Below are positions 1 through 64,000 of a stretch of DNA of 64,000 bases, piece by piece. The translations under genes and the position numbers were made by a program. The stretch is taken from assembly GCA_003345545.1 (NCBI GenBank), contig PRDH01000026.1, positions 1 through 64,000 of the forward strand, given 5' to 3'. Each line of letters opens with the position of its first letter. Within the stretch, counting starts at the first letter, position 1. The notes below the pieces were generated by a model. It searched no databases and was not told where the DNA came from. It saw only the letters and a program-made list of their open reading frames with translations. This DNA is from Candidatus Thorarchaeota archaeon (GTDB taxonomy: Archaea; Asgardarchaeota; Thorarchaeia; Thorarchaeales; Thorarchaeaceae).

Positions 1-231
1 GAGCTGGAATTCTCGTGGGTTCACGGCGATGAGCCCGAAACCCTCGTGAATGTCCGTTTTGAAGAGGTCAATGACCATACCCTGGTCACCCTCCATCATC
101 ACGGCTTCAAGTCGCCCTCTGCTGTCATTGGCTATGATGTTGGATGGTCTGGTATACTTGCAGAACTCAAGCTAGTTTGTGAGCTTGGCGAGTCAGGCAT
201 AGAGCGTATCAGTGATTGGGGTCAGATCTGA
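1..231 (+). CDS. SRPBCC/AHSA1-like domain protein, C-terminal part (5' truncated by window edge)
   Basis: Frame open from base 1: ELEFSWVHGDEPETLVNVRFEEVNDHTLVTLHHHGF...GWSGILAELK; resembles the C-terminal half of Aha1-type SRPBCC proteins. Confidence 0.65.
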   Translation, partial: ELEFSWVHGDEPETLVNVRFEEVNDHTLVTLHHHGFKSPSAVIGYDVGWSGILAELKLVCELGESGIERISDWGQI

Positions 232-237
232 GCCGCT

Positions 238-978
238 CTAAAGCGGAAGAAGAATTATTCCTGGAAAAACAAAGTACCACATGGCGATAGCTGTCACCAT
301 AGGGATAAAGAAGTTGTCAGTCCATCCAATGCTGAGGACTTCAGCGACTGTGGCACAAGCCGCCACTATGATGATTTGGGGAAACACGCAGGAAATGCAG
401 GTATCCGGAGAATAGGCAATCAACGATGCCAGGATTGAGAGGATGGTGAATATGCATACTCCAATACTCCCTTCAACTGTTTTGTTTCGGAATTTACGTT
501 TGAAGATCCTACCTCCATAGGGCCTCCCTATCACCTCTCCAGCTGCATCTCCCCATGCAACAGCGAGGATGGCCGCCACGAAGATCTCCGGTCTGGAGAA
601 AAACAAAAGGAAAACGGTACCAAAGGAAATCATGCTCATCAAACCAGCCATAAATGTATTTGCGCGAGATTCTCCCTCGCGACTGCCTGCGAGCAGCAAG
701 TCCCAGATGAGCTCACTCTTATGGGCCCATGCGTAAAAGAGAATAGACAAGAAGATTCCTGCCGCTAAGGTCGGCCCGCTCAAATTCGAGTATCCTACTA
801 GGGTAAGACCCACAACAGTACCCATTGAAGCATGAACAAGTTTTCTTGCCTTCCATCTAGGTTTCCCTGATGACGCCATGTAGTATGCAACTGTGAGAAC
901 CAGTGAAGCGCATGCTCCAGTTGCAACTGCCATTATGACATCTGGAAGGGTCAAGTCCCCAAAGAATAGATCTACCAT
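238..978 (-). CDS. Integral membrane CTP-transferase-like protein (dolichol/phytol kinase or phosphatidate cytidylyltransferase family)
   Basis: Polytopic; RKLVHASMG and AWGDAAGEVIGRPYGGRIFKRKFRNKTVEGSIG motifs typical of the family. Confidence 0.75.
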   Translation of the reverse strand: MVDLFFGDLTLPDVIMAVATGACASLVLTVAYYMASSGKPRWKARKLVHASMGTVVGLTLVGYSNLSGPTLAAGIFLSILFYAWAHKSELIWDLLLAGSREGESRANTFMAGLMSMISFGTVFLLFFSRPEIFVAAILAVAWGDAAGEVIGRPYGGRIFKRKFRNKTVEGSIGVCIFTILSILASLIAYSPDTCISCVFPQIIIVAACATVAEVLSIGWTDNFFIPMVTAIAMWYFVFPGIILLPL

Positions 979-1063
979 TTCACGACGCTCAAAAGGAGAG
1001 GTAGAGGACTATTTTTCTATTGCTAGTCTGCCTCATTCTGTTTTTCTAAGCCCTCGAGTTTCT

Positions 1064-1906
1064 TCACTTCTGGCAATTAGGACAGAAGTAGACCTGACCG
1101 CCTCCATGAGCTATCATCTCAATTCTTGCCCCACATTGAGGGCAGTTCTTGTCCTTCATGTTGGGACCCATTACTGGTATATGACGCCCTGGTTCCCCAT
1201 AGAGGTCAAGCCAGTTTTCTTTCCCACCTGAAGAAACGCGTGCATTGAGAATCTCCATCATAGCATCGAAGAGGTCGCGTTTCTGACTATCTGACAGTGT
1301 TGAGGTGTTTCTCTTCGGATGGATTCCTGCTTTGTAGATTATCTCTTGAAATGCAGCATTGCTTAGACCCACAACAACTGCAGTCCTCCCGACGATAGCT
1401 GCCTTGATATTCTGACCCCTTCTGTCAAGTAGTTCAGAGAATTTATCGAAGGTGAACTGATTCTCTCCTATAGGGGATGGAGTTTCTGAGAAGTCCCGTT
1501 TGACGACATATAGATTATTGACCTCATTGTCTGCTGCACAGTATACCATTCCCATGCCTGTTTGCCTGATTGTGAGATATGAGCCATCTGCAAAGCCAAC
1601 TTTCAGATGATGCTTCTTTGGCAGTGATTCCTCAGATGAATGGTAGAGAATGTCTGCACCGTAATCAGGGCCCAACACGAGGTTCAGCTTTTTGTTCAGT
1701 TGAACACGAATCACATTTCCGCGCTGATGAATTGATATTATCTTACAACCTATGAGACGATCGAATTCTCTGATGTCCTTGTTGATGAACCCGATTTTCT
1801 GAAGCTTCACATAGTCCCGCATTTCACACGCTTTGATCTGTTTGCCGAGTAATGTCTTTGTCATTTGTTCGGCAAGAATCATAGCTTCAGGTAGTTCAAC
1901 ACTCAT
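1064..1906 (-). CDS. Fpg/Nei-family DNA glycosylase-like protein with C-terminal zinc finger
   Basis: MSVELPEAMILAEQM N-terminus; C-terminal CPQCGARIEMIAHGGGQVYFCPNCQ zinc finger. Start chosen at internal ATG (1906); the track ORF extends to 2077. Confidence 0.8.
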   Translation of the reverse strand: MSVELPEAMILAEQMTKTLLGKQIKACEMRDYVKLQKIGFINKDIREFDRLIGCKIISIHQRGNVIRVQLNKKLNLVLGPDYGADILYHSSEESLPKKHHLKVGFADGSYLTIRQTGMGMVYCAADNEVNNLYVVKRDFSETPSPIGENQFTFDKFSELLDRRGQNIKAAIVGRTAVVVGLSNAAFQEIIYKAGIHPKRNTSTLSDSQKRDLFDAMMEILNARVSSGGKENWLDLYGEPGRHIPVMGPNMKDKNCPQCGARIEMIAHGGGQVYFCPNCQK

Positions 1907-2173
1907 TCTATTTGTCTCCACGCCATAAATTTGGTTGGCAGTTCTTGTTCTTCTGAGCCAGTAAGTTGAAGAAGATTTCGAAATCATGCAACGCTGATAT
2001 TCCACCATGGAATCACCGGCCACGGATTCTCTGCTTTGTTTTTCATGACGCACGAATACAATAATCCCATCTTCCATGTAGCTAGTTGGAACTCATACCC
2101 ATGCATTGCTCTTTATTAGGAGAGAGTTCACTACGCTCTTCCAAGCGTCAAGAAGAACCGAGATGTTAGGATT

Positions 2174-3220
2174 ATGAGGCCAGTGATTAGCAAGTGTGGA
2201 AATTTGTGCTCGATATGTCCGTGGGGCCATTGGATTCGGAAAAATCAAAGCCCTGCAGAGTGGGAGTCCTATGTTGAAGACGCGAAGAAGTATGTGGGAT
2301 TCACGCCAACAGAGAATCCTTGCCAAGGCTGTCAGACAGCAAATGAGCGACTGGCTAAAGATGTCGGCATCCATAATTTCATCCGAGGGTGCTACGCTCG
2401 CAAGTGCGCTTTGCATAATCGATTCGAGAACTGCGCATTCTGCTCAAGATATCCATGTGCCAAGATTAGAGAAATGAATCGTTCTGATAGGGTAGAAGAA
2501 ACTGAAAAACGTCTAGGTGAATCTATCCCTGATGACAAGTATGAGTCGTTCATTAGGCCTTTTGAAGGAAAGAAGACACTTGACGAAATACGAACCGGTC
2601 TTGGTTCTGACCAAATTCGAGAAGTAGAAACGGTTGATTTGATAGCACCAAAAACAACTGAGTTCCCCCAGGTGAAGAGGAACAAGATGAACACAACGTA
2701 TATGGCTCTTCATGATGCTCTCTCTAAAGTCATTACATCATCACTTGGCCTAAGTGATATTGACACGATTGCGGGGCAGGAGTTGTTTATTGCTCGTCGC
2801 GAAGTTCTGCTACGCCTCTTGTGGATCATAGCGAGGTATGGGACATTTAAAGATTCGAAGATATCAGTTGATTCGATAACGATTAATGCGAACAAAGGTG
2901 GAACGTCCGGTTTTCCAACAACTGAAGCTGCCTGGGGAAGATGGATTGACATTCTGTCCAGAACAGGCATTGTCGCTGAGATCGAATTTTCCACTCAGGA
3001 GCGGAGTAAGATCACCACTCCCACCGGTTGGTTGCGGGAGCGGATTCCGGATACCGGCATGCCAGCCTGGTTCCTGAAGGTCTCGTTTGATGATACCCTG
3101 GGCGGCATAGCATCTCTTAAGACTCTCCAGTCATATGCCCAAACGCTCGACGAAAAGAAAGGCAAGAGTGCGTTTGCCACTTTCAAGAAGGCGGACATGC
3201 TGTTCCTCCAGGACGCTTGA
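2174..3220 (+). CDS. Cys-rich DUF3795-like N-terminal domain protein with C-terminal region of unknown function
   Basis: CGNLCSICPWGHWIRKN...CQGCQT...GCYARKCALHNRFENCAFCSRYPC cysteine pattern. Confidence 0.65.
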   Translation: MRPVISKCGNLCSICPWGHWIRKNQSPAEWESYVEDAKKYVGFTPTENPCQGCQTANERLAKDVGIHNFIRGCYARKCALHNRFENCAFCSRYPCAKIREMNRSDRVEETEKRLGESIPDDKYESFIRPFEGKKTLDEIRTGLGSDQIREVETVDLIAPKTTEFPQVKRNKMNTTYMALHDALSKVITSSLGLSDIDTIAGQELFIARREVLLRLLWIIARYGTFKDSKISVDSITINANKGGTSGFPTTEAAWGRWIDILSRTGIVAEIEFSTQERSKITTPTGWLRERIPDTGMPAWFLKVSFDDTLGGIASLKTLQSYAQTLDEKKGKSAFATFKKADMLFLQDA

Positions 3221-3304
3221 ATCTCACAGGAACATGTCTGAAGTTCTCGAAAGGGTGTTTCAACATCAAGCAGAGTTATATCAAAGTCACGCTCTTCGAA
3301 AATT

Positions 3305-3988
3305 ATGATAGAGCAGGTATGCAGGCGTATTCACTCCGAACTGGAAACGAATAGTAACTCGGAAAGAAGAGAAAGGTCAGCGAATTATCTGAAGACGTCA
3401 AGACTTGATTTCATTGGAGTAGAGCTTCCGGACATCCATCGGATTGTCACGACGAACATCAAAAACCTGACGACCGATGATTTGCCTATTCTCATGAAGC
3501 TGCTTTGGAGTATCAAGACATTCGAAACTCGTGTAGCTGCGACTGATGTCATGAAGGAATACGCCAAGAGAGGCGATGTCTTCATGGCTTTGGAGATAGC
3601 TGACTTCTGGGTTGATGAAGCTGACACGTGGGGGATAACCGACCCTCTCTGTTCTCCTACTATTGGAATCCTCTTACTTCGCGATCCTAAGGTTGAGAAT
3701 GTGATCAAGTCATGGCGCAAGTCTGAGAATTTCTGGAGGCGCCGCTGTTCAGTACTGCCCTATCTTTACCTGTCACTGAAGAGCCAATACAGAGAGGAAT
3801 ATAGCCAGAGGATACTTGATGCAGTCACGCCTCACATCTCAGATGAGGAGTTCTTTGTTGGGAAGGCTGCTGGGTGGGTTCTGCGTGAGTTGAGTAAGAG
3901 GGAACCCGAGTTAGTCGCCAGATACTTCGAGAACTACCATGACAAAATGACGGAACTTGTATTCAGAGAAGGAAGAATGAAACTCTAG
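3305..3988 (+). CDS. DNA alkylation repair protein, AlkD-like HEAT-repeat family
   Basis: LPILMKLLWSIKTFETRVAATDVMKEYAK...ADFWVDEADTWGITDPLC...WRRRCSVLPYLYL pattern of AlkD-type proteins. Confidence 0.75.
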   Translation: MIEQVCRRIHSELETNSNSERRERSANYLKTSRLDFIGVELPDIHRIVTTNIKNLTTDDLPILMKLLWSIKTFETRVAATDVMKEYAKRGDVFMALEIADFWVDEADTWGITDPLCSPTIGILLLRDPKVENVIKSWRKSENFWRRRCSVLPYLYLSLKSQYREEYSQRILDAVTPHISDEEFFVGKAAGWVLRELSKREPELVARYFENYHDKMTELVFREGRMKL

Positions 3989-4157
3989 AACTTGAGCAGG
4001 CTGGTTCCAAAATACCATCTCCTCGTGCGAAGATGAGTGAGAAGATATGAGGACTAGTCCGGAAACTATGATGGATTCACGGAACCAACTTGGCGTTCAT
4101 AGTCCACTCGGGTTCGCTGAGCAAAACGACCTTAAGACAGATAGCCAGAGGACAATT

Positions 4158-5393
4158 ATGATAGAGATCTCGGCTCAGCAGGCGAGAGACTTTATTCTTG
4201 AGGTTCAGGGTCTCAGAACCAAGACACCATGCAAATCTGTCTTGGAGGTAGCGCGGAGAATCTACAACATTCAGATAGACACAATCTCTGTCGTTTCTCG
4301 CAGCCATGACCTGATAGCGTTCAATCGATATCCTCACTACAAGGAAGGATCAATTTGGGACTATCAGAAGGAAGGCAGAATTTTCGAATACTGGTCTCAT
4401 GCCATGTGCCTGATGCCCATGGAAGCATATCCGTTGACAGCATGGAGAAAGAGCCACTATCATGAGGAGATGTGGAGCTCCTTCAGGAGTTGGGGCATTA
4501 AAAACAAAGAGGTAGTAGAGCAAGTCTACAACAAGGTGAAAGAGGAAGGCGTGACGAACAGCGCTTCACTCGGTGATAAGAAGAGTCGCCCATCTACAGG
4601 TTGGTGGGACTGGAAGGTTGAGAAGCGTGCACTGGAATATCTCTTCTATTTGGGAGACCTGATGGTTGCCTACCGGAGAGGTTTTCAGAAATACTATGAC
4701 CTCCCTGAGAGAGTAATCCCTGCAGGCATCGATGCAGAACCTCCATCTGATGAGGAGGCTGCTCGTCTAATCGTGGAGAGTACTCTAGGGTCTCTAGGTC
4801 TCGGTACGCAGCAGGATGTGCGAACATATCATGGTAGCATGCCTGGCAAGAAGCTCTGGGGCGGCAAGAAGGAGAGAGTTGAGGCTTTCTTAGATATTCT
4901 GATGCACGAGGGGCTTATTGAGGAGGTCAGGATAATCGGGCAAAAAGAACGCTACTTCACTCTCTCCCTACATGCTGAGAAGCTGCGGTCCAGCCTCGAA
5001 TCAGTTGGTGAAGACGCAACTGTGAAAATCCTGAGCCCTTTCGACAATATCCTGCGAGAACGTCACTTTCCGAGGAGGCATTGGGATTTTGATTACGTGG
5101 TTGAGTGCTATGTCCCCCCTGCAAAGAGGGTGTATGGCTACTTTGTCCTCCCCATTCTTGACCAAAGTAATTTAGCAGGGAGATTGGATGCCAAGGTCCA
5201 TAGAGAGAAAGGTATGCTTGAAATCAAATCGTTGTATATCGAAAATGATGAACTCAAGACCAGCGAGGGAGTTGAACGCCTGAAGGCAGGACTCCAGGAA
5301 TTTGCAGTCTTTCACAACTGTAGCTCAATCTCAATCGCAAAAGTCAATCCGCGGAATATGACAAGAAGCGTTCGCGCTCTTCTAGAGAGCTAG
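4158..5393 (+). CDS. Winged-helix DNA glycosylase family protein (YcaQ/AlkZ-like, HTH_42 superfamily)
   Basis: SAQQARDFILEVQGL...RIYNIQIDTISVVSRSHDLIAFNRYPHY...IFEYWSHAMCLMPMEAYPL; start set at MIEISAQQ. Confidence 0.8.
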   Translation: MIEISAQQARDFILEVQGLRTKTPCKSVLEVARRIYNIQIDTISVVSRSHDLIAFNRYPHYKEGSIWDYQKEGRIFEYWSHAMCLMPMEAYPLTAWRKSHYHEEMWSSFRSWGIKNKEVVEQVYNKVKEEGVTNSASLGDKKSRPSTGWWDWKVEKRALEYLFYLGDLMVAYRRGFQKYYDLPERVIPAGIDAEPPSDEEAARLIVESTLGSLGLGTQQDVRTYHGSMPGKKLWGGKKERVEAFLDILMHEGLIEEVRIIGQKERYFTLSLHAEKLRSSLESVGEDATVKILSPFDNILRERHFPRRHWDFDYVVECYVPPAKRVYGYFVLPILDQSNLAGRLDAKVHREKGMLEIKSLYIENDELKTSEGVERLKAGLQEFAVFHNCSSISIAKVNPRNMTRSVRALLES

Positions 5394-5450
5394 AACAATA
5401 TTTGCCGTTGTTGCGTATCGCTAAACTTATTTGCGTGAGACCATGACATA

Positions 5451-6119
5451 TTGTACCGCGTCGAGTTAAGAGCTTGTTACCAATCCTTAGTAATGAAAGC
5501 CCGCGACCTAGGGATGCGAGGATGCCGTATAGTGAAGGACCAAGATGATGGCAGCAGAATTCTGAAGGCAGTACTCATAGGGGACGGAGGGGTCGGCAAG
5601 ACAAGTATTCGCCGCAATTACCTTGGTGAGGAGTTCACAGAAGGTCACATAGCGACGATTGGCGTTGACTTGGCCACTAAACGAGTCCTTTTCAACCAAG
5701 ACATTGTGAAATTCATCATCTGGGACCTTGCTGGTCAGCCTACATTCGAGAAGGTCAGAGGCCATTACTATTCAGGCTGCAATGGTATTCTGTTGGTATA
5801 CTCAGTAGTGAGTCGATCATCGTTTGAGAATGCCTCCAAGTGGCTTGTCGAGGCTTTCAAGAACATGGGCCCATTGCCACCAACTGTCATTATCGGTAAC
5901 AAGACGGACCTGAGATATTCACTTGATAAGTCGAAGTATGTGACGCCAGAGGAGGGCCAGGAGTTCACTAAGTACTTCATCAACAAGCTTGGAGTACCTG
6001 CCATTTTCCGTGAGACCAGTGCCAAGACGGGAAATGGAATCCAAGATGCTTTCACAGAGCTGCTGCGTTTGATGGATGAGGCCGAGGGAGAGAAAAAGAG
6101 CGACTACTTCATCGGATAG
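5451..6119 (+). CDS. Ras/Rab-superfamily small GTPase
   Basis: G1 GDGGVGKTS, G3 WDLAGQ, G4 NKTD, G5 ETSAKTG; N-terminus uncertain (probable over-extension before RILKAVLIGDGG). Confidence 0.9.
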   Translation: MYRVELRACYQSLVMKARDLGMRGCRIVKDQDDGSRILKAVLIGDGGVGKTSIRRNYLGEEFTEGHIATIGVDLATKRVLFNQDIVKFIIWDLAGQPTFEKVRGHYYSGCNGILLVYSVVSRSSFENASKWLVEAFKNMGPLPPTVIIGNKTDLRYSLDKSKYVTPEEGQEFTKYFINKLGVPAIFRETSAKTGNGIQDAFTELLRLMDEAEGEKKSDYFIG

Positions 6120-6211
6120 ATACCTAGAATCTCGTGGCGACATCCTAGAGTTTATAAAGTTCTCAGAGTATTAACTATTGTTCATTTGATATGCAACACG
6201 GAGACGATATC

Positions 6212-8845
6212 ATGAGTGCGCAGACCACAGTCGGTGAAGGCAAACAACGCATATCCATGAAGATAGAGGGAATGCATTGTGCATCCTGCGTGGCTACCAT
6301 TGAGAAATCACTGTTGAGCCAGGATGGGGTCATAAATGCAACAGTCAACCTGTTGGATGAGAAGGCTGTGGTTGAGTTTGAATCAGGGAAGGTGAATAGA
6401 TCTGTCCTAGAGAAAGCCGTCGAATCCAGTGGCTACCGTGCAAAACGCTCCGTAATGACACTCGCCCTTGAGCCTGCTCCCAGAGATGACCAATGGAATG
6501 AGATTGTTGAGTCCATAGAATCTCTTACTGGTGCAATATCAGCGAGTGCATACTCAGAGTCGGGCCGTGTCCTTGTTGAGTATGATGAAGACCTATTGAC
6601 TCCCAAGATTGTGCGACGCCAACTGCAATCATTAGGATTCGAAATCGGAGAAAGCACGGTTTCGGGTGTTGATAGGGAAACCCTTGCAAGGGAAGAAGAA
6701 ATCAAGTATTTCGAATACCGATTTGTCTTCGCGCTCATTCTCACTATTCCGGTCATGTTCATAACTTTCGGAATCGCACTCCTTCCACCCGGATTTCCTT
6801 CGGACCTGACCATGTTCATTCTTACAACACCGATTCAATTCATTGCAGGCTATCCATTCTACAGATCTAGCTTCAGAGCACTAGTTCACGGCAAGACGAA
6901 TATGGACACATTGATTATGCTCGGAACAAGTGTTGCATACTTCTATTCAGTTGCTGCAACATTCTTTCTCACGGGCTACATGTCGTTCTATGATACGTCA
7001 GCTGCACTAGTCACATTCATACTTCTCGGCAGATGGCTCGAAGCGTATGCAAAGGGAAGAACCTCAACTGCAATACGGAGTCTGATGGATCTTCAGGCAA
7101 CAGTTGCTGTGGTCATTCGGAAGGGGGAGGAGGTTGCCATCCCTGCAGAAGATGTGGAAGTCGGAGACCTACTGGTCATCAAGCCTGGTGACAAAATCCC
7201 CGTTGATGGTCAAGTCTACGAAGGCAGGTCATCCGTTGACGAGTCGATGATCACCGGTGAATCAGTTCCTGTGGAGAAGAATGTTGGTGACCAGGTGATT
7301 GGAGCCACGATTAACAAGAACGGATTGCTCCGGATTAGAGCCACGAAGGTCGGACAAGACACTGCTCTCTCGCAGATAGTCCGTCTAGTTGAGAATGCCC
7401 AGACACAAAAACCTCCAATTCAGAGGAAAGCTGACGCAATAGCAGAGTACTTTGTGCCAATGGTTCTCATAATCGGGTTGGCTACATTTCTTGCATGGAT
7501 ATTCTTGGGCGGTGTACCTTGGGATGTCGCCCTCAATTACACAACTGCTGTCATTGTTGCAGCATGTCCTTGTGCATTGGGTCTTGCGACACCAACAGCA
7601 ATCATGGTTGGCCTTGGGAAGGGCGCTCAGAATGGCATTCTCATCAAGAACGGAGCTGGACTAGAGACAATTCCTAACATTGATACGATTGTCTTCGATA
7701 AGACAGGAACTCTGACCATTGGACGACCCGCTGTGACTGACTTCATCACGGCACCGAATGTGAAGACGGAGAACGCGCTCGCGCTCATGGCCTCTGTTGA
7801 AAAAGGGAGTGAGCATCCCCTTGCTGAGGCAATTGTGCGTTATGCAGAGGAGATGGGTGTCCATTTCACAAAGCCGACGGAATTCCAATCGCAATCTGGC
7901 CGCGGCGTGACTTCTATAATCAATGGAATAACAGTACTTGTGGGCAGCAGTCGCTTCATGAACGAAAACGGAGTCGATATCACCCAGCTTGAGACTCACG
8001 CAGAGGAGCTAGAGACACAAGCCAAGACGACGGTCTTTGCTGCGGCAGATTCGAGCGCATTGGCTCTTGCAGCAATATCTGATCCGCTCAAGTCAAGCTC
8101 AATATATGCCATTGATACTCTGAAGCAACTTGGCATAGAGATATGGATGATAACAGGGGACAAGGAGCGAACAGCGAATGCAATTGCTGAGAAACTAGGC
8201 ATTTCCAACGTCCTCTTCGAGGTCCTTCCAGGGGAGAAAGCCGAGAATGTCAAAAGACTTCAAGAAGAGGGTAAGACTGTGGCTTTTGTAGGAGATGGTG
8301 TCAATGACGCTCCTGCTCTTGCTCAGGCAGATGTCGGAATAGCTCTTGGTTCAGGGACTGATGTTTCGGTCGAAACCGGTGACATAGTCCTGGTTCGAGA
8401 TGAGCTGACCGATGTAGTATCAGGTATCGAATTGGGCCGTAGAACTGTATCAAAAATCCGCCAAGGTTTCTTCTGGGCGCTCATCTACAACATGATTCTG
8501 GTGCCCATAGCCGCAGGAGTGTTCTATCCATTCACTGGACTTGTGCTTCGACCTGAGTTCGCGGGTCTAGCAATGGCGCTGTCAAGTGTGAGCGTCGTAT
8601 CTAATGCTCTACTACTGGGGCGATTTGAACCGAAAAAGATCGCAGGTCTTCCATCCGAGGAACAGACTTTGTCGTTAGCGCCCGAGGCGGCAATAGACCC
8701 AGTATGCAAGATGGACGTGGAGATTGCCGGCGCATCACTGACTAGTGAGTACAAAGGGAAGAAGTACTACTTCTGCAGCCCGTACTGCAAGACAACCTTT
8801 GATGCCAATCCGAAGGAATATGAGAATCGAGATATCAGGGACTAA
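6212..8845 (+). CDS. copA: Copper-type P1B ATPase: N-terminal HMA with CxxC, second HMA-like domain without CxxC, C-terminal YHS domain
   Basis: [50 protein letters not shown]-terminal IDPVCKMDV...[19 protein letters not shown]. Start at second ATG with GGAG about 8 nt upstream (track ORF from 6191). Confidence 0.92.
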
Positions 8846-9264
8846 TACCGAGACGCATTTCGCCCTGTCGTCATCTCTCTTATCCTTCTCTCTAGAGTGT
8901 CCTCTGCAGCTGACTGGGAGCCCCAGTCCATGCCGAGCAAACCCTGTCCTCCTCCACTGGCGATTACAGTAATCCTGCTCTTTTGTTGGCTGATTGCAGA
9001 CTCGTAGATGACTGTAATTGTCTGATTACTGCTGGTTCTGAAAACAAACTCCTCATGTACAAAGACAGCTACAATGGTGTCACCGACGGTCCACCGCTTG
9101 GAATATGACTTGCTGTAGTTCTTCTCCAGGTAGTCATGAACTCTGTAATCAAACTCTCTGTCGAACTCGATGTACCTCAAATGTCTCACCCTTGCTAGCA
9201 CAATCTTAATGACTTGTTCCAGCGACGCCTTATAGTCTTTTTTTAATCTGATACGCAAGATCAC
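8842..9264 (-). CDS. Hypothetical protein (140 aa)
   Basis: Intact ORF filling the gap between convergent copA and the minus-strand array; no family recognised. Confidence 0.55.
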
Positions 9265-9280
9265 TGAGCAAGTAGAGCTC

Positions 9281-10057
9281 TCAATCTGTGCTAGACTCTA
9301 TTGGAAAGCCCTGAGGACTCCTCATCTTGTGTTTCTCGATATAGGGGATGAGTACGAACATCATGAGATAGAGGATTGGTGCTCCAGTGTTGAACTCAAA
9401 GACGCTGTTGAAGATGATGTCAAAGACGCTTGATGCCCTCATTCCAGCTAAGAAGAGAGTTATCTCCATGGAGAAGTGAACAAAGATGCCGACGAGGAAG
9501 ATATACAATATCCGCCTAGGACTGAGTTCGAATTTGTTCTTGAGCGCTAGTAATGCCAATAGAGCGTATTCAGCTATGACCGCATAGACCTCGGTAATCC
9601 GCTGATCTGTCATGACTCGTGCTACTGTCACTTTAGAATCATTGATTGGGAAAATGTTCGACAGGAGACCTATGGCAAGCCAACCTGAGAAGAGGAATAG
9701 TGACCACTTTATCCGATTGCCCCTCTCAGTCCTTGGTTGGTCTGGTCTACGCATGAACATGACCTGAACATATGAGTACTGTATCATACCATAAGTGATT
9801 GAGAAGTACACGAAGAAGCCCAAAGGCGACATCCAGATTGGCAACCCCTCAACTGTTCGAATTCCAAGAATGCTATACCAGTAGCAATAGTCAACGATGA
9901 AGTTCACCAAGATTCCAAAAAGGCCGAATACCAGCGGTATCACGAGACGCTTCTTGTAGAGTAGCAGAATCCAGAGCCCGGCCAAGACAAGATCGAAGAG
10001 CATGAAGTCAACATCAAACACTCTGATGACGATACTCTCGAATTGCATAGAATGCAT
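9281..10057 (-). CDS. Polytopic membrane protein (about 7 TM), unknown function
   Basis: Repeated hydrophobic segments; 258 aa intact ORF. Confidence 0.7.
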   Translation of the reverse strand: MHSMQFESIVIRVFDVDFMLFDLVLAGLWILLLYKKRLVIPLVFGLFGILVNFIVDYCYWYSILGIRTVEGLPIWMSPLGFFVYFSITYGMIQYSYVQVMFMRRPDQPRTERGNRIKWSLFLFSGWLAIGLLSNIFPINDSKVTVARVMTDQRITEVYAVIAEYALLALLALKNKFELSPRRILYIFLVGIFVHFSMEITLFLAGMRASSVFDIIFNSVFEFNTGAPILYLMMFVLIPYIEKHKMRSPQGFPIESSTD

Positions 10058-10160
10058 ATTACCCGTGTTCGAGTAGAAATATGTTTGTTTCTAGAATTCC
10101 CTGGAAGATGAGTGTCAAGCTGTTTAGGGCATAGCAGCTAGAATGGCAAAGTGCTTCGCA

Positions 10161-11582
10161 CTAGTATCTGTCAAGTCTGCCGGTAATCGACAACCAGAGG
10201 ACTGCGAAAGGAATTGCCACCAATGCATATCCAGGATCTCCAAATTGGATATCGGCCAGAAGAAAGGCGACCCTGATTATCAAGAATAGCAATAATCCCA
10301 TCGACATCCCGAGTGGTCTCATTCTTCCAGCGGTCCCAGCTTTTTTCATTCTCCTCCAGGCTCCTGCAAAGAGGAAGACTGGTACGAAGAAGACTAGCAT
10401 CGATGGAACTGCGAGATAGGCATAATCCATGAACGCTTGGCTGATTGGAGCTGGATATCGTTGAGTCATAAGCAACGCTGTTGGCACATAGAGGAGCAGG
10501 GGTAGTGACGCCAAGGTGCGGTATCCTGCTGCAAGAATTCCCACAGATGTGAAGACAGCCAGCGCAAAGGAAGTCGCGACGAAATCAAAGTATATCGACC
10601 ATATGTTTGGCAGAGCTTCAAAAGTACCTAGCAGACCAATCATCTGTCCTGCCGCCATAGCTGCGAAGATGACCATCAGCAATGCTGTGGGTAGCTGGCG
10701 AGTATCTCTCCACCTGCCGTAGGTGTATGAAGCTGTTCCAGTCGCTAAGGCCATAGCTATCGCTCCAAATACTGCTATAATGACAATAGAGAGATTAGAA
10801 ACGAGTTCTGCCGAAATGAGACTGGCAATGATGACAACCGGTCCTGCAAAGGTGGCACCGTAGCCCAAGAGTTCAACCGATATCTTTTGGTCGGGCCGCA
10901 AGAATGCGAATGCTATCATTGCCGGACCCATAAGTGCGAAGACAGTAATTGCGAAAATCAGCTCTATTGGCAGTATTGCATAGAGGCGTGGGACTGCCAG
11001 GACTTGCACAATCATTGCATATCCCAATGCCATGCTAGTGCTTCTTCTTGTATCATATGCTATCCATGAGAATAGAGCGGCATTTGCAGATAGAAGAATA
11101 ACACTCAATACGTTACCAAAATTGATGTAGAATTCCGCCACATTGCTTGTTCTCACGTCTTCGACGATCAGAATAGCATAGAAGACTAGAAGAAACGCAA
11201 TAAGAATCATAATGGCCATGAATACGGAGATCAAACGCTGTTTGAGAATCATCCCAGCTGCGATAGTAAGGAAGAACAACTCGACAAGAGTGAAGACGTA
11301 GAATATCGTGTAATCCCTCAGATAGGGATTGTGCAACCTGACGAAAGATTCACGAGCCCAAGGGAAATCCTCATTGTTGAGCACGAAGAATAAGAATGTA
11401 AGCAGAGCCCCAATTCCGAACACAAGTAGACCTATAGAGAAGAGATAGAGCGGTCTGAAGGCTGCCTTGATATCGGGGTCAGGGGACGCTGCCGATCGCT
11501 TGCGGCTGTAATTGATAATAGTTCCAGCGGCCACCAGCGTCGCAAGTCCAAGAAACACATATGCTATCTCGTATACTTCCAT
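10161..11582 (-). CDS. Polytopic membrane protein (more than 10 TM), unknown function
   Basis: 473 aa, near-continuous hydrophobic segments; starts about 12 bp after the upstream roadblock-like gene. Confidence 0.75.
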   Translation of the reverse strand: MEVYEIAYVFLGLATLVAAGTIINYSRKRSAASPDPDIKAAFRPLYLFSIGLLVFGIGALLTFLFFVLNNEDFPWARESFVRLHNPYLRDYTIFYVFTLVELFFLTIAAGMILKQRLISVFMAIMILIAFLLVFYAILIVEDVRTSNVAEFYINFGNVLSVILLSANAALFSWIAYDTRRSTSMALGYAMIVQVLAVPRLYAILPIELIFAITVFALMGPAMIAFAFLRPDQKISVELLGYGATFAGPVVIIASLISAELVSNLSIVIIAVFGAIAMALATGTASYTYGRWRDTRQLPTALLMVIFAAMAAGQMIGLLGTFEALPNIWSIYFDFVATSFALAVFTSVGILAAGYRTLASLPLLLYVPTALLMTQRYPAPISQAFMDYAYLAVPSMLVFFVPVFLFAGAWRRMKKAGTAGRMRPLGMSMGLLLFLIIRVAFLLADIQFGDPGYALVAIPFAVLWLSITGRLDRY

Positions 11583-11594
11583 TAACTTGTCCTC

Positions 11595-12029
11595 CTAGAA
11601 CACCTTCTTTCCCCACTCTTTTGCTGCGGTACCTGCTCCGCTTGTCCATTCCCGTACGCCGCGACGCACTTTCTCTTCTTCCTCAGGAGTAGTTTCACCA
11701 GATATCATCTCATTGACCAAGATGAGAACACCGTCATCTATCTCGTCGCCGCGATCTGTGATGAATTTGATGACCTCTTGATTGTGAGCATTGGCTTCCT
11801 TGTCATCGACCGAGTGCAGTGTCACAATATAGTTGTTTCCAGCTTTCCCGATAAGCAGCTTGAGTTCGCCAAAAAGGAGTTCGTTCATCTCGTTTCCGGA
11901 GATCTTCTTGATGAACATCTGTAGTGCTGAAACAAATCCACCAATAAGCGCTGTATCGCCTTCCAAGTTCTCCCATCCTACGGAAGCGATTGTTTCACCC
12001 GCATCATTGATGACGAAGATTCCATACAT
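11595..12029 (-). CDS. Roadblock/longin-like small domain protein
   Basis: MYGIFVINDAGETIASVGW...LIGGFVSALQMFIKKI...LFGELKLLIGKAGNNYIVTLHSVDD: alternating strand/helix pattern of the longin/roadblock fold; adjacent to a small GTPase. Confidence 0.65.
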   Translation of the reverse strand: MYGIFVINDAGETIASVGWENLEGDTALIGGFVSALQMFIKKISGNEMNELLFGELKLLIGKAGNNYIVTLHSVDDKEANAHNQEVIKFITDRGDEIDDGVLILVNEMISGETTPEEEEKVRRGVREWTSGAGTAAKEWGKKVF

Positions 12030-12194
12030 CGTGTTAAGTCCCCGTTACCATATGCTGTCCACGTCTGCGCCGTTGAGCTTCGTGTTCAAGTCCCAGCGCA
12101 ACACCAGACTTCCATTCGTAAGCAAACTGATGCCCACGTAGTGGCATATGCCATTTGTTTTCTAATGCCTCTTGAACCGCGTAGCATCTCACGA

Positions 12195-12455
12195 CTAGAA
12201 TGACTCGAACCAGCCTTTTGTCTTCTCGACTGCGTCTTTTTCTTCTTCTGTTGCAATAGCTGAAACTTCAACATCTCGAACTTGAAAGTTCGCATCAACA
12301 AAGACAACTAGAGGATGGCCTTTTCCACACTTGGCTTGTACGATGGTTGGATACCGCTTCGCTCGAGTGATAGTCAATTCATCGACTTCCACGTAGACCA
12401 GTTTACCTTCTCCACACGAGGGGCAAGCAAACGGTCTGAGTTTCACTTTCGCCAA
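12195..12455 (-). CDS. Small zinc-ribbon protein (86 aa)
   Basis: RPFACPSCGEGKLVYVEVDE...IVQAKCGKGHPLVVFVD. Confidence 0.65.
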   Translation of the reverse strand: MAKVKLRPFACPSCGEGKLVYVEVDELTITRAKRYPTIVQAKCGKGHPLVVFVDANFQVRDVEVSAIATEEEKDAVEKTKGWFESF

Positions 12456-12551
12456 GCCTAGGTCTCCGTCTTGCGATTTGCTTGTGGTCCTTGATTAACA
12501 GATACTAGGCAATATTTAATGATACTGCGTACAAATCGATTCAGAAGTGAC

Positions 12552-13169
12552 TCAGTGTTGGGCTCCAGAGCTAGTCCTTGCGCTTTGCTCCGAGAGGAAT
12601 TTGCCTGCTGCCTCGAACATCTCGCGGACACCCTCCCCTGTCTTCGCAGATACTTCGAAGACTTGAGCATGGTATTGATCCGCGAATCTCTGAGCCTCCT
12701 CCTTTGTCACACCCATCCCTGGAAGACGTTCATCGATCTTGTTGCCTACAAGAAAGACATCGCAGTTGGGGACGCTGTTGTGAAGCTTCGCAATCCAATT
12801 GTCCAGCCTGTACATGGTGAACGACCTGCTGACCTCGTAGACTGCAATTCCTAGTTTTGACCCCCTGAAGTAGTCCATGACGACATCCTGGAATCTAGGT
12901 TGTCCGCCCAAGTCCCAAATCAGGAGGGTCAAGTCAGTACCTGCGACATTGACTCTCTTGGTGGCAAAGTTCACACCAATCGTCATTTTCATCTGCTGGT
13001 CGAATCGATCTTCAGTGTAACGCACAGCCAGACTTGTCTTTCCGACGCCCCCTTCTCCAATCAATGCCACCTTAAAGATTGGATTGCGTGTAATCAAGTC
13101 CTGCAGCTCCAATTTGAAAGGCGTGAACCAGCATATGAAGGTTGTTCGGAGGGAGGCAGTGTATTTCAC
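12552..13169 (-). CDS. Ras/Rab/Arf-superfamily small GTPase
   Basis: G1 GEGGVGKTS, G3 WDLGGQ, G4 NKID, G5 VSAKTG; GTG start overlapping the TGA of the upstream PhzF gene. Confidence 0.9.
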   Translation of the reverse strand: MKYTASLRTTFICWFTPFKLELQDLITRNPIFKVALIGEGGVGKTSLAVRYTEDRFDQQMKMTIGVNFATKRVNVAGTDLTLLIWDLGGQPRFQDVVMDYFRGSKLGIAVYEVSRSFTMYRLDNWIAKLHNSVPNCDVFLVGNKIDERLPGMGVTKEEAQRFADQYHAQVFEVSAKTGEGVREMFEAAGKFLSEQSARTSSGAQH

Positions 13170-14071
13170 GAAACGTACAATGTTCCTTCCGCTACCAGCC
13201 TGACTTTGCCCGAAACAAGAACCTCCTCCATGTCTTCATGGGGTACCGTTACCGTCAGTCTGCTGGGTTTCCTGACCTCATAGCCCTGCTCAATCTGGAT
13301 AGGTTCCCCGAAGGTATGTTTCTTTAGAACACTATATCTCTCCAGGTATGCTCCCAGTGGTCCTGCAGCACTTCCTGTCGCTGGATCTTCAAGAACGCCG
13401 ACATCAGGTGCGAACATTCTGGCGTGTACATCGTTATTCGGATGTACGGTTTCAGTTGAGAATATGAGAATCTCCGAGGTGGACAGGTCCTTCAGGTTGT
13501 CCATTATCAGCTGGGCACTTGGCGTTGCTCTTTGTACGGCCGAGAGATTCCTTAATGGAACGATGACATACGGAAATCCGGTCGAAACAACCTGTATTGG
13601 GAATGCATCGGAAATATCTTCAGAATTGAGTCCTAGAGCATATGTAAAAGGTGACGTGTCCTTCACCCTTTCTGAGAATGTTGGCGAAGGTTGGGTCATC
13701 CTGACATGATTGTCTGGCTGAAAGTCAACACGAATCGGACCGATCCCGAGCTGCACGACTGCGCTGTTCTGCGAGGCAGCCACAATTCCTTTGTGTTTCA
13801 TTACAAAAGAAGATCCCAAAGTTGGATGCCCTGCGAATTCAAGTTCTCTGCCCGGAGTGAAGATCCGGATCCTTGAATCGCACCCCTTGACTGTCGGTTC
13901 CTCTAGGAATGTGGTTTCCGAGAAATTGAGCTCGAGCGCAATCCCCTGCATCGTTTCACGAGTTAGTCGCTTGTTGAGAATAGTATCCCAGAATGTGGCC
14001 AGTTGATTCCCACCAAAGGGATACTTATCATCCACGAACACACTTGTCTGAACATAGGGCGTTTTTTGCAT
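13166..14071 (-). CDS. PhzF-family isomerase-like protein
   Basis: VDDKYPFGGNQLATFWD; ALELNFSETTFLEEP; GRELEFAGHPTLGSSFV; DPATGSAAGPLGAYL. Confidence 0.9.
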   Translation of the reverse strand: MQKTPYVQTSVFVDDKYPFGGNQLATFWDTILNKRLTRETMQGIALELNFSETTFLEEPTVKGCDSRIRIFTPGRELEFAGHPTLGSSFVMKHKGIVAASQNSAVVQLGIGPIRVDFQPDNHVRMTQPSPTFSERVKDTSPFTYALGLNSEDISDAFPIQVVSTGFPYVIVPLRNLSAVQRATPSAQLIMDNLKDLSTSEILIFSTETVHPNNDVHARMFAPDVGVLEDPATGSAAGPLGAYLERYSVLKKHTFGEPIQIEQGYEVRKPSRLTVTVPHEDMEEVLVSGKVRLVAEGTLYVS

Positions 14072-14125
14072 GATGGATTTGGCACAAGACGGCCTTATGA
14101 AAACTTCGCAATGTAGTTCTCACGT

Positions 14126-14575
14126 CTAGTTGCATTTGATCTTATCAAGCTCAGCTTGGCAAATCTTGCGGTCCTCTTCATTCTTTACTGCATCTGTGGC
14201 TTTCTGTGTGAGGGCTCGGTACTTCTTGCACTTTGATTTCTCTCCATTTGCCGCATATGCCCGTGTCATTACTTCGTATGCAAACGCTAGATCGAAGTCA
14301 CCAATGCCTATCTCCTCAGTGAGCCTGAGACATCTCTGAGCGTGATAGAGCGCTGGTTCTGCCCATGAGAAAGCACTGTAGACGCGTGAAACCATATACT
14401 CTGCTCGCGCAATATTTATTGGCTGACCCACCTTGCTCCAATGATAGAGAGATGTGTGCGCCATATGAAGCGCCTCTTCGAGCTCGTCCTTTGTAGGCTC
14501 TGCTTTGTCGAGAATGGGCCAAATGCTATTATTCGTCAAGACAGCAATTCTATTATGGAACTCTTCAATTGTCAT
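14126..14575 (-). CDS. TPR-like helical protein (about 149 aa)
   Basis: Helical repeat-like sequence ALHMAHTSLYHWSKVGQPINIARAEYMVSRVYSAFSWAEPALYHAQRCLRL; start set at MTIEEFHN because the longer track ORF overlaps the opposite-strand gene. Confidence 0.6.
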   Translation of the reverse strand: MTIEEFHNRIAVLTNNSIWPILDKAEPTKDELEEALHMAHTSLYHWSKVGQPINIARAEYMVSRVYSAFSWAEPALYHAQRCLRLTEEIGIGDFDLAFAYEVMTRAYAANGEKSKCKKYRALTQKATDAVKNEEDRKICQAELDKIKCN

Positions 14576-14744
14576 CTTTTCTTCTGACAACTTATGCTCC
14601 TCCTGGGTCCTTGTTGTCCCGAAAGAAATATATTTAACTATCGTTATGTACCAAATATCATTGTTGTGGGATTCTCTGCTGGTACAAAGCGATTTAAGGG
14701 GCTCGTGCTTACAGGGATTCCAGACAGGTTGGAGAGTTGAACGT

Positions 14745-15818
14745 ATGAAGTCCAATAATGAAGATGATGCTCCTTCAGCTGAGCCATCAAAAGATGCTGA
14801 GAAGGAGCCATTTGATCTCGAAGACGAGATAAAGAAGAAATCAGGGAAGAAACATGGCCACAAAAAGCCTACACTTAAGGCCTACGCGTCTATGGTCAGC
14901 TTCATTGTGTGGATGGCATTCCTCATTCTGTGGCTGTTCTTTTTCGCTGGCAATTACGGCATCTTTGAGAATATTGCAGTCGTAATTGTGGCCTTACTGG
15001 TTGTCGTTGCTCTGAATGCACTTCTCTGGATTCCATCAGATCGAGAGGGCATCAAGGCAAAGACTAGTGCAGTCGGAGCACTAATCTGGCTAGTGTTTCT
15101 CGCCATATGGATTATCTTCTTCTCTGCTGGTTTTGGTATCTATGAGAACATTGGCATTGCTCTTGCATCGCTTCTGATCGTAGGAGCTTTCAATGTACTG
15201 CTATGGGTCCCAGGCCATGGCGACGCTTGGGGCGCCCGTGTGAGCGCGATTGGAGGCATTGGGTGGCTTACGTTCATAGTTCTGTTCATCCCCTTTGCGA
15301 ACGACCTCGGACTTGACGCATACCATGCTGTTGCAGTAATCCTGACATCCTTCCTTTTGATGGTAGGAGTAGTTGCTTTGCCATGGCGCAAAGAAATGAG
15401 AATTGAGGTTGACGCAGGAGAAGGTGCTGAAAAGAGAGTAAAGCTCTCAATCGTCGGATTCATTCTTTGGGTTGTGTTCATCATCATCTGGATGTGGTTC
15501 TTTGCTGGGATGTTCTCAGGAAACCAGAATGTTGGAACAATCCTTCTCTCTTTCGTGATCTTCGGATTGGCCGCTCTAGGTCTGTGGCTTCCATGGGCAC
15601 GCGTGAGAGGAGAAGGCCCAGAGAGCTGGTTCTCGATTAGCATAGGTTTCGCATGGCTAGTCGTCCTGACGCTCTGGTTCTGGTTCTTCGCTGACAGCTT
15701 CAACGCCTATCAGAATTTTGCAGTGTTCTTGATTTCTCTCTTGATTGTTGCTGCAATTGCTGGTGCTGCTCAGTGGAAGAAGCTGCAGGATTTTGAAGTT
15801 CTGGACTGGAAAGACTAG
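14745..15818 (+). CDS. Membrane protein made of five tandem two-TM repeats
   Basis: Five aligned units from SMVSFIVWMAFLILWLFFFAGNYGIFENIAVVIVALLVVVALNALLWIP onward; start set at MKSNNEDDAPS. Confidence 0.75.
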   Translation: MKSNNEDDAPSAEPSKDAEKEPFDLEDEIKKKSGKKHGHKKPTLKAYASMVSFIVWMAFLILWLFFFAGNYGIFENIAVVIVALLVVVALNALLWIPSDREGIKAKTSAVGALIWLVFLAIWIIFFSAGFGIYENIGIALASLLIVGAFNVLLWVPGHGDAWGARVSAIGGIGWLTFIVLFIPFANDLGLDAYHAVAVILTSFLLMVGVVALPWRKEMRIEVDAGEGAEKRVKLSIVGFILWVVFIIIWMWFFAGMFSGNQNVGTILLSFVIFGLAALGLWLPWARVRGEGPESWFSISIGFAWLVVLTLWFWFFADSFNAYQNFAVFLISLLIVAAIAGAAQWKKLQDFEVLDWKD

Positions 15819-15828
15819 ATTCAAGGAG

Positions 15829-15854
15829 TGATGGTAGATACGGGACTACCATCA
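15829..15854. terminator. Hairpin between convergent genes (probable bidirectional terminator)
   Basis: TGATGGTAG-atacggga-CTACCATCA, 9-bp perfect stem, followed by pyrimidine-rich tctctcccttttcctct. Confidence 0.6.
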
Positions 15855-15869
15855 TCTCTCCCTTTTCCT

Positions 15870-16634
15870 CTAGAATGCCAGCCAGCCGCCATCGACTGCT
15901 AGGACATGTCCCGTGATGTACTTCGCGTCTTCACTAGCCAGGAAGCACGCAGCACCACGTATCCATTCATTCTTTGCAAGCATTGGAAGTGCTGTTCTTG
16001 GCTCTATTAGCCTCTTTCTTATTGCATCATCCTCGATTGCACCCTTCGACATGGCAGTAGGGAAGAAACCTGGCGCAATGGCATTCACTCGAATGTTCTT
16101 CTTTCCAAGCTCGACCGCTAGCGCCTTCGTCATGGATACTAGCCCTCCCTTGGAGGTGTAGTAGCTTAATTCGGTGAATTCGGTGCCTCCGTATGCGAAA
16201 GTCGATGAGATGTTGATGATCGAACCGGCCTTCTTTGGAATCATCACTTTTGCAGCCTCTCTGCTTGCGAGAAACGCTGACGTGAGATTGACATTCATAA
16301 CCAAGTTCCAGTCAGCAAGGGTCTGCTCAACGAGTGGCTTAACGATATACATCCCTGCGTTGTTCACCAGTATGTCTATAGTGCCGAGTTCTTTCACAGT
16401 CCTCTCAATCAGGCGTATGATATCCGCCTCTTTTGTCACATCTATCTTGAGTGGGACTGTCTTAACTCCGTACTTATGCGAGACCTCGTCAGCGATTTTC
16501 GTTAGAAGGTCCATACGTCTTGCAGCAAGAACGACGTGGGCCCCTGATTCCGCGAATCCATTAACGAACTGCTCTCCAAGGCCTGCGGATGCACCAGTAA
16601 TAATCGCGACTTTTCCGTCAAGATTGTATTTCAT
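15870..16634 (-). CDS. SDR-family oxidoreductase
   Basis: KVAIITGASAGLGEQF; NNAG; YYTSKGGLVSMTKALAVEL; GHVLAVDGGW. Confidence 0.9.
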   Translation of the reverse strand: MKYNLDGKVAIITGASAGLGEQFVNGFAESGAHVVLAARRMDLLTKIADEVSHKYGVKTVPLKIDVTKEADIIRLIERTVKELGTIDILVNNAGMYIVKPLVEQTLADWNLVMNVNLTSAFLASREAAKVMIPKKAGSIINISSTFAYGGTEFTELSYYTSKGGLVSMTKALAVELGKKNIRVNAIAPGFFPTAMSKGAIEDDAIRKRLIEPRTALPMLAKNEWIRGAACFLASEDAKYITGHVLAVDGGWLAF

Positions 16635-16720
16635 TGTTATCCTCTCCGAATTGACCAAAATGCAACTCTAATTGCAGAACCCCCTAATAAAAACAGGCAC
16701 CTGAACAAAATCGTGCTTAT

Positions 16721-17173
16721 TCAGTCTTCGATGATTCTGGTGTAGTAGTTTTCGGAGCGTATGAAGCCCTCTCTCTCGTAGATGCCCTTGCTCATCTTTG
16801 TGTCATGAAGTGTCATTTTTTCGATTCCTCTCTCTCGACAGATTTGAGTAATATGCCTAACAAGAGAAGTAGCGACGCCTCTTCCACGATATTCTGGTTC
16901 AACAAACATGTTGAAGAGATAGACAAACTTGCCGCTTGGATTCTTTGCAGATGGAAATGCGATGCAGAAGCTCACTGCGCACCCACCTATGACTCTGTCA
17001 TCTTCAACTGCCAGATAAGACTCGACGCTTGGATTCCATGGTTCCATAAGAAACCTTTGTGTGGCCTCTCTCGTTGCTGACACCTGATTCTCAGAAAGCC
17101 CCATCGACTTCACCATCTCGACGCGATGATGAAGAATTACCTGAATGTCATCTGGGGCGGCTCTTCTAATCAT
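16721..17173 (-). CDS. GNAT-family N-acetyltransferase
   Basis: FVYLFNMFVEPEYRGRGVATSLVRHITQICRERGIEKMTLHDT. Confidence 0.85.
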   Translation of the reverse strand: MIRRAAPDDIQVILHHRVEMVKSMGLSENQVSATREATQRFLMEPWNPSVESYLAVEDDRVIGGCAVSFCIAFPSAKNPSGKFVYLFNMFVEPEYRGRGVATSLVRHITQICRERGIEKMTLHDTKMSKGIYEREGFIRSENYYTRIIED

Positions 17174-17246
17174 GACCAAGGCTACTTCACTCGAGATTGA
17201 CACACCATAGCCGGGATTTGTCTGTTCTGAAATCAGCATGAACTTA

Positions 17247-18239
17247 TCATTCAGGGCCAGGCAAATTGCAGGGTTCCACGGGCTCCAATGTGCTGGTCGC
17301 CCTGCGCAGTTGGTAGAGCCTTAGAAGACCGACTGGAACAACTACGACTAGCCAGATAATCACATCACCCAGAGTTGACAAAAGACCTCTATTGCCCGTG
17401 GGCTCCAACCACATTTGTCCCAGCTTCATCATTGTAATAAGAGGAAGGACCAAGAGCACCCCAAAGATTTGCTTCAATTGAACGGCATTGACGCGACAAG
17501 AAAGTCTGGATCCGATTTGACCCCCAACAAGCATTCCAATGCCTAGTGCAATTGCGAAGTAGATATTCACATCTCCGACATAGAAGTTGAGTGCAGTGCC
17601 TGCTGTTGTTGTGAATATCATGATGAACATTGAAGTGGCGACTGCTGCGTGCATGGGCACACCCATGAACATGCAAAGCACAGGGACCAGAATCGCCCCT
17701 CCACCTAGCCCAAGCAGGCCTGCGGCAACGCCTCCGATGAAAGCTCCAAACAACGAGATAATCCATCGCCTTGTCGTTATCTGGGAGATGTTCCAGCTTG
17801 ACAATTCGGAGGTCAAGTCTCCTTTTCCCTGTTTCTTGGCAAAGAGCATTTTCAGTGCTAGTGGCATAAGTGAGAGTCCGAAAATGATTCTCAGTGCATA
17901 TGGCGCTGCTATCAATGTTCTAAGTATGACACCGCCAAGAGAGCCTGGGACTGTTAATATAGCAAGGATTACTCCAGCCTGAAGAAGCACGGGCCTTGGA
18001 CTCTGCCGCCAATATGTGATTGTAGCAGCTAGTGATACGAATAGCGCTCCAACAAGTGCTGTTGCTGGTGCTGATTGCTCGTCGAAGAACTCAAAGAAGA
18101 CAATAAGCAGCAAGGGTGTGTTCAGGACCCCTCCGCCTATTCCAATCATGGACGACAGTGTTCCCACACCTATGGCAAATACCGCCACGAACACAATGTA
18201 GAGCGAAATGATCTCCTGCAACAGAGCACCTTCTATCAA
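17247..18239 (-). CDS. Sulfite exporter TauE/SafE-family membrane protein
   Basis: GVGTLSSMIGIGGGVLNTPLL; GVAAGLLGLGGGAILVPVL. Confidence 0.88.
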   Translation of the reverse strand: MIEGALLQEIISLYIVFVAVFAIGVGTLSSMIGIGGGVLNTPLLLIVFFEFFDEQSAPATALVGALFVSLAATITYWRQSPRPVLLQAGVILAILTVPGSLGGVILRTLIAAPYALRIIFGLSLMPLALKMLFAKKQGKGDLTSELSSWNISQITTRRWIISLFGAFIGGVAAGLLGLGGGAILVPVLCMFMGVPMHAAVATSMFIMIFTTTAGTALNFYVGDVNIYFAIALGIGMLVGGQIGSRLSCRVNAVQLKQIFGVLLVLPLITMMKLGQMWLEPTGNRGLLSTLGDVIIWLVVVVPVGLLRLYQLRRATSTLEPVEPCNLPGPE

Positions 18240-18296
18240 TGACGAGCGCCACTGTCCCCTACTTAAGGAGTTAGTTGAGGCTGAGTTCTACTCTGT

Positions 18297-18728
18297 TTAG
18301 CTCGGCGAGCCTCTTCGGGCGATGAAATAGAGACCGAGTAAGAGCAGAACCAGTCCAATGAGTATGAGGAGCACTGCGAAGTTCTGTTCCACTAAATCAG
18401 TGGCGAGAATAGTGACTATCCCCCCAGAAGCAAGAATCAGAAGACCGACAATGGCTGTCACCTTTCCGGGCTTCGTATTGTAAGATAGAAACGCTGGTAG
18501 CTTCTCTTCCCTGGGAATGACTCGTGCATCAGAAACCTTTACACTACTCTTGAAGAACCGCGAGCCATCTTCTGTTAACGTGCCCTTTAGCCTCCCCTTA
18601 CTCATGAGTTCGTTTATCATATCAACTACATCGTCTGTTTTCAGGCCAGTCCTCTCACTCAGGATCACAATTGCGCTGATGTTCTCCTGCAGAATGAGCA
18701 TTGTGAGCAGTTCACTCTTGTCTTCCAT
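18297..18728 (-). CDS. Helix-turn-helix domain with C-terminal two-TM segment
   Basis: N-terminal ISAIVILSERTGLKTDDVVDMINELMSKGRLKGTL helix pattern; two C-terminal hydrophobic helices. Confidence 0.55.
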   Translation of the reverse strand: MEDKSELLTMLILQENISAIVILSERTGLKTDDVVDMINELMSKGRLKGTLTEDGSRFFKSSVKVSDARVIPREEKLPAFLSYNTKPGKVTAIVGLLILASGGIVTILATDLVEQNFAVLLILIGLVLLLLGLYFIARRGSPS

Positions 18729-18893
18729 TGTAATTCCCCAGTTGCATGCTGAATTCGATGCAGCCCAAACTATTCTCTACTCCGAGGATATCCCCTTTGC
18801 AGGTCAATATCTATCTTTCTCTATAAGTAGGCCTTGGCCTACTAGAACCGCACACTTTATACATCGCTTTGCTGGCCTCGCCATCGATTCGAA

Positions 18894-19553
18894 ATGACAT
18901 TGAGCGACAACATCGAAGTAGCAGCTCCCAAGAAGTGGATGGATGCATGGGATAAGATCTACAGTCAGATGCTCTCTGCAACTGATGAAGAACTCGCCCG
19001 CATCGACGTTGGACATCGAACCCAGCAATTGGAACATGCACTTGCAATAACCGGAACAAACACCAATGGTCTCAAGATTCTTGAGCTTGGTAGTGGAGAA
19101 GGAAATGTCGCATGCTATCTAGCCAGGCTCGGATGCCGCATTGTTGCAGTTGACGCTCTTGCTAGTGCGATAGCTGTTGCTCAGAGGAAGGCCAGGATAC
19201 TCAACTTGAGTGAGCGTGTTGAGTTTCGTTTGGATGATATTGATGGGTGGCCCATAGAACGCGAGTCATATGATGTCGTTATAGCAATACAGTGTCTCCA
19301 GTACCTCTTCGACCGCACGGTTCCTCGAATGAGAGAGGCAATGGCGGCAGTAAAACCTGGCGGATTCTTTGTCTATAGTGGCAATGTCCTACCTCATTAC
19401 GCTACGGATCCGCCAATCCGATTTGTGACGGCGAATGAACTCCGGAAAGAACTGAAAGGATGGACACTTCATGCATTTGGTACTGAAGAGCGAATTATCA
19501 AGCCGAATGACCTTAGAGGCTACGTCTGGGCAGTTGCTAGAAAGCCAATATAA
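18894..19553 (+). CDS. Class I SAM-dependent methyltransferase
   Basis: LKILELGSGEGNVACYLARLGCRIVAVD; YDVVIAIQCLQYL. Confidence 0.85.
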   Translation: MTLSDNIEVAAPKKWMDAWDKIYSQMLSATDEELARIDVGHRTQQLEHALAITGTNTNGLKILELGSGEGNVACYLARLGCRIVAVDALASAIAVAQRKARILNLSERVEFRLDDIDGWPIERESYDVVIAIQCLQYLFDRTVPRMREAMAAVKPGGFFVYSGNVLPHYATDPPIRFVTANELRKELKGWTLHAFGTEERIIKPNDLRGYVWAVARKPI

Positions 19554-19563
19554 GAAGTCATAG

Positions 19564-20412
19564 TTAGTGTTTTACACCCCAGAATACGACTTCTCCCTGC
19601 TGCGTTTCATAAGCTCCACTTGTTGAGAATTCTGTTTCAAAAATATTCCGGACGATATTTCCATCTATGACGCCCAACTCTGGGAATAGCGAGGCTGCAG
19701 TCCTCTCGATGAAGTTTTCAAGTTCGGGGCTATCTGACTCTTCAAAGAACACAAAAGGAGCAGTGATTTGCAGCAATCCCTTTCGTGTGAGGACTCTCCT
19801 GCACTCTTCTATGGCAGGCGACAATTCATTCGGAGGAGGAACGCCGTGGAGGTGAACCTCGGATACAGACTCATTCGGAGCATCGATGCTTGTTATTCTC
19901 ATTCCCATGTTCTGATAGGGGATCCCTGTCTTGGTCAGGATATCGGCTGAGCCCACCACTGCCACTGATACTCCTTCCGATGCAGTCAGCAACTCCCGTA
20001 TCGTTCTCAAATCATCGACAGTCAGATTTGGAAAAGAAGCGAAAAGGATCACTCCTGATGCTTGTACTTGCTCAGGTCTCTTATTGAGGTTGTAGAGCCT
20101 TCTGGGATTCTCACGCCTGAAGACTCTGTAGAAATGAAGCAGAGTCTGAATTCCATCTCTCAGGTTCTCGTTCAAGTAATCCTGAGCTTTTGGTCCAAGC
20201 TCATACATCCGCCTGTATGGACCAAGAGGTCCCGGTTGCAGCGCACTACGAACTAGATTGTCATCTTCCATTGCCTTGAGCAACTTGGGCAGCCTGTTCC
20301 TTGTCGGATCCGAAGCCTCAAGTAATGAATACTGGATATCATAGATCGAAGAAGGATTCTGATCTATTGTGAGCAGGATCTTTCTCACCAAGTCCGATCT
20401 AGGTTCCTTCAC
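19564..20412 (-). CDS. Winged-helix (PadR-like) regulator fused to a methyltransferase-like C-terminal domain
   Basis: N-terminal LRKILLTIDQNPSSIYDIQYSLLEASDPTRNRLPKLLKAMEDDNLV; C-terminal LSPAIEECRRVLTRKGLLQITAPFVFFEES. Confidence 0.55.
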   Translation of the reverse strand: MKEPRSDLVRKILLTIDQNPSSIYDIQYSLLEASDPTRNRLPKLLKAMEDDNLVRSALQPGPLGPYRRMYELGPKAQDYLNENLRDGIQTLLHFYRVFRRENPRRLYNLNKRPEQVQASGVILFASFPNLTVDDLRTIRELLTASEGVSVAVVGSADILTKTGIPYQNMGMRITSIDAPNESVSEVHLHGVPPPNELSPAIEECRRVLTRKGLLQITAPFVFFEESDSPELENFIERTAASLFPELGVIDGNIVRNIFETEFSTSGAYETQQGEVVFWGVKH

Positions 20413-20541
20413 AGACTGCCACCTAATGCAATATCCTAGAGTAATGAGTGCTTAATACTCACACGTTCAACGCCGACAGTGTTTCGCTGGTATCATCCTG
20501 CGAGTTGATAACAAGCGACTGGCTTGCGACTCAGTTCCGAA

Positions 20542-21444
20542 TCACACTGCGAGCACTACCAGTATCACACCCAGAACAGTGAGCACCGCTCCGACTAGCG
20601 ATTTTGGACTGAACTTCTCTTTTAGGAAAAACACTGAAATCGGTATTGCGAATAGTGGTGACATTGAACCAAGAAGTGCGGCAATTGGTGCGCCTATGAG
20701 TTTCACGGTGAACGTGTACAGAAGTGAGCCTATTGTCATTCCGAGAAATCCGGCAACCAGAACAATCTTGGCCGCTTTGCGAGTTGGCAATGGCATTCCA
20801 CGCTTGACCAACCCGAGGAAGACGGGAATGAATATCGCACCACCAAAAAGCATTCTCACAAAGTTAGCATCGATGGGATCAATGTTCGTAACCCCCATCT
20901 GGAGGAGTACACTTCCAAATGCCCAACAGGTAGCGGCAAGAAAGGAGACTCCTATTCCCAGTGCATCGAACTTGATGGCCTTGTCTGATTCCATATTTGC
21001 AGCTTGTGCTCTTGATATCAGTGCGATACCAGTGACTGCGACGATAATCCCCAAGAATCGGCTGAGGAGAACCGTTTCGTTCACAAGAAAAATGGCTACG
21101 ATGTATGTCAATATTGGATAGGTATTCGCGATGGGATATGCGTACGAAACACCGATCCTCTCTTGACTGATGAGATAGATGGTATCGCCTATGACCAGTC
21201 CGATCGTCACAGATGAGATAAGAAAGATGAGCGAATCCAGAGGCATGTAGAATGGAGTTGTCCGAAAAGGCAGGATGACAATGACAGACATGACAGCTAA
21301 GGCAGCCCACATCTTAAGAGCTGAGATTGCTATCACAGTGGCTTCCTTGCTCTGAGACTTGTATATATTCGTGGATATCGCCCAAAGGAGCGACGTGAAG
21401 AGGCCAATCAGGATTCCAATCGAGAGTTCTGGTGTCACCTGCAT
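20542..21444 (-). CDS. EamA/DMT-superfamily transporter
   Basis: 10-TM pattern; GVSYAYPIANTYPILTYIVAIFLVNETVLLSRFLGIIVAVTGIALI. Confidence 0.85.
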   Translation of the reverse strand: MQVTPELSIGILIGLFTSLLWAISTNIYKSQSKEATVIAISALKMWAALAVMSVIVILPFRTTPFYMPLDSLIFLISSVTIGLVIGDTIYLISQERIGVSYAYPIANTYPILTYIVAIFLVNETVLLSRFLGIIVAVTGIALISRAQAANMESDKAIKFDALGIGVSFLAATCWAFGSVLLQMGVTNIDPIDANFVRMLFGGAIFIPVFLGLVKRGMPLPTRKAAKIVLVAGFLGMTIGSLLYTFTVKLIGAPIAALLGSMSPLFAIPISVFFLKEKFSPKSLVGAVLTVLGVILVVLAV

Positions 21445-21519
21445 AGAGAGATCGATGGTGGAACTTTGAAAGGTACTATTGAAGCTATTCCATTGCACAA
21501 TCTGCGAATTCCAGGCAAT

Positions 21520-23253
21520 TCAAGCATTGGCAGTTTCAATCGAATCAACTTGAGGCTTAGAGCTATATACCTTCGGTATGATTAGAGGATGGATTAGCCA
21601 AAAGATGACAGCCACTATGGAGAAAAAGGGGCCCATCTCAAGCATCAGACCAATATAGCCGTAGGTCTGAAAGAGATATGCAAGATAGAGAAACTCAATG
21701 CAACAACAAATGACTATTCCTAATCCCGCAGCTTTTTCTTTCATCTTTGATTCAAATCCTTCAAGCTGACCAGTGGTCACTACGAAGACCAAGAATATAA
21801 TCATCCACAGCAAAATGGCGATCCCAATACCTCTCTCTGATTGTGCCATGAGGACGGCATTCGAATCACTGTTGTAAACTATCGTACTGAAGAATGGACT
21901 GCCAGTCCGATAGGTAATATAGTTCATAATTGGAGTTGATTCCACATAGGGCGACTCATCAAACGAGCTTAGCCAGGGGATAATGAGGCTAAGATTCAGA
22001 AAACCCCAGGGTATGAAAGCTCTGCTTTTCACTGTCTTTGACTTGTAGTAAACTGGTGCTATCAGAACTATCATTGCAAACGAGAGAAGTGATATGAGTT
22101 TCCCCGGAGGAATCAATAGGTTACCAATCTGAATCCAATTAGGATGAATGACTAGCGTCATGTTTCTATTGAAACCCGTGTTAACTGCAGTCAAGAATGT
22201 TCGAACCCGAACTGTTGAACCAAGAATCCGAAAAGACGAATCAAATGATCCAACTTCGATATCGAGAGTTCTATTAGACGGAGTGTAGAAGTAGGGAGAG
22301 GAGTAGGCGAGAATATGCTCGTATTCACCGGAGCCGTAATAGTACGCAACGCTGATTCCGAGTTCAGGTATGCGCTGGCTACACTCGACATCGAGACGCA
22401 CGAATTGAGCACTGAAACGAAGGAACATGGATTGATTCGTCTGAGTGGTGAAGTTGTGGATCAATAGATCCCGATAGGGCCATTGGAATCTAGCAGACAG
22501 ATTTCCAGCAGGGACTAAGAGAGTATCGTTGACACGAGTTGGACTGAACACTGTGTATGAATTATTATAGACTAGAACCACCTTTGGAGCATATATGCTC
22601 TGGTAGATTTGATAAATGAAAGGACTCGAGTAAAGGCTCTCGCCATTTGTCCTCCTGATGTCCACTACGAGTGGACACACGCTCTCTGAAACAGCCACTT
22701 GGAGCCAGTATCTGATTAGCTGTACAGAATCCTCTTGACAATCTTTCACTGAAAGCCGGACGAATAATTGGTCTGCCCATCCATGATAGGTACTGCCAGA
22801 ACCACTCCATGGAAGTGTAAGGGTGAGCGAATGGGCACCTATTCCTAAGGCTGATGAATTGGTTATGTAATGGGCTTCACCATAATTCCAATCTTCAGCT
22901 GCCGCTGTCACCGTAGCTGTATCGTTAATGATAGAAAAAGAAAATCCCATTCGTATTTCAGTCACTTTCAGTAGAGGGATATTGATCTCAGACTCAATAG
23001 AATAAGTGCCCGCAGAAAACTCATACCTGCGCCAGTAATCGAAGGATGTGATGTTAGCAATAGTAATCAGTGTCTTGGGAATAATGGGAGTCGAGATAAT
23101 CTCTGAGCCTGCAGAGGTTTCAATCTCTGGTCCATAGACAACATCAACAGTGGGATTGGGATTTGGCCAATTGACAATCGCTCCAGTCACTGTGACAAGC
23201 ATTACGAGAATGAGCACTCCTGTATGACATGTGCTCTCTCCTTCTGTCTTCAA
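21520..23253 (-). CDS. Membrane protein with large predicted extracellular region and C-terminal TM cluster
   Basis: N-terminal hydrophobic anchor, long polar/aromatic ectodomain with many NxS/T sequons, several C-terminal TM helices. Confidence 0.6.
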   Translation of the reverse strand: MKTEGESTCHTGVLILVMLVTVTGAIVNWPNPNPTVDVVYGPEIETSAGSEIISTPIIPKTLITIANITSFDYWRRYEFSAGTYSIESEINIPLLKVTEIRMGFSFSIINDTATVTAAAEDWNYGEAHYITNSSALGIGAHSLTLTLPWSGSGSTYHGWADQLFVRLSVKDCQEDSVQLIRYWLQVAVSESVCPLVVDIRRTNGESLYSSPFIYQIYQSIYAPKVVLVYNNSYTVFSPTRVNDTLLVPAGNLSARFQWPYRDLLIHNFTTQTNQSMFLRFSAQFVRLDVECSQRIPELGISVAYYYGSGEYEHILAYSSPYFYTPSNRTLDIEVGSFDSSFRILGSTVRVRTFLTAVNTGFNRNMTLVIHPNWIQIGNLLIPPGKLISLLSFAMIVLIAPVYYKSKTVKSRAFIPWGFLNLSLIIPWLSSFDESPYVESTPIMNYITYRTGSPFFSTIVYNSDSNAVLMAQSERGIGIAILLWMIIFLVFVVTTGQLEGFESKMKEKAAGLGIVICCCIEFLYLAYLFQTYGYIGLMLEMGPFFSIVAVIFWLIHPLIIPKVYSSKPQVDSIETANA

Positions 23254-23433
23254 TTGCGACTTTCCCCTTCTGTGTATATGTCAGGTGGTTAGCAGATGAA
23301 GTTTTCCATTCATTCTGGGGCAACTTGCTTCATTCTTGACCCTAATAAGGACATCAGGTTTAGGTCACAAAAGGTGTCCCCATAATGTGTCCCCCTATAG
23401 TGCCTTTTCATTATATGCATATGATTCTCAGCA

Positions 23434-24969
23434 ATGAGGAGTCCTCTTTGGGAGACACAAGAGATGAGTAGAACATCGAGTTTCATGGGCTTTTCAGAGG
23501 CTGACGATAAGGCAATTCACCTTGGCCGGGTCCTGATGATCCTCTTGCCGACAGCTAGTATCATCTTCACACTAAGCACCACGTTCTATACCATCTTTGT
23601 TGCAGAGGCTCTGGGAGGGTCTGGAGGATATATCGCAGGCTTGGGTCTCTTGGGAGTGCTCGTTGCAATAGAAATGGTGACTCAGACCATTCTCGATTAT
23701 CCAAGCGGCGCGCTCGGAGATGCAATTGGGCAGAGGTGGGTAATCGCTATAGGGAACTCCTTGTACGGTGTCGCTTTCTTGCTGGTTTCGTTCGTGACTT
23801 CAACAACCCCATTCCCCTATCTAGTCCTGATCTTTGTAGTTCAGGGCTTGGCGCAGTCCCAGATCAGTGGAGCTTGGAACGCATGGTTTGACAACAACTA
23901 CAGGGTCGCTATGCCACAAGACAAAGAGAGGAAACAGTATGGCGTGTTCTGGGGCAGGATGGGTATGATATCGCAAATAGCTGCCACCGCCGCACTCATC
24001 CCAGGCAGCATCCTTGCCGTTGTCTTCCGACGTACATTTGTTTTCCAACTTGAGGCTATTGGTGCCTTTGTCTTTGCCTTACTTGTCTTGAGGTATATCA
24101 GAGACTTTCCCGAAGTGGAAGCGATGCGGGAGAAGCGCCCATCTATGCATGAATATACTTCGCTGCTCCGTGAAGGAGTCAGTTACATGTGGCACACACC
24201 ATTTGTAAAGTACCTCGTTCTGGGCTCCATGCTGGCTGCAAGTGCAATCTCAGTCTGGGGCCAGTTGATTCTATTCCCTCTCTACTTCAGCTACTTGATT
24301 ACTGATGTTGCTGTAGCCTCATACCGGACTCTCGCTTTCATACCGGGCGTTGCTTCAAATGAGAGATCAGGCGTGTGGTCTCAGAAGTTCGAGCCAAGGA
24401 AATGGATTCCTCGATTTCGACTTCTACAGGGCTGTGGTTTTGTTTTCTTCTTAATACTGGCAATCATTATGTTTGTATTCCCGCCAGTCGCTGACACTAC
24501 TCAAATGCTCAGAGTCATGTGGCCATTTACGAGTTTGGTTCTGATTGAGTTTCCCATCCAACATGTGATTCCCATTGTGGTCCTCTTCAGTCTATTCACA
24601 GTAACTTTCTTTTTTGGCGGGTTTGCGGAGATCCTCACGCAGAGAATCTTGCTTGATGCCATACCAAACAGAAATCGAAACTCAATATATTCCTTGCAGC
24701 CAACGATTCTCCTGCTTCTGTCAACGCCTCAGATAGCAATACTCGGTTGGGTCATACCCCTCTGGGGCTTTCCTGTAACACTCCTCATATGTGCAGCAGT
24801 ATCATTCTCTGGCGTCCTGATAATCAGATATGCTATGACTTTGGAGAAACCTATTGCCGAGAGAATTGAGACAAAGGCTGTTCCGGCCGAAAAAGAACTT
24901 CCTGGTGTGTTAGGCTCGGAGCCTCCCAGCGAGAAGATAGAGAGCATTGTTGAAGCGATCTCAGACTGA
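23434..24969 (+). CDS. MFS-family transporter
   Basis: 511 aa, 12-TM-like; DYPSGALGDAIGQRWVIAIGNSLYGVAFLLVSF. Confidence 0.8.
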   Translation: MRSPLWETQEMSRTSSFMGFSEADDKAIHLGRVLMILLPTASIIFTLSTTFYTIFVAEALGGSGGYIAGLGLLGVLVAIEMVTQTILDYPSGALGDAIGQRWVIAIGNSLYGVAFLLVSFVTSTTPFPYLVLIFVVQGLAQSQISGAWNAWFDNNYRVAMPQDKERKQYGVFWGRMGMISQIAATAALIPGSILAVVFRRTFVFQLEAIGAFVFALLVLRYIRDFPEVEAMREKRPSMHEYTSLLREGVSYMWHTPFVKYLVLGSMLAASAISVWGQLILFPLYFSYLITDVAVASYRTLAFIPGVASNERSGVWSQKFEPRKWIPRFRLLQGCGFVFFLILAIIMFVFPPVADTTQMLRVMWPFTSLVLIEFPIQHVIPIVVLFSLFTVTFFFGGFAEILTQRILLDAIPNRNRNSIYSLQPTILLLLSTPQIAILGWVIPLWGFPVTLLICAAVSFSGVLIIRYAMTLEKPIAERIETKAVPAEKELPGVLGSEPPSEKIESIVEAISD

Positions 24970-25076
24970 TTGAGTATTCTCCCGTCGCTTTGGCTCATAG
25001 CGGAAAAACTGCACTAGACCTGACTGGGGAACGCCTCCACGAACTACTTTGAAAACAAGGATATGAAGCGCTCAAT

Positions 25077-26150
25077 TCACTTCTTTGTTCTCTCGTAGAA
25101 GTACTTGCCCTTGCTGTAGATCAATTCATCTCCAGCGTGAATCTCGCCCTTATGCATTGACTTGATCATATCCACATGAACTGCTGACTCATTTACGCCA
25201 TTGCACTCTTTGTAGGCCCTTCCTAGAGCGCAATGAACTGTATCTCCGATCTTTTCGTCGAATAGCATGTTGAGCGTGTATTGTTTGATTCCTCTGTTCG
25301 TTCCTATGGCGATCTCACCGAGTCTGCGGGAACCCTCATCGGTTTCGATGATTTGTTTGAGCGTCGCTTCTTCCTTTTCAGCTGAGAAATCGGTGACCTT
25401 GCCTTTCTCAAAGGTGAGCTTGACTCCCTCGATAACCTTCCCCAGCTGAAGGAATGGAATATCGAAGTAGATCTTTCCCTCGACACTATCATCGACTGGT
25501 GCTGTGAATACTTCTCCGCTAGGCATGTTGTGCTTTCCGATGCTCGCTACCCAGATTCTGCCTTTAGTAGAGGCGAAGAGGTCAGTCTTCGGCCCGATGT
25601 ATCTGACATCATTGTGTTTCTCAAGGTGCTCTTTCATGACATACATCATCTTGCTCTCTTCTGCCCAGTTGACAAGTGTTGCTCCATAGACAAAGTCCCG
25701 ATATTCCTCGAGGCTCATATTCGCCTGTTGTGCCAATGTCTGACATGGATGAACTGACAGGGTCCATCGTTTTCCGAGACGTATGTCTTGAATTTCCTGT
25801 TGTGATTTGCTATCTAGCAGGACCCGCTTCGGGTCAACATTCGCCAATGCTTTCGTGTTGACGGGCGAGCGCAGTGCAATGTAGACATCACAGTTCTCAG
25901 TTATTGCCTTGAGATGTTTCGGGACTAGCTGTAGTGTTTCCTCTGAAGCTCCATCAAAGTACGCTCGAAGAGCCTCCTCACTGCTCATCAGAGTGACGAC
26001 TCTCCCGCCAGCTTTGGCAATCTCCTTGTGAAGCGCGACAACGAGTTCATGGGCATCTGGTGTTGCATTGATGACGACCATGTCTCCTGGTTTCACTTCA
26101 GTACTCCATTCAACGAGTATTCTTGCATGCTCTTCGATTCTGGGATCCAT
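25077..26150 (-). CDS. M29-family aminopeptidase
   Basis: MDPRIEEHARILVEWSTEVKPGDMVVINATPDAHELVVALHKEIAKAGG; SGEVFTAPVDDSVEG; INESAVHVDMI-like C-terminus. Confidence 0.88.
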   Translation of the reverse strand: MDPRIEEHARILVEWSTEVKPGDMVVINATPDAHELVVALHKEIAKAGGRVVTLMSSEEALRAYFDGASEETLQLVPKHLKAITENCDVYIALRSPVNTKALANVDPKRVLLDSKSQQEIQDIRLGKRWTLSVHPCQTLAQQANMSLEEYRDFVYGATLVNWAEESKMMYVMKEHLEKHNDVRYIGPKTDLFASTKGRIWVASIGKHNMPSGEVFTAPVDDSVEGKIYFDIPFLQLGKVIEGVKLTFEKGKVTDFSAEKEEATLKQIIETDEGSRRLGEIAIGTNRGIKQYTLNMLFDEKIGDTVHCALGRAYKECNGVNESAVHVDMIKSMHKGEIHAGDELIYSKGKYFYERTKK

Positions 26151-26238
26151 ATCAATACCTCTGATTCTGGAAATGTGATTCATTTCATATAGATTGTGGA
26201 TTGCGCTCCCAGTACGTTGCCTGCGCATTATTAGAAGG

Positions 26239-26649
26239 CTAGACTTCGCGTTTCTCAGTTGGATGGGTAGCTCCGCAGTATGGACATTTCACAGTGAGCG
26301 GTCCCACCCACTCGACTTCCCTAGCAGTGAGCGTTGCGCCGCAGTCTTTGCAGAACCGGGGAGGTTCATGAACGTATGATTTTTCCTTCGCAACGTTTCC
26401 CACTTGACGAGCTGCAGCCAGCCCTGCCAATCCGAAATGCCCTAGAGAGTCCCGGATCCCATAGAGGATTATGCCAGTCCCGACAAGGGCACTGACCATT
26501 GGGACAACTAGAACATAGAGCAGAATTGTTCCCACATCATGGGTATCCGTCCAAAAGAATTGCATGAATCCTCCAAAGAAACCGCCAACTATGACTATCA
26601 TGCCTACGACCATGGTGGCGATTCTTTTTCCGCCAGAGCCTTCTGTCAT
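26239..26649 (-). CDS. Membrane protein with C-terminal zinc ribbon
   Basis: Two TM segments then CKDCGATLTAREVEWVGPLTVKCPYCGATH. Confidence 0.65.
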   Translation of the reverse strand: MTEGSGGKRIATMVVGMIVIVGGFFGGFMQFFWTDTHDVGTILLYVLVVPMVSALVGTGIILYGIRDSLGHFGLAGLAAARQVGNVAKEKSYVHEPPRFCKDCGATLTAREVEWVGPLTVKCPYCGATHPTEKREV

Positions 26650-26797
26650 GTTTCATCAACCACTATATGATGTAGCGTCTATTTCTTGCGACGAGTTATA
26701 GGTTTCTCTCGGATGGACTACCTCCTGCAATATCAAGCCCTCTACTTGAACTACTCAATCACTAAGGTTCATCAGGAAGTTATGCTAAGGTATTTGC

Positions 26798-27286
26798 ATG
26801 TTCGAGATGTTGGAAGGTGCGCTCAAGAGAGGACTCAGAGGAAAGTACATCCATATCGACCCAATGAAAGCAATTGAAGGTCTGACTGCGGACACAGCCT
26901 ACAGGGTACCCAAACCGGGAACTCATTCGTGCTGGAATATCCTTCATCACATCGTGTATTGGCAGGAATTGATGCTGAAAGCACTGAGGGGCGAGGCCGT
27001 TGACTGGCCCAAGAACAACGAGAAGAGCTGGCAATCTGACACCATGTCAAAGAACGCTGATGACTGGTTGAAGCTTGTTCAGAAGTTTGACCAAGGTCTT
27101 ATCGAGGCAGATGCACAGGCTAGCCGAATAGAATCAATGGAAGGACTTCCTGCATGGCCAAAGGTTCCACCTTTTGCAGCAATCATGTCTATTGCTCAAC
27201 ACAACACTTACCACATTGGTGAGATTGTGGCAACCCGTCAGGCTCTGGGACTATGGCCACCTCCAGCATACAGAGAAACGTTTTGA
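26798..27286 (+). CDS. DinB-family protein
   Basis: HSCWNILHHIVYWQELMLKALRG ... ISIAQHNTYHIGEIVATRQALGLWPP (metal-binding His pattern). Confidence 0.8.
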   Translation: MFEMLEGALKRGLRGKYIHIDPMKAIEGLTADTAYRVPKPGTHSCWNILHHIVYWQELMLKALRGEAVDWPKNNEKSWQSDTMSKNADDWLKLVQKFDQGLIEADAQASRIESMEGLPAWPKVPPFAAIMSIAQHNTYHIGEIVATRQALGLWPPPAYRETF

Positions 27287-27291
27287 ATAGT

Positions 27292-29670
27292 CTAAGGAGC
27301 AGATCGTCTGACTCGCACCAGAATCGAGTTGAATCCAGGTGTATGCCCGAATGCCGTGTGCCTGTCATCGGTCAGTTGATTGATGTTGCCATCTACGTCC
27401 CACCAACCGTCTGATGCCCACACGACTCGTGGATCGATATCCTCAGTGAGTTCAAGTCTGGCATCTGCAACGCTCCCTCTCTGTGATTCTATGGTGACCC
27501 TGTCGCAGTCACGAAGGCCGAGGTCCATTGCGGTGCTTGGATGCATTCGCAGGAAAGCACGGTGTTCGCCAGCATCTTTCCTTGTTGGCATCCGTATTGG
27601 ATCTGTGACGACATCAAAAGGACACACATCAATCTGGCATTCCCTACAGCCGATGCAGCGGGATGAATCCCATAGTGGCACTAAGAGTGCTGTCATTGCT
27701 ACAGGGATATCGATTCTGTCATCTGAAAGACTGATTGCCAAGCGGCCGATGACGGAGCTCAATTCGCGACGAAGCTTGGCTGGGCTTGTGGTTGCCAGCT
27801 CTCCATCCTGCTGAATCATGTGTGGACTCGGTTGAACAAGTGATATGGCTTCATCAGGGCATTCTGTTATGCATTTCTTACAGGAGGTACAATGAGAGAA
27901 GCTCTTCACAGTTGCCCCAACTTCAACAGTAGTGTACTGGGAGTGTAACCTAGTTCCGGTTCTCCCTGTAATCATTATGAGTGGGTATTCTTCGAAACTC
28001 CTAGGCTGCGAGAGAGGGCTTTCTGCGGGCTCTACATGGAATGGGAGGGGATTATAGCCATAGCGTGCAACATCTGCAGAATAGAGCTCCACTTTGCCCG
28101 ATGGCGTCTTGAAGATGTGGTCAGCGAATGGAATGCCTGAGCTAGTTGTCCGTATCCCTTCCGGATGCTCCTTCAAATCCTGCAATGTGATATGTCTGCA
28201 CTCCTCACTATCGAGAGCAATCCGAATCGCATCAGTCTCTGTCAGTTGGAAATATTCACCAAGACCAATTCGCTCTGCAATGCCACGCCAGATGTCCAGT
28301 TCACATCTGGCCTCTCCCTGCGGCTCGACAATCTTCGGGGCATACTGAACGATTCGATGGAGTTCCGAATGGACCAAGTTGTCGTGCTCAAAGATGAAGG
28401 TGGCAGGCAGCACTAGATTGCAGAGCCTTGCCGTATCTGTCATCTCAAGATCGATGCAGACCTTGAATGGTATCTTCTGAAGCGCCCTCTTGGTCTTCCG
28501 TGTGTTAGGCCACTGAGTGATTGGATTGGCAGCTTGAACGATGAGAACTCTGATGGGGCTTTTCTCGTGGCTCAAGATGAATTCTGGAATATGTGTCGCG
28601 GAGGGAACAATAGGTCTGACATCGTCATCAAGGAGACGACTAAGTGTTACTGCCCCACCGTTGAAAGGACTGCAGTCCGAAGATAAGTACTGAAAACCGC
28701 CTCCAGAAACTCCAAGGTACCCGCAGATGGCGAGCAGGCTATGGACCGCTCTCGCTGCCCACGTTCCATTGGTATAGTGGTTCATTCCTGCTGGTGCTGT
28801 CATTATTAGTGATGGTCCATGTGTTGCGAATGTCTTGGCAATCTTCTCAATGGTGTTTTCGGAAACCCAAGTGACCTCGCTCACTTTCTTCTTCGTATAA
28901 TGGGATACCGCTTCTCTGAACTCCTCAAAACCTAAGACGTAATTCTCGACAAATCTATGGTCGTAGAGACCTTTGTTGATGATTTCATTCGCCAATCCCA
29001 GTGCAAGCGCTCCATCAGTGCCTGGCCTTATTGTACTATAGATGTCTGCGACCTTTGCGTATGGCGTCTTTCGAGGATCGATGACAATCAGTTTAGCACC
29101 CTTGTCAATGGCTTCCTGTATGACTCGCTTCGAGTGAATACTCGACTCATGCTTATTCGTACCCCAGATGACAATACATCGCGAGTTCGCCCAATCACTC
29201 AATTCATGTGGCGAGAAGGGACCGACATTGAATCTTGCTCCTTCGTACGCTCCTTCAAAGCATATCTCTGCAATACCGGGTATCATTCTGCATCCGAAGG
29301 CATTAGCGAAGCGCGCTGCATATCTTGGAGCCATTCCATCATTTCCAGATCCTGAGTAGACCGCAACACTGCTCGGCCCTTGTGTCTTCCTTACTTGCTC
29401 CATCTTAACCGCAATACCGTCAAGTGCCCTTTCCCAGCTAATTCTCTTGAAGGATCCATCAGGTTGTTTCTTCATTGGATAGAGAAGTCTGTCTTCTGAG
29501 TACATTCTCAGAACATGGGCGTATCCCTTGGGGCAACATCTACCCAGAGTGTATGGATGATTGGGATTGCCTTCCAATCTAGTGATTCTACCTTCTTCAA
29601 CGTGGATGACATAGGAACATAAATCAGGACAGTTCAGAGCACAAGCTGAATGATAATTCTCGACAACCAT
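27292..29670 (-). CDS. Molybdopterin-dependent oxidoreductase with internal dicluster ferredoxin-like segment
   Basis: N-terminal CALNCPDLCSY...CCPKG; AVYSGSGNDGM; GTNKHESS; internal CTSCKKCITECP and CIGCRECQIDVCP; C-terminal Mo-cofactor-binding domain. Confidence 0.88.
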   Translation of the reverse strand: MVVENYHSACALNCPDLCSYVIHVEEGRITRLEGNPNHPYTLGRCCPKGYAHVLRMYSEDRLLYPMKKQPDGSFKRISWERALDGIAVKMEQVRKTQGPSSVAVYSGSGNDGMAPRYAARFANAFGCRMIPGIAEICFEGAYEGARFNVGPFSPHELSDWANSRCIVIWGTNKHESSIHSKRVIQEAIDKGAKLIVIDPRKTPYAKVADIYSTIRPGTDGALALGLANEIINKGLYDHRFVENYVLGFEEFREAVSHYTKKKVSEVTWVSENTIEKIAKTFATHGPSLIMTAPAGMNHYTNGTWAARAVHSLLAICGYLGVSGGGFQYLSSDCSPFNGGAVTLSRLLDDDVRPIVPSATHIPEFILSHEKSPIRVLIVQAANPITQWPNTRKTKRALQKIPFKVCIDLEMTDTARLCNLVLPATFIFEHDNLVHSELHRIVQYAPKIVEPQGEARCELDIWRGIAERIGLGEYFQLTETDAIRIALDSEECRHITLQDLKEHPEGIRTTSSGIPFADHIFKTPSGKVELYSADVARYGYNPLPFHVEPAESPLSQPRSFEEYPLIMITGRTGTRLHSQYTTVEVGATVKSFSHCTSCKKCITECPDEAISLVQPSPHMIQQDGELATTSPAKLRRELSSVIGRLAISLSDDRIDIPVAMTALLVPLWDSSRCIGCRECQIDVCPFDVVTDPIRMPTRKDAGEHRAFLRMHPSTAMDLGLRDCDRVTIESQRGSVADARLELTEDIDPRVVWASDGWWDVDGNINQLTDDRHTAFGHTPGFNSILVRVRRSAP

Positions 29671-29841
29671 TGACCTTCACAATGACTGGCGCGTGATTAA
29701 TATTTCTGACATCAAGGGTCGGGGTAGCAATCACCATGCAATCTCAATACTCCGGTTTCCCTTGAAGTCGACTTGAATCCTGTCTGACTGTGTGGCCTGA
29801 TTCTAGCTGAAAACCTGAAAGTACCAAGTGACTGCATTCTT

Positions 29842-29934
29842 GGCTGCGAGCAGCCGCGGAAACATGTCGCACTTGGCATGTCCGGGGGCCATGCCCGGAG
29901 GAATATACTAATCAACCTATATTCTTCTTTTTCA
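29842..29934 (+). ncRNA. Candidate structured leader/ncRNA: consecutive hairpins ending in a T-rich tract
   Basis: GGCTG-cgag-CAGCC; ACATG-tcgcacttgg-CATGT; TCCGGG-ggccatg-CCCGGA; AATATA-ctaatcaacc-TATATT then cttcttttt; upstream of the ORF at 29961. Confidence 0.3.
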
Positions 29935-29960
29935 CAAGCAGCCTCTTGGATTGATGTGAC

Positions 29961-32900
29961 ATGTCCGATATGATGTCAATAGAAATACGGAAGTATGATG
30001 AGTCTCTAGCCGAAGCCATAGCGCAAATGTGGAACACCTGGGATGACCTATGGCCAGGAGGTTTCACACAGGGAGTTCCCTATACTGCTGATCGTGTTAA
30101 GAAGCAATATGGCAAGATGAGTGCAATTGCTCTCCTTGTTGCAGTCGACAAGAAGACTGACAAGCCCGTGGGTTCCTGCACAGTTCATCGTCACTGGAGG
30201 GATACCGAAGCTGCTTATGTTGGAACACTTGGGGTATCCCCGGAAGCCCTTAGCAAGAAGGTCGGCAAACAACTCCTCCTGGAATCAGTCCGAATAGCAT
30301 CTGCAGGGGGCTACACACGTGTTGATCTTAATACGTGGCCGGGCAACATGCGGGCAGTCCCCCTCTACAAGAAAGTTGGGATGATGTGGGACCCCGAAGG
30401 TCAAGGCTTGAGCATGTATGATTATATTCCTGGAATTCTCAAGCACCCCCTCTGCGCTCCATTCTTCAATCTGCTTCATGGAGTTCACGAATGGTATGAC
30501 GTTCATATTCGAAATCCAAACCAAGCTCCAGATGATTTCAAGAAGCATGGAATGGCTATCTACCCGTATGAGTTCCGTATGGGCAATTCAGCTCTCTCTG
30601 TTACAGTGGACCGATATGCTCGCGGTATCACCGCTGTAGAGCGCACATTGAACGGTCAGAAGATTAGTGTTGCAGCTCTGGTAGACTCTCAGGAAGTTAT
30701 CTACGGTCTGCCCTACGTCTATTCCCTTGAGATTGAGAACCTCTCTGGTGAGCATTTGACGGTGAGCATCAATCTGAGAGAGTTTCCTGGCTTGCAGTTC
30801 GATGCAGATACAACAAGAAAGACAGTTGTCAAACCCGGTGAAAAATCAGTGTGGCATGTGCCATTTCATTTGACTTCCTCCGCGCCTCTCTTTAGGGACA
30901 ACATAAAGGCTTCATCGATTTCCGCAGAAATCGAGATGAACGGAGAGATTTCAATGCTGCATACGGGATTGAAGGTGCAGTCTCCTGCTGAGATTAGAAC
31001 GCGTTGGGGTGAGTGTCGAATAGCTGCAGGCGGCAGGAGTACGATTCCTGTAACAGTCATCAGCAATCTGAACCAAGAGGCACTGGCAAATGTCAGTGTG
31101 CGAAGCAGTTCCGGTTCTGTGCAAATCAAGGTGACGCCCAATGACATTGTGCTGAAGCCAAAGGAGCAAGGCGGCACTATGCTTGAAATATCCTCATCCG
31201 CAGATCTTGCAGATGGAACCCACGACATCCGGTTGACTCTGACCCTCGATATCGAGAAAGGTATCAGGGTAGTAACTCGAGATTTTCGTATCCCAATCTT
31301 CTGCCTTGGAAAGAAGGATGTTGCGGTGGGCGAGGATGATCGCAGGCTGGAAGCAGTGATTGTTTCACCGCATTATACTGCACGATTTGCCAGAGAAGGA
31401 GCTATTCTCACAGTGCAAGACGCGAATTCAGAAACATCTCAAAGCATAACACAGAGTTCTGAGATAGGTCCGCCATTTGGCCTCAGTCCTTTTCGGTTTG
31501 CAGAGCGCAAATTGATTACGAGTTCCTCAGATTCTGCGATGGTTGTTTCTATGCAGGCCAGACACCTGGACAAGCCCCTCATTGTGGAAGATAGGGCAGT
31601 ATTCGAGTTCGGCACAGGAGTCATAAAACACGAGCAATGGGTAGAGAATATGAGTAGTGAGAACCAGACATTTCAAGGCCGTTTAGTGGGCAGAGGTGGA
31701 GGAATCAGTTTTGCGGCAGGTCAGGTCTATGTGCCATTCTCATCCGGCGTTGTTAGTGAACCCCTAGGCAACACACTCTTTTCCTTTCCAGCTATTCCCA
31801 GTGAACCCAAGGCCTACAGTGAAGGATGGATTGCTATAGAAAATGAGGACTCTGTCCAGGCTCAGATGTGGTGTCTGGATAAAGTAGAGGAGATACGCAT
31901 AACTCTAGGTCAGGTGAATGCGCTCGGATTCCCTGTCGTGACTCTTGAACCTCGAGAGAAACGCAAGATTACTGACTCATGGTTGGTCTTTGGCAAGCGA
32001 AGCTGGAGAGATATTCAGCGACTTTGGAGATCCCGAGTTGCTCACTACTATGAAGAGAGACTGTCAGCTTCAAAGGAACAGGCTGCCCAGCATCTACTAA
32101 CAATCTCATCTGATCCTATTGTGATTCCACATGCCGGTGAAGCACATACAAAGATACACATCCACAGCCCATTGCATACGCCCCATGGGGGTGTTCTCGA
32201 AGTGACGCCGCCAAGGGGATGGAAAGCTTTCTTGAAGTCCCATTCTCATGAACTGGATGGACTCAAGACAGAAATCAACTTCGCTGAGGACTCATCACTC
32301 GAATTGGTTCTTACCCCGGGTCCAAGAATCAGGGACGAGTTTGCGGTTCACAAAGGACAATGTAATCTAAGAATGGAGTACGATACAGCGGAGCCAATCT
32401 CCATAGTTCAACTTGGAAGTTCTGGCAAGTCCGTTGAAGTATCAAAAACAGAAGAACAGGGATGCATTGTTCACCGAGTGCGAAATGCATCCATTGAGTT
32501 TGCAGTTTCTAAGGACTACGGCGGCTGTCTGTTCTCACTAAAGAACAAGAGGGGAGTTGAGTTTCTGACAAGTTCCTTCCCGAAGGCGACTCCGCGCTCA
32601 GGGGCATTCTTTGAAAACTATCATGGCGGAGTACAACCTATTATCTTTGATGATGAAATGGGTGAGTCTCTGACAAAAGCCCGAACGAATAGTGAGAAGA
32701 TGTCAGCAAAGAACTACAGTCGCGGAATCTGGTCAGGAGTAGAAATAAGCTGGAAGGGAAAGATCCAACAGACTACAAGAGGGCTTCAGTTTAATTTGAG
32801 GTACTTGACAGCTCCTGCTTGTCCCATTGTTGTAATCGAGTGGCAGATTGTCAATCGGACAACTGCGCCTGTTCGCTTCTACCCCTCCATTCTCATCGAC

Positions 32901-33266
32901 CCAAAACTTGACGAAGAACTATCAGGTGGAAAGATACGTGCGAAGTGGTCTGGAAGAATGTATGATATTCGAGGAGGACACGTTCCCATGGCTGTATCGC
33001 CTTCTGACAATCTCGTATGGATAAAACCCGAGAAGAGCAGGAGAAGAACCAGCGGCCTCTGTTACATGGTCAATGGAACTGACGCCGATATGCTCTCGGT
33101 GTACTTGGGTGACATGTTGATTCTGACTGCAGTGGATAGTCTCTCAGCAATCATGCCCAGGGAGGAGCGTGTTATGACATCCTGCTTATTTGTCGACCCG
33201 CCCGATATGGAGACTCTTGAAGTCATACGAAGGCTACTAGGTTCATTGCTTCCAAAACGCGACTAG
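29961..33266 (+). CDS. GNAT acetyltransferase fused to large beta-sandwich-type C-terminal region (1101 aa)
   Basis: N-terminal AYVGTLGVSPEALSKKVGKQLLLESVRIASAGGYTRVDLNTWPGNMRAVPLYKKVGM (GNAT); remainder beta-rich Ig-like repeats and a possible mutarotase-like domain. Confidence 0.8.
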   Translation: MSDMMSIEIRKYDESLAEAIAQMWNTWDDLWPGGFTQGVPYTADRVKKQYGKMSAIALLVAVDKKTDKPVGSCTVHRHWRDTEAAYVGTLGVSPEALSKKVGKQLLLESVRIASAGGYTRVDLNTWPGNMRAVPLYKKVGMMWDPEGQGLSMYDYIPGILKHPLCAPFFNLLHGVHEWYDVHIRNPNQAPDDFKKHGMAIYPYEFRMGNSALSVTVDRYARGITAVERTLNGQKISVAALVDSQEVIYGLPYVYSLEIENLSGEHLTVSINLREFPGLQFDADTTRKTVVKPGEKSVWHVPFHLTSSAPLFRDNIKASSISAEIEMNGEISMLHTGLKVQSPAEIRTRWGECRIAAGGRSTIPVTVISNLNQEALANVSVRSSSGSVQIKVTPNDIVLKPKEQGGTMLEISSSADLADGTHDIRLTLTLDIEKGIRVVTRDFRIPIFCLGKKDVAVGEDDRRLEAVIVSPHYTARFAREGAILTVQDANSETSQSITQSSEIGPPFGLSPFRFAERKLITSSSDSAMVVSMQARHLDKPLIVEDRAVFEFGTGVIKHEQWVENMSSENQTFQGRLVGRGGGISFAAGQVYVPFSSGVVSEPLGNTLFSFPAIPSEPKAYSEGWIAIENEDSVQAQMWCLDKVEEIRITLGQVNALGFPVVTLEPREKRKITDSWLVFGKRSWRDIQRLWRSRVAHYYEERLSASKEQAAQHLLTISSDPIVIPHAGEAHTKIHIHSPLHTPHGGVLEVTPPRGWKAFLKSHSHELDGLKTEINFAEDSSLELVLTPGPRIRDEFAVHKGQCNLRMEYDTAEPISIVQLGSSGKSVEVSKTEEQGCIVHRVRNASIEFAVSKDYGGCLFSLKNKRGVEFLTSSFPKATPRSGAFFENYHGGVQPIIFDDEMGESLTKARTNSEKMSAKNYSRGIWSGVEISWKGKIQQTTRGLQFNLRYLTAPACPIVVIEWQIVNRTTAPVRFYPSILIDPKLDEELSGGKIRAKWSGRMYDIRGGHVPMAVSPSDNLVWIKPEKSRRRTSGLCYMVNGTDADMLSVYLGDMLILTAVDSLSAIMPREERVMTSCLFVDPPDMETLEVIRRLLGSLLPKRD

Positions 33267-33342
33267 TATACACCCATCAACGTTGATACGCATCAGACAA
33301 TATCCCGCAAGGATGTAACAAAGAATGATCAAGAAGTAGATG

Positions 33343-35613
33343 CTAGGCTCTTCTTAGAAGTATAGTGAAGACTGTGCCCTCATGATAATCGCCAGGGACC
33401 CGTTCTTCCACTTTGATTGAGCCTCCGAATGCATGTATGATTGTCCCTGCCACACTCATTCCTAAGCCTGTTCCTGATGCATCCTTCATGTATCGCTCGA
33501 ACATTCGGGCTCTTCGTTCGGGTTCAATCCCTTCTCCGTGATCACTCACACGAATGCTCCACCATGGTTCGTGATTCAGGGCAGTTTCGGTGACTGCCAC
33601 CTCTATCTCAGGTATACCTTTGGAGTACTTTATTGCATTGTCAAATATGTTCAGGAAGACATCAATCAAGAGGCTGTTCGCCAAGACCAGACAGGTTTCA
33701 AACTCATAATCGATCTTGAATCTAACTTCCTGCAGGGGGCTCTTCCTAGATGTTAGCTGGAACGCTTCCTGGAGGATTGGAATCAGATCCACCGATGATA
33801 ACCGTTCTGGAGTAAGCTGATCTGCCATTCCCAACTGACGAACATTCCGGATCAGATGGTCCGCTCGTTGAAGTTCGTTCTTGGAGTCTCTGATGGCTTG
33901 CTCTTTCACGAGAGGCCCTGCATCCTCCATTTCAAGCAGGCCGATGCTGAGTGCAAGTGCTTGGTGATAATTGGATATGTCATGAACCAAGAGGTCCGCA
34001 AAAAGTGTTGCACGTTTCTGAGATGCTTCTGCTCGGCTCATCTCTTTGAGATACATCAGTCCTAGAAAGGACGGTCCCATCAAGATAGCTAATAGCAATA
34101 TGAGCTCCGATGACCACCAGCCTAATGTCCATTCTTGGAAATTGGCCTTGATTAGTGAAGGAACAATCCATAGTGCGAGGAAGCCTGTTGCCAACAAATC
34201 TACGGTGATTCTTCCTTTTCCGTCCTTTATCTGGACTGAAGTGTAGTAGAAGAACAGAAACATACTCAGTAGAGTTGACGCTAACAATAGTGCCCGACAG
34301 AGTGGCTGAAATCCCCAATAACCTCCAGAGCCCCACATAGTGATCTGTGTGTACTCCGAAAACAGGATGGCTGCAAAAACAGCTGGCACTATTAGCAGGT
34401 CGCTTTTTGAGAATGTTGGTTGCACTTCCGGCGTGCTGCCTGTCATTTTGATAGCCTTCGGCAGCTCGAGCAGCAAGAGAACTGAACCGACGAGATATGG
34501 AATTATGGAGAGTTCTAGTGTATTGGGAGGAGTGAGGACCGCTTTAATCACCTGATATGATTCGATTGTCGCCCATGTGATGAAGAGTAAAATGACGGGC
34601 CGTCTCTGCGGAGCTGGTCGGTGAGTATTGTAGAGATTCATCAAAAATGCCATTGAGAGTGCAATCAGTGAGGCTCCAAGATGGAGCACAATGAACAGGG
34701 CGACGTTTGGCGTTGGCGGAGTCGGCATGTATGTTACGACTGTTAAGGTAGTACCTGTTGGTACGATGACCAAAAGAGAAAGGGCTAGTGGTATCAGATA
34801 GGCACGAGACAATTTCATACCTATACGGACCTGAAAAGCAACAGAGGGTGCTAGTCCCAGTATGACCAGTCCCATGGACCAGAGTATATATGATATAGTC
34901 CATGCATTCGATGGGAAATACAACGTCACGAGAAAAGGAATATACGAAAGGCCATAGATAGCAAAACCCGCAACAAACAGATTCGCTTCATAGGTAGTGG
35001 AGCCTCCTGGAGTCGTTGACCACATGAACCCACACATGGGCAGAACAATTCCGCTGTAGATCCCCAATATCGTCCCTACAATGATGAAGCTATCTTCAGG
35101 AAGGGTCGGAATGATGACAAAAGATAGGAACAGGTGAATTAGTACAGATGAGAGTATGAGTATCACAGCACTTTGTCTTCTATTCTCCAACCATCCCTTC
35201 TTCTTCATGACCATTCCAATGAATACAAGCGATGAGAAAATCGCAAGGAAGACTAGATCAATCAAGAGATGAATCCTGCTGTATTCATATACCGGGTTGT
35301 TTTCGTAGATGATTATGATTGCTCGTCCCATGCTTATTATGGCGGCAAAAAATAGGGCGGCATGGAAGACTGTTTGTTCCGCATGTTCTCGTACTCGATA
35401 TTGAACAAGGATAGCTGCTGAGCAAGTGATAGCCAGAAACGCGAGCATAGAATCATATGCAATGATTGTTTGTGAAGAGCTCCAAGCATTGAGAAGTAAG
35501 AAGAATCCAAGGCATGTGGCAAGTAGTGCGCCTACTATGATTGTCAGCAGTCTTGAAAGCCTTAATGGCGAATTGGAACTGCGCCCTAGCATTGTTCTCA
35601 CGATACATCCCAA
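33343..35613 (-). CDS. Membrane histidine kinase with many TM helices
   Basis: C-terminal LVHDISNYHQALALSIGLLE (H-box), NIFDNAIKYSKG (N-box), VSDHGEGIEPERRARMFERYMKDASGTGLGMSVAGTIIHAFGGSI (G-boxes). Confidence 0.9.
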   Translation of the reverse strand: MGCIVRTMLGRSSNSPLRLSRLLTIIVGALLATCLGFFLLLNAWSSSQTIIAYDSMLAFLAITCSAAILVQYRVREHAEQTVFHAALFFAAIISMGRAIIIIYENNPVYEYSRIHLLIDLVFLAIFSSLVFIGMVMKKKGWLENRRQSAVILILSSVLIHLFLSFVIIPTLPEDSFIIVGTILGIYSGIVLPMCGFMWSTTPGGSTTYEANLFVAGFAIYGLSYIPFLVTLYFPSNAWTISYILWSMGLVILGLAPSVAFQVRIGMKLSRAYLIPLALSLLVIVPTGTTLTVVTYMPTPPTPNVALFIVLHLGASLIALSMAFLMNLYNTHRPAPQRRPVILLFITWATIESYQVIKAVLTPPNTLELSIIPYLVGSVLLLLELPKAIKMTGSTPEVQPTFSKSDLLIVPAVFAAILFSEYTQITMWGSGGYWGFQPLCRALLLASTLLSMFLFFYYTSVQIKDGKGRITVDLLATGFLALWIVPSLIKANFQEWTLGWWSSELILLLAILMGPSFLGLMYLKEMSRAEASQKRATLFADLLVHDISNYHQALALSIGLLEMEDAGPLVKEQAIRDSKNELQRADHLIRNVRQLGMADQLTPERLSSVDLIPILQEAFQLTSRKSPLQEVRFKIDYEFETCLVLANSLLIDVFLNIFDNAIKYSKGIPEIEVAVTETALNHEPWWSIRVSDHGEGIEPERRARMFERYMKDASGTGLGMSVAGTIIHAFGGSIKVEERVPGDYHEGTVFTILLRRA

Positions 35614-35765
35614 AATATCTCTTTATACCAATTGTTGGTATTGTGTTGTCATTGAGGCCTCTTGAAAGAGGTTCTAGGACTATTGATGCCCCCTCCTATC
35701 CGCTGTTTCGGGCTCAAGAGAATGAGCAACTTCAAGAGGTGGTTTGTGGTCAACGCTGATCGAGT

Positions 35766-36134
35766 TTGGTTCCAATGCTTCATGAGCCAGATGACTTCAT
35801 TGGCAACATTCTTGGAAAGCTCCTGAATCGCCAATTAGAGAATCAACCGATGCGAGGCAAGGTTGGAAGATGGAGAATGTCCGTTGTTCTGGACACTGAC
35901 TACTACCCCATCTCAATAATCTTCAGTTATCACATTGAGATTGTTGCCGACTACGTTGATGACCCGACTATTGTACTCTCTATGAAGTTCAATACGATCA
36001 TTCGACTCTTTAGGGGCGAAACCTCAATGATAAGAGCTGTTCTCGGGGGTGCAATCAAGACTCGTGGTTTGCTGAAACACCCACTCTCGATGATCAGGTT
36101 CTACCGATTGATGACGTCGATATTGGGAGGATAG
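35766..36134 (+). CDS. SCP2 sterol-binding-like domain protein
   Basis: IEIVADYVDDPTIVLSMKFNTIIRLFRGETSMIRAVLGGAIKTRGLLKHPLSMIRFYRL pattern. Confidence 0.55.
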   Translation: MVPMLHEPDDFIGNILGKLLNRQLENQPMRGKVGRWRMSVVLDTDYYPISIIFSYHIEIVADYVDDPTIVLSMKFNTIIRLFRGETSMIRAVLGGAIKTRGLLKHPLSMIRFYRLMTSILGG

Positions 36135-36138
36135 TCCA

Positions 36139-37563
36139 ATGGATCTGAAATCGCAGTTTCAACAGATTGTTGGGGAACAACATGTTGCTGATGGAGCTGG
36201 GGAACGGTACGTCTATTCATTTGACATGACAGAGAATCCCTCCAAAGAACCCCTGATGGTCGTGATGCCTTCTACTGTTGAGGAAGTTCAGAATATAATC
36301 AGGCTCGCCAATGAAACCCGGACACCTCTGGTTCCCTTTGTAACAGGTCAGAACGTTGGGGGTCTGACAATACCACAGGTCGAGGGAGCTGTCATCGTAG
36401 ATCTCAAACGCATGGATAGAATCCTTGAAGTGGATGAGGAAGCGATGTACATGCTTGTTGAACCAGGCGTTACCTTTGGTGACGTCAAGAAATATCTTGA
36501 GAAACACTTTCCATCGCTGCGGTACACGTACCCACTCGCACCTCCCTTCACTTCGGTCATGGCGAATGCGCTACTCCAAGGACTCTGCGATCTCTCAACA
36601 ATGCATGGCTCGATGTCTGATTTCATCAATGGACTGGAGGCAGTCCTGCCGAATGGTGACATAGTCCGTGTTGGTTCTGGAATCATGGGAGAAGAGAATT
36701 GGTTCGGAAGATACCCTCTTCCAGATCTGGTTGGTCTCTTTTCTGGCTGGCAAGGAATGACTGGCATTGTAACAAAGATCTCGCTAAAGCTCTGGCCAAA
36801 GAAGAAGGCAATGACGCATGCAGCTCTATTCACATTTGGGGAGCAGCAGACGACTGACCTGCTCAAGAGAATTGTTCGAGAGGGTATCATTGAAGATGCT
36901 GATTGCCAGTCGCTCTCTATAGTAAAGATGCTGATGGGTGTTGCACCTCCAGTGACGCCTCACAGGGGAGAACCAGACTACGGTACCGTCCTCATTCTAT
37001 CTGCGAATTCGGAAATCGAGCTGAATGAGAAGTATAGACAACTAGAGAATCTTGTTGAGCTATCCAAGAAGGATGAGCCACGGAATCTCCTCATCGATTG
37101 GGGTACGGTCACGAAACTTATGGGTGAACAGGCGAATGCGTGGATCGATTTTCCTTCGGATGCGTTCAAAGTACTGGCTCAATATGATGGGCTCACATGG
37201 GTGGGAACCTATATTCATCCCAAATATTGGGGAGCAGCTCTGGAGGGCGGGAGGAGGATTGTTGAGAAGTATGGTTTCGAGTTGATGGCCTTTCTCAAAC
37301 CCATGCATATGCTCCATTTTGCAGAGTTCAAATTCATCATCAGATTTCCGAAGGACCCTGCGACTCTCGAACGTGTACGTCGATGCAACGAGGAACTGCT
37401 GGATCTTGCCCTAGGGCTCAAGGCAATCCCCTACAAGACTCCAGTGTGGTCCGCCAGACGACTGCAGCAGTTCGCTGATCCCGCTTTCTTCAAACTACTG
37501 AGAGACCTGAAGAAACTACTGGACCCTAACAACATCATGAATCCTGGGAGGCTTGACCTGTGA
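36139..37563 (+). CDS. FAD-binding oxidase, GlcD-like
   Basis: MVVMPSTVEEVQNIIRLANETRTPLVPFVTGQNVGGLTIPQVEGAVIVDLKRMDRILEVDEEAMYMLVEPGVTFGDV; LDPNNIMNPGRL. Confidence 0.9.
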   Translation: MDLKSQFQQIVGEQHVADGAGERYVYSFDMTENPSKEPLMVVMPSTVEEVQNIIRLANETRTPLVPFVTGQNVGGLTIPQVEGAVIVDLKRMDRILEVDEEAMYMLVEPGVTFGDVKKYLEKHFPSLRYTYPLAPPFTSVMANALLQGLCDLSTMHGSMSDFINGLEAVLPNGDIVRVGSGIMGEENWFGRYPLPDLVGLFSGWQGMTGIVTKISLKLWPKKKAMTHAALFTFGEQQTTDLLKRIVREGIIEDADCQSLSIVKMLMGVAPPVTPHRGEPDYGTVLILSANSEIELNEKYRQLENLVELSKKDEPRNLLIDWGTVTKLMGEQANAWIDFPSDAFKVLAQYDGLTWVGTYIHPKYWGAALEGGRRIVEKYGFELMAFLKPMHMLHFAEFKFIIRFPKDPATLERVRRCNEELLDLALGLKAIPYKTPVWSARRLQQFADPAFFKLLRDLKKLLDPNNIMNPGRLDL

Positions 37564-38705
37564 CCCCAGTGCCAAGCGCAATTGAGGAGTGGCTCCACAG
37601 CTGCATCCGATGTGGCAACTGTAAGTATGTCTTCAAGGAATACAGCCCTTCGTGTCCTTCAGGCGAATCCTTCAACTTCGAAACCTACTTCGCATCTGGT
37701 AGATTGTGGATAGCACATGGAATTCGGAATGGCGAGCTAGATTGGGATTCCTCGCTGATTGATCCCATCTTTGCCTGTACGACATGCGGCGCCTGTGAAG
37801 TACAATGTCTGGCACCTCACCGAGAAAACATCTTAGAGGTCATTGAGGAGCTGAGAGCGCTTGCTGTGAAGGAATTGGGTCCACTCCCTGAACACAGGAA
37901 GTTTGCCGAGCGAATCGGCGAAAACCACAATCCCTACGGGGCACCTCATCATTCACGAGAATTGGCAAAGGCTCACAATCTTCCTCTGAGTGCATCGGTA
38001 GTCTACTTCATTGGCTGCACATCCAATTATCGTGAAGAAGAAATACGTGACTCAACAATCTCTCTTCTCAAAAAGGCCGGGGTCGACTTTACCATCGTAG
38101 ACGAGTATTGCTGCGGGTCGCCCTTGCTCCGAACTGGGCAGCTCTCGTTGACCAGTGCGCTGGCTGAACACAACCAAAAAGTAATCGAAGCGACGGGTGC
38201 ACAAAGGGTTGTCACATCCTGCTCGGGATGTTATAGAACGCTCGCCCGGGACTATTCCAGGATGGGCATCAAATTGAATGCGGAGATCATGCACATCTCG
38301 CAGTATATTCGGGAACTTCTTCGGAGTGGTCGATTGGCAGCTCATTCCATCCCTCACCGCATACAAGTGACATATCATGATCCGTGTCACCTTGGAAGGC
38401 ATATGAATGAATATGATGCTCCCAGAGATGTCTTACAACAACTCCCTATTACATTCACGGAAATCAGTACCGAAGATGGAATTCGCGAGAATGCTTGGTG
38501 TTGCGGGGCTGGAGGTGGCTGCAAGTCTGCCTATCCTGATTGGAGTCGCGAAACCGCAAGAATACGCCTCAATCATGCACAGCGCACTGGAGCTGGAGTT
38601 CTGGTTTCATCATGTCCATTTTGCAAACGAGTGCTTAGTGATGCCCAAGAGAATGATTCTGTGGAGATATTGGACCTCAGCGAACTAGTCGACCGACTGA
38701 CCTGA
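37560..38705 (+). CDS. (Fe-S)-binding protein with CCG domains, GlcF/HdrD-like
   Basis: CIRCGNCKYVFKEYSPSCP; CTTCGACEVQC; CCGSPLLRTG; HDPCHLGRH; CCGAGGG; GTG start overlapping the upstream gene by 4 bp. Confidence 0.9.
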   Translation: MTPVPSAIEEWLHSCIRCGNCKYVFKEYSPSCPSGESFNFETYFASGRLWIAHGIRNGELDWDSSLIDPIFACTTCGACEVQCLAPHRENILEVIEELRALAVKELGPLPEHRKFAERIGENHNPYGAPHHSRELAKAHNLPLSASVVYFIGCTSNYREEEIRDSTISLLKKAGVDFTIVDEYCCGSPLLRTGQLSLTSALAEHNQKVIEATGAQRVVTSCSGCYRTLARDYSRMGIKLNAEIMHISQYIRELLRSGRLAAHSIPHRIQVTYHDPCHLGRHMNEYDAPRDVLQQLPITFTEISTEDGIRENAWCCGAGGGCKSAYPDWSRETARIRLNHAQRTGAGVLVSSCPFCKRVLSDAQENDSVEILDLSELVDRLT

Positions 38706-39029
38706 ATAGCGCGGGAAGCAAGAGCTGCTGACCTTTTCTCTCTAGACTCTAGGACCCCTGAGGTGTTCATAAACATGGATCAATATCAATGAGATGAAAC
38801 TGACCAGGACTAGGGATATATGATCGCAACCATGGGGTATACTTGGAGTGCTATGTACGTATGTGCTCTCTACGTATGAAAGCCTTGAGGAATGAAACAG
38901 AAAGCGACTCATCCCTCGTAGAGGTATGATTAGAGTGAGCAGAAAATGAAACCTAGGTCTTCCAAAGGAGAATAAAAGCAGAGAAAAACTCCGCAAGATT
39001 CGCAGGAGTGCGTTTGTTCCTTTTTTCGT

Positions 39030-39794
39030 CTAAGTCCCAGGGATTTTCGCACGCTCATAGATATAGTTCACAATCCAGGAAATAGCGGTAATCAAGACAA
39101 GGAAAATAATGGCAATAACAGCATAGACTTGTAGAGCTTCGTACGTGCGCGCTACTATCATTTTCGCAGCGCCAAAGATATCAGCTACTCCAACAAAATA
39201 CGCAACAGTAGTGTATTTCGGAAGATAGACTGCTTCATTTGACCAGGCAGGTATTGCTCGCCTAAGGCTTTGCGGGAGCACAATATATCTGATTTCTTGA
39301 CGTCTTGTCATTCCTATTGACTGAGCTGCTAGCGTTTGTCCTGCCGAAATGGATGCCATCGAACCGCGGAAGAATTCTGCTTGGTATGCTCCGCTGTTTA
39401 AGCCTAATGTAATCGCACATAGAAGAATTGTGGTGTTAAGAATCGTCCGTGGAACCCCCACAATGTCTGGAAAGATAACTCGCCACGAGGTGTCAAACGG
39501 AGCCATGCCTTGTGCCACTAGCCACGCATTCAACACAGCGGGTAGGATTGTGACTGCCAGAATCTGCGCCAGTAGAGGTGTACCTCTCATAAACTCAATA
39601 TAAGCAGTGGAGATTCTGGATGTGATTGGACCTCCATAATGTCGACCAACAGCTAAAAGAATTCCAAGGCCGAGTCCGAGGAACAGAGCGAAGAGATACA
39701 ATCCCATCGTCATAAAGAATCCGCTAACCAGATCAGGATAGTACTCTTCAATCCAAAGAATCCCGAAGAGTCCAGTTGGTGATACAGCTGTCAG
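39030..39794 (-). CDS. Polar amino-acid ABC transporter permease (extended to a CTG start)
   Basis: EFMRGTPLL, YQAEFFRGSMASISAGQTLAAQSIGM EAA loop; in-frame upstream CTG 6 nt after GGAGGT; track ORF starts at 39713. Confidence 0.85.
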   Translation of the reverse strand: MTAVSPTGLFGILWIEEYYPDLVSGFFMTMGLYLFALFLGLGLGILLAVGRHYGGPITSRISTAYIEFMRGTPLLAQILAVTILPAVLNAWLVAQGMAPFDTSWRVIFPDIVGVPRTILNTTILLCAITLGLNSGAYQAEFFRGSMASISAGQTLAAQSIGMTRRQEIRYIVLPQSLRRAIPAWSNEAVYLPKYTTVAYFVGVADIFGAAKMIVARTYEALQVYAVIAIIFLVLITAISWIVNYIYERAKIPGT

Positions 39795-39808
39795 TAGAAT
39801 ACCTCCGA

Positions 39809-40579
39809 CTACACTAATTGTTGATCAGATTCTGCTTTTCCATATAAGACCTCCAATTTATGGAGGAAATCGATTGCTCGCTTGGATTGAGGATTCTCAA
39901 AGAAATGCTCAGGAGTTCCTGTTTCTACTATCACGCCTTGATCCATGAAAATCATCTCACTAGAAACAGCGCGAGCGAATCCCATTTCATGTGTTACAAC
40001 AATCATTGTCGTTCCTTCTTTCGCTATGTCAAGCATGACTTGGAGAACCTCTCCTATCAATTCGGGATCAAGTGCACTGGTAGGCTCGTCAAATAGAATA
40101 ACATCGGGTTCCATTGCTATAGACCGCGCAATTCCAACACGTTGTTGTTGACCTCCGCTTAGCTGTGCAGGATAATGATGACTCCACTCAGCCATTCGAA
40201 CTTTCTCAAGTGCCTTGTATGCAATGTTTTGTGCTTCCTCCTTTGTCTTACCAAGCACGAGACGAAGCCCAATACTGACGTTGTCTATTGCTCTGAGATG
40301 TGCAAAGAGATTGAAGTTCTGGAAAACAAAACCAATACGTGTTCGCAATCGGCTTAGTTCTGCTTTGTGTTCCATTAGGCTTTCGCCGCAAAGAAGTACC
40401 TCACCTTTGTCAGGAGGCGTTAGCATGTTTATTACTCTGAGCAAAGTGCTTTTTCCTGATCCACTTGGTCCAAAAACAACTTTTACTTCTCCCTCATTCA
40501 CATCGAAAGATATTCCTTTTAGCACCTGTAGTTTATCGTATGCTTTCCATACATCTCTTACCTCAATGACTTTCGTTAT
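39809..40579 (-). CDS. Polar amino-acid ABC transporter ATP-binding protein, GlnQ-like (extended to an ATA start)
   Basis: Walker [38 protein letters not shown]; upstream in-frame [18 protein letters not shown]; track ORF starts at 40525. Confidence 0.9.
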
Positions 40580-41271
40580 TGTTTTCCACCTCCAAGTCCG
40601 AGTTGTCTAAGTTTCGCGGTCATACTCTCTCCTACATACTTTGTAATGGGATAAGTAAAGATAAAATAGATGATTGAAATTACCAGAATAATCCCCAAGA
40701 ATAGGGCGGGATAGGTGTTTGTAAACGCCTGAGCTTGATATAACATCTCAGTCACGCCAATTGCACTTGCCAAGGATGAATCCTTGATAACTACCGCATA
40801 TTCATTTGTCCACCCTGGTAAAGAGAGTCGAAATGCCTGAGGTAGGATAATATGTCGAGTAGCCTGCATTTCAGTCATTCCTATCGACCGAGCAGCCATC
40901 ATCTGACCAACGTCCACAGACAATATCGATCCTCGAAATAACTCCGATTGATATGCTGCACTTCTTAATGCGAGTGCAAACACAGCCGCTACGAATAATG
41001 CAGCGATAACGGAACCAGCCCACATGAACCAACCCAGCAATGCAGCTCCAAAAATAAAGAGAAGAACAAGTAATGGAATTCCTCTGAATATCTTTTCATA
41101 TCCCTTGGCAATCAATTGTAATTCAAATGGTCCGTAAACGCGCATTAGGGCAAGTGCAGTCCCTACAACAAAACCAAATGCTAAAGAAATAAGGGTGAGA
41201 GCAAGAGTTGTTGAGAGTCCTCTTATAGTAATCAAATAGAGAATGTCTAGAAGTCCCTCAACCTCTTGCAC
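40576..41271 (-). CDS. Polar amino-acid ABC transporter permease
   Basis: [46 protein letters not shown] start. Confidence 0.88.
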
Positions 41272-41277
41272 TCATTA

Positions 41278-42072
41278 TCACCCAAACCACTTTGCAATTA
41301 GTGCGTCTACCGTTCCATCTGCAAATCCTTCAGCGATGGCACTGTTTATTGCCGCAGAGAGTCTATCGCTACCATATCTGATGTAGAATGCTGTTGGTGG
41401 TGCAGTCACTGTGAAGATTATTTTGACACTATAGACTGTGCTGTAGAGACCGACAATTGGTTCATCGACGTATATAGCGTCAAGAGTACCTGTATCTAGT
41501 GCTTGAAACATTGTTTCAACAACAGGATATCTGGTTAGTGTGGCTTCCATGTTAGTGATATCTGATAGTTCTTCATCTTCAACTGTTCCAGTTTGAACTC
41601 CAACGTCCAATCCAACAAGATCTGCTAGCTCATCAATTACAAGAGTCGAATTGGCTTTGGTAACGACGACCTCGTTCGTTCTAATGTACCAGGTCAATGG
41701 CTGAAGAACTGCACATCGTGCAGCAGTAATGAATGTGGCTGAAGCAATCATATCGATTGTTCCGGCTTGACATGCACCGATTAAATTGTCAAAGTCCATA
41801 TCAATCCATTGAGTGGTTACATTAAGATAATCGGCAACCAATTCTGCAAGATCAATATCAAACCCTTCTATTTGGTTAGAGGTTGTATTGAATATTTCGA
41901 ATGGCGGCCAATTTGTGTTAGTTCCCACAATGATTGAACCTCGCGCCTTGATCACATCGTAATCATCAGATGCAACCAACGACGGTGTAAAGTATCCAAT
42001 CCCAAAGCCGATAATTATGCCAACTATCAGCATTGCTGCTATTATTACGGTTTTTCCACCTGATTCTGCCAG
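41278..42072 (-). CDS. Polar amino-acid ABC transporter substrate-binding protein (extended to a CTG start)
   Basis: IIVGTNTNWPPFEIFNTTSNQIEGFDIDLAELVADYL; N-terminal anchor; GGAGGT 7 nt before in-frame CTG; track ORF starts at 42033. Confidence 0.88.
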   Translation of the reverse strand: MAESGGKTVIIAAMLIVGIIIGFGIGYFTPSLVASDDYDVIKARGSIIVGTNTNWPPFEIFNTTSNQIEGFDIDLAELVADYLNVTTQWIDMDFDNLIGACQAGTIDMIASATFITAARCAVLQPLTWYIRTNEVVVTKANSTLVIDELADLVGLDVGVQTGTVEDEELSDITNMEATLTRYPVVETMFQALDTGTLDAIYVDEPIVGLYSTVYSVKIIFTVTAPPTAFYIRYGSDRLSAAINSAIAEGFADGTVDALIAKWFG

Positions 42073-42093
42073 TTTCTTTACCTCCGTTGATGT

Positions 42094-42115
42094 GAATCCT
42101 AAGATTCAAGGATTC
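42094..42115. promoter_or_regulatory. Inverted repeat upstream of the ABC operon
   Basis: GAATCCT-aagattca-AGGATTC, perfect 7-bp arms, 22 bp upstream of the inferred start. Confidence 0.35.
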
Positions 42116-42253
42116 CGTACGTTAAACTCACTGAAATAGATTCGCTTTTTTGTTTCAGCGGTATCAAACTGAATGTCAGGGCTGGTGACGACAAGGTCCT
42201 ATTACTCTGTATCATAGAGCCGGATGCCCAACAACGTGCTGTAAGAATGTACG

Positions 42254-42475
42254 CTACTTAATTGTAATGGCATCTAGAGGGCAGATGTCTACACATTGAT
42301 TGCACCTCGTGCAGAGGTCCGTGAATGCCACATCTACTCTCCAGTCAGTGGGGTCATTGTTGATGTAGTCTGGAGAGTACAGGATGAAGATGGCTGGAGG
42401 ACAGATTTGAAGGCACTTCTTGCATATTCGGGGGTCCTTGCATTTATCGTAGTCGACTACAATCTTGGTCTTCAT
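42254..42475 (-). CDS. Ferredoxin-type 4Fe-4S protein
   Basis: CKKCLQICPPAIF and CTRCNQCVDICPLDAI. Confidence 0.85.
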   Translation of the reverse strand: MKTKIVVDYDKCKDPRICKKCLQICPPAIFILYSPDYINNDPTDWRVDVAFTDLCTRCNQCVDICPLDAITIK

Positions 42476-43339
42476 CTACCACACATCCTTTAGGACAGGA
42501 TTCTCATTTCTGTCCACCATCTGAATGGCGTTCTCAGGACACGCAGTAGCGCAGAGACTGCATCCGAAGCATCGCTTGGCATCGATATATGGCGCATTCA
42601 TCAGACTGTCAAATGTTAGAGCACCAAACTGACATCGAGAATTGCAGACTGCGCATCCGTTGCATTTCTCAAAATAGACTTGGGCGACATATTCGCCCTT
42701 GTACAAAAACTTGAGGCCGTATTCCATTCTGATTCTAGCTGCAGCGCACTCCGGTCTTTCGCAGCTGCAGAGAGCCGCAATATAGGGAATAGGTCCAAAC
42801 CAGACTGTGTTTACACGACCAGATTCGTTCATGGTTTCAACGAAGTCTTGAGCCTCATCCACATGAAGCCACTCCGCACCCCGTTCTGGAATGAATCTTG
42901 GCAGCTTCGGAATCATCTCGGCAAGAGCTCCAAATGTGAGACAGCATGGATCTTGGATTCCACGGCTCATCTGTCGACATGCGCAATTGACCTTCAAGAC
43001 TGGACTGGCGATTTCAAGTATCTTCTTGGCATCTTCAAGAGTCACCACTTGACCGGGATGCCCTTCGCCACGACGAGGGTTGCGTTTTCCCTTCTCCTTG
43101 CGGAACCATGAATTCACGTAGCCTTTCAATGCTCTGCCAACAATGGGTGTGCTGAACTTGTAGCCCGGCCCTTTCATTGAGATCCCATAGATCTTCTGGA
43201 GATAGATCTTCTCGAATTGTTTCCAGAGCTCGAAAATGTATTCGTGAGCATTTGTTTCCAGTGCTGTCTGCTCCAGGTAATTCTTGGAGTTAAGATACCA
43301 TCTCTTTCCAGCCCCGTGTTTGAAACACCACTCGCACAT
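42476..43339 (-). CDS. 4Fe-4S protein with additional N-terminal Cys-rich region
   Basis: CACRQMSRGIQDPCC; CSCERPEC; C-terminal CNGCAVCNSRC and CFGCSLCATACP. Confidence 0.75.
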   Translation of the reverse strand: MCEWCFKHGAGKRWYLNSKNYLEQTALETNAHEYIFELWKQFEKIYLQKIYGISMKGPGYKFSTPIVGRALKGYVNSWFRKEKGKRNPRRGEGHPGQVVTLEDAKKILEIASPVLKVNCACRQMSRGIQDPCCLTFGALAEMIPKLPRFIPERGAEWLHVDEAQDFVETMNESGRVNTVWFGPIPYIAALCSCERPECAAARIRMEYGLKFLYKGEYVAQVYFEKCNGCAVCNSRCQFGALTFDSLMNAPYIDAKRCFGCSLCATACPENAIQMVDRNENPVLKDVW

Positions 43340-43509
43340 CTTCTAATGCCACCAGAGTAGATACTGTTTTGTTCTTGCTAAGCAAACGGGCTATATTGTC
43401 TTTCGACTTTGAACTAGAGCGCGAATAATGCGGGGTATGCTTCAGGAGTTTGAGTCTCTTCAGAGGTTGACCTTAGCCTATGATAGAAGAACCCGCCATA
43501 GCAATGAAA

Positions 43510-44931
43510 CTAGTGATGATGATGTTCATGTACATGGTCCAGCGGTGCCAATCTTCCGAAGGTTCTCTGAACGACCTCACTGAGTGATGGGTGTATATGC
43601 ATTGCCTGAAGCATTGGATAGAAGCTGCCATCTTGAGTGTACATAAGGTTCGCAATCTCTTGGATCAGGACTGGCGCGTCAGGCCCGACGATGCTTGCTC
43701 CAAGGATTTTCTTATTCTCAGCATCCACAATGACCCTGACGAGACTTGGCGGATTTCCCATGGCGAATCCCTTTGCTGCTGTAGAGTAGTCCCCCTGTCC
43801 AACTAATAATTGATGTCCCGACTCCTTGGCCTCTTTTAGTGTCATGCCCACGGTCGCAATTGGAGGATATGAGAACACAGCTCTCGGGACGGCATGATAG
43901 TCCATTGTAAGAAGTTCTGCGTCTTTGCTGTTGCTCATGACTTCTGACAGATTGGACCATACAATGTCTGACTCAGTGTTCGCAACATGCCGGAACTGAT
44001 AGCGTCCTATGGCATCCCCAAATGCCCAGATACCCTTCTTACTTGTTCTGAAGTAGTCATCAACAATGACCCACCCCTGCTCGTCTACCTTCACTCCTGT
44101 CTTCTCAGGCTTGAAAAGGTCTGCATTGGAGTGTCTGCCTGTGGCAATTAGGAGCGCTTCTCCTCTAGACTCCTTGACCTCGCCGGTATCACGATCGCGT
44201 GCCCAGACTATCTTTTGTTGTCCATCTTGCTTGACTTCTATGACCTCGTGATTCACAAGGATGTTCATCCTCTTTGAGAGCTCTTCCCGTAAGACCTCAG
44301 AAACATCACTGTCTTCATTCTTGACCAAGTAGGGATTTCTGCCTATGATGGTGACAGCTACTCCAACGGCTGAAAAGAAGTGCCCGAATTCAGTGGCTAT
44401 GTACCCTCCACCGACGATAATCATGGACTCTGGCTTTTCCATGAGATGAAGTGCATCATCTTCCACGAGGTACTGCAGCTCATTAAGACCTTTGATTCTG
44501 GGAATGTTCGGTCTCGCGCCAGCAGCAATCACAATTGTGGGGGACCTTATTTTTCGACCATTGATTTCCATGGTGTAGTCACCTACGAATTGTCCTGTGC
44601 CTTTGTACCAATCGATTCCCTCAGCTTCATCAACAGACTGTCCCTGTTGACGGCTTGAATTGTCGACCTCTTCTCTCATTCGCTTCATGATCCAAGGATA
44701 GTCGATGCTCTCAACCTGAAGCTTGACGCCAAGTGACTCAAGATGTTTCGCCTCCGTAATGACGTCAGCAACATACGTGAGGATCTTCGTAGGTATGCAC
44801 CCTCGATTAAGACAGGTTCCGCCCATCGGCCCATTCTCAACGACTGCAACTCGCATGCCTTTTTCATAGGCTGCAGAGGCGACGTTCATTCCAGCTCCTG
44901 AGCCAATGACAATCAGGTCATATTTCTCCAT
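43510..44931 (-). CDS. Dihydrolipoamide dehydrogenase/mercuric reductase-like flavoprotein disulfide reductase
   Basis: GGTCLNRGCIPTKIL redox motif; IVGGGYIATEFGHFFSAVGV; IWAFGDAIG; HIHPSLSEVV C-terminal interface. Confidence 0.9.
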   Translation of the reverse strand: MEKYDLIVIGSGAGMNVASAAYEKGMRVAVVENGPMGGTCLNRGCIPTKILTYVADVITEAKHLESLGVKLQVESIDYPWIMKRMREEVDNSSRQQGQSVDEAEGIDWYKGTGQFVGDYTMEINGRKIRSPTIVIAAGARPNIPRIKGLNELQYLVEDDALHLMEKPESMIIVGGGYIATEFGHFFSAVGVAVTIIGRNPYLVKNEDSDVSEVLREELSKRMNILVNHEVIEVKQDGQQKIVWARDRDTGEVKESRGEALLIATGRHSNADLFKPEKTGVKVDEQGWVIVDDYFRTSKKGIWAFGDAIGRYQFRHVANTESDIVWSNLSEVMSNSKDAELLTMDYHAVPRAVFSYPPIATVGMTLKEAKESGHQLLVGQGDYSTAAKGFAMGNPPSLVRVIVDAENKKILGASIVGPDAPVLIQEIANLMYTQDGSFYPMLQAMHIHPSLSEVVQRTFGRLAPLDHVHEHHHH

Positions 44932-45018
44932 GTTATTAACAATAGTGAATTACTTAATAAAGATAGTGTTGGAGTTTAACGTGCTGCGTATCCTGGATAG
45001 CTTTTCAGAAGCCATTGG

Positions 45019-46230
45019 CTAAACGATTTCCCAAGAAGTTGCCATACTGACACCTCCGCCGCCGCAGAGAGTAGCCATGCCCTTAGTGAGCCCTCTTCTT
45101 CTCAGGGCATGTATGAGCGTAATGACAATCCGTGCTCCCGCGCATCCGACTGGGTGACCCAACCCAATTCCAGATCCATTCACATTGACCCTATCCCTGT
45201 CAAAGCCCAGAGGTTTGAGACCCTTCTCGACAGCAAGAAACTGACTTGCAAAAGCTTCGTTCAGTTCCACGAGGTCCCAATCAGAGAATCCCTGTCCTGT
45301 TCTCCTGATGAGATCCTGGACGGCTGCAATTGGTGACTCTCCCATGAGATGTGGTTCACTGCAACCCATCCCGTATCCCGTCAACTTCGCCAATGGCTTG
45401 AGTCCTAGTTCACCTGCTTTTTTCTTTGACATGATGACCATTGCAGCTGCTCCATCATTGATTCCACTGGAGTTGCCTGCAGTGACCGTGCCGTCGCTTT
45501 TGAAGGCGGGTCGTAGTTGTGCCAGACCTTCCATAGTCAGATTCGGCCTGAAGTGCTCATCTTTCTCGACAAGTGTCGTACCTTTCTTTCCCTTGATCTC
45601 AATGGGGACTGTTTCTTCTTTGAAATCGCCCTCCCTTGTTGCACGTTCCGCGTTGTTATGTGACTTTAGTGCAACAACGTCTTGCTCCTCCCGTGTAAAT
45701 CCATACTTTGCATTCAGAAACTCAGCCGTTTCACCCATGATGTACTGCTTGCCTGTTTCGGGGTGAGGATAGAAATGACTCCCGGCGTGAAGCCCTGTTG
45801 TAAGTGCATCCATGAAGACGCCGTCGAAAAGTCGCACTCCCCATCTTGCATTCTCAACACAATATGGAACATTAGACATTGATTCGACACCACCAGCAAG
45901 AACAATGTCAGTAAATCCTGTCTGAATTTGCATCGCTCCACTGACAATGGCTTCCATTGCAGATGTGCACACTCTATTGATTGTGACTGCCGGGACTGTA
46001 TAGGGGACTCCAGCCAAGAGCGCTGAGATTCTTGCAATATTGAGTGCTTTCGGCGGCTCAAAGCAGTTGCCAAGCCTTACATCGCCAATGCGTGATGGGT
46101 CTATGCCAGCACGTTTCACAGCCGCCTTGATAACCTGCGCGGCCAGTTCTGGCGCTTGAAGCTCTTTCAGTGAACCTCCAAAGGTGCCAATAGGACTCCG
46201 GCATGCTGATATGACAACTATCTCTTTCAT
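45019..46230 (-). CDS. Thiolase (acetyl-CoA acetyltransferase family)
   Basis: NRVCTSAMEAI; GGVESMSNVPY; NVNGSGIGLGHPVGCAGARI; CGGGG. Confidence 0.93.
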   Translation of the reverse strand: MKEIVVISACRSPIGTFGGSLKELQAPELAAQVIKAAVKRAGIDPSRIGDVRLGNCFEPPKALNIARISALLAGVPYTVPAVTINRVCTSAMEAIVSGAMQIQTGFTDIVLAGGVESMSNVPYCVENARWGVRLFDGVFMDALTTGLHAGSHFYPHPETGKQYIMGETAEFLNAKYGFTREEQDVVALKSHNNAERATREGDFKEETVPIEIKGKKGTTLVEKDEHFRPNLTMEGLAQLRPAFKSDGTVTAGNSSGINDGAAAMVIMSKKKAGELGLKPLAKLTGYGMGCSEPHLMGESPIAAVQDLIRRTGQGFSDWDLVELNEAFASQFLAVEKGLKPLGFDRDRVNVNGSGIGLGHPVGCAGARIVITLIHALRRRGLTKGMATLCGGGGVSMATSWEIV

Positions 46231-46486
46231 AGCATCGGCATCGACATCTGCTCCTTATATTGAGCTTGGTTTTAGAATCTCAGTGCGATCTCAGAACTCA
46301 ATGTGTATCAAGAACTACAAGTCAGTTTAATATGAGATCTAGGGCCATGTATGATGTCAGGTCAGGTATTGGTTCTGAACTACACCAGGAGATAAGAACT
46401 ACAGTTCATCTATATCGTTTCAGGACTTCCTCGTGATTCAAATCACGCTGATAGGACCCACAAAACGCGATTAGAAACCTGACTAG

Positions 46487-46521
46487 GGGCAGGCAATTAG
46501 AGGCTTTTCTTTGGCCTGCCC
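46487..46521 (+). promoter_or_regulatory. Hairpin in the thrS upstream region
   Basis: GGGCAGGC (46487-46494) / GCCTGCCC (46514-46521), perfect 8-bp stem with 19-nt loop. Confidence 0.4.
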
Positions 46522-46603
46522 TGACACCTGATTTGAAAGTGACCCATGTCATCAAGCTTAAGTGGCAAATGGGTCCCTCTAAACCAATACTGAGGTCTTT
46601 AGA

Positions 46604-48496
46604 ATGAGAATGCTTCAGATACATACCGACGGATTCAGCTACGAGGTTAAGAGGAAGGCTCTCAAGACAGCTGAAGATGTCAAAGAGAAAGTATATGCAA
46701 CCGAAGACTCTTGCTTGGTGAATTTCATTGCCGTCGAGAAGAGTGACGAGAGTAATGTAGCAGCATCTGCCAAGCAAACCGCAGATATGATTGCATCTGC
46801 TGCTGATGAAGTCAAAGAAACGAACGTTGTTGTCTATCCTTGGGTCCATCTCTCAGAGAACCCTTCAAAACCTAGTACTGGAATGCAGTTCCTGAAGGCA
46901 GTGGCATCTAATCTTGAGAAACGCAGCTATCATGTTGTGCGTGCCCCATTTGGATGGTACAAGGCATTCTCGATTCACTGTAAAGGCCATCCACTTGCTG
47001 AGCGATCGAAGGTCCTTGACATTTCCAAGGAACTGGCAAAGACAGCTGAGGTTGAGGTAGCTGAGGGAGAGGACCTCACTGCACTTCACGCTGAGGAAAA
47101 GGCCAGTTCGCAATTCTTTGTCGTCGAACCAAATGGCAGGATGACGGATGTCAAGAAGTTCAACTACGCCAAGTACAATGAACTAGAGATTTACATCAAC
47201 TACGAAACTGCTAAGGACCGTACTGTAATGGAACCGCCTCCGCATATCGAGATAATGAAGAACCTTGAACTTGTTGACTACGAGCCCGGTTCAGATGCTG
47301 GGAACTTCAGATGGCCACCAAGAGGGCTCACCCTGAAGAGGACTGTTGAAGAAAGGGTTACTGCCGAAATGATTGAGTATGGAGCTAATGTGGTGCAGAC
47401 TCCTTTGATCTATGACTATGCCCATCCTTCATTGAAGTCGTATCTGCAGAGATTTCCATCCAGACAGTATGTGGTGCGCTCCGGAGACCGCGATTACTTT
47501 GCACGCTTCTCAGCGTGCTTTGGACAATTCCTACTGATCTCTCAGGCACAAGTGTCATACAAGCAGCTGCCTCTGAAGCTCTTCGAGATTGCCCCTTCCT
47601 ATAGACGAGAACAGAGTGGAGAGCTGGCTGGAATGCGGCGGCCACGGGCATTCACCATGCCGGACATACACGAGATAGTTGCTGATACTGAAATGGCAAA
47701 AGCTTCTGTCAAGAATCAACTAGTGTTTGTTGAGAAACTGATGAATGAGCTAGAGGTTTCCTATGAGGTTTCATTCCGGATTCTCCGTTCATTCTTTGAA
47801 GAGAACAAGGACTTTGTCTTCGGCGTTATAGCCAGGGTAGGCAAACCTGTCATGGTCGAGCTATTCGAAGAGCGTTATGCGTACTTCATCTTTAAGGGTG
47901 AATGGAATGTCGTCGATCAACAGCTGAAAGCTGCGTGCCTTGCGACTATTCAGATAGATGTGGAAAACGGTGAGCGCTTCAACATCAAATACGTGGATGA
48001 GGAAGGCAAGGAACATTATCCTCTGATTCTTCATACTTCTCCCTCAGGATCAATTGAGAGAATTGTCTATGGTGTCCTAGAGCAGGCGAGCAAGGACATG
48101 AGAGATGGTAAGGTGCCTCATTTGCCTCTCTGGATGACGCCGGTTCAGGTAAGATTGGTCCCCCTGAATGAGAATATGCTGGACTATTGTCTGGATATCG
48201 GCAGAGTCCTAGGAAAACACGGTATTCGTTATGAAGTCGATGATCGTCAGCAGACTCTGAACAAGAAGATTCGGTCTGCTGAAAAGCTCTGGATACCCTA
48301 CATCTGCGTAGTGGGCGACAAGGAGAGAGAAAGCCACCAATTATCTGTAAGACGACGAGAACTCAAAGATCAGACCACAATGACAACTGAGGAGCTGGCT
48401 GAGCAAATATTAGAGAAGACTAAGTTCGCTCCCAAGCAGAAACTCATGATGCCATTTCTCGTGTCCAAGCAACCTATCTTCTCACGAGAAGTGTAA
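46604..48496 (+). CDS. thrS: Threonyl-tRNA synthetase, archaeal type with N-terminal editing-like domain
   Basis: N-terminal MRMLQIHTDGFSYEVKRKA...; class II motifs GNFRWPPRGLTLKRTVEE, FEIAPSYRREQSGELAGMRRPRAFTMPDIHEIV; C-terminal anticodon-binding domain. Confidence 0.92.
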   Translation: MRMLQIHTDGFSYEVKRKALKTAEDVKEKVYATEDSCLVNFIAVEKSDESNVAASAKQTADMIASAADEVKETNVVVYPWVHLSENPSKPSTGMQFLKAVASNLEKRSYHVVRAPFGWYKAFSIHCKGHPLAERSKVLDISKELAKTAEVEVAEGEDLTALHAEEKASSQFFVVEPNGRMTDVKKFNYAKYNELEIYINYETAKDRTVMEPPPHIEIMKNLELVDYEPGSDAGNFRWPPRGLTLKRTVEERVTAEMIEYGANVVQTPLIYDYAHPSLKSYLQRFPSRQYVVRSGDRDYFARFSACFGQFLLISQAQVSYKQLPLKLFEIAPSYRREQSGELAGMRRPRAFTMPDIHEIVADTEMAKASVKNQLVFVEKLMNELEVSYEVSFRILRSFFEENKDFVFGVIARVGKPVMVELFEERYAYFIFKGEWNVVDQQLKAACLATIQIDVENGERFNIKYVDEEGKEHYPLILHTSPSGSIERIVYGVLEQASKDMRDGKVPHLPLWMTPVQVRLVPLNENMLDYCLDIGRVLGKHGIRYEVDDRQQTLNKKIRSAEKLWIPYICVVGDKERESHQLSVRRRELKDQTTMTTEELAEQILEKTKFAPKQKLMMPFLVSKQPIFSREV

Positions 48497-48767
48497 GAAG
48501 AGACTGAGATTGTCTAGTATAGATACATCTCGTCTGGATGCCCAGGACTAGCTGGCAATGTGAGGATTCGGTCCACATCTTAGGATATTATCATGACTAG
48601 TCTGCTTGACACCAGTTATGAGTGATTCCTCATACTTCCCTTGAACCCATGGATTTCCGGCAATCAGAGGATGCTATCGCATCTTAACTCAATATGTCGT
48701 GAGTCGATACTGTTTTTACCTACCCTGCCTCTATTCTACGTTGTCACCTATTTGAGGAACGCGTGAG

Positions 48768-49910
48768 ATGAAGATAGGTATTCTCGGAAGCGGTCAAATG
48801 GGCAGAGGTGCAGCGTTTGACCTAGCTCGACAAGACGCAGTGGAACAACTTCTGCTAGCGGATATCAATCTGAAATGTGCAGAGTCACTTGCCAAGGAAA
48901 CTGGCTCAAAGGCAAAAGCCGTGAAGGTCGATGCTAGGAATCGAGAGCAGCTTGAGGGTTTCTTTGGAGGTGTAGACGCAGTCATCAGTGCGGTGAGTTA
49001 CACAGTCAATGTGCTTCATACTGAGGTCGCGATAGAAACTGGCACCCATATGTGCGACTTGGGAGGCGGCTGGACGATTGTGCAGAAGCAGATTGAGATG
49101 AATAATCAGGCGAGAGATGCCGGCATCACCGTCGTGCCAGATTGCGGGCTTGCGCCCGGAATGGTCAGTGTTCTTGCAAGGCATGGAATCGAGTATCTAG
49201 ACCGTGTTGAGAGCGTGAAGATTCGAGTGGGAGGTCTCCAACAAGAACCTCGTCCCCCGCTGAACTACTCCCTAATCTTTTCCGTTGAAGGACTGATCAA
49301 TGAGTATGTGGAACCATGTGTTGCTCTGAGAGATGGCAAAGTAGTTCTCGAGGACCCATTGGTCGGATTTGAAGAGATATATTTCCCCGAGCCTTTTGGA
49401 AAATTAGAGGCGTTCAACACGAGCGGAGGTACCTCAACACTTCCATATACCTATCAAGGAAAAGTAGGCAACATGGACTACAAGACGATACGCTATCCCG
49501 GACATGGCCATAAGGTCTGGTGCTTGATGAAACTTGGACTCATGAGTAGCAATCCAATAGACGTTGAAGGAAAGAAAGTACGTCCACGGAAAATGCTTGA
49601 AACCCTACTGGAAAAGAATCTGCCGCCTGCTGGCAAGGATGTCACACTCATCCGAATAATGGTTGAAGGTTGGAAGGGTACAGAATCACGAAATATCGAA
49701 TACGAGATCATAGACTACTTCGATGAAACTACTGGTCTCACTTCCATGATGCGGACGACCTCTTTCCCTGCTGCAGTGACTGCAATGATGATGGCTGATG
49801 GCCGCATAAGTGAGCGGGGAGTATTGACACCTGAAAGATGCATTCCCCCTGAGCTCTTCATGAAGGAGCTACGGTCCCGTGGCATTGATATCAAACACAG
49901 GATTTTCTAA
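48768..49910 (+). CDS. Saccharopine dehydrogenase-like NAD(P)-dependent oxidoreductase
   Basis: KIGILGSGQMGRGAAFDLAR; DCGLAPGMVSVLARHGIEYLDRVESVKIRVGGLQQEPRPPLNYSLIFSVEGLINEY. Confidence 0.88.
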   Translation: MKIGILGSGQMGRGAAFDLARQDAVEQLLLADINLKCAESLAKETGSKAKAVKVDARNREQLEGFFGGVDAVISAVSYTVNVLHTEVAIETGTHMCDLGGGWTIVQKQIEMNNQARDAGITVVPDCGLAPGMVSVLARHGIEYLDRVESVKIRVGGLQQEPRPPLNYSLIFSVEGLINEYVEPCVALRDGKVVLEDPLVGFEEIYFPEPFGKLEAFNTSGGTSTLPYTYQGKVGNMDYKTIRYPGHGHKVWCLMKLGLMSSNPIDVEGKKVRPRKMLETLLEKNLPPAGKDVTLIRIMVEGWKGTESRNIEYEIIDYFDETTGLTSMMRTTSFPAAVTAMMMADGRISERGVLTPERCIPPELFMKELRSRGIDIKHRIF

Positions 49911-50020
49911 ATGCTGATTAGGTCGGCCGAAGTCGATAAGTGCTCAATCCCTGCAATTCGCGCTGACTGATTGACTCTTGCATGGATATTAGGCTCATAG
50001 TAACTGATGATTACCAAATG

Positions 50021-50062
50021 TGTACATTATTAAGTGAACATAATAACGTGTACATAATAATG
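50021..50062. repeat. Three tandem 14-bp repeats overlapping/abutting the TATA element of an HTH gene
   Basis: 50021 TGTACATTATTAAG, 50035 TGAACATAATAACG, 50049 TGTACATAATAATG; TATA-like tatataag at 50063-50070. Confidence 0.8.
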
Positions 50063-50100
50063 TATATAAGTGGACGTGCCCAAATGAAGAACGATTCAAT

Positions 50101-50385
50101 ATGATGCTCCCTCTATCCACTCCACGTGTCGACCTTGGACGGGCAATGGCTGCAGTACTGCAGGCGCTAAAGGAATCTCCATCGATGTCGATTGCTGGCC
50201 TGTCAAAGGCGACAGGTATTGATCGTCGTACTGTCAAGAAGGCTGTTGACCTTATTCTGAAGGTGCAAGATAGTCTGACTGCTCAGAAGTTGCGAAGGGA
50301 GAAAGTGGGGAAGACTTGGATTATCTCCATCGCTAGGAAAACCTCTGACCTGATTGAAAGTGCGAAGACGAGAATGCATCGGTGA
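50101..50385 (+). CDS. Helix-turn-helix DNA-binding protein (about 94 aa)
   Basis: SIAGLSKATGIDRRTVKKAVDLILKVQD helix-turn-helix pattern. Confidence 0.7.
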   Translation: MMLPLSTPRVDLGRAMAAVLQALKESPSMSIAGLSKATGIDRRTVKKAVDLILKVQDSLTAQKLRREKVGKTWIISIARKTSDLIESAKTRMHR

Positions 50386-50391
50386 GGTGTT

Positions 50392-50925
50392 TTGATGATT
50401 TCGAGGCTAGAGAGTTTCGTACTTCTAGTACTATTCGGAGGGCTTGCAAGTATCACGTCTCAACTAATGTGGAGCATTTTTGAATGGCTAGTGCTTCTCC
50501 AGCTGCTACTGATATTCACAATCGCTTCAGCTGGTGAGAGTTTCGTTTCCTCCCAAGGCTACTATCACTACACAAAACAGGAGAGGAATGGTCCATTTGT
50601 GAAGAATGTCCCCATTTGGATTGTCTTCCTTTGGGTCTTCTTCATACAAAGCAGTTTCCTCTTCTCACTGTCACTTGGTTTCACTGGGATTCAGGCTGCC
50701 ACAATGTCTGGTATGATTGCCTGTTTGATAGACTTCCTGCTGCTTGAACCTCTCTTGAGCCGAAACATGGAGTTGTGGAGATGGACATGCGTGAAGAAAG
50801 GATACTTCGCCTTCATACCAGCCAGATTCAACAGATTCACCGCGCCGCCTGGCAATTATATTGCATGGATGCTATTTCCGCTGATTGCGAATAGTATCCT
50901 TGTTTCTCTGATTGTTGCAGTCTAA
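50392..50925 (+). CDS. Small polytopic membrane protein
   Basis: About 5 hydrophobic segments; 6-bp gap from the HTH gene. Confidence 0.65.
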   Translation: MMISRLESFVLLVLFGGLASITSQLMWSIFEWLVLLQLLLIFTIASAGESFVSSQGYYHYTKQERNGPFVKNVPIWIVFLWVFFIQSSFLFSLSLGFTGIQAATMSGMIACLIDFLLLEPLLSRNMELWRWTCVKKGYFAFIPARFNRFTAPPGNYIAWMLFPLIANSILVSLIVAV

Positions 50926-50941
50926 ACCGTTTCGCATTGCA

Positions 50942-50982
50942 AGGGAGGAGTCATCATTCCTTTCTTCGAGTGACTCCTCCCT
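50942..50982 (+). terminator. Long perfect hairpin after the HTH/TM gene pair
   Basis: AGGGAGGAGTCA-(17 nt)-TGACTCCTCCCT, 12-bp perfect stem, then gctctcttcttg. Confidence 0.65.
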
Positions 50983-51049
50983 GCTCTCTTCTTGATTGCC
51001 TAGGAATCCTTAATCTAGTTGTAAGCTCTATGAAGAGCCGTGGTCTATC

Positions 51050-52273
51050 ATGAGCAAGTATAGTTCGATCTACTCGAAGATGCTGGATGCTCGCGAGATA
51101 ATCAAGGGCATTGCACATAGAACCCGCATGGAATACTCAACAACTTTCAGCAATGCAACGCAGGGAGAGGTATACCTCAAGCTCGAGAATCTGCAGAAGA
51201 CTGGTTCATTCAAGGTCCGTGGTGCAACCTACGCAATGTCACAATTCTCGGATTCAGAAAAGAGAGCTGGAGTCATTGCAGCATCAGCAGGTAACCATGC
51301 ACAAGGAGTCGCCTATGCAGCCGCTAGATTGGGTATCAAGTCCACCATAGTTATGCCCACATACTCCTCTGTTGCGAAGATTCAAGCGACTGAGGGATAT
51401 GGAGCTACTGTCATCCCGCACGGGGACACCTTCGACGATGCACTTACTTTTGCAGAAGAAACCTCAGAAAAAACAGGTGCGACATTCCTGCACCCATTCA
51501 ATGATGAGAATGTAGTTGCCGGACAAGGTACCATTGGACTTGAGATACTTGAAGAATGTCCAGATGTTGATGTGATTTCCGTTCCGATAGGCGGCGGAGG
51601 TCTGATCTCAGGCATCTCTATTGCAGTCAAAGAGCAGCGTCCTGAGGTGGATGTATACGGAGTGGAAGCTGCGGGTGCTCCATCGATGCAGGCGTCTCTA
51701 AAGGCAGGAAAAATCATCCGTGTTGAGAATCTGGACACAATCTGCGACGGAATCGCTGTCAAAACGCCCGGCAATCTAACATTCAGAATCTCTCGAGACC
51801 TGGTTTCAGGAGTAGCAACCGTAGATGAGCTAGAGGTAACCCGAACGATTTTCATGCTCCTTGAGAGAGCTAAGCTTGTTGTTGAGCCATCCGGCAGTGT
51901 TGGGCTTGCCGCGTACTACAATGGCAAAATCAACATAAAAGGAAAGACTGCTGTTGCAGTTATCTCTGGAGGCAATATAGACATGTCACTTCTCGCTAGG
52001 ATTGTCGAGAAAGAGCTATTCAGACTAGGTCGCTCAGTAAGAGTAAGGGGCTCGATACTGGACAAGGTTGGAAGCATGAACAGACTACTCAGCTTGGTCG
52101 CTGAATCCGGAGTGAGTGTGATTGAGATTAATCAGGATCGCTTTGACCCTGGGATACCACCCAACAGAGCCGAGGTCGAGCTGATTCTCGAAGTGCCTGA
52201 TGAGAGGGCACTAAAGAAGATGCTGAAGCTTATGGCCGAACAGGGGCTGGACTTTGAAGTTCGTGAGAATTAA
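51050..52273 (+). CDS. Threonine ammonia-lyase (catabolic/biosynthetic type with C-terminal ACT-like domain)
   Basis: EVYLKLENLQKTGSFKVRGATYAM; ASAGNHAQGVAYAA; VPIGGGGLISGIS; C-terminal RVRGSILDKVGSMNRLLSLVAESGVSVIEI. Confidence 0.92.
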   Translation: MSKYSSIYSKMLDAREIIKGIAHRTRMEYSTTFSNATQGEVYLKLENLQKTGSFKVRGATYAMSQFSDSEKRAGVIAASAGNHAQGVAYAAARLGIKSTIVMPTYSSVAKIQATEGYGATVIPHGDTFDDALTFAEETSEKTGATFLHPFNDENVVAGQGTIGLEILEECPDVDVISVPIGGGGLISGISIAVKEQRPEVDVYGVEAAGAPSMQASLKAGKIIRVENLDTICDGIAVKTPGNLTFRISRDLVSGVATVDELEVTRTIFMLLERAKLVVEPSGSVGLAAYYNGKINIKGKTAVAVISGGNIDMSLLARIVEKELFRLGRSVRVRGSILDKVGSMNRLLSLVAESGVSVIEINQDRFDPGIPPNRAEVELILEVPDERALKKMLKLMAEQGLDFEVREN

Positions 52274-52354
52274 TAAACTCCGCCTGTGCCATAATTCCCC
52301 CCTTAATGGCAGAAAGTGTACCACAGAGAGCATACATGCACACCTGCATTCGTT

Positions 52355-54109
52355 CTAGATTAACGGAAGACTTGATACTGCAACAATGGATAGCATGAAA
52401 GCACTGACGAGTATTGCAGGCCATGTATTCTGGAACTTGAGGGCAGTCCACGCAGTCAATACTGTCGTTAGGAGCGAAACAACCAGCACCAATAAGAGCA
52501 GGAGGCCCAGCAGTACCATTTTACCACCGATGAATCCAAGCGCAGTTGTGCCGAACACAACGACTACTGCCAGTAGACCTGAAACCGCGAACTTCGATGC
52601 AAATGCAAAGACCATAGTCTTGATCTCCTTCTGACTCTCGCTCCAGTTTCGGTCACTCAAGAGAAGTCCCCGTAGCCAAGCTGCATCAACCACGAGATAG
52701 GGAATGGCAAAGGCCGTCACTATGACCGTATTGATACCACGAATGCCGACGGGCCACTTCACCAGTGCCAAGAGAATCCATGGTTGCATTTGTTCAGGCA
52801 AGCCGCTTATGGCCAACCAGAAGAGAAGCCAGATTATACATACTCCCGCTACAGCGATGCACTTGAGGAAATCAACGATATGCTCCTTAACGGGAATTCT
52901 CTGTATGCCAATTGATGCAAATGCCAACTTTGTATTTGGTATCCCCATCAGGCCGCACATTGCTGCAGTCAAACACAAAACCGAGAGTGTGTAGAAGAGT
53001 ATCAGACCTGTAGCAAACATTGAGTTCGGCCAGGCAAGCCCTAGGTTCTCAAGATGGAATCCGCCTGCTGTTGTCGCAGTGAAGATTGTCACCATTATTG
53101 CTCCTAGAATTGAGCTGATGGCGAATGTCCTCTTGTAGCTGAGTGCTTTGGTCTGAAGAGGTATCTTCCGTGGTTTCATCGTTTCAGGAAGGTGACTGTA
53201 AACAAGTAGCATGACCGGGACAACACTGACAAGGAGCGAGAAGGCACCTGAGAAAGTAGCAATGACCTTGCTGAAGTAGATTTGATCTGCTGGGTCAAGA
53301 GTCTGGGAAAGCTGTTCTTCGCCCTGAACGGCCTGAATAAGCCAGGAAGCAGATTCTCGAACGATTGTACCATCAAGGGCCTCAAAGACATGATCTGTCG
53401 GTGCAAATAGTAAACGATAGGCTGTCTGGTTTTCAAGTGACCCATAAGTTATCCCTGGCTCTGCACTGCTGTTTCCAGTGGCAGTCCTGATCGCATTAAT
53501 GGCATCTTCCTCTGAGATCATCTCATCGTACGCGCCAATGGCTATTAGGAGGTTGCCTGGAAAGTCGACGTATGATCCGAGACTCATTTGCCCGATATCA
53601 CCAACAGTTGCATATGCCAACGGGGCGACAGGCATGTCCTTCATCTCAATCGCCACACGAAAGCCGAGGGAATGTGACAGAACACCATAGCTTTCATTAT
53701 CGACGTCAGCCCAGCTATCCTGAACGTAGCGAAGCGCTGCATACGCATCCTGAGCCATCTCCTCATAATCTTCAACGATAAACGGCAGACTAGAATCGCC
53801 GTGTCCTGCAAGGTCAACGGAGACAACAGTGAAATTGCGTCTTGCCAGCTCTATGTTGAAAGCATACATACCTTCCTTAGACCCTGCCAGACCATGAAGT
53901 GTCAGAGCAATTGGCATGGGTTCGAGATGAATACCTGTTCGCGGCGCATAGACTATGAAATCCACAGGCCGTCCTGGGGCACGTTCGATTCGTAACCGCT
54001 CGACAGTGAGTTCTCCCATTCCTCTATCGACACTCCAAGACAAGTAGAACGAAGAAGCAATCAAGATAGACAAGATGAAGACAGAAAGATAGAGTGGGTC
54101 TCGATTCAT
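52355..54109 (-). CDS. Alpha/beta-hydrolase domain with C-terminal multi-TM region
   Basis: PMPIALTLHGLAGSKEGMYAFNIELARRNFTVVSVDLAGHGDSS; YGVLSHSLGFRVAIEM; C-terminal hydrophobic segments; start set at MNRDPLYLS. Confidence 0.75.
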   Translation of the reverse strand: MNRDPLYLSVFILSILIASSFYLSWSVDRGMGELTVERLRIERAPGRPVDFIVYAPRTGIHLEPMPIALTLHGLAGSKEGMYAFNIELARRNFTVVSVDLAGHGDSSLPFIVEDYEEMAQDAYAALRYVQDSWADVDNESYGVLSHSLGFRVAIEMKDMPVAPLAYATVGDIGQMSLGSYVDFPGNLLIAIGAYDEMISEEDAINAIRTATGNSSAEPGITYGSLENQTAYRLLFAPTDHVFEALDGTIVRESASWLIQAVQGEEQLSQTLDPADQIYFSKVIATFSGAFSLLVSVVPVMLLVYSHLPETMKPRKIPLQTKALSYKRTFAISSILGAIMVTIFTATTAGGFHLENLGLAWPNSMFATGLILFYTLSVLCLTAAMCGLMGIPNTKLAFASIGIQRIPVKEHIVDFLKCIAVAGVCIIWLLFWLAISGLPEQMQPWILLALVKWPVGIRGINTVIVTAFAIPYLVVDAAWLRGLLLSDRNWSESQKEIKTMVFAFASKFAVSGLLAVVVVFGTTALGFIGGKMVLLGLLLLLVLVVSLLTTVLTAWTALKFQNTWPAILVSAFMLSIVAVSSLPLI

Positions 54110-54227
54110 TAGGCTCACCTTTTGAATGGCTGATGGAAACCTGCAATTGACATAAAGATGCTGTTTCATGCCTTCAAGCAGGCGGCAAGCGGGACAGCAA
54201 TTGCCTTTGCTGTCCATCCAAGTGCTC

Positions 54228-55181
54228 CTAGTAACGTATCCCGAGTTTCTTGGATAACGTTTCAAGCATATCCCTGGTCATTGCAGCCAAGTCATACTGC
54301 GCCTTCCAGCCCCACTCTTGCCGGGCGACACTATCATCAAGTGACGCGGGCCAAGATTCTGCAATCGCCTGTCGGAAATCGGGTGCATAGCTTATCTTGA
54401 ATGTTGGAATGTGCTTCTTGATCTCTGCAGCCAGTTCTTCAGGAGCAAATGACATTGCTGTGATATTGAAGCTTCTATGTTTCAGCTTCTTCGCGTCAGC
54501 TTCCATCAAATCGATTGTGCATTTGATGCAGTCAGGCATGTACATCATCGGAAGATACGTGCCTTTGTTGAGAAACGAAGTGTACTTTTTGTTCTTTAGA
54601 GCCTCGTAGAAGATCTCGACAGCATAATCTGTTGTTCCTCCACCTGGGAGCGCTTCAGCACTGATGATGCCGGGATATCTCAGGGAACGGAAGTCAAGGC
54701 CATATCGATTCGTATAGTATTCTCCCCACAGCTCTATGAAGACCTTCGTAATACCATATGCACTCGTCGGCCGCATAATCACGTCGTTAGGCGTATTGTC
54801 ACGAGGCGTACTTGGACCGAAGGCAGCAATCGAACTCGGTATTATGACTTGGTCGAGTTCTAGGATTCTGGCAGCCTCAAGTATGTTGTATGCACCTTGG
54901 ACATTCGTAGCGAACGCAAGCTGAGGATCCTTTTCGCCGACGCCGGATAAGACAGAGGCATTGTGAATTATGATATTGATGTCATTGTCAACAAGCATCG
55001 AATGGATTTGATTAGTATCGAGAATATCGAGATGGAGATAGGGCCCATGCTCAGTGAGTATCTTTGGTGGTTTCTTTCTGCCCGATGCAATGACATTATC
55101 GCCACCATACTTGCTGCGTAGAGCTCCGACCAGCTCCGTACCTATTTGCCCATATGAACCAGTCACCAATATTCGCTTCAT
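54228..55181 (-). CDS. NAD-dependent epimerase/SDR, L-threonine 3-dehydrogenase-like
   Basis: RILVTGSYGQIGTELVGALRSKYG; IHNASVLSGVGEKDPQLAFATNVQGAYNILEAA; YGITKVFIELWGEYY; FRSLRYPGIISAEALPGGGTTDYAVEI. Confidence 0.85.
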   Translation of the reverse strand: MKRILVTGSYGQIGTELVGALRSKYGGDNVIASGRKKPPKILTEHGPYLHLDILDTNQIHSMLVDNDINIIIHNASVLSGVGEKDPQLAFATNVQGAYNILEAARILELDQVIIPSSIAAFGPSTPRDNTPNDVIMRPTSAYGITKVFIELWGEYYTNRYGLDFRSLRYPGIISAEALPGGGTTDYAVEIFYEALKNKKYTSFLNKGTYLPMMYMPDCIKCTIDLMEADAKKLKHRSFNITAMSFAPEELAAEIKKHIPTFKISYAPDFRQAIAESWPASLDDSVARQEWGWKAQYDLAAMTRDMLETLSKKLGIRY

Positions 55182-55422
55182 GTTTCCTCAGTCCAAGATA
55201 CTCTGTTATTGGAAAAAGGGCCAAGAACTCCCCGTTTTAAAGATTGAGCTTCGCACAGAAATGTGGTTATGTATCTCAAGAAATGGTTGGACGTTTGAGT
55301 GGATGTATCTATGTTCAGCAAATCGAAACGGCTTCACCCCTTACTCGAATAGAAGCAACTAAATCACAATTCTTGAGTAGAAGAAAGGTGAGAGGATTCC
55401 GTATTTTTCTTGAGGCCTGCGG

Positions 55423-56073
55423 GTGGAACTTCATCCGAACTCAATGGTGATGGTACGTTTGCCATTATTGATTTTTATCCTTGTAGTATCTTCTTCAGCT
55501 ATTGCCATTCCAATGTTCCTGTTACTATCGTACTTCTACTTGCGTGTTCTTCCCCTCTCAGTCGCTATTCTGTTCCTCTGTATAGCAGCATATATGAAGG
55601 TCAACAAAACGTATCGAAGTTCGATTTTGGTCTTTCTGATTTCGTTCTTCTTTTCAGGATTGTTTTGGACTCCCAGGCCCACATACCCATTCATAATCGA
55701 CTACATACTTGCAGCGCACGGACTTCCCCCTACAAGGCTTTTCATGGCGCTACAATACGGTGTGAATTTGCATGACCCATCCTATGCAGCCGAGCTTGTT
55801 GTCTTGGTTTTGTTTACGTTAACGAGCGTAGTGACATCTGAGATAGTTGCTGTCCACTCTGCAAAGCACCTGAAAATCTCAGAAGCTCTATTCTTCCTGC
55901 TTCTTATTCTAATACTCTGGTGTCTACTGCCCATTATCATGTTGGCTAATCATTCGACATTCTGGCAAATAGTGCCTCTCCCTCTTGGACCATTGATTGC
56001 CCTTGGCATCCTTCTATCCAGAAGGACGAGAGAAACCGACGTTCCACATCCTGATTCGACTCCATCATTGTGA
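55423..56073 (+). CDS. Polytopic membrane protein, unknown function
   Basis: 216 aa with about 6 hydrophobic segments; start uncertain. Confidence 0.55.
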   Translation: MELHPNSMVMVRLPLLIFILVVSSSAIAIPMFLLLSYFYLRVLPLSVAILFLCIAAYMKVNKTYRSSILVFLISFFFSGLFWTPRPTYPFIIDYILAAHGLPPTRLFMALQYGVNLHDPSYAAELVVLVLFTLTSVVTSEIVAVHSAKHLKISEALFFLLLILILWCLLPIIMLANHSTFWQIVPLPLGPLIALGILLSRRTRETDVPHPDSTPSL

Positions 56074-56146
56074 AGAGAGGAAGGGAAGGAGGCGATATCT
56101 GCCTGTTTCCTCGTAAATGGTCCGCTTCGCATTCTGCAACTATGAT

Positions 56147-58882
56147 TCACTTCAGATGCTTCGCCTGCTTCTCCTTTATTGCTGCCTGTGCAGCCGCAAG
56201 ACGGGCGATTGGCAATCGATATGGAGAGCATGAGACATAGTCAAGACCAATCTCGTGGAAGAACTCTACAGACCTCGGGTCGCCACCATGTTCACCGCAG
56301 ACACCCAGCTTCAGGTCAGGTCTGGTCTTTCTGCCTCGCTCAATGGCGATTTCCATCAGTTGCCCGACACCGCGCTTGTCTATGCTCTTGAAAGGGTCAT
56401 TTCTCAAGATATGAAGCTCGAGATACTGTGGTAAGAATGACTCGATGTCATCTCTGCTAAAACCAAAAGCCATCTGCGAGAGATCATTCGTCCCAAAGGA
56501 GAAGAACTCAGCACTCTGGGCCATGTCTCCGGCACGCATACATGCGCGTGGAGTCTCTATCATTGTGCCATACAGGTATGGGATATTAAAACCCACTTCG
56601 CTCTTGACATCTTCGTATACCCTGTCAACAATGAGCTCCATGGTTGTCAGTTCTGCCGCTCCGATTGTGACTGGAATCATGATTTCAAGGTGGACCTTCT
56701 TTCCCTTCTTGATGAGTTCGGCACCGGCCTCAAGCATCGCTCGGACTTGCATCTCATAGACCTCAGGATATGTGATGCCCAGACGCACACCACGGTGCCC
56801 CATCATAGGGTTATTCTCATGTATCTGTTCCCCTCTCTTGCGGACCTCTTCAGGGGTGATTCCAAGCGCCAGCGCAAGTTTCTCCTGGCCGAACTTGCTC
56901 TGTGGGACGAACTCGTGCAGTGGCGGGTCGAGAAGCCTAATAGTGACTGGCAGTCCATTCATGACCTCGAGGGTCGACTTGATGTCCTGCTTCACATAAG
57001 GAGCAAGTTCCTTTAGAGCATGAGCTCGTTCTGAATGAGTCTTGCTCAGAATCATCTTGCGAAGCAGAAACAGTGGCTCATCGCTTCCCTCTCCATAGAA
57101 CATGTGCTCGGTCCTGAAGAGCCCTATGCCTTCAGCTCCGAAACCTAATGCGACTTTTGCATCGTGTGGTGTATCCGCGTTTGCTCGCACTCCGAGCCTT
57201 CTATACTTATCAATGAGCCCCATGAACTCCTTCAACCTTGGATTCTCTGTGGCCTCTATCATGGGCAGCTCACCATCGTAGACAAGACCTTGCGTGCCAT
57301 TCAGGGTGAGTATGTCGCCTTCTTTGAAGTGTTTCCCACCTATACTGACAGTCTTCTCAAAGGTATTGATATCAAGTCCCGATGCTCCCACGATACAGCA
57401 CTTGCCCCACCCTCGCGTGACTAGTGCTGCATGGCTTGTCATGCCGCCACGGGCTGTCAACACTGCATTTGCTGCTCGCATTCCCTCGATGTCTTCGGGG
57501 GAGGTTTCTTCACGAATGAGCACTACCTTCTTCCCGCGCTTGCTCCATTCCAAGGCATCTTCTGAACTGAAGACAATCTGCCCAAATGCGCCGCCGGGAC
57601 CAGCCGGAAGCCCTCGTGCGATGGGCGTGGCTCTTGCTTCTGCTTCGGGATCTAGAATCGGGTATAGTAGCTGCCCCAATTGCTCGGGAGCTACACGAAG
57701 GATTGCAGTGGGCTCGTCAATGAAGCCACTGTGGAACATATCCATAGCAATGTTCAGCGCCGCAGTGGCAGTTCTCTTACCAACACGGTGTTGGACGAGA
57801 AACAGCTTGTTCTCTTGAATTGTGAACTCAAGGTCTATCATGTCCTTGGTGTCTCTCTCAAGGGTATCTCGAATCCCCGAGAGCTCGTTGTAGACTTCAG
57901 GCATTACTTCTTCTAGAGTTGGCAATACTTTACTCTGCTCATTCTTGCTGTCCTCATTCATGGCATTGGGAGTGCGCGTTCCTGCGACAACATCCTCTCC
58001 TTGGGCATTGATCAAGAACTCACCGTAGAACTTGTTAGCTCCAGTTGCTGGGTTTCTTGAGAAAGCCACACCTGTGGCACTGTGGTCCCCCATATTGCCA
58101 AAGACCATGGATTGCACTGTGCATGCAGTGCCCCAATCATCGGGTATATTCTCGATGCGTCGGTATGCAACTGCTCGTGCACCTCCCCAAGACTTGAATA
58201 CGGCACCCACTGCACCCCAGAGCTGCTCGTATGGATCATCGGGGAACTCCTTCCCGAGTGTCTTCTTCACTGCATCCTTGAACTCATCACAGAGCTCTCT
58301 TAGCTGTTCAGCGTTTAAGCAGGTGTCAGTTAGGCAACCGACCTTCTTCTTCTTCGCTTCAAGCAGCCGTTCCATCTGTCGTCTGATTTCATGCCCTTCC
58401 TCTGGCTCAATTCCTGCAGCTTTCTCCATGACGACATCACTGTACATCATGATGAGTCTGCGGTAGGAATCATATACGAACCTCTCGTTACTTGTTATTT
58501 CAACAAGACCAGGAATTGTCGACGCGGTTAGGCCGACATTCAAGACGGTTTCCATCATCCCTGGCATGCTCTGCCGGGCACCTGAGCGACATGAAACCAA
58601 AAGAGGATTCGTAGAACCTCCAAATTCCTTCTCCATGGCTTTTTCAAGGAAGCGTAGAGCATCCTTCACCTCACGCTTTACTTCCTCGCTGAAGCCACCT
58701 GTCTTAAGGTAGAGATTACAGACTTCTGTTGAGATGGTGAAACCAGGAGGTACTGGCAGCCCAAGAAGCGTAGCACCTGCAAGGGAGGCTCCTTTTCCTC
58801 CAAGTAGGTTCTTCATCGTGTCGTTCCCATCGGCTCGACCTGCGCCGAATTTGAAGACATATTTACTCTTCGTCTTTGTCAT
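56147..58882 (-). CDS. ppdK: Pyruvate, phosphate dikinase
   Basis: LLGGKGASLAGATLLGLPVPPGFTIS; GGMTSHAALVTRGWGKCCIVG; GIGLFRTEHMFYG; SFGTNDLSQMAFGFSRDD. Confidence 0.96.
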   Translation of the reverse strand: MTKTKSKYVFKFGAGRADGNDTMKNLLGGKGASLAGATLLGLPVPPGFTISTEVCNLYLKTGGFSEEVKREVKDALRFLEKAMEKEFGGSTNPLLVSCRSGARQSMPGMMETVLNVGLTASTIPGLVEITSNERFVYDSYRRLIMMYSDVVMEKAAGIEPEEGHEIRRQMERLLEAKKKKVGCLTDTCLNAEQLRELCDEFKDAVKKTLGKEFPDDPYEQLWGAVGAVFKSWGGARAVAYRRIENIPDDWGTACTVQSMVFGNMGDHSATGVAFSRNPATGANKFYGEFLINAQGEDVVAGTRTPNAMNEDSKNEQSKVLPTLEEVMPEVYNELSGIRDTLERDTKDMIDLEFTIQENKLFLVQHRVGKRTATAALNIAMDMFHSGFIDEPTAILRVAPEQLGQLLYPILDPEAEARATPIARGLPAGPGGAFGQIVFSSEDALEWSKRGKKVVLIREETSPEDIEGMRAANAVLTARGGMTSHAALVTRGWGKCCIVGASGLDINTFEKTVSIGGKHFKEGDILTLNGTQGLVYDGELPMIEATENPRLKEFMGLIDKYRRLGVRANADTPHDAKVALGFGAEGIGLFRTEHMFYGEGSDEPLFLLRKMILSKTHSERAHALKELAPYVKQDIKSTLEVMNGLPVTIRLLDPPLHEFVPQSKFGQEKLALALGITPEEVRKRGEQIHENNPMMGHRGVRLGITYPEVYEMQVRAMLEAGAELIKKGKKVHLEIMIPVTIGAAELTTMELIVDRVYEDVKSEVGFNIPYLYGTMIETPRACMRAGDMAQSAEFFSFGTNDLSQMAFGFSRDDIESFLPQYLELHILRNDPFKSIDKRGVGQLMEIAIERGRKTRPDLKLGVCGEHGGDPRSVEFFHEIGLDYVSCSPYRLPIARLAAAQAAIKEKQAKHLK

Positions 58883-59165
58883 GAAACGTCAACTCACCTT
58901 TGCTGACATTCAGATGTGGCCGAGGCGAATGCCTACTATCCAGACCAGACCAATTGAATGAAATGCAATAGCCAATTCAATGAGGTCAGAGAGCATCTGA
59001 CACTGCTGTAACATCATTGCTCACGTATTAATAACCTGTCTGTAGTGGCGTGTTCCTTAACTCATCACCAATCCGAAAGCCTTTTCCCAACTTCCACGGT
59101 TCATGTGCCGCATCTTCGGCCAAAGTCAGTTGTCATTCATATGTCAGGGCTCTGAGGAAAGTAGC

Positions 59166-60632
59166 ATGATCGACCTCACAAAGAACGAAAATCAGCTCAT
59201 GAGAACAGTTGAGCGTTGTCGCGAACGGAACATTGTGATACCCACCTTTGAGCAGATGAAGAATCCAAAAAAGGCTCCAAAGAGAATCAGAGACGAACTC
59301 AAAGGCATAGGCCTCTGGGACGTGGTTCCACAGAATCTATTTCGAATCACTTGGAAGAATGAGCCTGTTGAAAAGGGTGGTCAGTTTCAACAGCTGGCAA
59401 ACTACATGGAGATGCCACCTGAGCTCACAGGTGTTGAAGCAAGAATCATCGCACTTGTTGGCAAATGGTTCCCCACCGGAGCGCACAAGGTTGGAGCCTC
59501 ATTTGGTTGCCTAGTGCCTCGCCTTGTCACCGGGCAGTTCGATCCTACCCACCACAAAGCAGTCTGGCCTTCGACAGGGAATTATTGCCGTGGTGGTGCA
59601 TACGACGCAGCGCTTCTTGGTTGTGAGAGCATAGCCATCTTGCCTGAGGAAATGAGTCAGGAACGCTTCGATTGGCTCAAGACTGTCGCTGGAGAGATCA
59701 TCAAGACGCGGGGTTCGGAGAGCAATGTCAAGGAGATCTATGATAAGGTCGCAGAGCTTAAGGCGACTCGAGAGAACGTCTTCATCTTCAATCAGTTCGC
59801 AGAGTTTGGCAACTACCTCTTCCACTATGAGGTGACAGGACATGCGATGAAGGAAATTCTGAGCCATGAACTTGGAAATGATACGTATCGTGGTGTCTGT
59901 TTGACCACTGGGTCTGCTGGCACTGTTGCCTGCGGTGACCAATTGAAACAGGCCTATCCCGCCTCAAAGATTGCTGCAGGAGAGGCTGTTCAGTGCCCTA
60001 CTCTTTGGCTCAATGGCTATGGTGCTCATCGAATCGAAGGTATCGGGGACAAGCATGTTCCTTGGATACACAATGTTCGCAATACAGACCTGATCATCGC
60101 AATTGATGATGCTGATTCGATGAACTTGATGCGGCTCTTCAATGAACCTGAAGGTCGCAAATATCTCATTAACGAAATTGGCGCGCCAGAAAAGATAGTA
60201 GCGCAACTTGGACTGCTGGGCATCTCCAGCATAGCGAATCTGCTTATGGCCATAAAATTCGCCAAGTACTATGAACTAACTGAGAATGACGTGGTGCTTA
60301 CAGTCTTCACAGATTCAATGGATATGTACAGGTCGAGGATGCTCGAGGCACAGTCAGCCTCTGGACCATATTCATCCAAGCAGAGCACAAGAGATTACTA
60401 TGGGCACTTGAAGGCTCAGAAGACAGATGCCATGATTGAGCTGGGTCACTACGATAGAAAGAGAATCCATCACCTCAAGTACTATACCTGGATTGAACAG
60501 CAGGGGATGGAACTAGATGAGCTCAATGCTCAATGGTATGACTATCCAGCATACTGGGAACGAATCCAACATCTGATGCCAAAGATTGACAAGTTGATCA
60601 TTGAGTTCAATGAAAAGGTCGGCTTGATATAG
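59166..60632 (+). CDS. PLP-dependent enzyme, fold type II (TrpB/cysteine synthase-like), divergent
   Basis: FPTGAHKVGASFG (candidate PLP lysine); WPSTGNYCRGGAYDAALLGCESIAILPEEMS; CLTTGSAGTVACGDQLKQAYPASKI; start set at MIDLTKNENQ. Confidence 0.8.
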   Translation: MIDLTKNENQLMRTVERCRERNIVIPTFEQMKNPKKAPKRIRDELKGIGLWDVVPQNLFRITWKNEPVEKGGQFQQLANYMEMPPELTGVEARIIALVGKWFPTGAHKVGASFGCLVPRLVTGQFDPTHHKAVWPSTGNYCRGGAYDAALLGCESIAILPEEMSQERFDWLKTVAGEIIKTRGSESNVKEIYDKVAELKATRENVFIFNQFAEFGNYLFHYEVTGHAMKEILSHELGNDTYRGVCLTTGSAGTVACGDQLKQAYPASKIAAGEAVQCPTLWLNGYGAHRIEGIGDKHVPWIHNVRNTDLIIAIDDADSMNLMRLFNEPEGRKYLINEIGAPEKIVAQLGLLGISSIANLLMAIKFAKYYELTENDVVLTVFTDSMDMYRSRMLEAQSASGPYSSKQSTRDYYGHLKAQKTDAMIELGHYDRKRIHHLKYYTWIEQQGMELDELNAQWYDYPAYWERIQHLMPKIDKLIIEFNEKVGLI

Positions 60633-60880
60633 TCACTATGCCCATTTGATTCTCCCTGCTTCTCAGAAAGCGTCGCTCTTGAGCGTGGTGTACGCAGTTT
60701 ACTAGTAGAAACATTCGCAATTAGCTTGGAAGGTCTAACCAGCATTATCTGAAATACCCGTGCAGGCATGCTAATCGCACGCAAATTAGTCCTATCGGGA
60801 AGAGTGGTAAGTTGGATTGCTCGCTGTTTCCTGTAGTATTACACTAGCAGTTTAGCTTACATAATCGAGGAGGCTAGCTC

Positions 60881-63800
60881 TTGAAACGCAACATCATACT
60901 GGTATTTCCTCTGATGTGCATCGTGCTAATCCTCATTCCATCGATATATGATCTCCCCCAGAATGCTCGCATGCTAGAAGGTCTAGATTACAGGCAAAAC
61001 GGGAACCTTCCCGTTGAGAATTATGCCGTGGTAGATAGGCAAACAGGCGTCTTTGATCCCGTTGTAGTTGAGCATATAGGGTCATCTGCCTGGGCGTCGA
61101 CATACACATCTGCGCGTACTGATGTATCACCTTCCCCAGGTTCTGCTGTGTTCATGCCTGCAGGTCCCACAGGCAATCAATACTCCTCGGATTGCGTTGC
61201 GGGTCACTTCCTAGTCGGGTCTGGAGGAAGTACTGATTTTGGATCATCTGAAGGGACACTCTCTCTTTGGTTGAAATGGGACCTCACAGCCCCCAATGGC
61301 CGCTTTTGGGGCCAACACGCCAACTTCGAAACAAGATGGACTACCAACAGACTGACTCTTGACTGGGGGAGTGATAACACACTCTTCGGGACGAAATCCA
61401 ACTGGTCAATAGATCATTGGTATTTCATCGCAATAACCTGGGATCAGACAATCAACTCTCTAGTAGCCTATTGGGGTGATGAGGAAACAGAGCCCATAGA
61501 GGATGCTTCGCTATCATGGACCGGTTCTGTTTCGGATCTACTTACTCAGAACAACATAATGAGTTCGCGAGGATCGGCAAGCTATCGTGTTGATGGACAT
61601 GTCGACGAGTTCAGATACTATTCAGTTGAAAGAAGTCTGGATGAATTGAGAATTGACTACAGGACAACTCTCACAGGCTCTGAACTTGGTCTCGTACACT
61701 ATTACCAGTTTGAAAACGACCTAGCGGATTCCGCCAGTGACACTGCTCTTGTTCAGGCAGGCAGTCACGTTTTCAGCCAAGATGTAGCCTCAGGGATTGG
61801 AGGATGGAGAGCAGAGCAAATCGAAATCGGCATTCGTGATTTGGAGCTGCTCAGTGTTCTGAACGGCTCCCTTGAGAGCGGAGTTCCAGGTACTGTGGTA
61901 GATTGGTCTGGTGACGCTAGTTGTTATCCATATGGTTGGCGAGCGCGCAGAGAGATTCTTGATACCCATGGCTACCAGCGAGTTTCATACAGCAATTCCG
62001 ACCCGAAATACTTGGTTCTTGAGAACGAGGGCTATGAAGATTCTGCTGCACCCAGCACACACCGCCACTATAATGGCACCAAGATCTACTGGTACCAAAT
62101 CGTGAATAATAGCAAGCACAATACTCAGTTTCAGTTCAGTATGAACTACCTCTATCAGAGAGGTCCAATCGGAGAGAATCATAGTGGCAATTTCAAGTTC
62201 AGTTTTCAGATCATGAATGGTTCATCTACTCTATGGAACTGGTCTGTAGACCCTACCAACATAACACAGCGCGGGATTTGGAATGAGATCGATTCCGTGG
62301 TAGTGAATTTGCCGGAGGTGCTTTCTACTTTTGAGGTAAGAGTTTGTTTTGCAGTCGACACGAACTCGAGCTATGTCGAGATCTCAGACTCAGATCCTGA
62401 TTTGGATGGCGACCCAGCAAATGGGAGGTATATCACGTTTCTAGTGGACGACATATCTCTCACAGTACTAGAAAATCTCAGTCCACAAAATGTTAATCTG
62501 CATGTCAATGTTGAACTAGTCGGCGACAATCCGATACTCGGCGACTCGGAATCTGGAACGATTTCGTTGAATCATACTTACTGGGAAAAAGCTGCAATCC
62601 CTTTCACATTCACATCAAATGCGAGTGTGTCATTTGAATACTCAGTTTGTGTTAGTCGGATGACGAAGTTCTACAACTCATCATTCTCGACGAACCTTAG
62701 TGACTTGGGCGTCGCATATGAGATTGACCTCAACCAAGATGCAGACCTATTCATCTTCACTTATATTCAATCCTACTCGGAGGCAAGAGACCTAGGCCTT
62801 ATCGTACACTATCGCGATGATTGGCGCAGCCCAACTGTGGAAGACCCCTTTGGCAACGACCTCACTGCTCAGGCATTAGTCGAATCTGATCGCTTGGAGA
62901 TTCCATCTGGTCTGGCCAGCGTCGTTGGTTGGTGGAAAATCAATCTGAAAGCACCAAACTATCTAGCGTCGATGTCGACTCAGGTACTTAGAAGCTCTGA
63001 ATCGACTTGGAAGACTGAAGCAGTTTTTCGTAGTGGCGATCAAATTCGCTGCAATGCCCTCATTGGTACTGAGTCTGAATTGACTTCTCCCATATTCGAT
63101 GTCAAGGCTGACTGGTATCTGCCAACAGGAGCTCTGTGGTCCAGCGAGACTATCGCCGAATCAAATAGCTCCTCTATTGTGAGTAATGGAACCACATTGG
63201 GACCTTACAATGCGACAATTGGAGAATGGATGGTTTCCGTATCTTGGTTCAATGGAACGGAGGTGGCATTTGGCTCGATCACATTTGAGGTACATCATAG
63301 ACTGACAATATTCGCTCAGACTCCGAGCATCGATGTTGCGCCTGGAGAACAATTCACAGCAACCATCTCGCTCTATGATCAAGACAATGGCAATCCTATT
63401 CTCGGTGATGCTCGCGTAGTTGGAAATTGGTCTTCCCTTGATATTCAATTCAATCCTAATCTTGCAAGAAGTTGGTGGGAGGCCGATTTCAACTCTTCAG
63501 TAGTGGGAACAGGTAGTTTTGTTCTCCTAGTTTCTGTCAGCATGCCCTATTATGTTGCGAACAACTGCACAATCAACGTGAACATCCCCGTTGCCGAGTC
63601 GCTATTCATGATTACCGTTAGAGCCACTCTTGTTGGAGCTCTAGCCGTGTTCGCTCTGTTCCTTGTTACTGCAATCAGTCGCCGTATCTATGTGCAAACA
63701 ATGACACGCAGGAACCTGGAACTCCTGGCCCTAAGAGGACGTTTCGAGGATGCAAGAAATCTAATCGGTATTCTAGTCATCCACCGCTCGATTGGTCTTC

Positions 63801-64000
63801 CCATTTACTCCCGAATCCTCAAGGGCGGCTTTCAAGAGTCCCTTCTAAGTTCGTTCATAACTGCGCTGTCACAATTCAGAGCGGAGTTCTCGTGGGATGA
63901 ACCAAGATGGACAGCGATACCCATTACAGAAGTAATTACCGCTGTTCAGACCGAGGTCCTCATCTGTGCCATGATAAGCGTCGAACCTGCTACGCCAAGG
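60881..64000 (+). CDS. Large membrane protein, 3' truncated by window edge: N-terminal signal/anchor, LamG-like domain, long ectodomain, TM helix, longin/roadblock-like cytoplasmic domain
   Basis: Single open frame of 1040 codons, not in the supplied track; TTG start with GAGGAGG 7 nt upstream; GTLSLWLKWDL...WYFIAITWDQ...VDGHVDEFRYYSVERSLDELRIDY; TM ITVRATLVGALAVFALFLVTAI; then ARNLIGILVIHRSIGLPIYSRILKGGFQESLLSSFITALSQFRAEF. Confidence 0.85.
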   Translation, partial: MKRNIILVFPLMCIVLILIPSIYDLPQNARMLEGLDYRQNGNLPVENYAVVDRQTGVFDPVVVEHIGSSAWASTYTSARTDVSPSPGSAVFMPAGPTGNQYSSDCVAGHFLVGSGGSTDFGSSEGTLSLWLKWDLTAPNGRFWGQHANFETRWTTNRLTLDWGSDNTLFGTKSNWSIDHWYFIAITWDQTINSLVAYWGDEETEPIEDASLSWTGSVSDLLTQNNIMSSRGSASYRVDGHVDEFRYYSVERSLDELRIDYRTTLTGSELGLVHYYQFENDLADSASDTALVQAGSHVFSQDVASGIGGWRAEQIEIGIRDLELLSVLNGSLESGVPGTVVDWSGDASCYPYGWRARREILDTHGYQRVSYSNSDPKYLVLENEGYEDSAAPSTHRHYNGTKIYWYQIVNNSKHNTQFQFSMNYLYQRGPIGENHSGNFKFSFQIMNGSSTLWNWSVDPTNITQRGIWNEIDSVVVNLPEVLSTFEVRVCFAVDTNSSYVEISDSDPDLDGDPANGRYITFLVDDISLTVLENLSPQNVNLHVNVELVGDNPILGDSESGTISLNHTYWEKAAIPFTFTSNASVSFEYSVCVSRMTKFYNSSFSTNLSDLGVAYEIDLNQDADLFIFTYIQSYSEARDLGLIVHYRDDWRSPTVEDPFGNDLTAQALVESDRLEIPSGLASVVGWWKINLKAPNYLASMSTQVLRSSESTWKTEAVFRSGDQIRCNALIGTESELTSPIFDVKADWYLPTGALWSSETIAESNSSSIVSNGTTLGPYNATIGEWMVSVSWFNGTEVAFGSITFEVHHRLTIFAQTPSIDVAPGEQFTATISLYDQDNGNPILGDARVVGNWSSLDIQFNPNLARSWWEADFNSSVVGTGSFVLLVSVSMPYYVANNCTINVNIPVAESLFMITVRATLVGALAVFALFLVTAISRRIYVQTMTRRNLELLALRGRFEDARNLIGILVIHRSIGLPIYSRILKGGFQESLLSSFITALSQFRAEFSWDEPRWTAIPITEVITAVQTEVLICAMISVEPATPR

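Follow-up and report, generated by a model that had tools for sequence, protein, structure and literature searches.

A predicted single-pass surface protein with a cytosolic longin-type tail in a Thorarchaeon, and its relatives across Asgard archaea

An open reading frame cut by the window edge

The window analysed here comprises the first 64,000 nucleotides of a Thorarchaeal contig (PRDH01000026.1). Close to its right end, an open reading frame (ORF) on the + strand starts with TTG at position 60881 and stays open through position 64000 (1,040 codons), and a Shine-Dalgarno-like GAGGAGG (60867–60873, + strand) is found 7 nt 5′ of the start codon. All of these features had been claimed in the original prediction, and were confirmed by reading the sequence directly. 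As the contig continues past the window (bases 1–64000) to 150,943 bases, the stop codon could be recovered by extending the frame rightwards: the ORF closes at contig position 64381, giving a product of 1,166 amino acids (aa). The ORF is missing from the list of closed ORFs because the window edge cuts the frame, not because of a frameshift. Orthologs encoded by further genomes of the genus, which are 45–55% identical to the product, keep the frame over nearly full length, and the possibility of a frameshift, raised along with the original prediction, was therefore rejected. The receptor-like ORF is real. In one genome (G036), the ortholog is interrupted by scaffold gaps and the gene appeared to be split, with the ectodomain and the tail at distant places; this split is an artefact, because the contig was scaffolded with runs of 100 N.

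The gene order conserved in the genus is a PLP enzyme, the 60881 gene, an LRR protein (373 aa), a 198-aa protein, a CoA ligase on the opposite strand, and large Ig/NHL surface proteins. The last are encoded by two overlapping giant genes (L002:8045-16744 and L002:16741-, both on the + strand; contig position 68045 onward), the first for a protein of 2,899 aa and the next for one of at least 1,086 aa. Judged by eye, the 2,899-aa protein carries NHL repeats, Ig-like repeats, a transmembrane (TM) segment and a UBA-like-looking, non-longin cytosolic tail.

Predicted ectodomain, membrane topology and tail

The product begins with a signal-peptide-like hydrophobic segment (residues 5–23; 60893–60949, + strand; hydropathy 2.76). 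Residues 94–305 (61160–61795, + strand) resemble the Laminin_G_3/ConA-like lectin domain (PF13385), on the basis of the family alignment and of Pfam matches in seven of the nine aligned members (best E value, 1.9e-14); the window protein itself scored 27.2 bits (E = 5e-6), falling 0.4 bits short of the cut-off of 27.6. Among the relatives examined, the LamG domain was confined to orthologs of the 60881 gene and a single distant Asgard protein (L074), and most paralogs are without it. The region that follows (residues 306–905; 61796–63595, + strand) is a conserved core common to the Thorarchaeal paralogs. Its AlphaFold2 model is all-beta with a pLDDT of 90.9, and the predicted layout is a CBM4-like jelly roll followed by Ig/macroglobulin-like beta sandwiches. 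The Foldseek matches of the core included the CBM4-2 xyloglucan-binding module (4bj0, TMt 0.68), alpha-2-macroglobulins and Ig receptors. When the full-length 60881 protein was used as a single sequence, the Pfam search gave no match and the PDB search gave a chance match only. Several other Pfam matches in the ectodomain and the tail (MG2, Shr-like, Cor1 and others) were weak and were not used for naming.

A single TM helix was detected by hydropathy (2.33) at residues 915–933 (63623–63679, + strand), and relatives have it at the same position. The ectodomain of the 60881 protein carries 21 N-glycosylation-type sequons against 10.8 expected from shuffling (p = 0.0004), and the tail carries none. 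The same asymmetry was seen across the family, with 2.59 sequons per 100 aa in the ectodomain and 0.10 in the tail, i.e., 26 times denser outside, as expected if the N-terminal part is extracellular and the tail cytosolic. Thus, the LamG/ConA-like pattern, the abundant sequons and the single TM helix of the original prediction were all borne out, and the protein has the predicted layout of a type I membrane protein: a signal peptide, a sequon-rich ectodomain, a single TM helix and a cytosolic tail.

The tail is 228 aa long (residues 939–1166), of which residues 939–1040 (63695–64000, + strand) are encoded in the window. Its AlphaFold2 model, built on a 43-sequence alignment (pLDDT 88.4, pTM 0.83), shows the element order H-E-E-H-E-E-E-H, with an extra helix close after the TM helix, then the strand-strand-helix-strand-strand-strand-helix core of longins (E23–30, E36–41, H48–64, E74–76, E81–85, E89–95 and H101–118), and a mostly helical C-terminal part. 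Foldseek comparison with the PDB matched the tail to zeta-COP (COPI leaf chain; E = 2.3e-4), AP2 sigma (E = 9.2e-4) and Sec22b (E = 1.4e-3), the last with a TMt of up to 0.64, and the top 50 also contained VAMP7, Mon1-Ccz1, Fuzzy-Inturned, TRAPP, Ragulator and roadblocks. With longin and roadblock domains as its best solved-structure matches, the modelled tail agrees with the intracellular longin/roadblock-like domain proposed originally, and it is a longin fold (about residues 961–1057, reaching contig position 64051) as far as the prediction goes. None of the tail members scored over the cut-off of the Pfam longin or roadblock models.

The original prediction did not include a winged-helix-like segment, which lies outside the window at about residues 1101–1153 (contig positions 64181–64339). 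With a profile of 30 diverse Asgard members, the MCM C-terminal winged helix (2m45) matched tail-profile positions 158–225 (E = 9e-4), and the end of the tail is therefore probably a winged helix.

Known longin proteins resemble the 60881 protein in different respects. Longin SNAREs (Sec22b and VAMP7) are likewise membrane-anchored with a cytosolic longin, and match the tail in fold (TMt 0.51–0.64). Nevertheless, their order is an N-terminal longin, a SNARE motif and a TM segment, whereas that of the 60881 protein is ectodomain, TM and longin, and its tail model has the winged-helix-like segment after the longin instead of a long SNARE helix. As the TM helix at 915–933 precedes the longin and the long SNARE helix is missing, we rejected the identification of the protein as a longin SNARE. 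The Mon1-Ccz1 and Fuzzy-Inturned complexes, whose longin type is represented by PF19036 (FUZ/MON1/HPS1), match the tail in fold, but are made of soluble or peripheral proteins, and the 60881 tail itself stays under the Pfam cut-off. The predicted order of a longin and then a probable winged helix would fit that of NPRL2/NPRL3 in GATOR1, which are without a TM segment or an ectodomain; soluble paralogs in the Thorarchaeal genome, unlike the tail, gave weak HTH_NPRL3 matches (E = 6e-4 and 0.016), both under the cut-off.

Soluble relatives, GTPase fusions and spread among Asgard archaea

A likeness between the tail and a soluble 144-aa protein encoded elsewhere in the window (11595–12029, − strand) had been noticed by eye. 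This likeness was not detected by hhalign when the tail was compared with the lone sequence of the soluble protein, but the comparison between the tail family profile and the soluble-longin family profile gave a probability of 98.7% and an E value of 2.7e-16, and the tail profile also matched the 144-aa protein directly (E = 0.0024). The soluble protein is thus homologous to the tail longin. Two members of its family (L175 and L177), from two other Asgard genomes, have an Arf-like GTPase after the longin, and L177 passes the cut-off for PF19036 (27.7 bits against 26.1); the sequence homology of the tail to accepted longins is indirect, through this soluble family with its one PF19036-passing member. 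The genome with the 60881 gene also encodes a fusion: in C17, a protein of 649 aa, an Arf-like GTPase is followed by a longin that the tail profile detects at E = 1.1e-10. These fusions are circumstantial evidence that this type of longin works with small GTPases, and lend partial support to the originally proposed link between the 60881 protein and small GTPases.

The genome has 24 Ras-family matches over the Pfam cut-off. Two Ras-family GTPases are encoded in the window, one at 5451–6119 (+ strand) and the other at 12552–13169 (− strand; PF00071, E = 2.8e-39), the latter about 520 bases from the soluble longin gene. The product of the latter has no C-terminal cysteine and ends with SSGAQH, and a C-terminal prenylation-type cysteine motif is absent from both.

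Other soluble relatives of the tail carry TrmB-like winged helices, and in two relatives (L144 and L145) the longin is combined with PCI/winged-helix domains. The latter (L145:1865-4924, + strand) has an FG-GAP/BBS7-like beta-propeller, a winged-helix/PCI region, the same longin and a zinc ribbon, and recalls parts of the BBSome and UFL1. Separately, ORFs of ~205–222 aa, such as L152:780-1391 (− strand), encode a soluble longin plus a winged-helix-like segment, give near-full-length profile matches in many Asgard genomes, and appear to occur about once per genome.

Besides about ten soluble longin proteins, the Thorarchaeal genome encodes three proteins with a longin behind a TM helix (C26, C21 and C32). 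The spread of this TM-longin design was not part of the original prediction, which had suggested only that Asgard proteomes be searched for it. The Thorarchaeal tail profile matched 187 of the 196 Asgard genomes at E ≤ 1e-3, a count that takes in soluble relatives as well. With a broader profile, matches at E ≤ 1e-10 were obtained in 53 of 59 genomes, among them every one of the 21 best-quality genomes. When a hydrophobic segment before the domain was scored at the 29 best loci of the broader profile, one per genome, a TM helix was found directly upstream in 26, in six family-level lineages; this proportion is not unbiased, because the loci are the top matches of a profile whose source sequences were mostly TM forms. 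A scan of genome contigs with a single protein gave no match, and a scan with the tail alignment over 84,980 species gave 45 loci, every one of them from a record with Thorarchaeota or Lokiarchaeota in its title, although a single peptide pattern was used and absence from other groups is thus not proven. We conclude that surface proteins predicted from sequence to have one TM helix and a longin–winged-helix module in the cytosol make up a pan-Asgard class.

Possible roles at the plasma membrane

Asgard archaea are relatives of our own cellular ancestors, and longin-type domains handle small GTPase switches in our cells. The reading we prefer, which we regard as evenly balanced, is that the 60881 protein is a type I surface protein of the pan-Asgard class, whose longin module keeps an Arf/Ras-like GTPase at the plasma membrane or controls it there. 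Outside the cell, carbohydrate-binding-like (LamG and CBM4-like) and Ig-like domains would be displayed on the surface; inside, the longin fold and the following winged-helix-like segment would be presented to the cytosol. Either by itself or together with a soluble longin/roadblock partner, the longin module would then form a platform for the GTPase, giving it a fixed membrane address beside a surface-recognition domain. The tail would bind the GTPase as a GEF, a GAP or a plain anchor, and a ligand outside could trigger a signal inside. The longins of SNAREs and adaptor subunits do other jobs, which counts against this reading.

Alternatively, the protein may be an adhesin or envelope stalk, with a structural or adhesive Ig/LamG ectodomain and a longin tail that dimerises or anchors to the cytoskeleton, no GTPase being involved. 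Proteins that share the ectodomain core range from about 1,100 to 2,150 aa, the additional residues being placed between the core and the TM helix, and the giant Ig/NHL surface proteins of the same locus have a different, non-longin tail. Lokiarchaeal cells have been described with numerous surface proteins and no ordered S-layer (PMC9834061), which also suits a structural role. On the other hand, the tail is conserved across lineages with differing ectodomains, and its family is also fused to GTPases, and we consider the adhesin possible, though rather doubtful. A cargo or sorting receptor, whose longin–winged-helix tail recruits ESCRT or adaptin-like machinery for vesicles or turnover, appears unlikely: the adaptor and COPI subunits among the Foldseek matches of the tail and the joining of longin with PCI/winged-helix domains in L144 and L145 speak for it, as do Asgard ESCRT-related proteins combining longin, Ig-like and HTH/PCI domains (PMC10936438), but neither ESCRT nor adaptin genes were seen among the annotated neighbours of family members. 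Winged helices beside longins, in NPRL2/3 of GATOR1 as in ESCRT-II, mediate protein contacts, and this, together with the lack of a known cleavage site or regulon, makes it very improbable that the protein regulates transcription from the membrane by contacting DNA with its winged helix, despite the MCM match and the TrmB-like helices of soluble relatives.

For the GTPase platform, previous work provides a context. Asgard longins and longin-GTPase fusion proteins were already known (PMC10933270; PMC4917890); they share the fold, the Asgard-wide distribution and the tie to GTPases through fusion with the tail family, and the tail is homologous to the longin-GTPase fusions described above. The passages on longins in these two papers mention no membrane-spanning form, whereas the longin here forms the cytosolic end of a large surface protein with a single TM helix. 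The signature families listed in PMC9834061 include an 'NPRL2-like longin domain'. Among open-access papers, preprints excluded, we found none that had already described longin-tailed surface proteins. According to a 2016 review, Loki GTPases are without a CAAX box and enzymes for lipid modification were not detectable, so that either the mode of membrane association is unknown or these GTPases act off membranes (PMC4917890). TM proteins with a cytosolic longin from a GTPase-fused family are a concrete candidate for this missing link between GTPases and the membrane, and the design could be how Asgard cells tie the two together. In addition, the complex proteins observed on the surface of Lokiarchaeal cells (PMC9834061) may be members of the class. 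It is tempting, if speculative, to extend the idea: without detected GTPase lipidation, Asgard archaea might attach their Arf/Ras-like GTPases to the plasma membrane by means of pan-phylum single-pass surface proteins with longin–winged-helix tails, and such outside-to-inside coupling might predate the prenylated GTPases and longin GEF/GAP complexes of eukaryotes. We hold this broader scenario to be possible, albeit tentative.

Gene neighbourhood was rejected as evidence for a GTPase partner, as adjacencies are few and paralogs lie beside unrelated genes. No GTPase gene adjoins the 60881 gene, and most neighbours of the paralogs look, by eye, housekeeping or unrelated (DNA ligase-, PTPS- and FolE2/MptA-like genes). 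A Rab-like GTPase adjoins a TM-longin gene only at L074 and in two sibling genomes, which we judged to be about the chance level for a GTPase-rich genome. In the sibling genomes, the Rab-like GTPase (L045:14430-15572 and L048:13773-15002, both + strand) has a long C-terminal extension and is divergent from the receptor gene. At the locus itself, the next two genes lie on the same strand as the 60881 gene after intergenic gaps of 74 and 83 bases, and the LRR and 198-aa proteins may therefore be co-transcribed with it and are candidate partners. The LRR protein (L002:4456-5577, + strand), encoded directly 3′ of the receptor gene, has no evident signal peptide, keeps its position in six other genomes, and is a possible cytosolic partner. 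The 198-aa protein (L002:5661-6257, + strand), without a Pfam match, has a CPxC motif and hydrophobic segments, and its position is likewise conserved.
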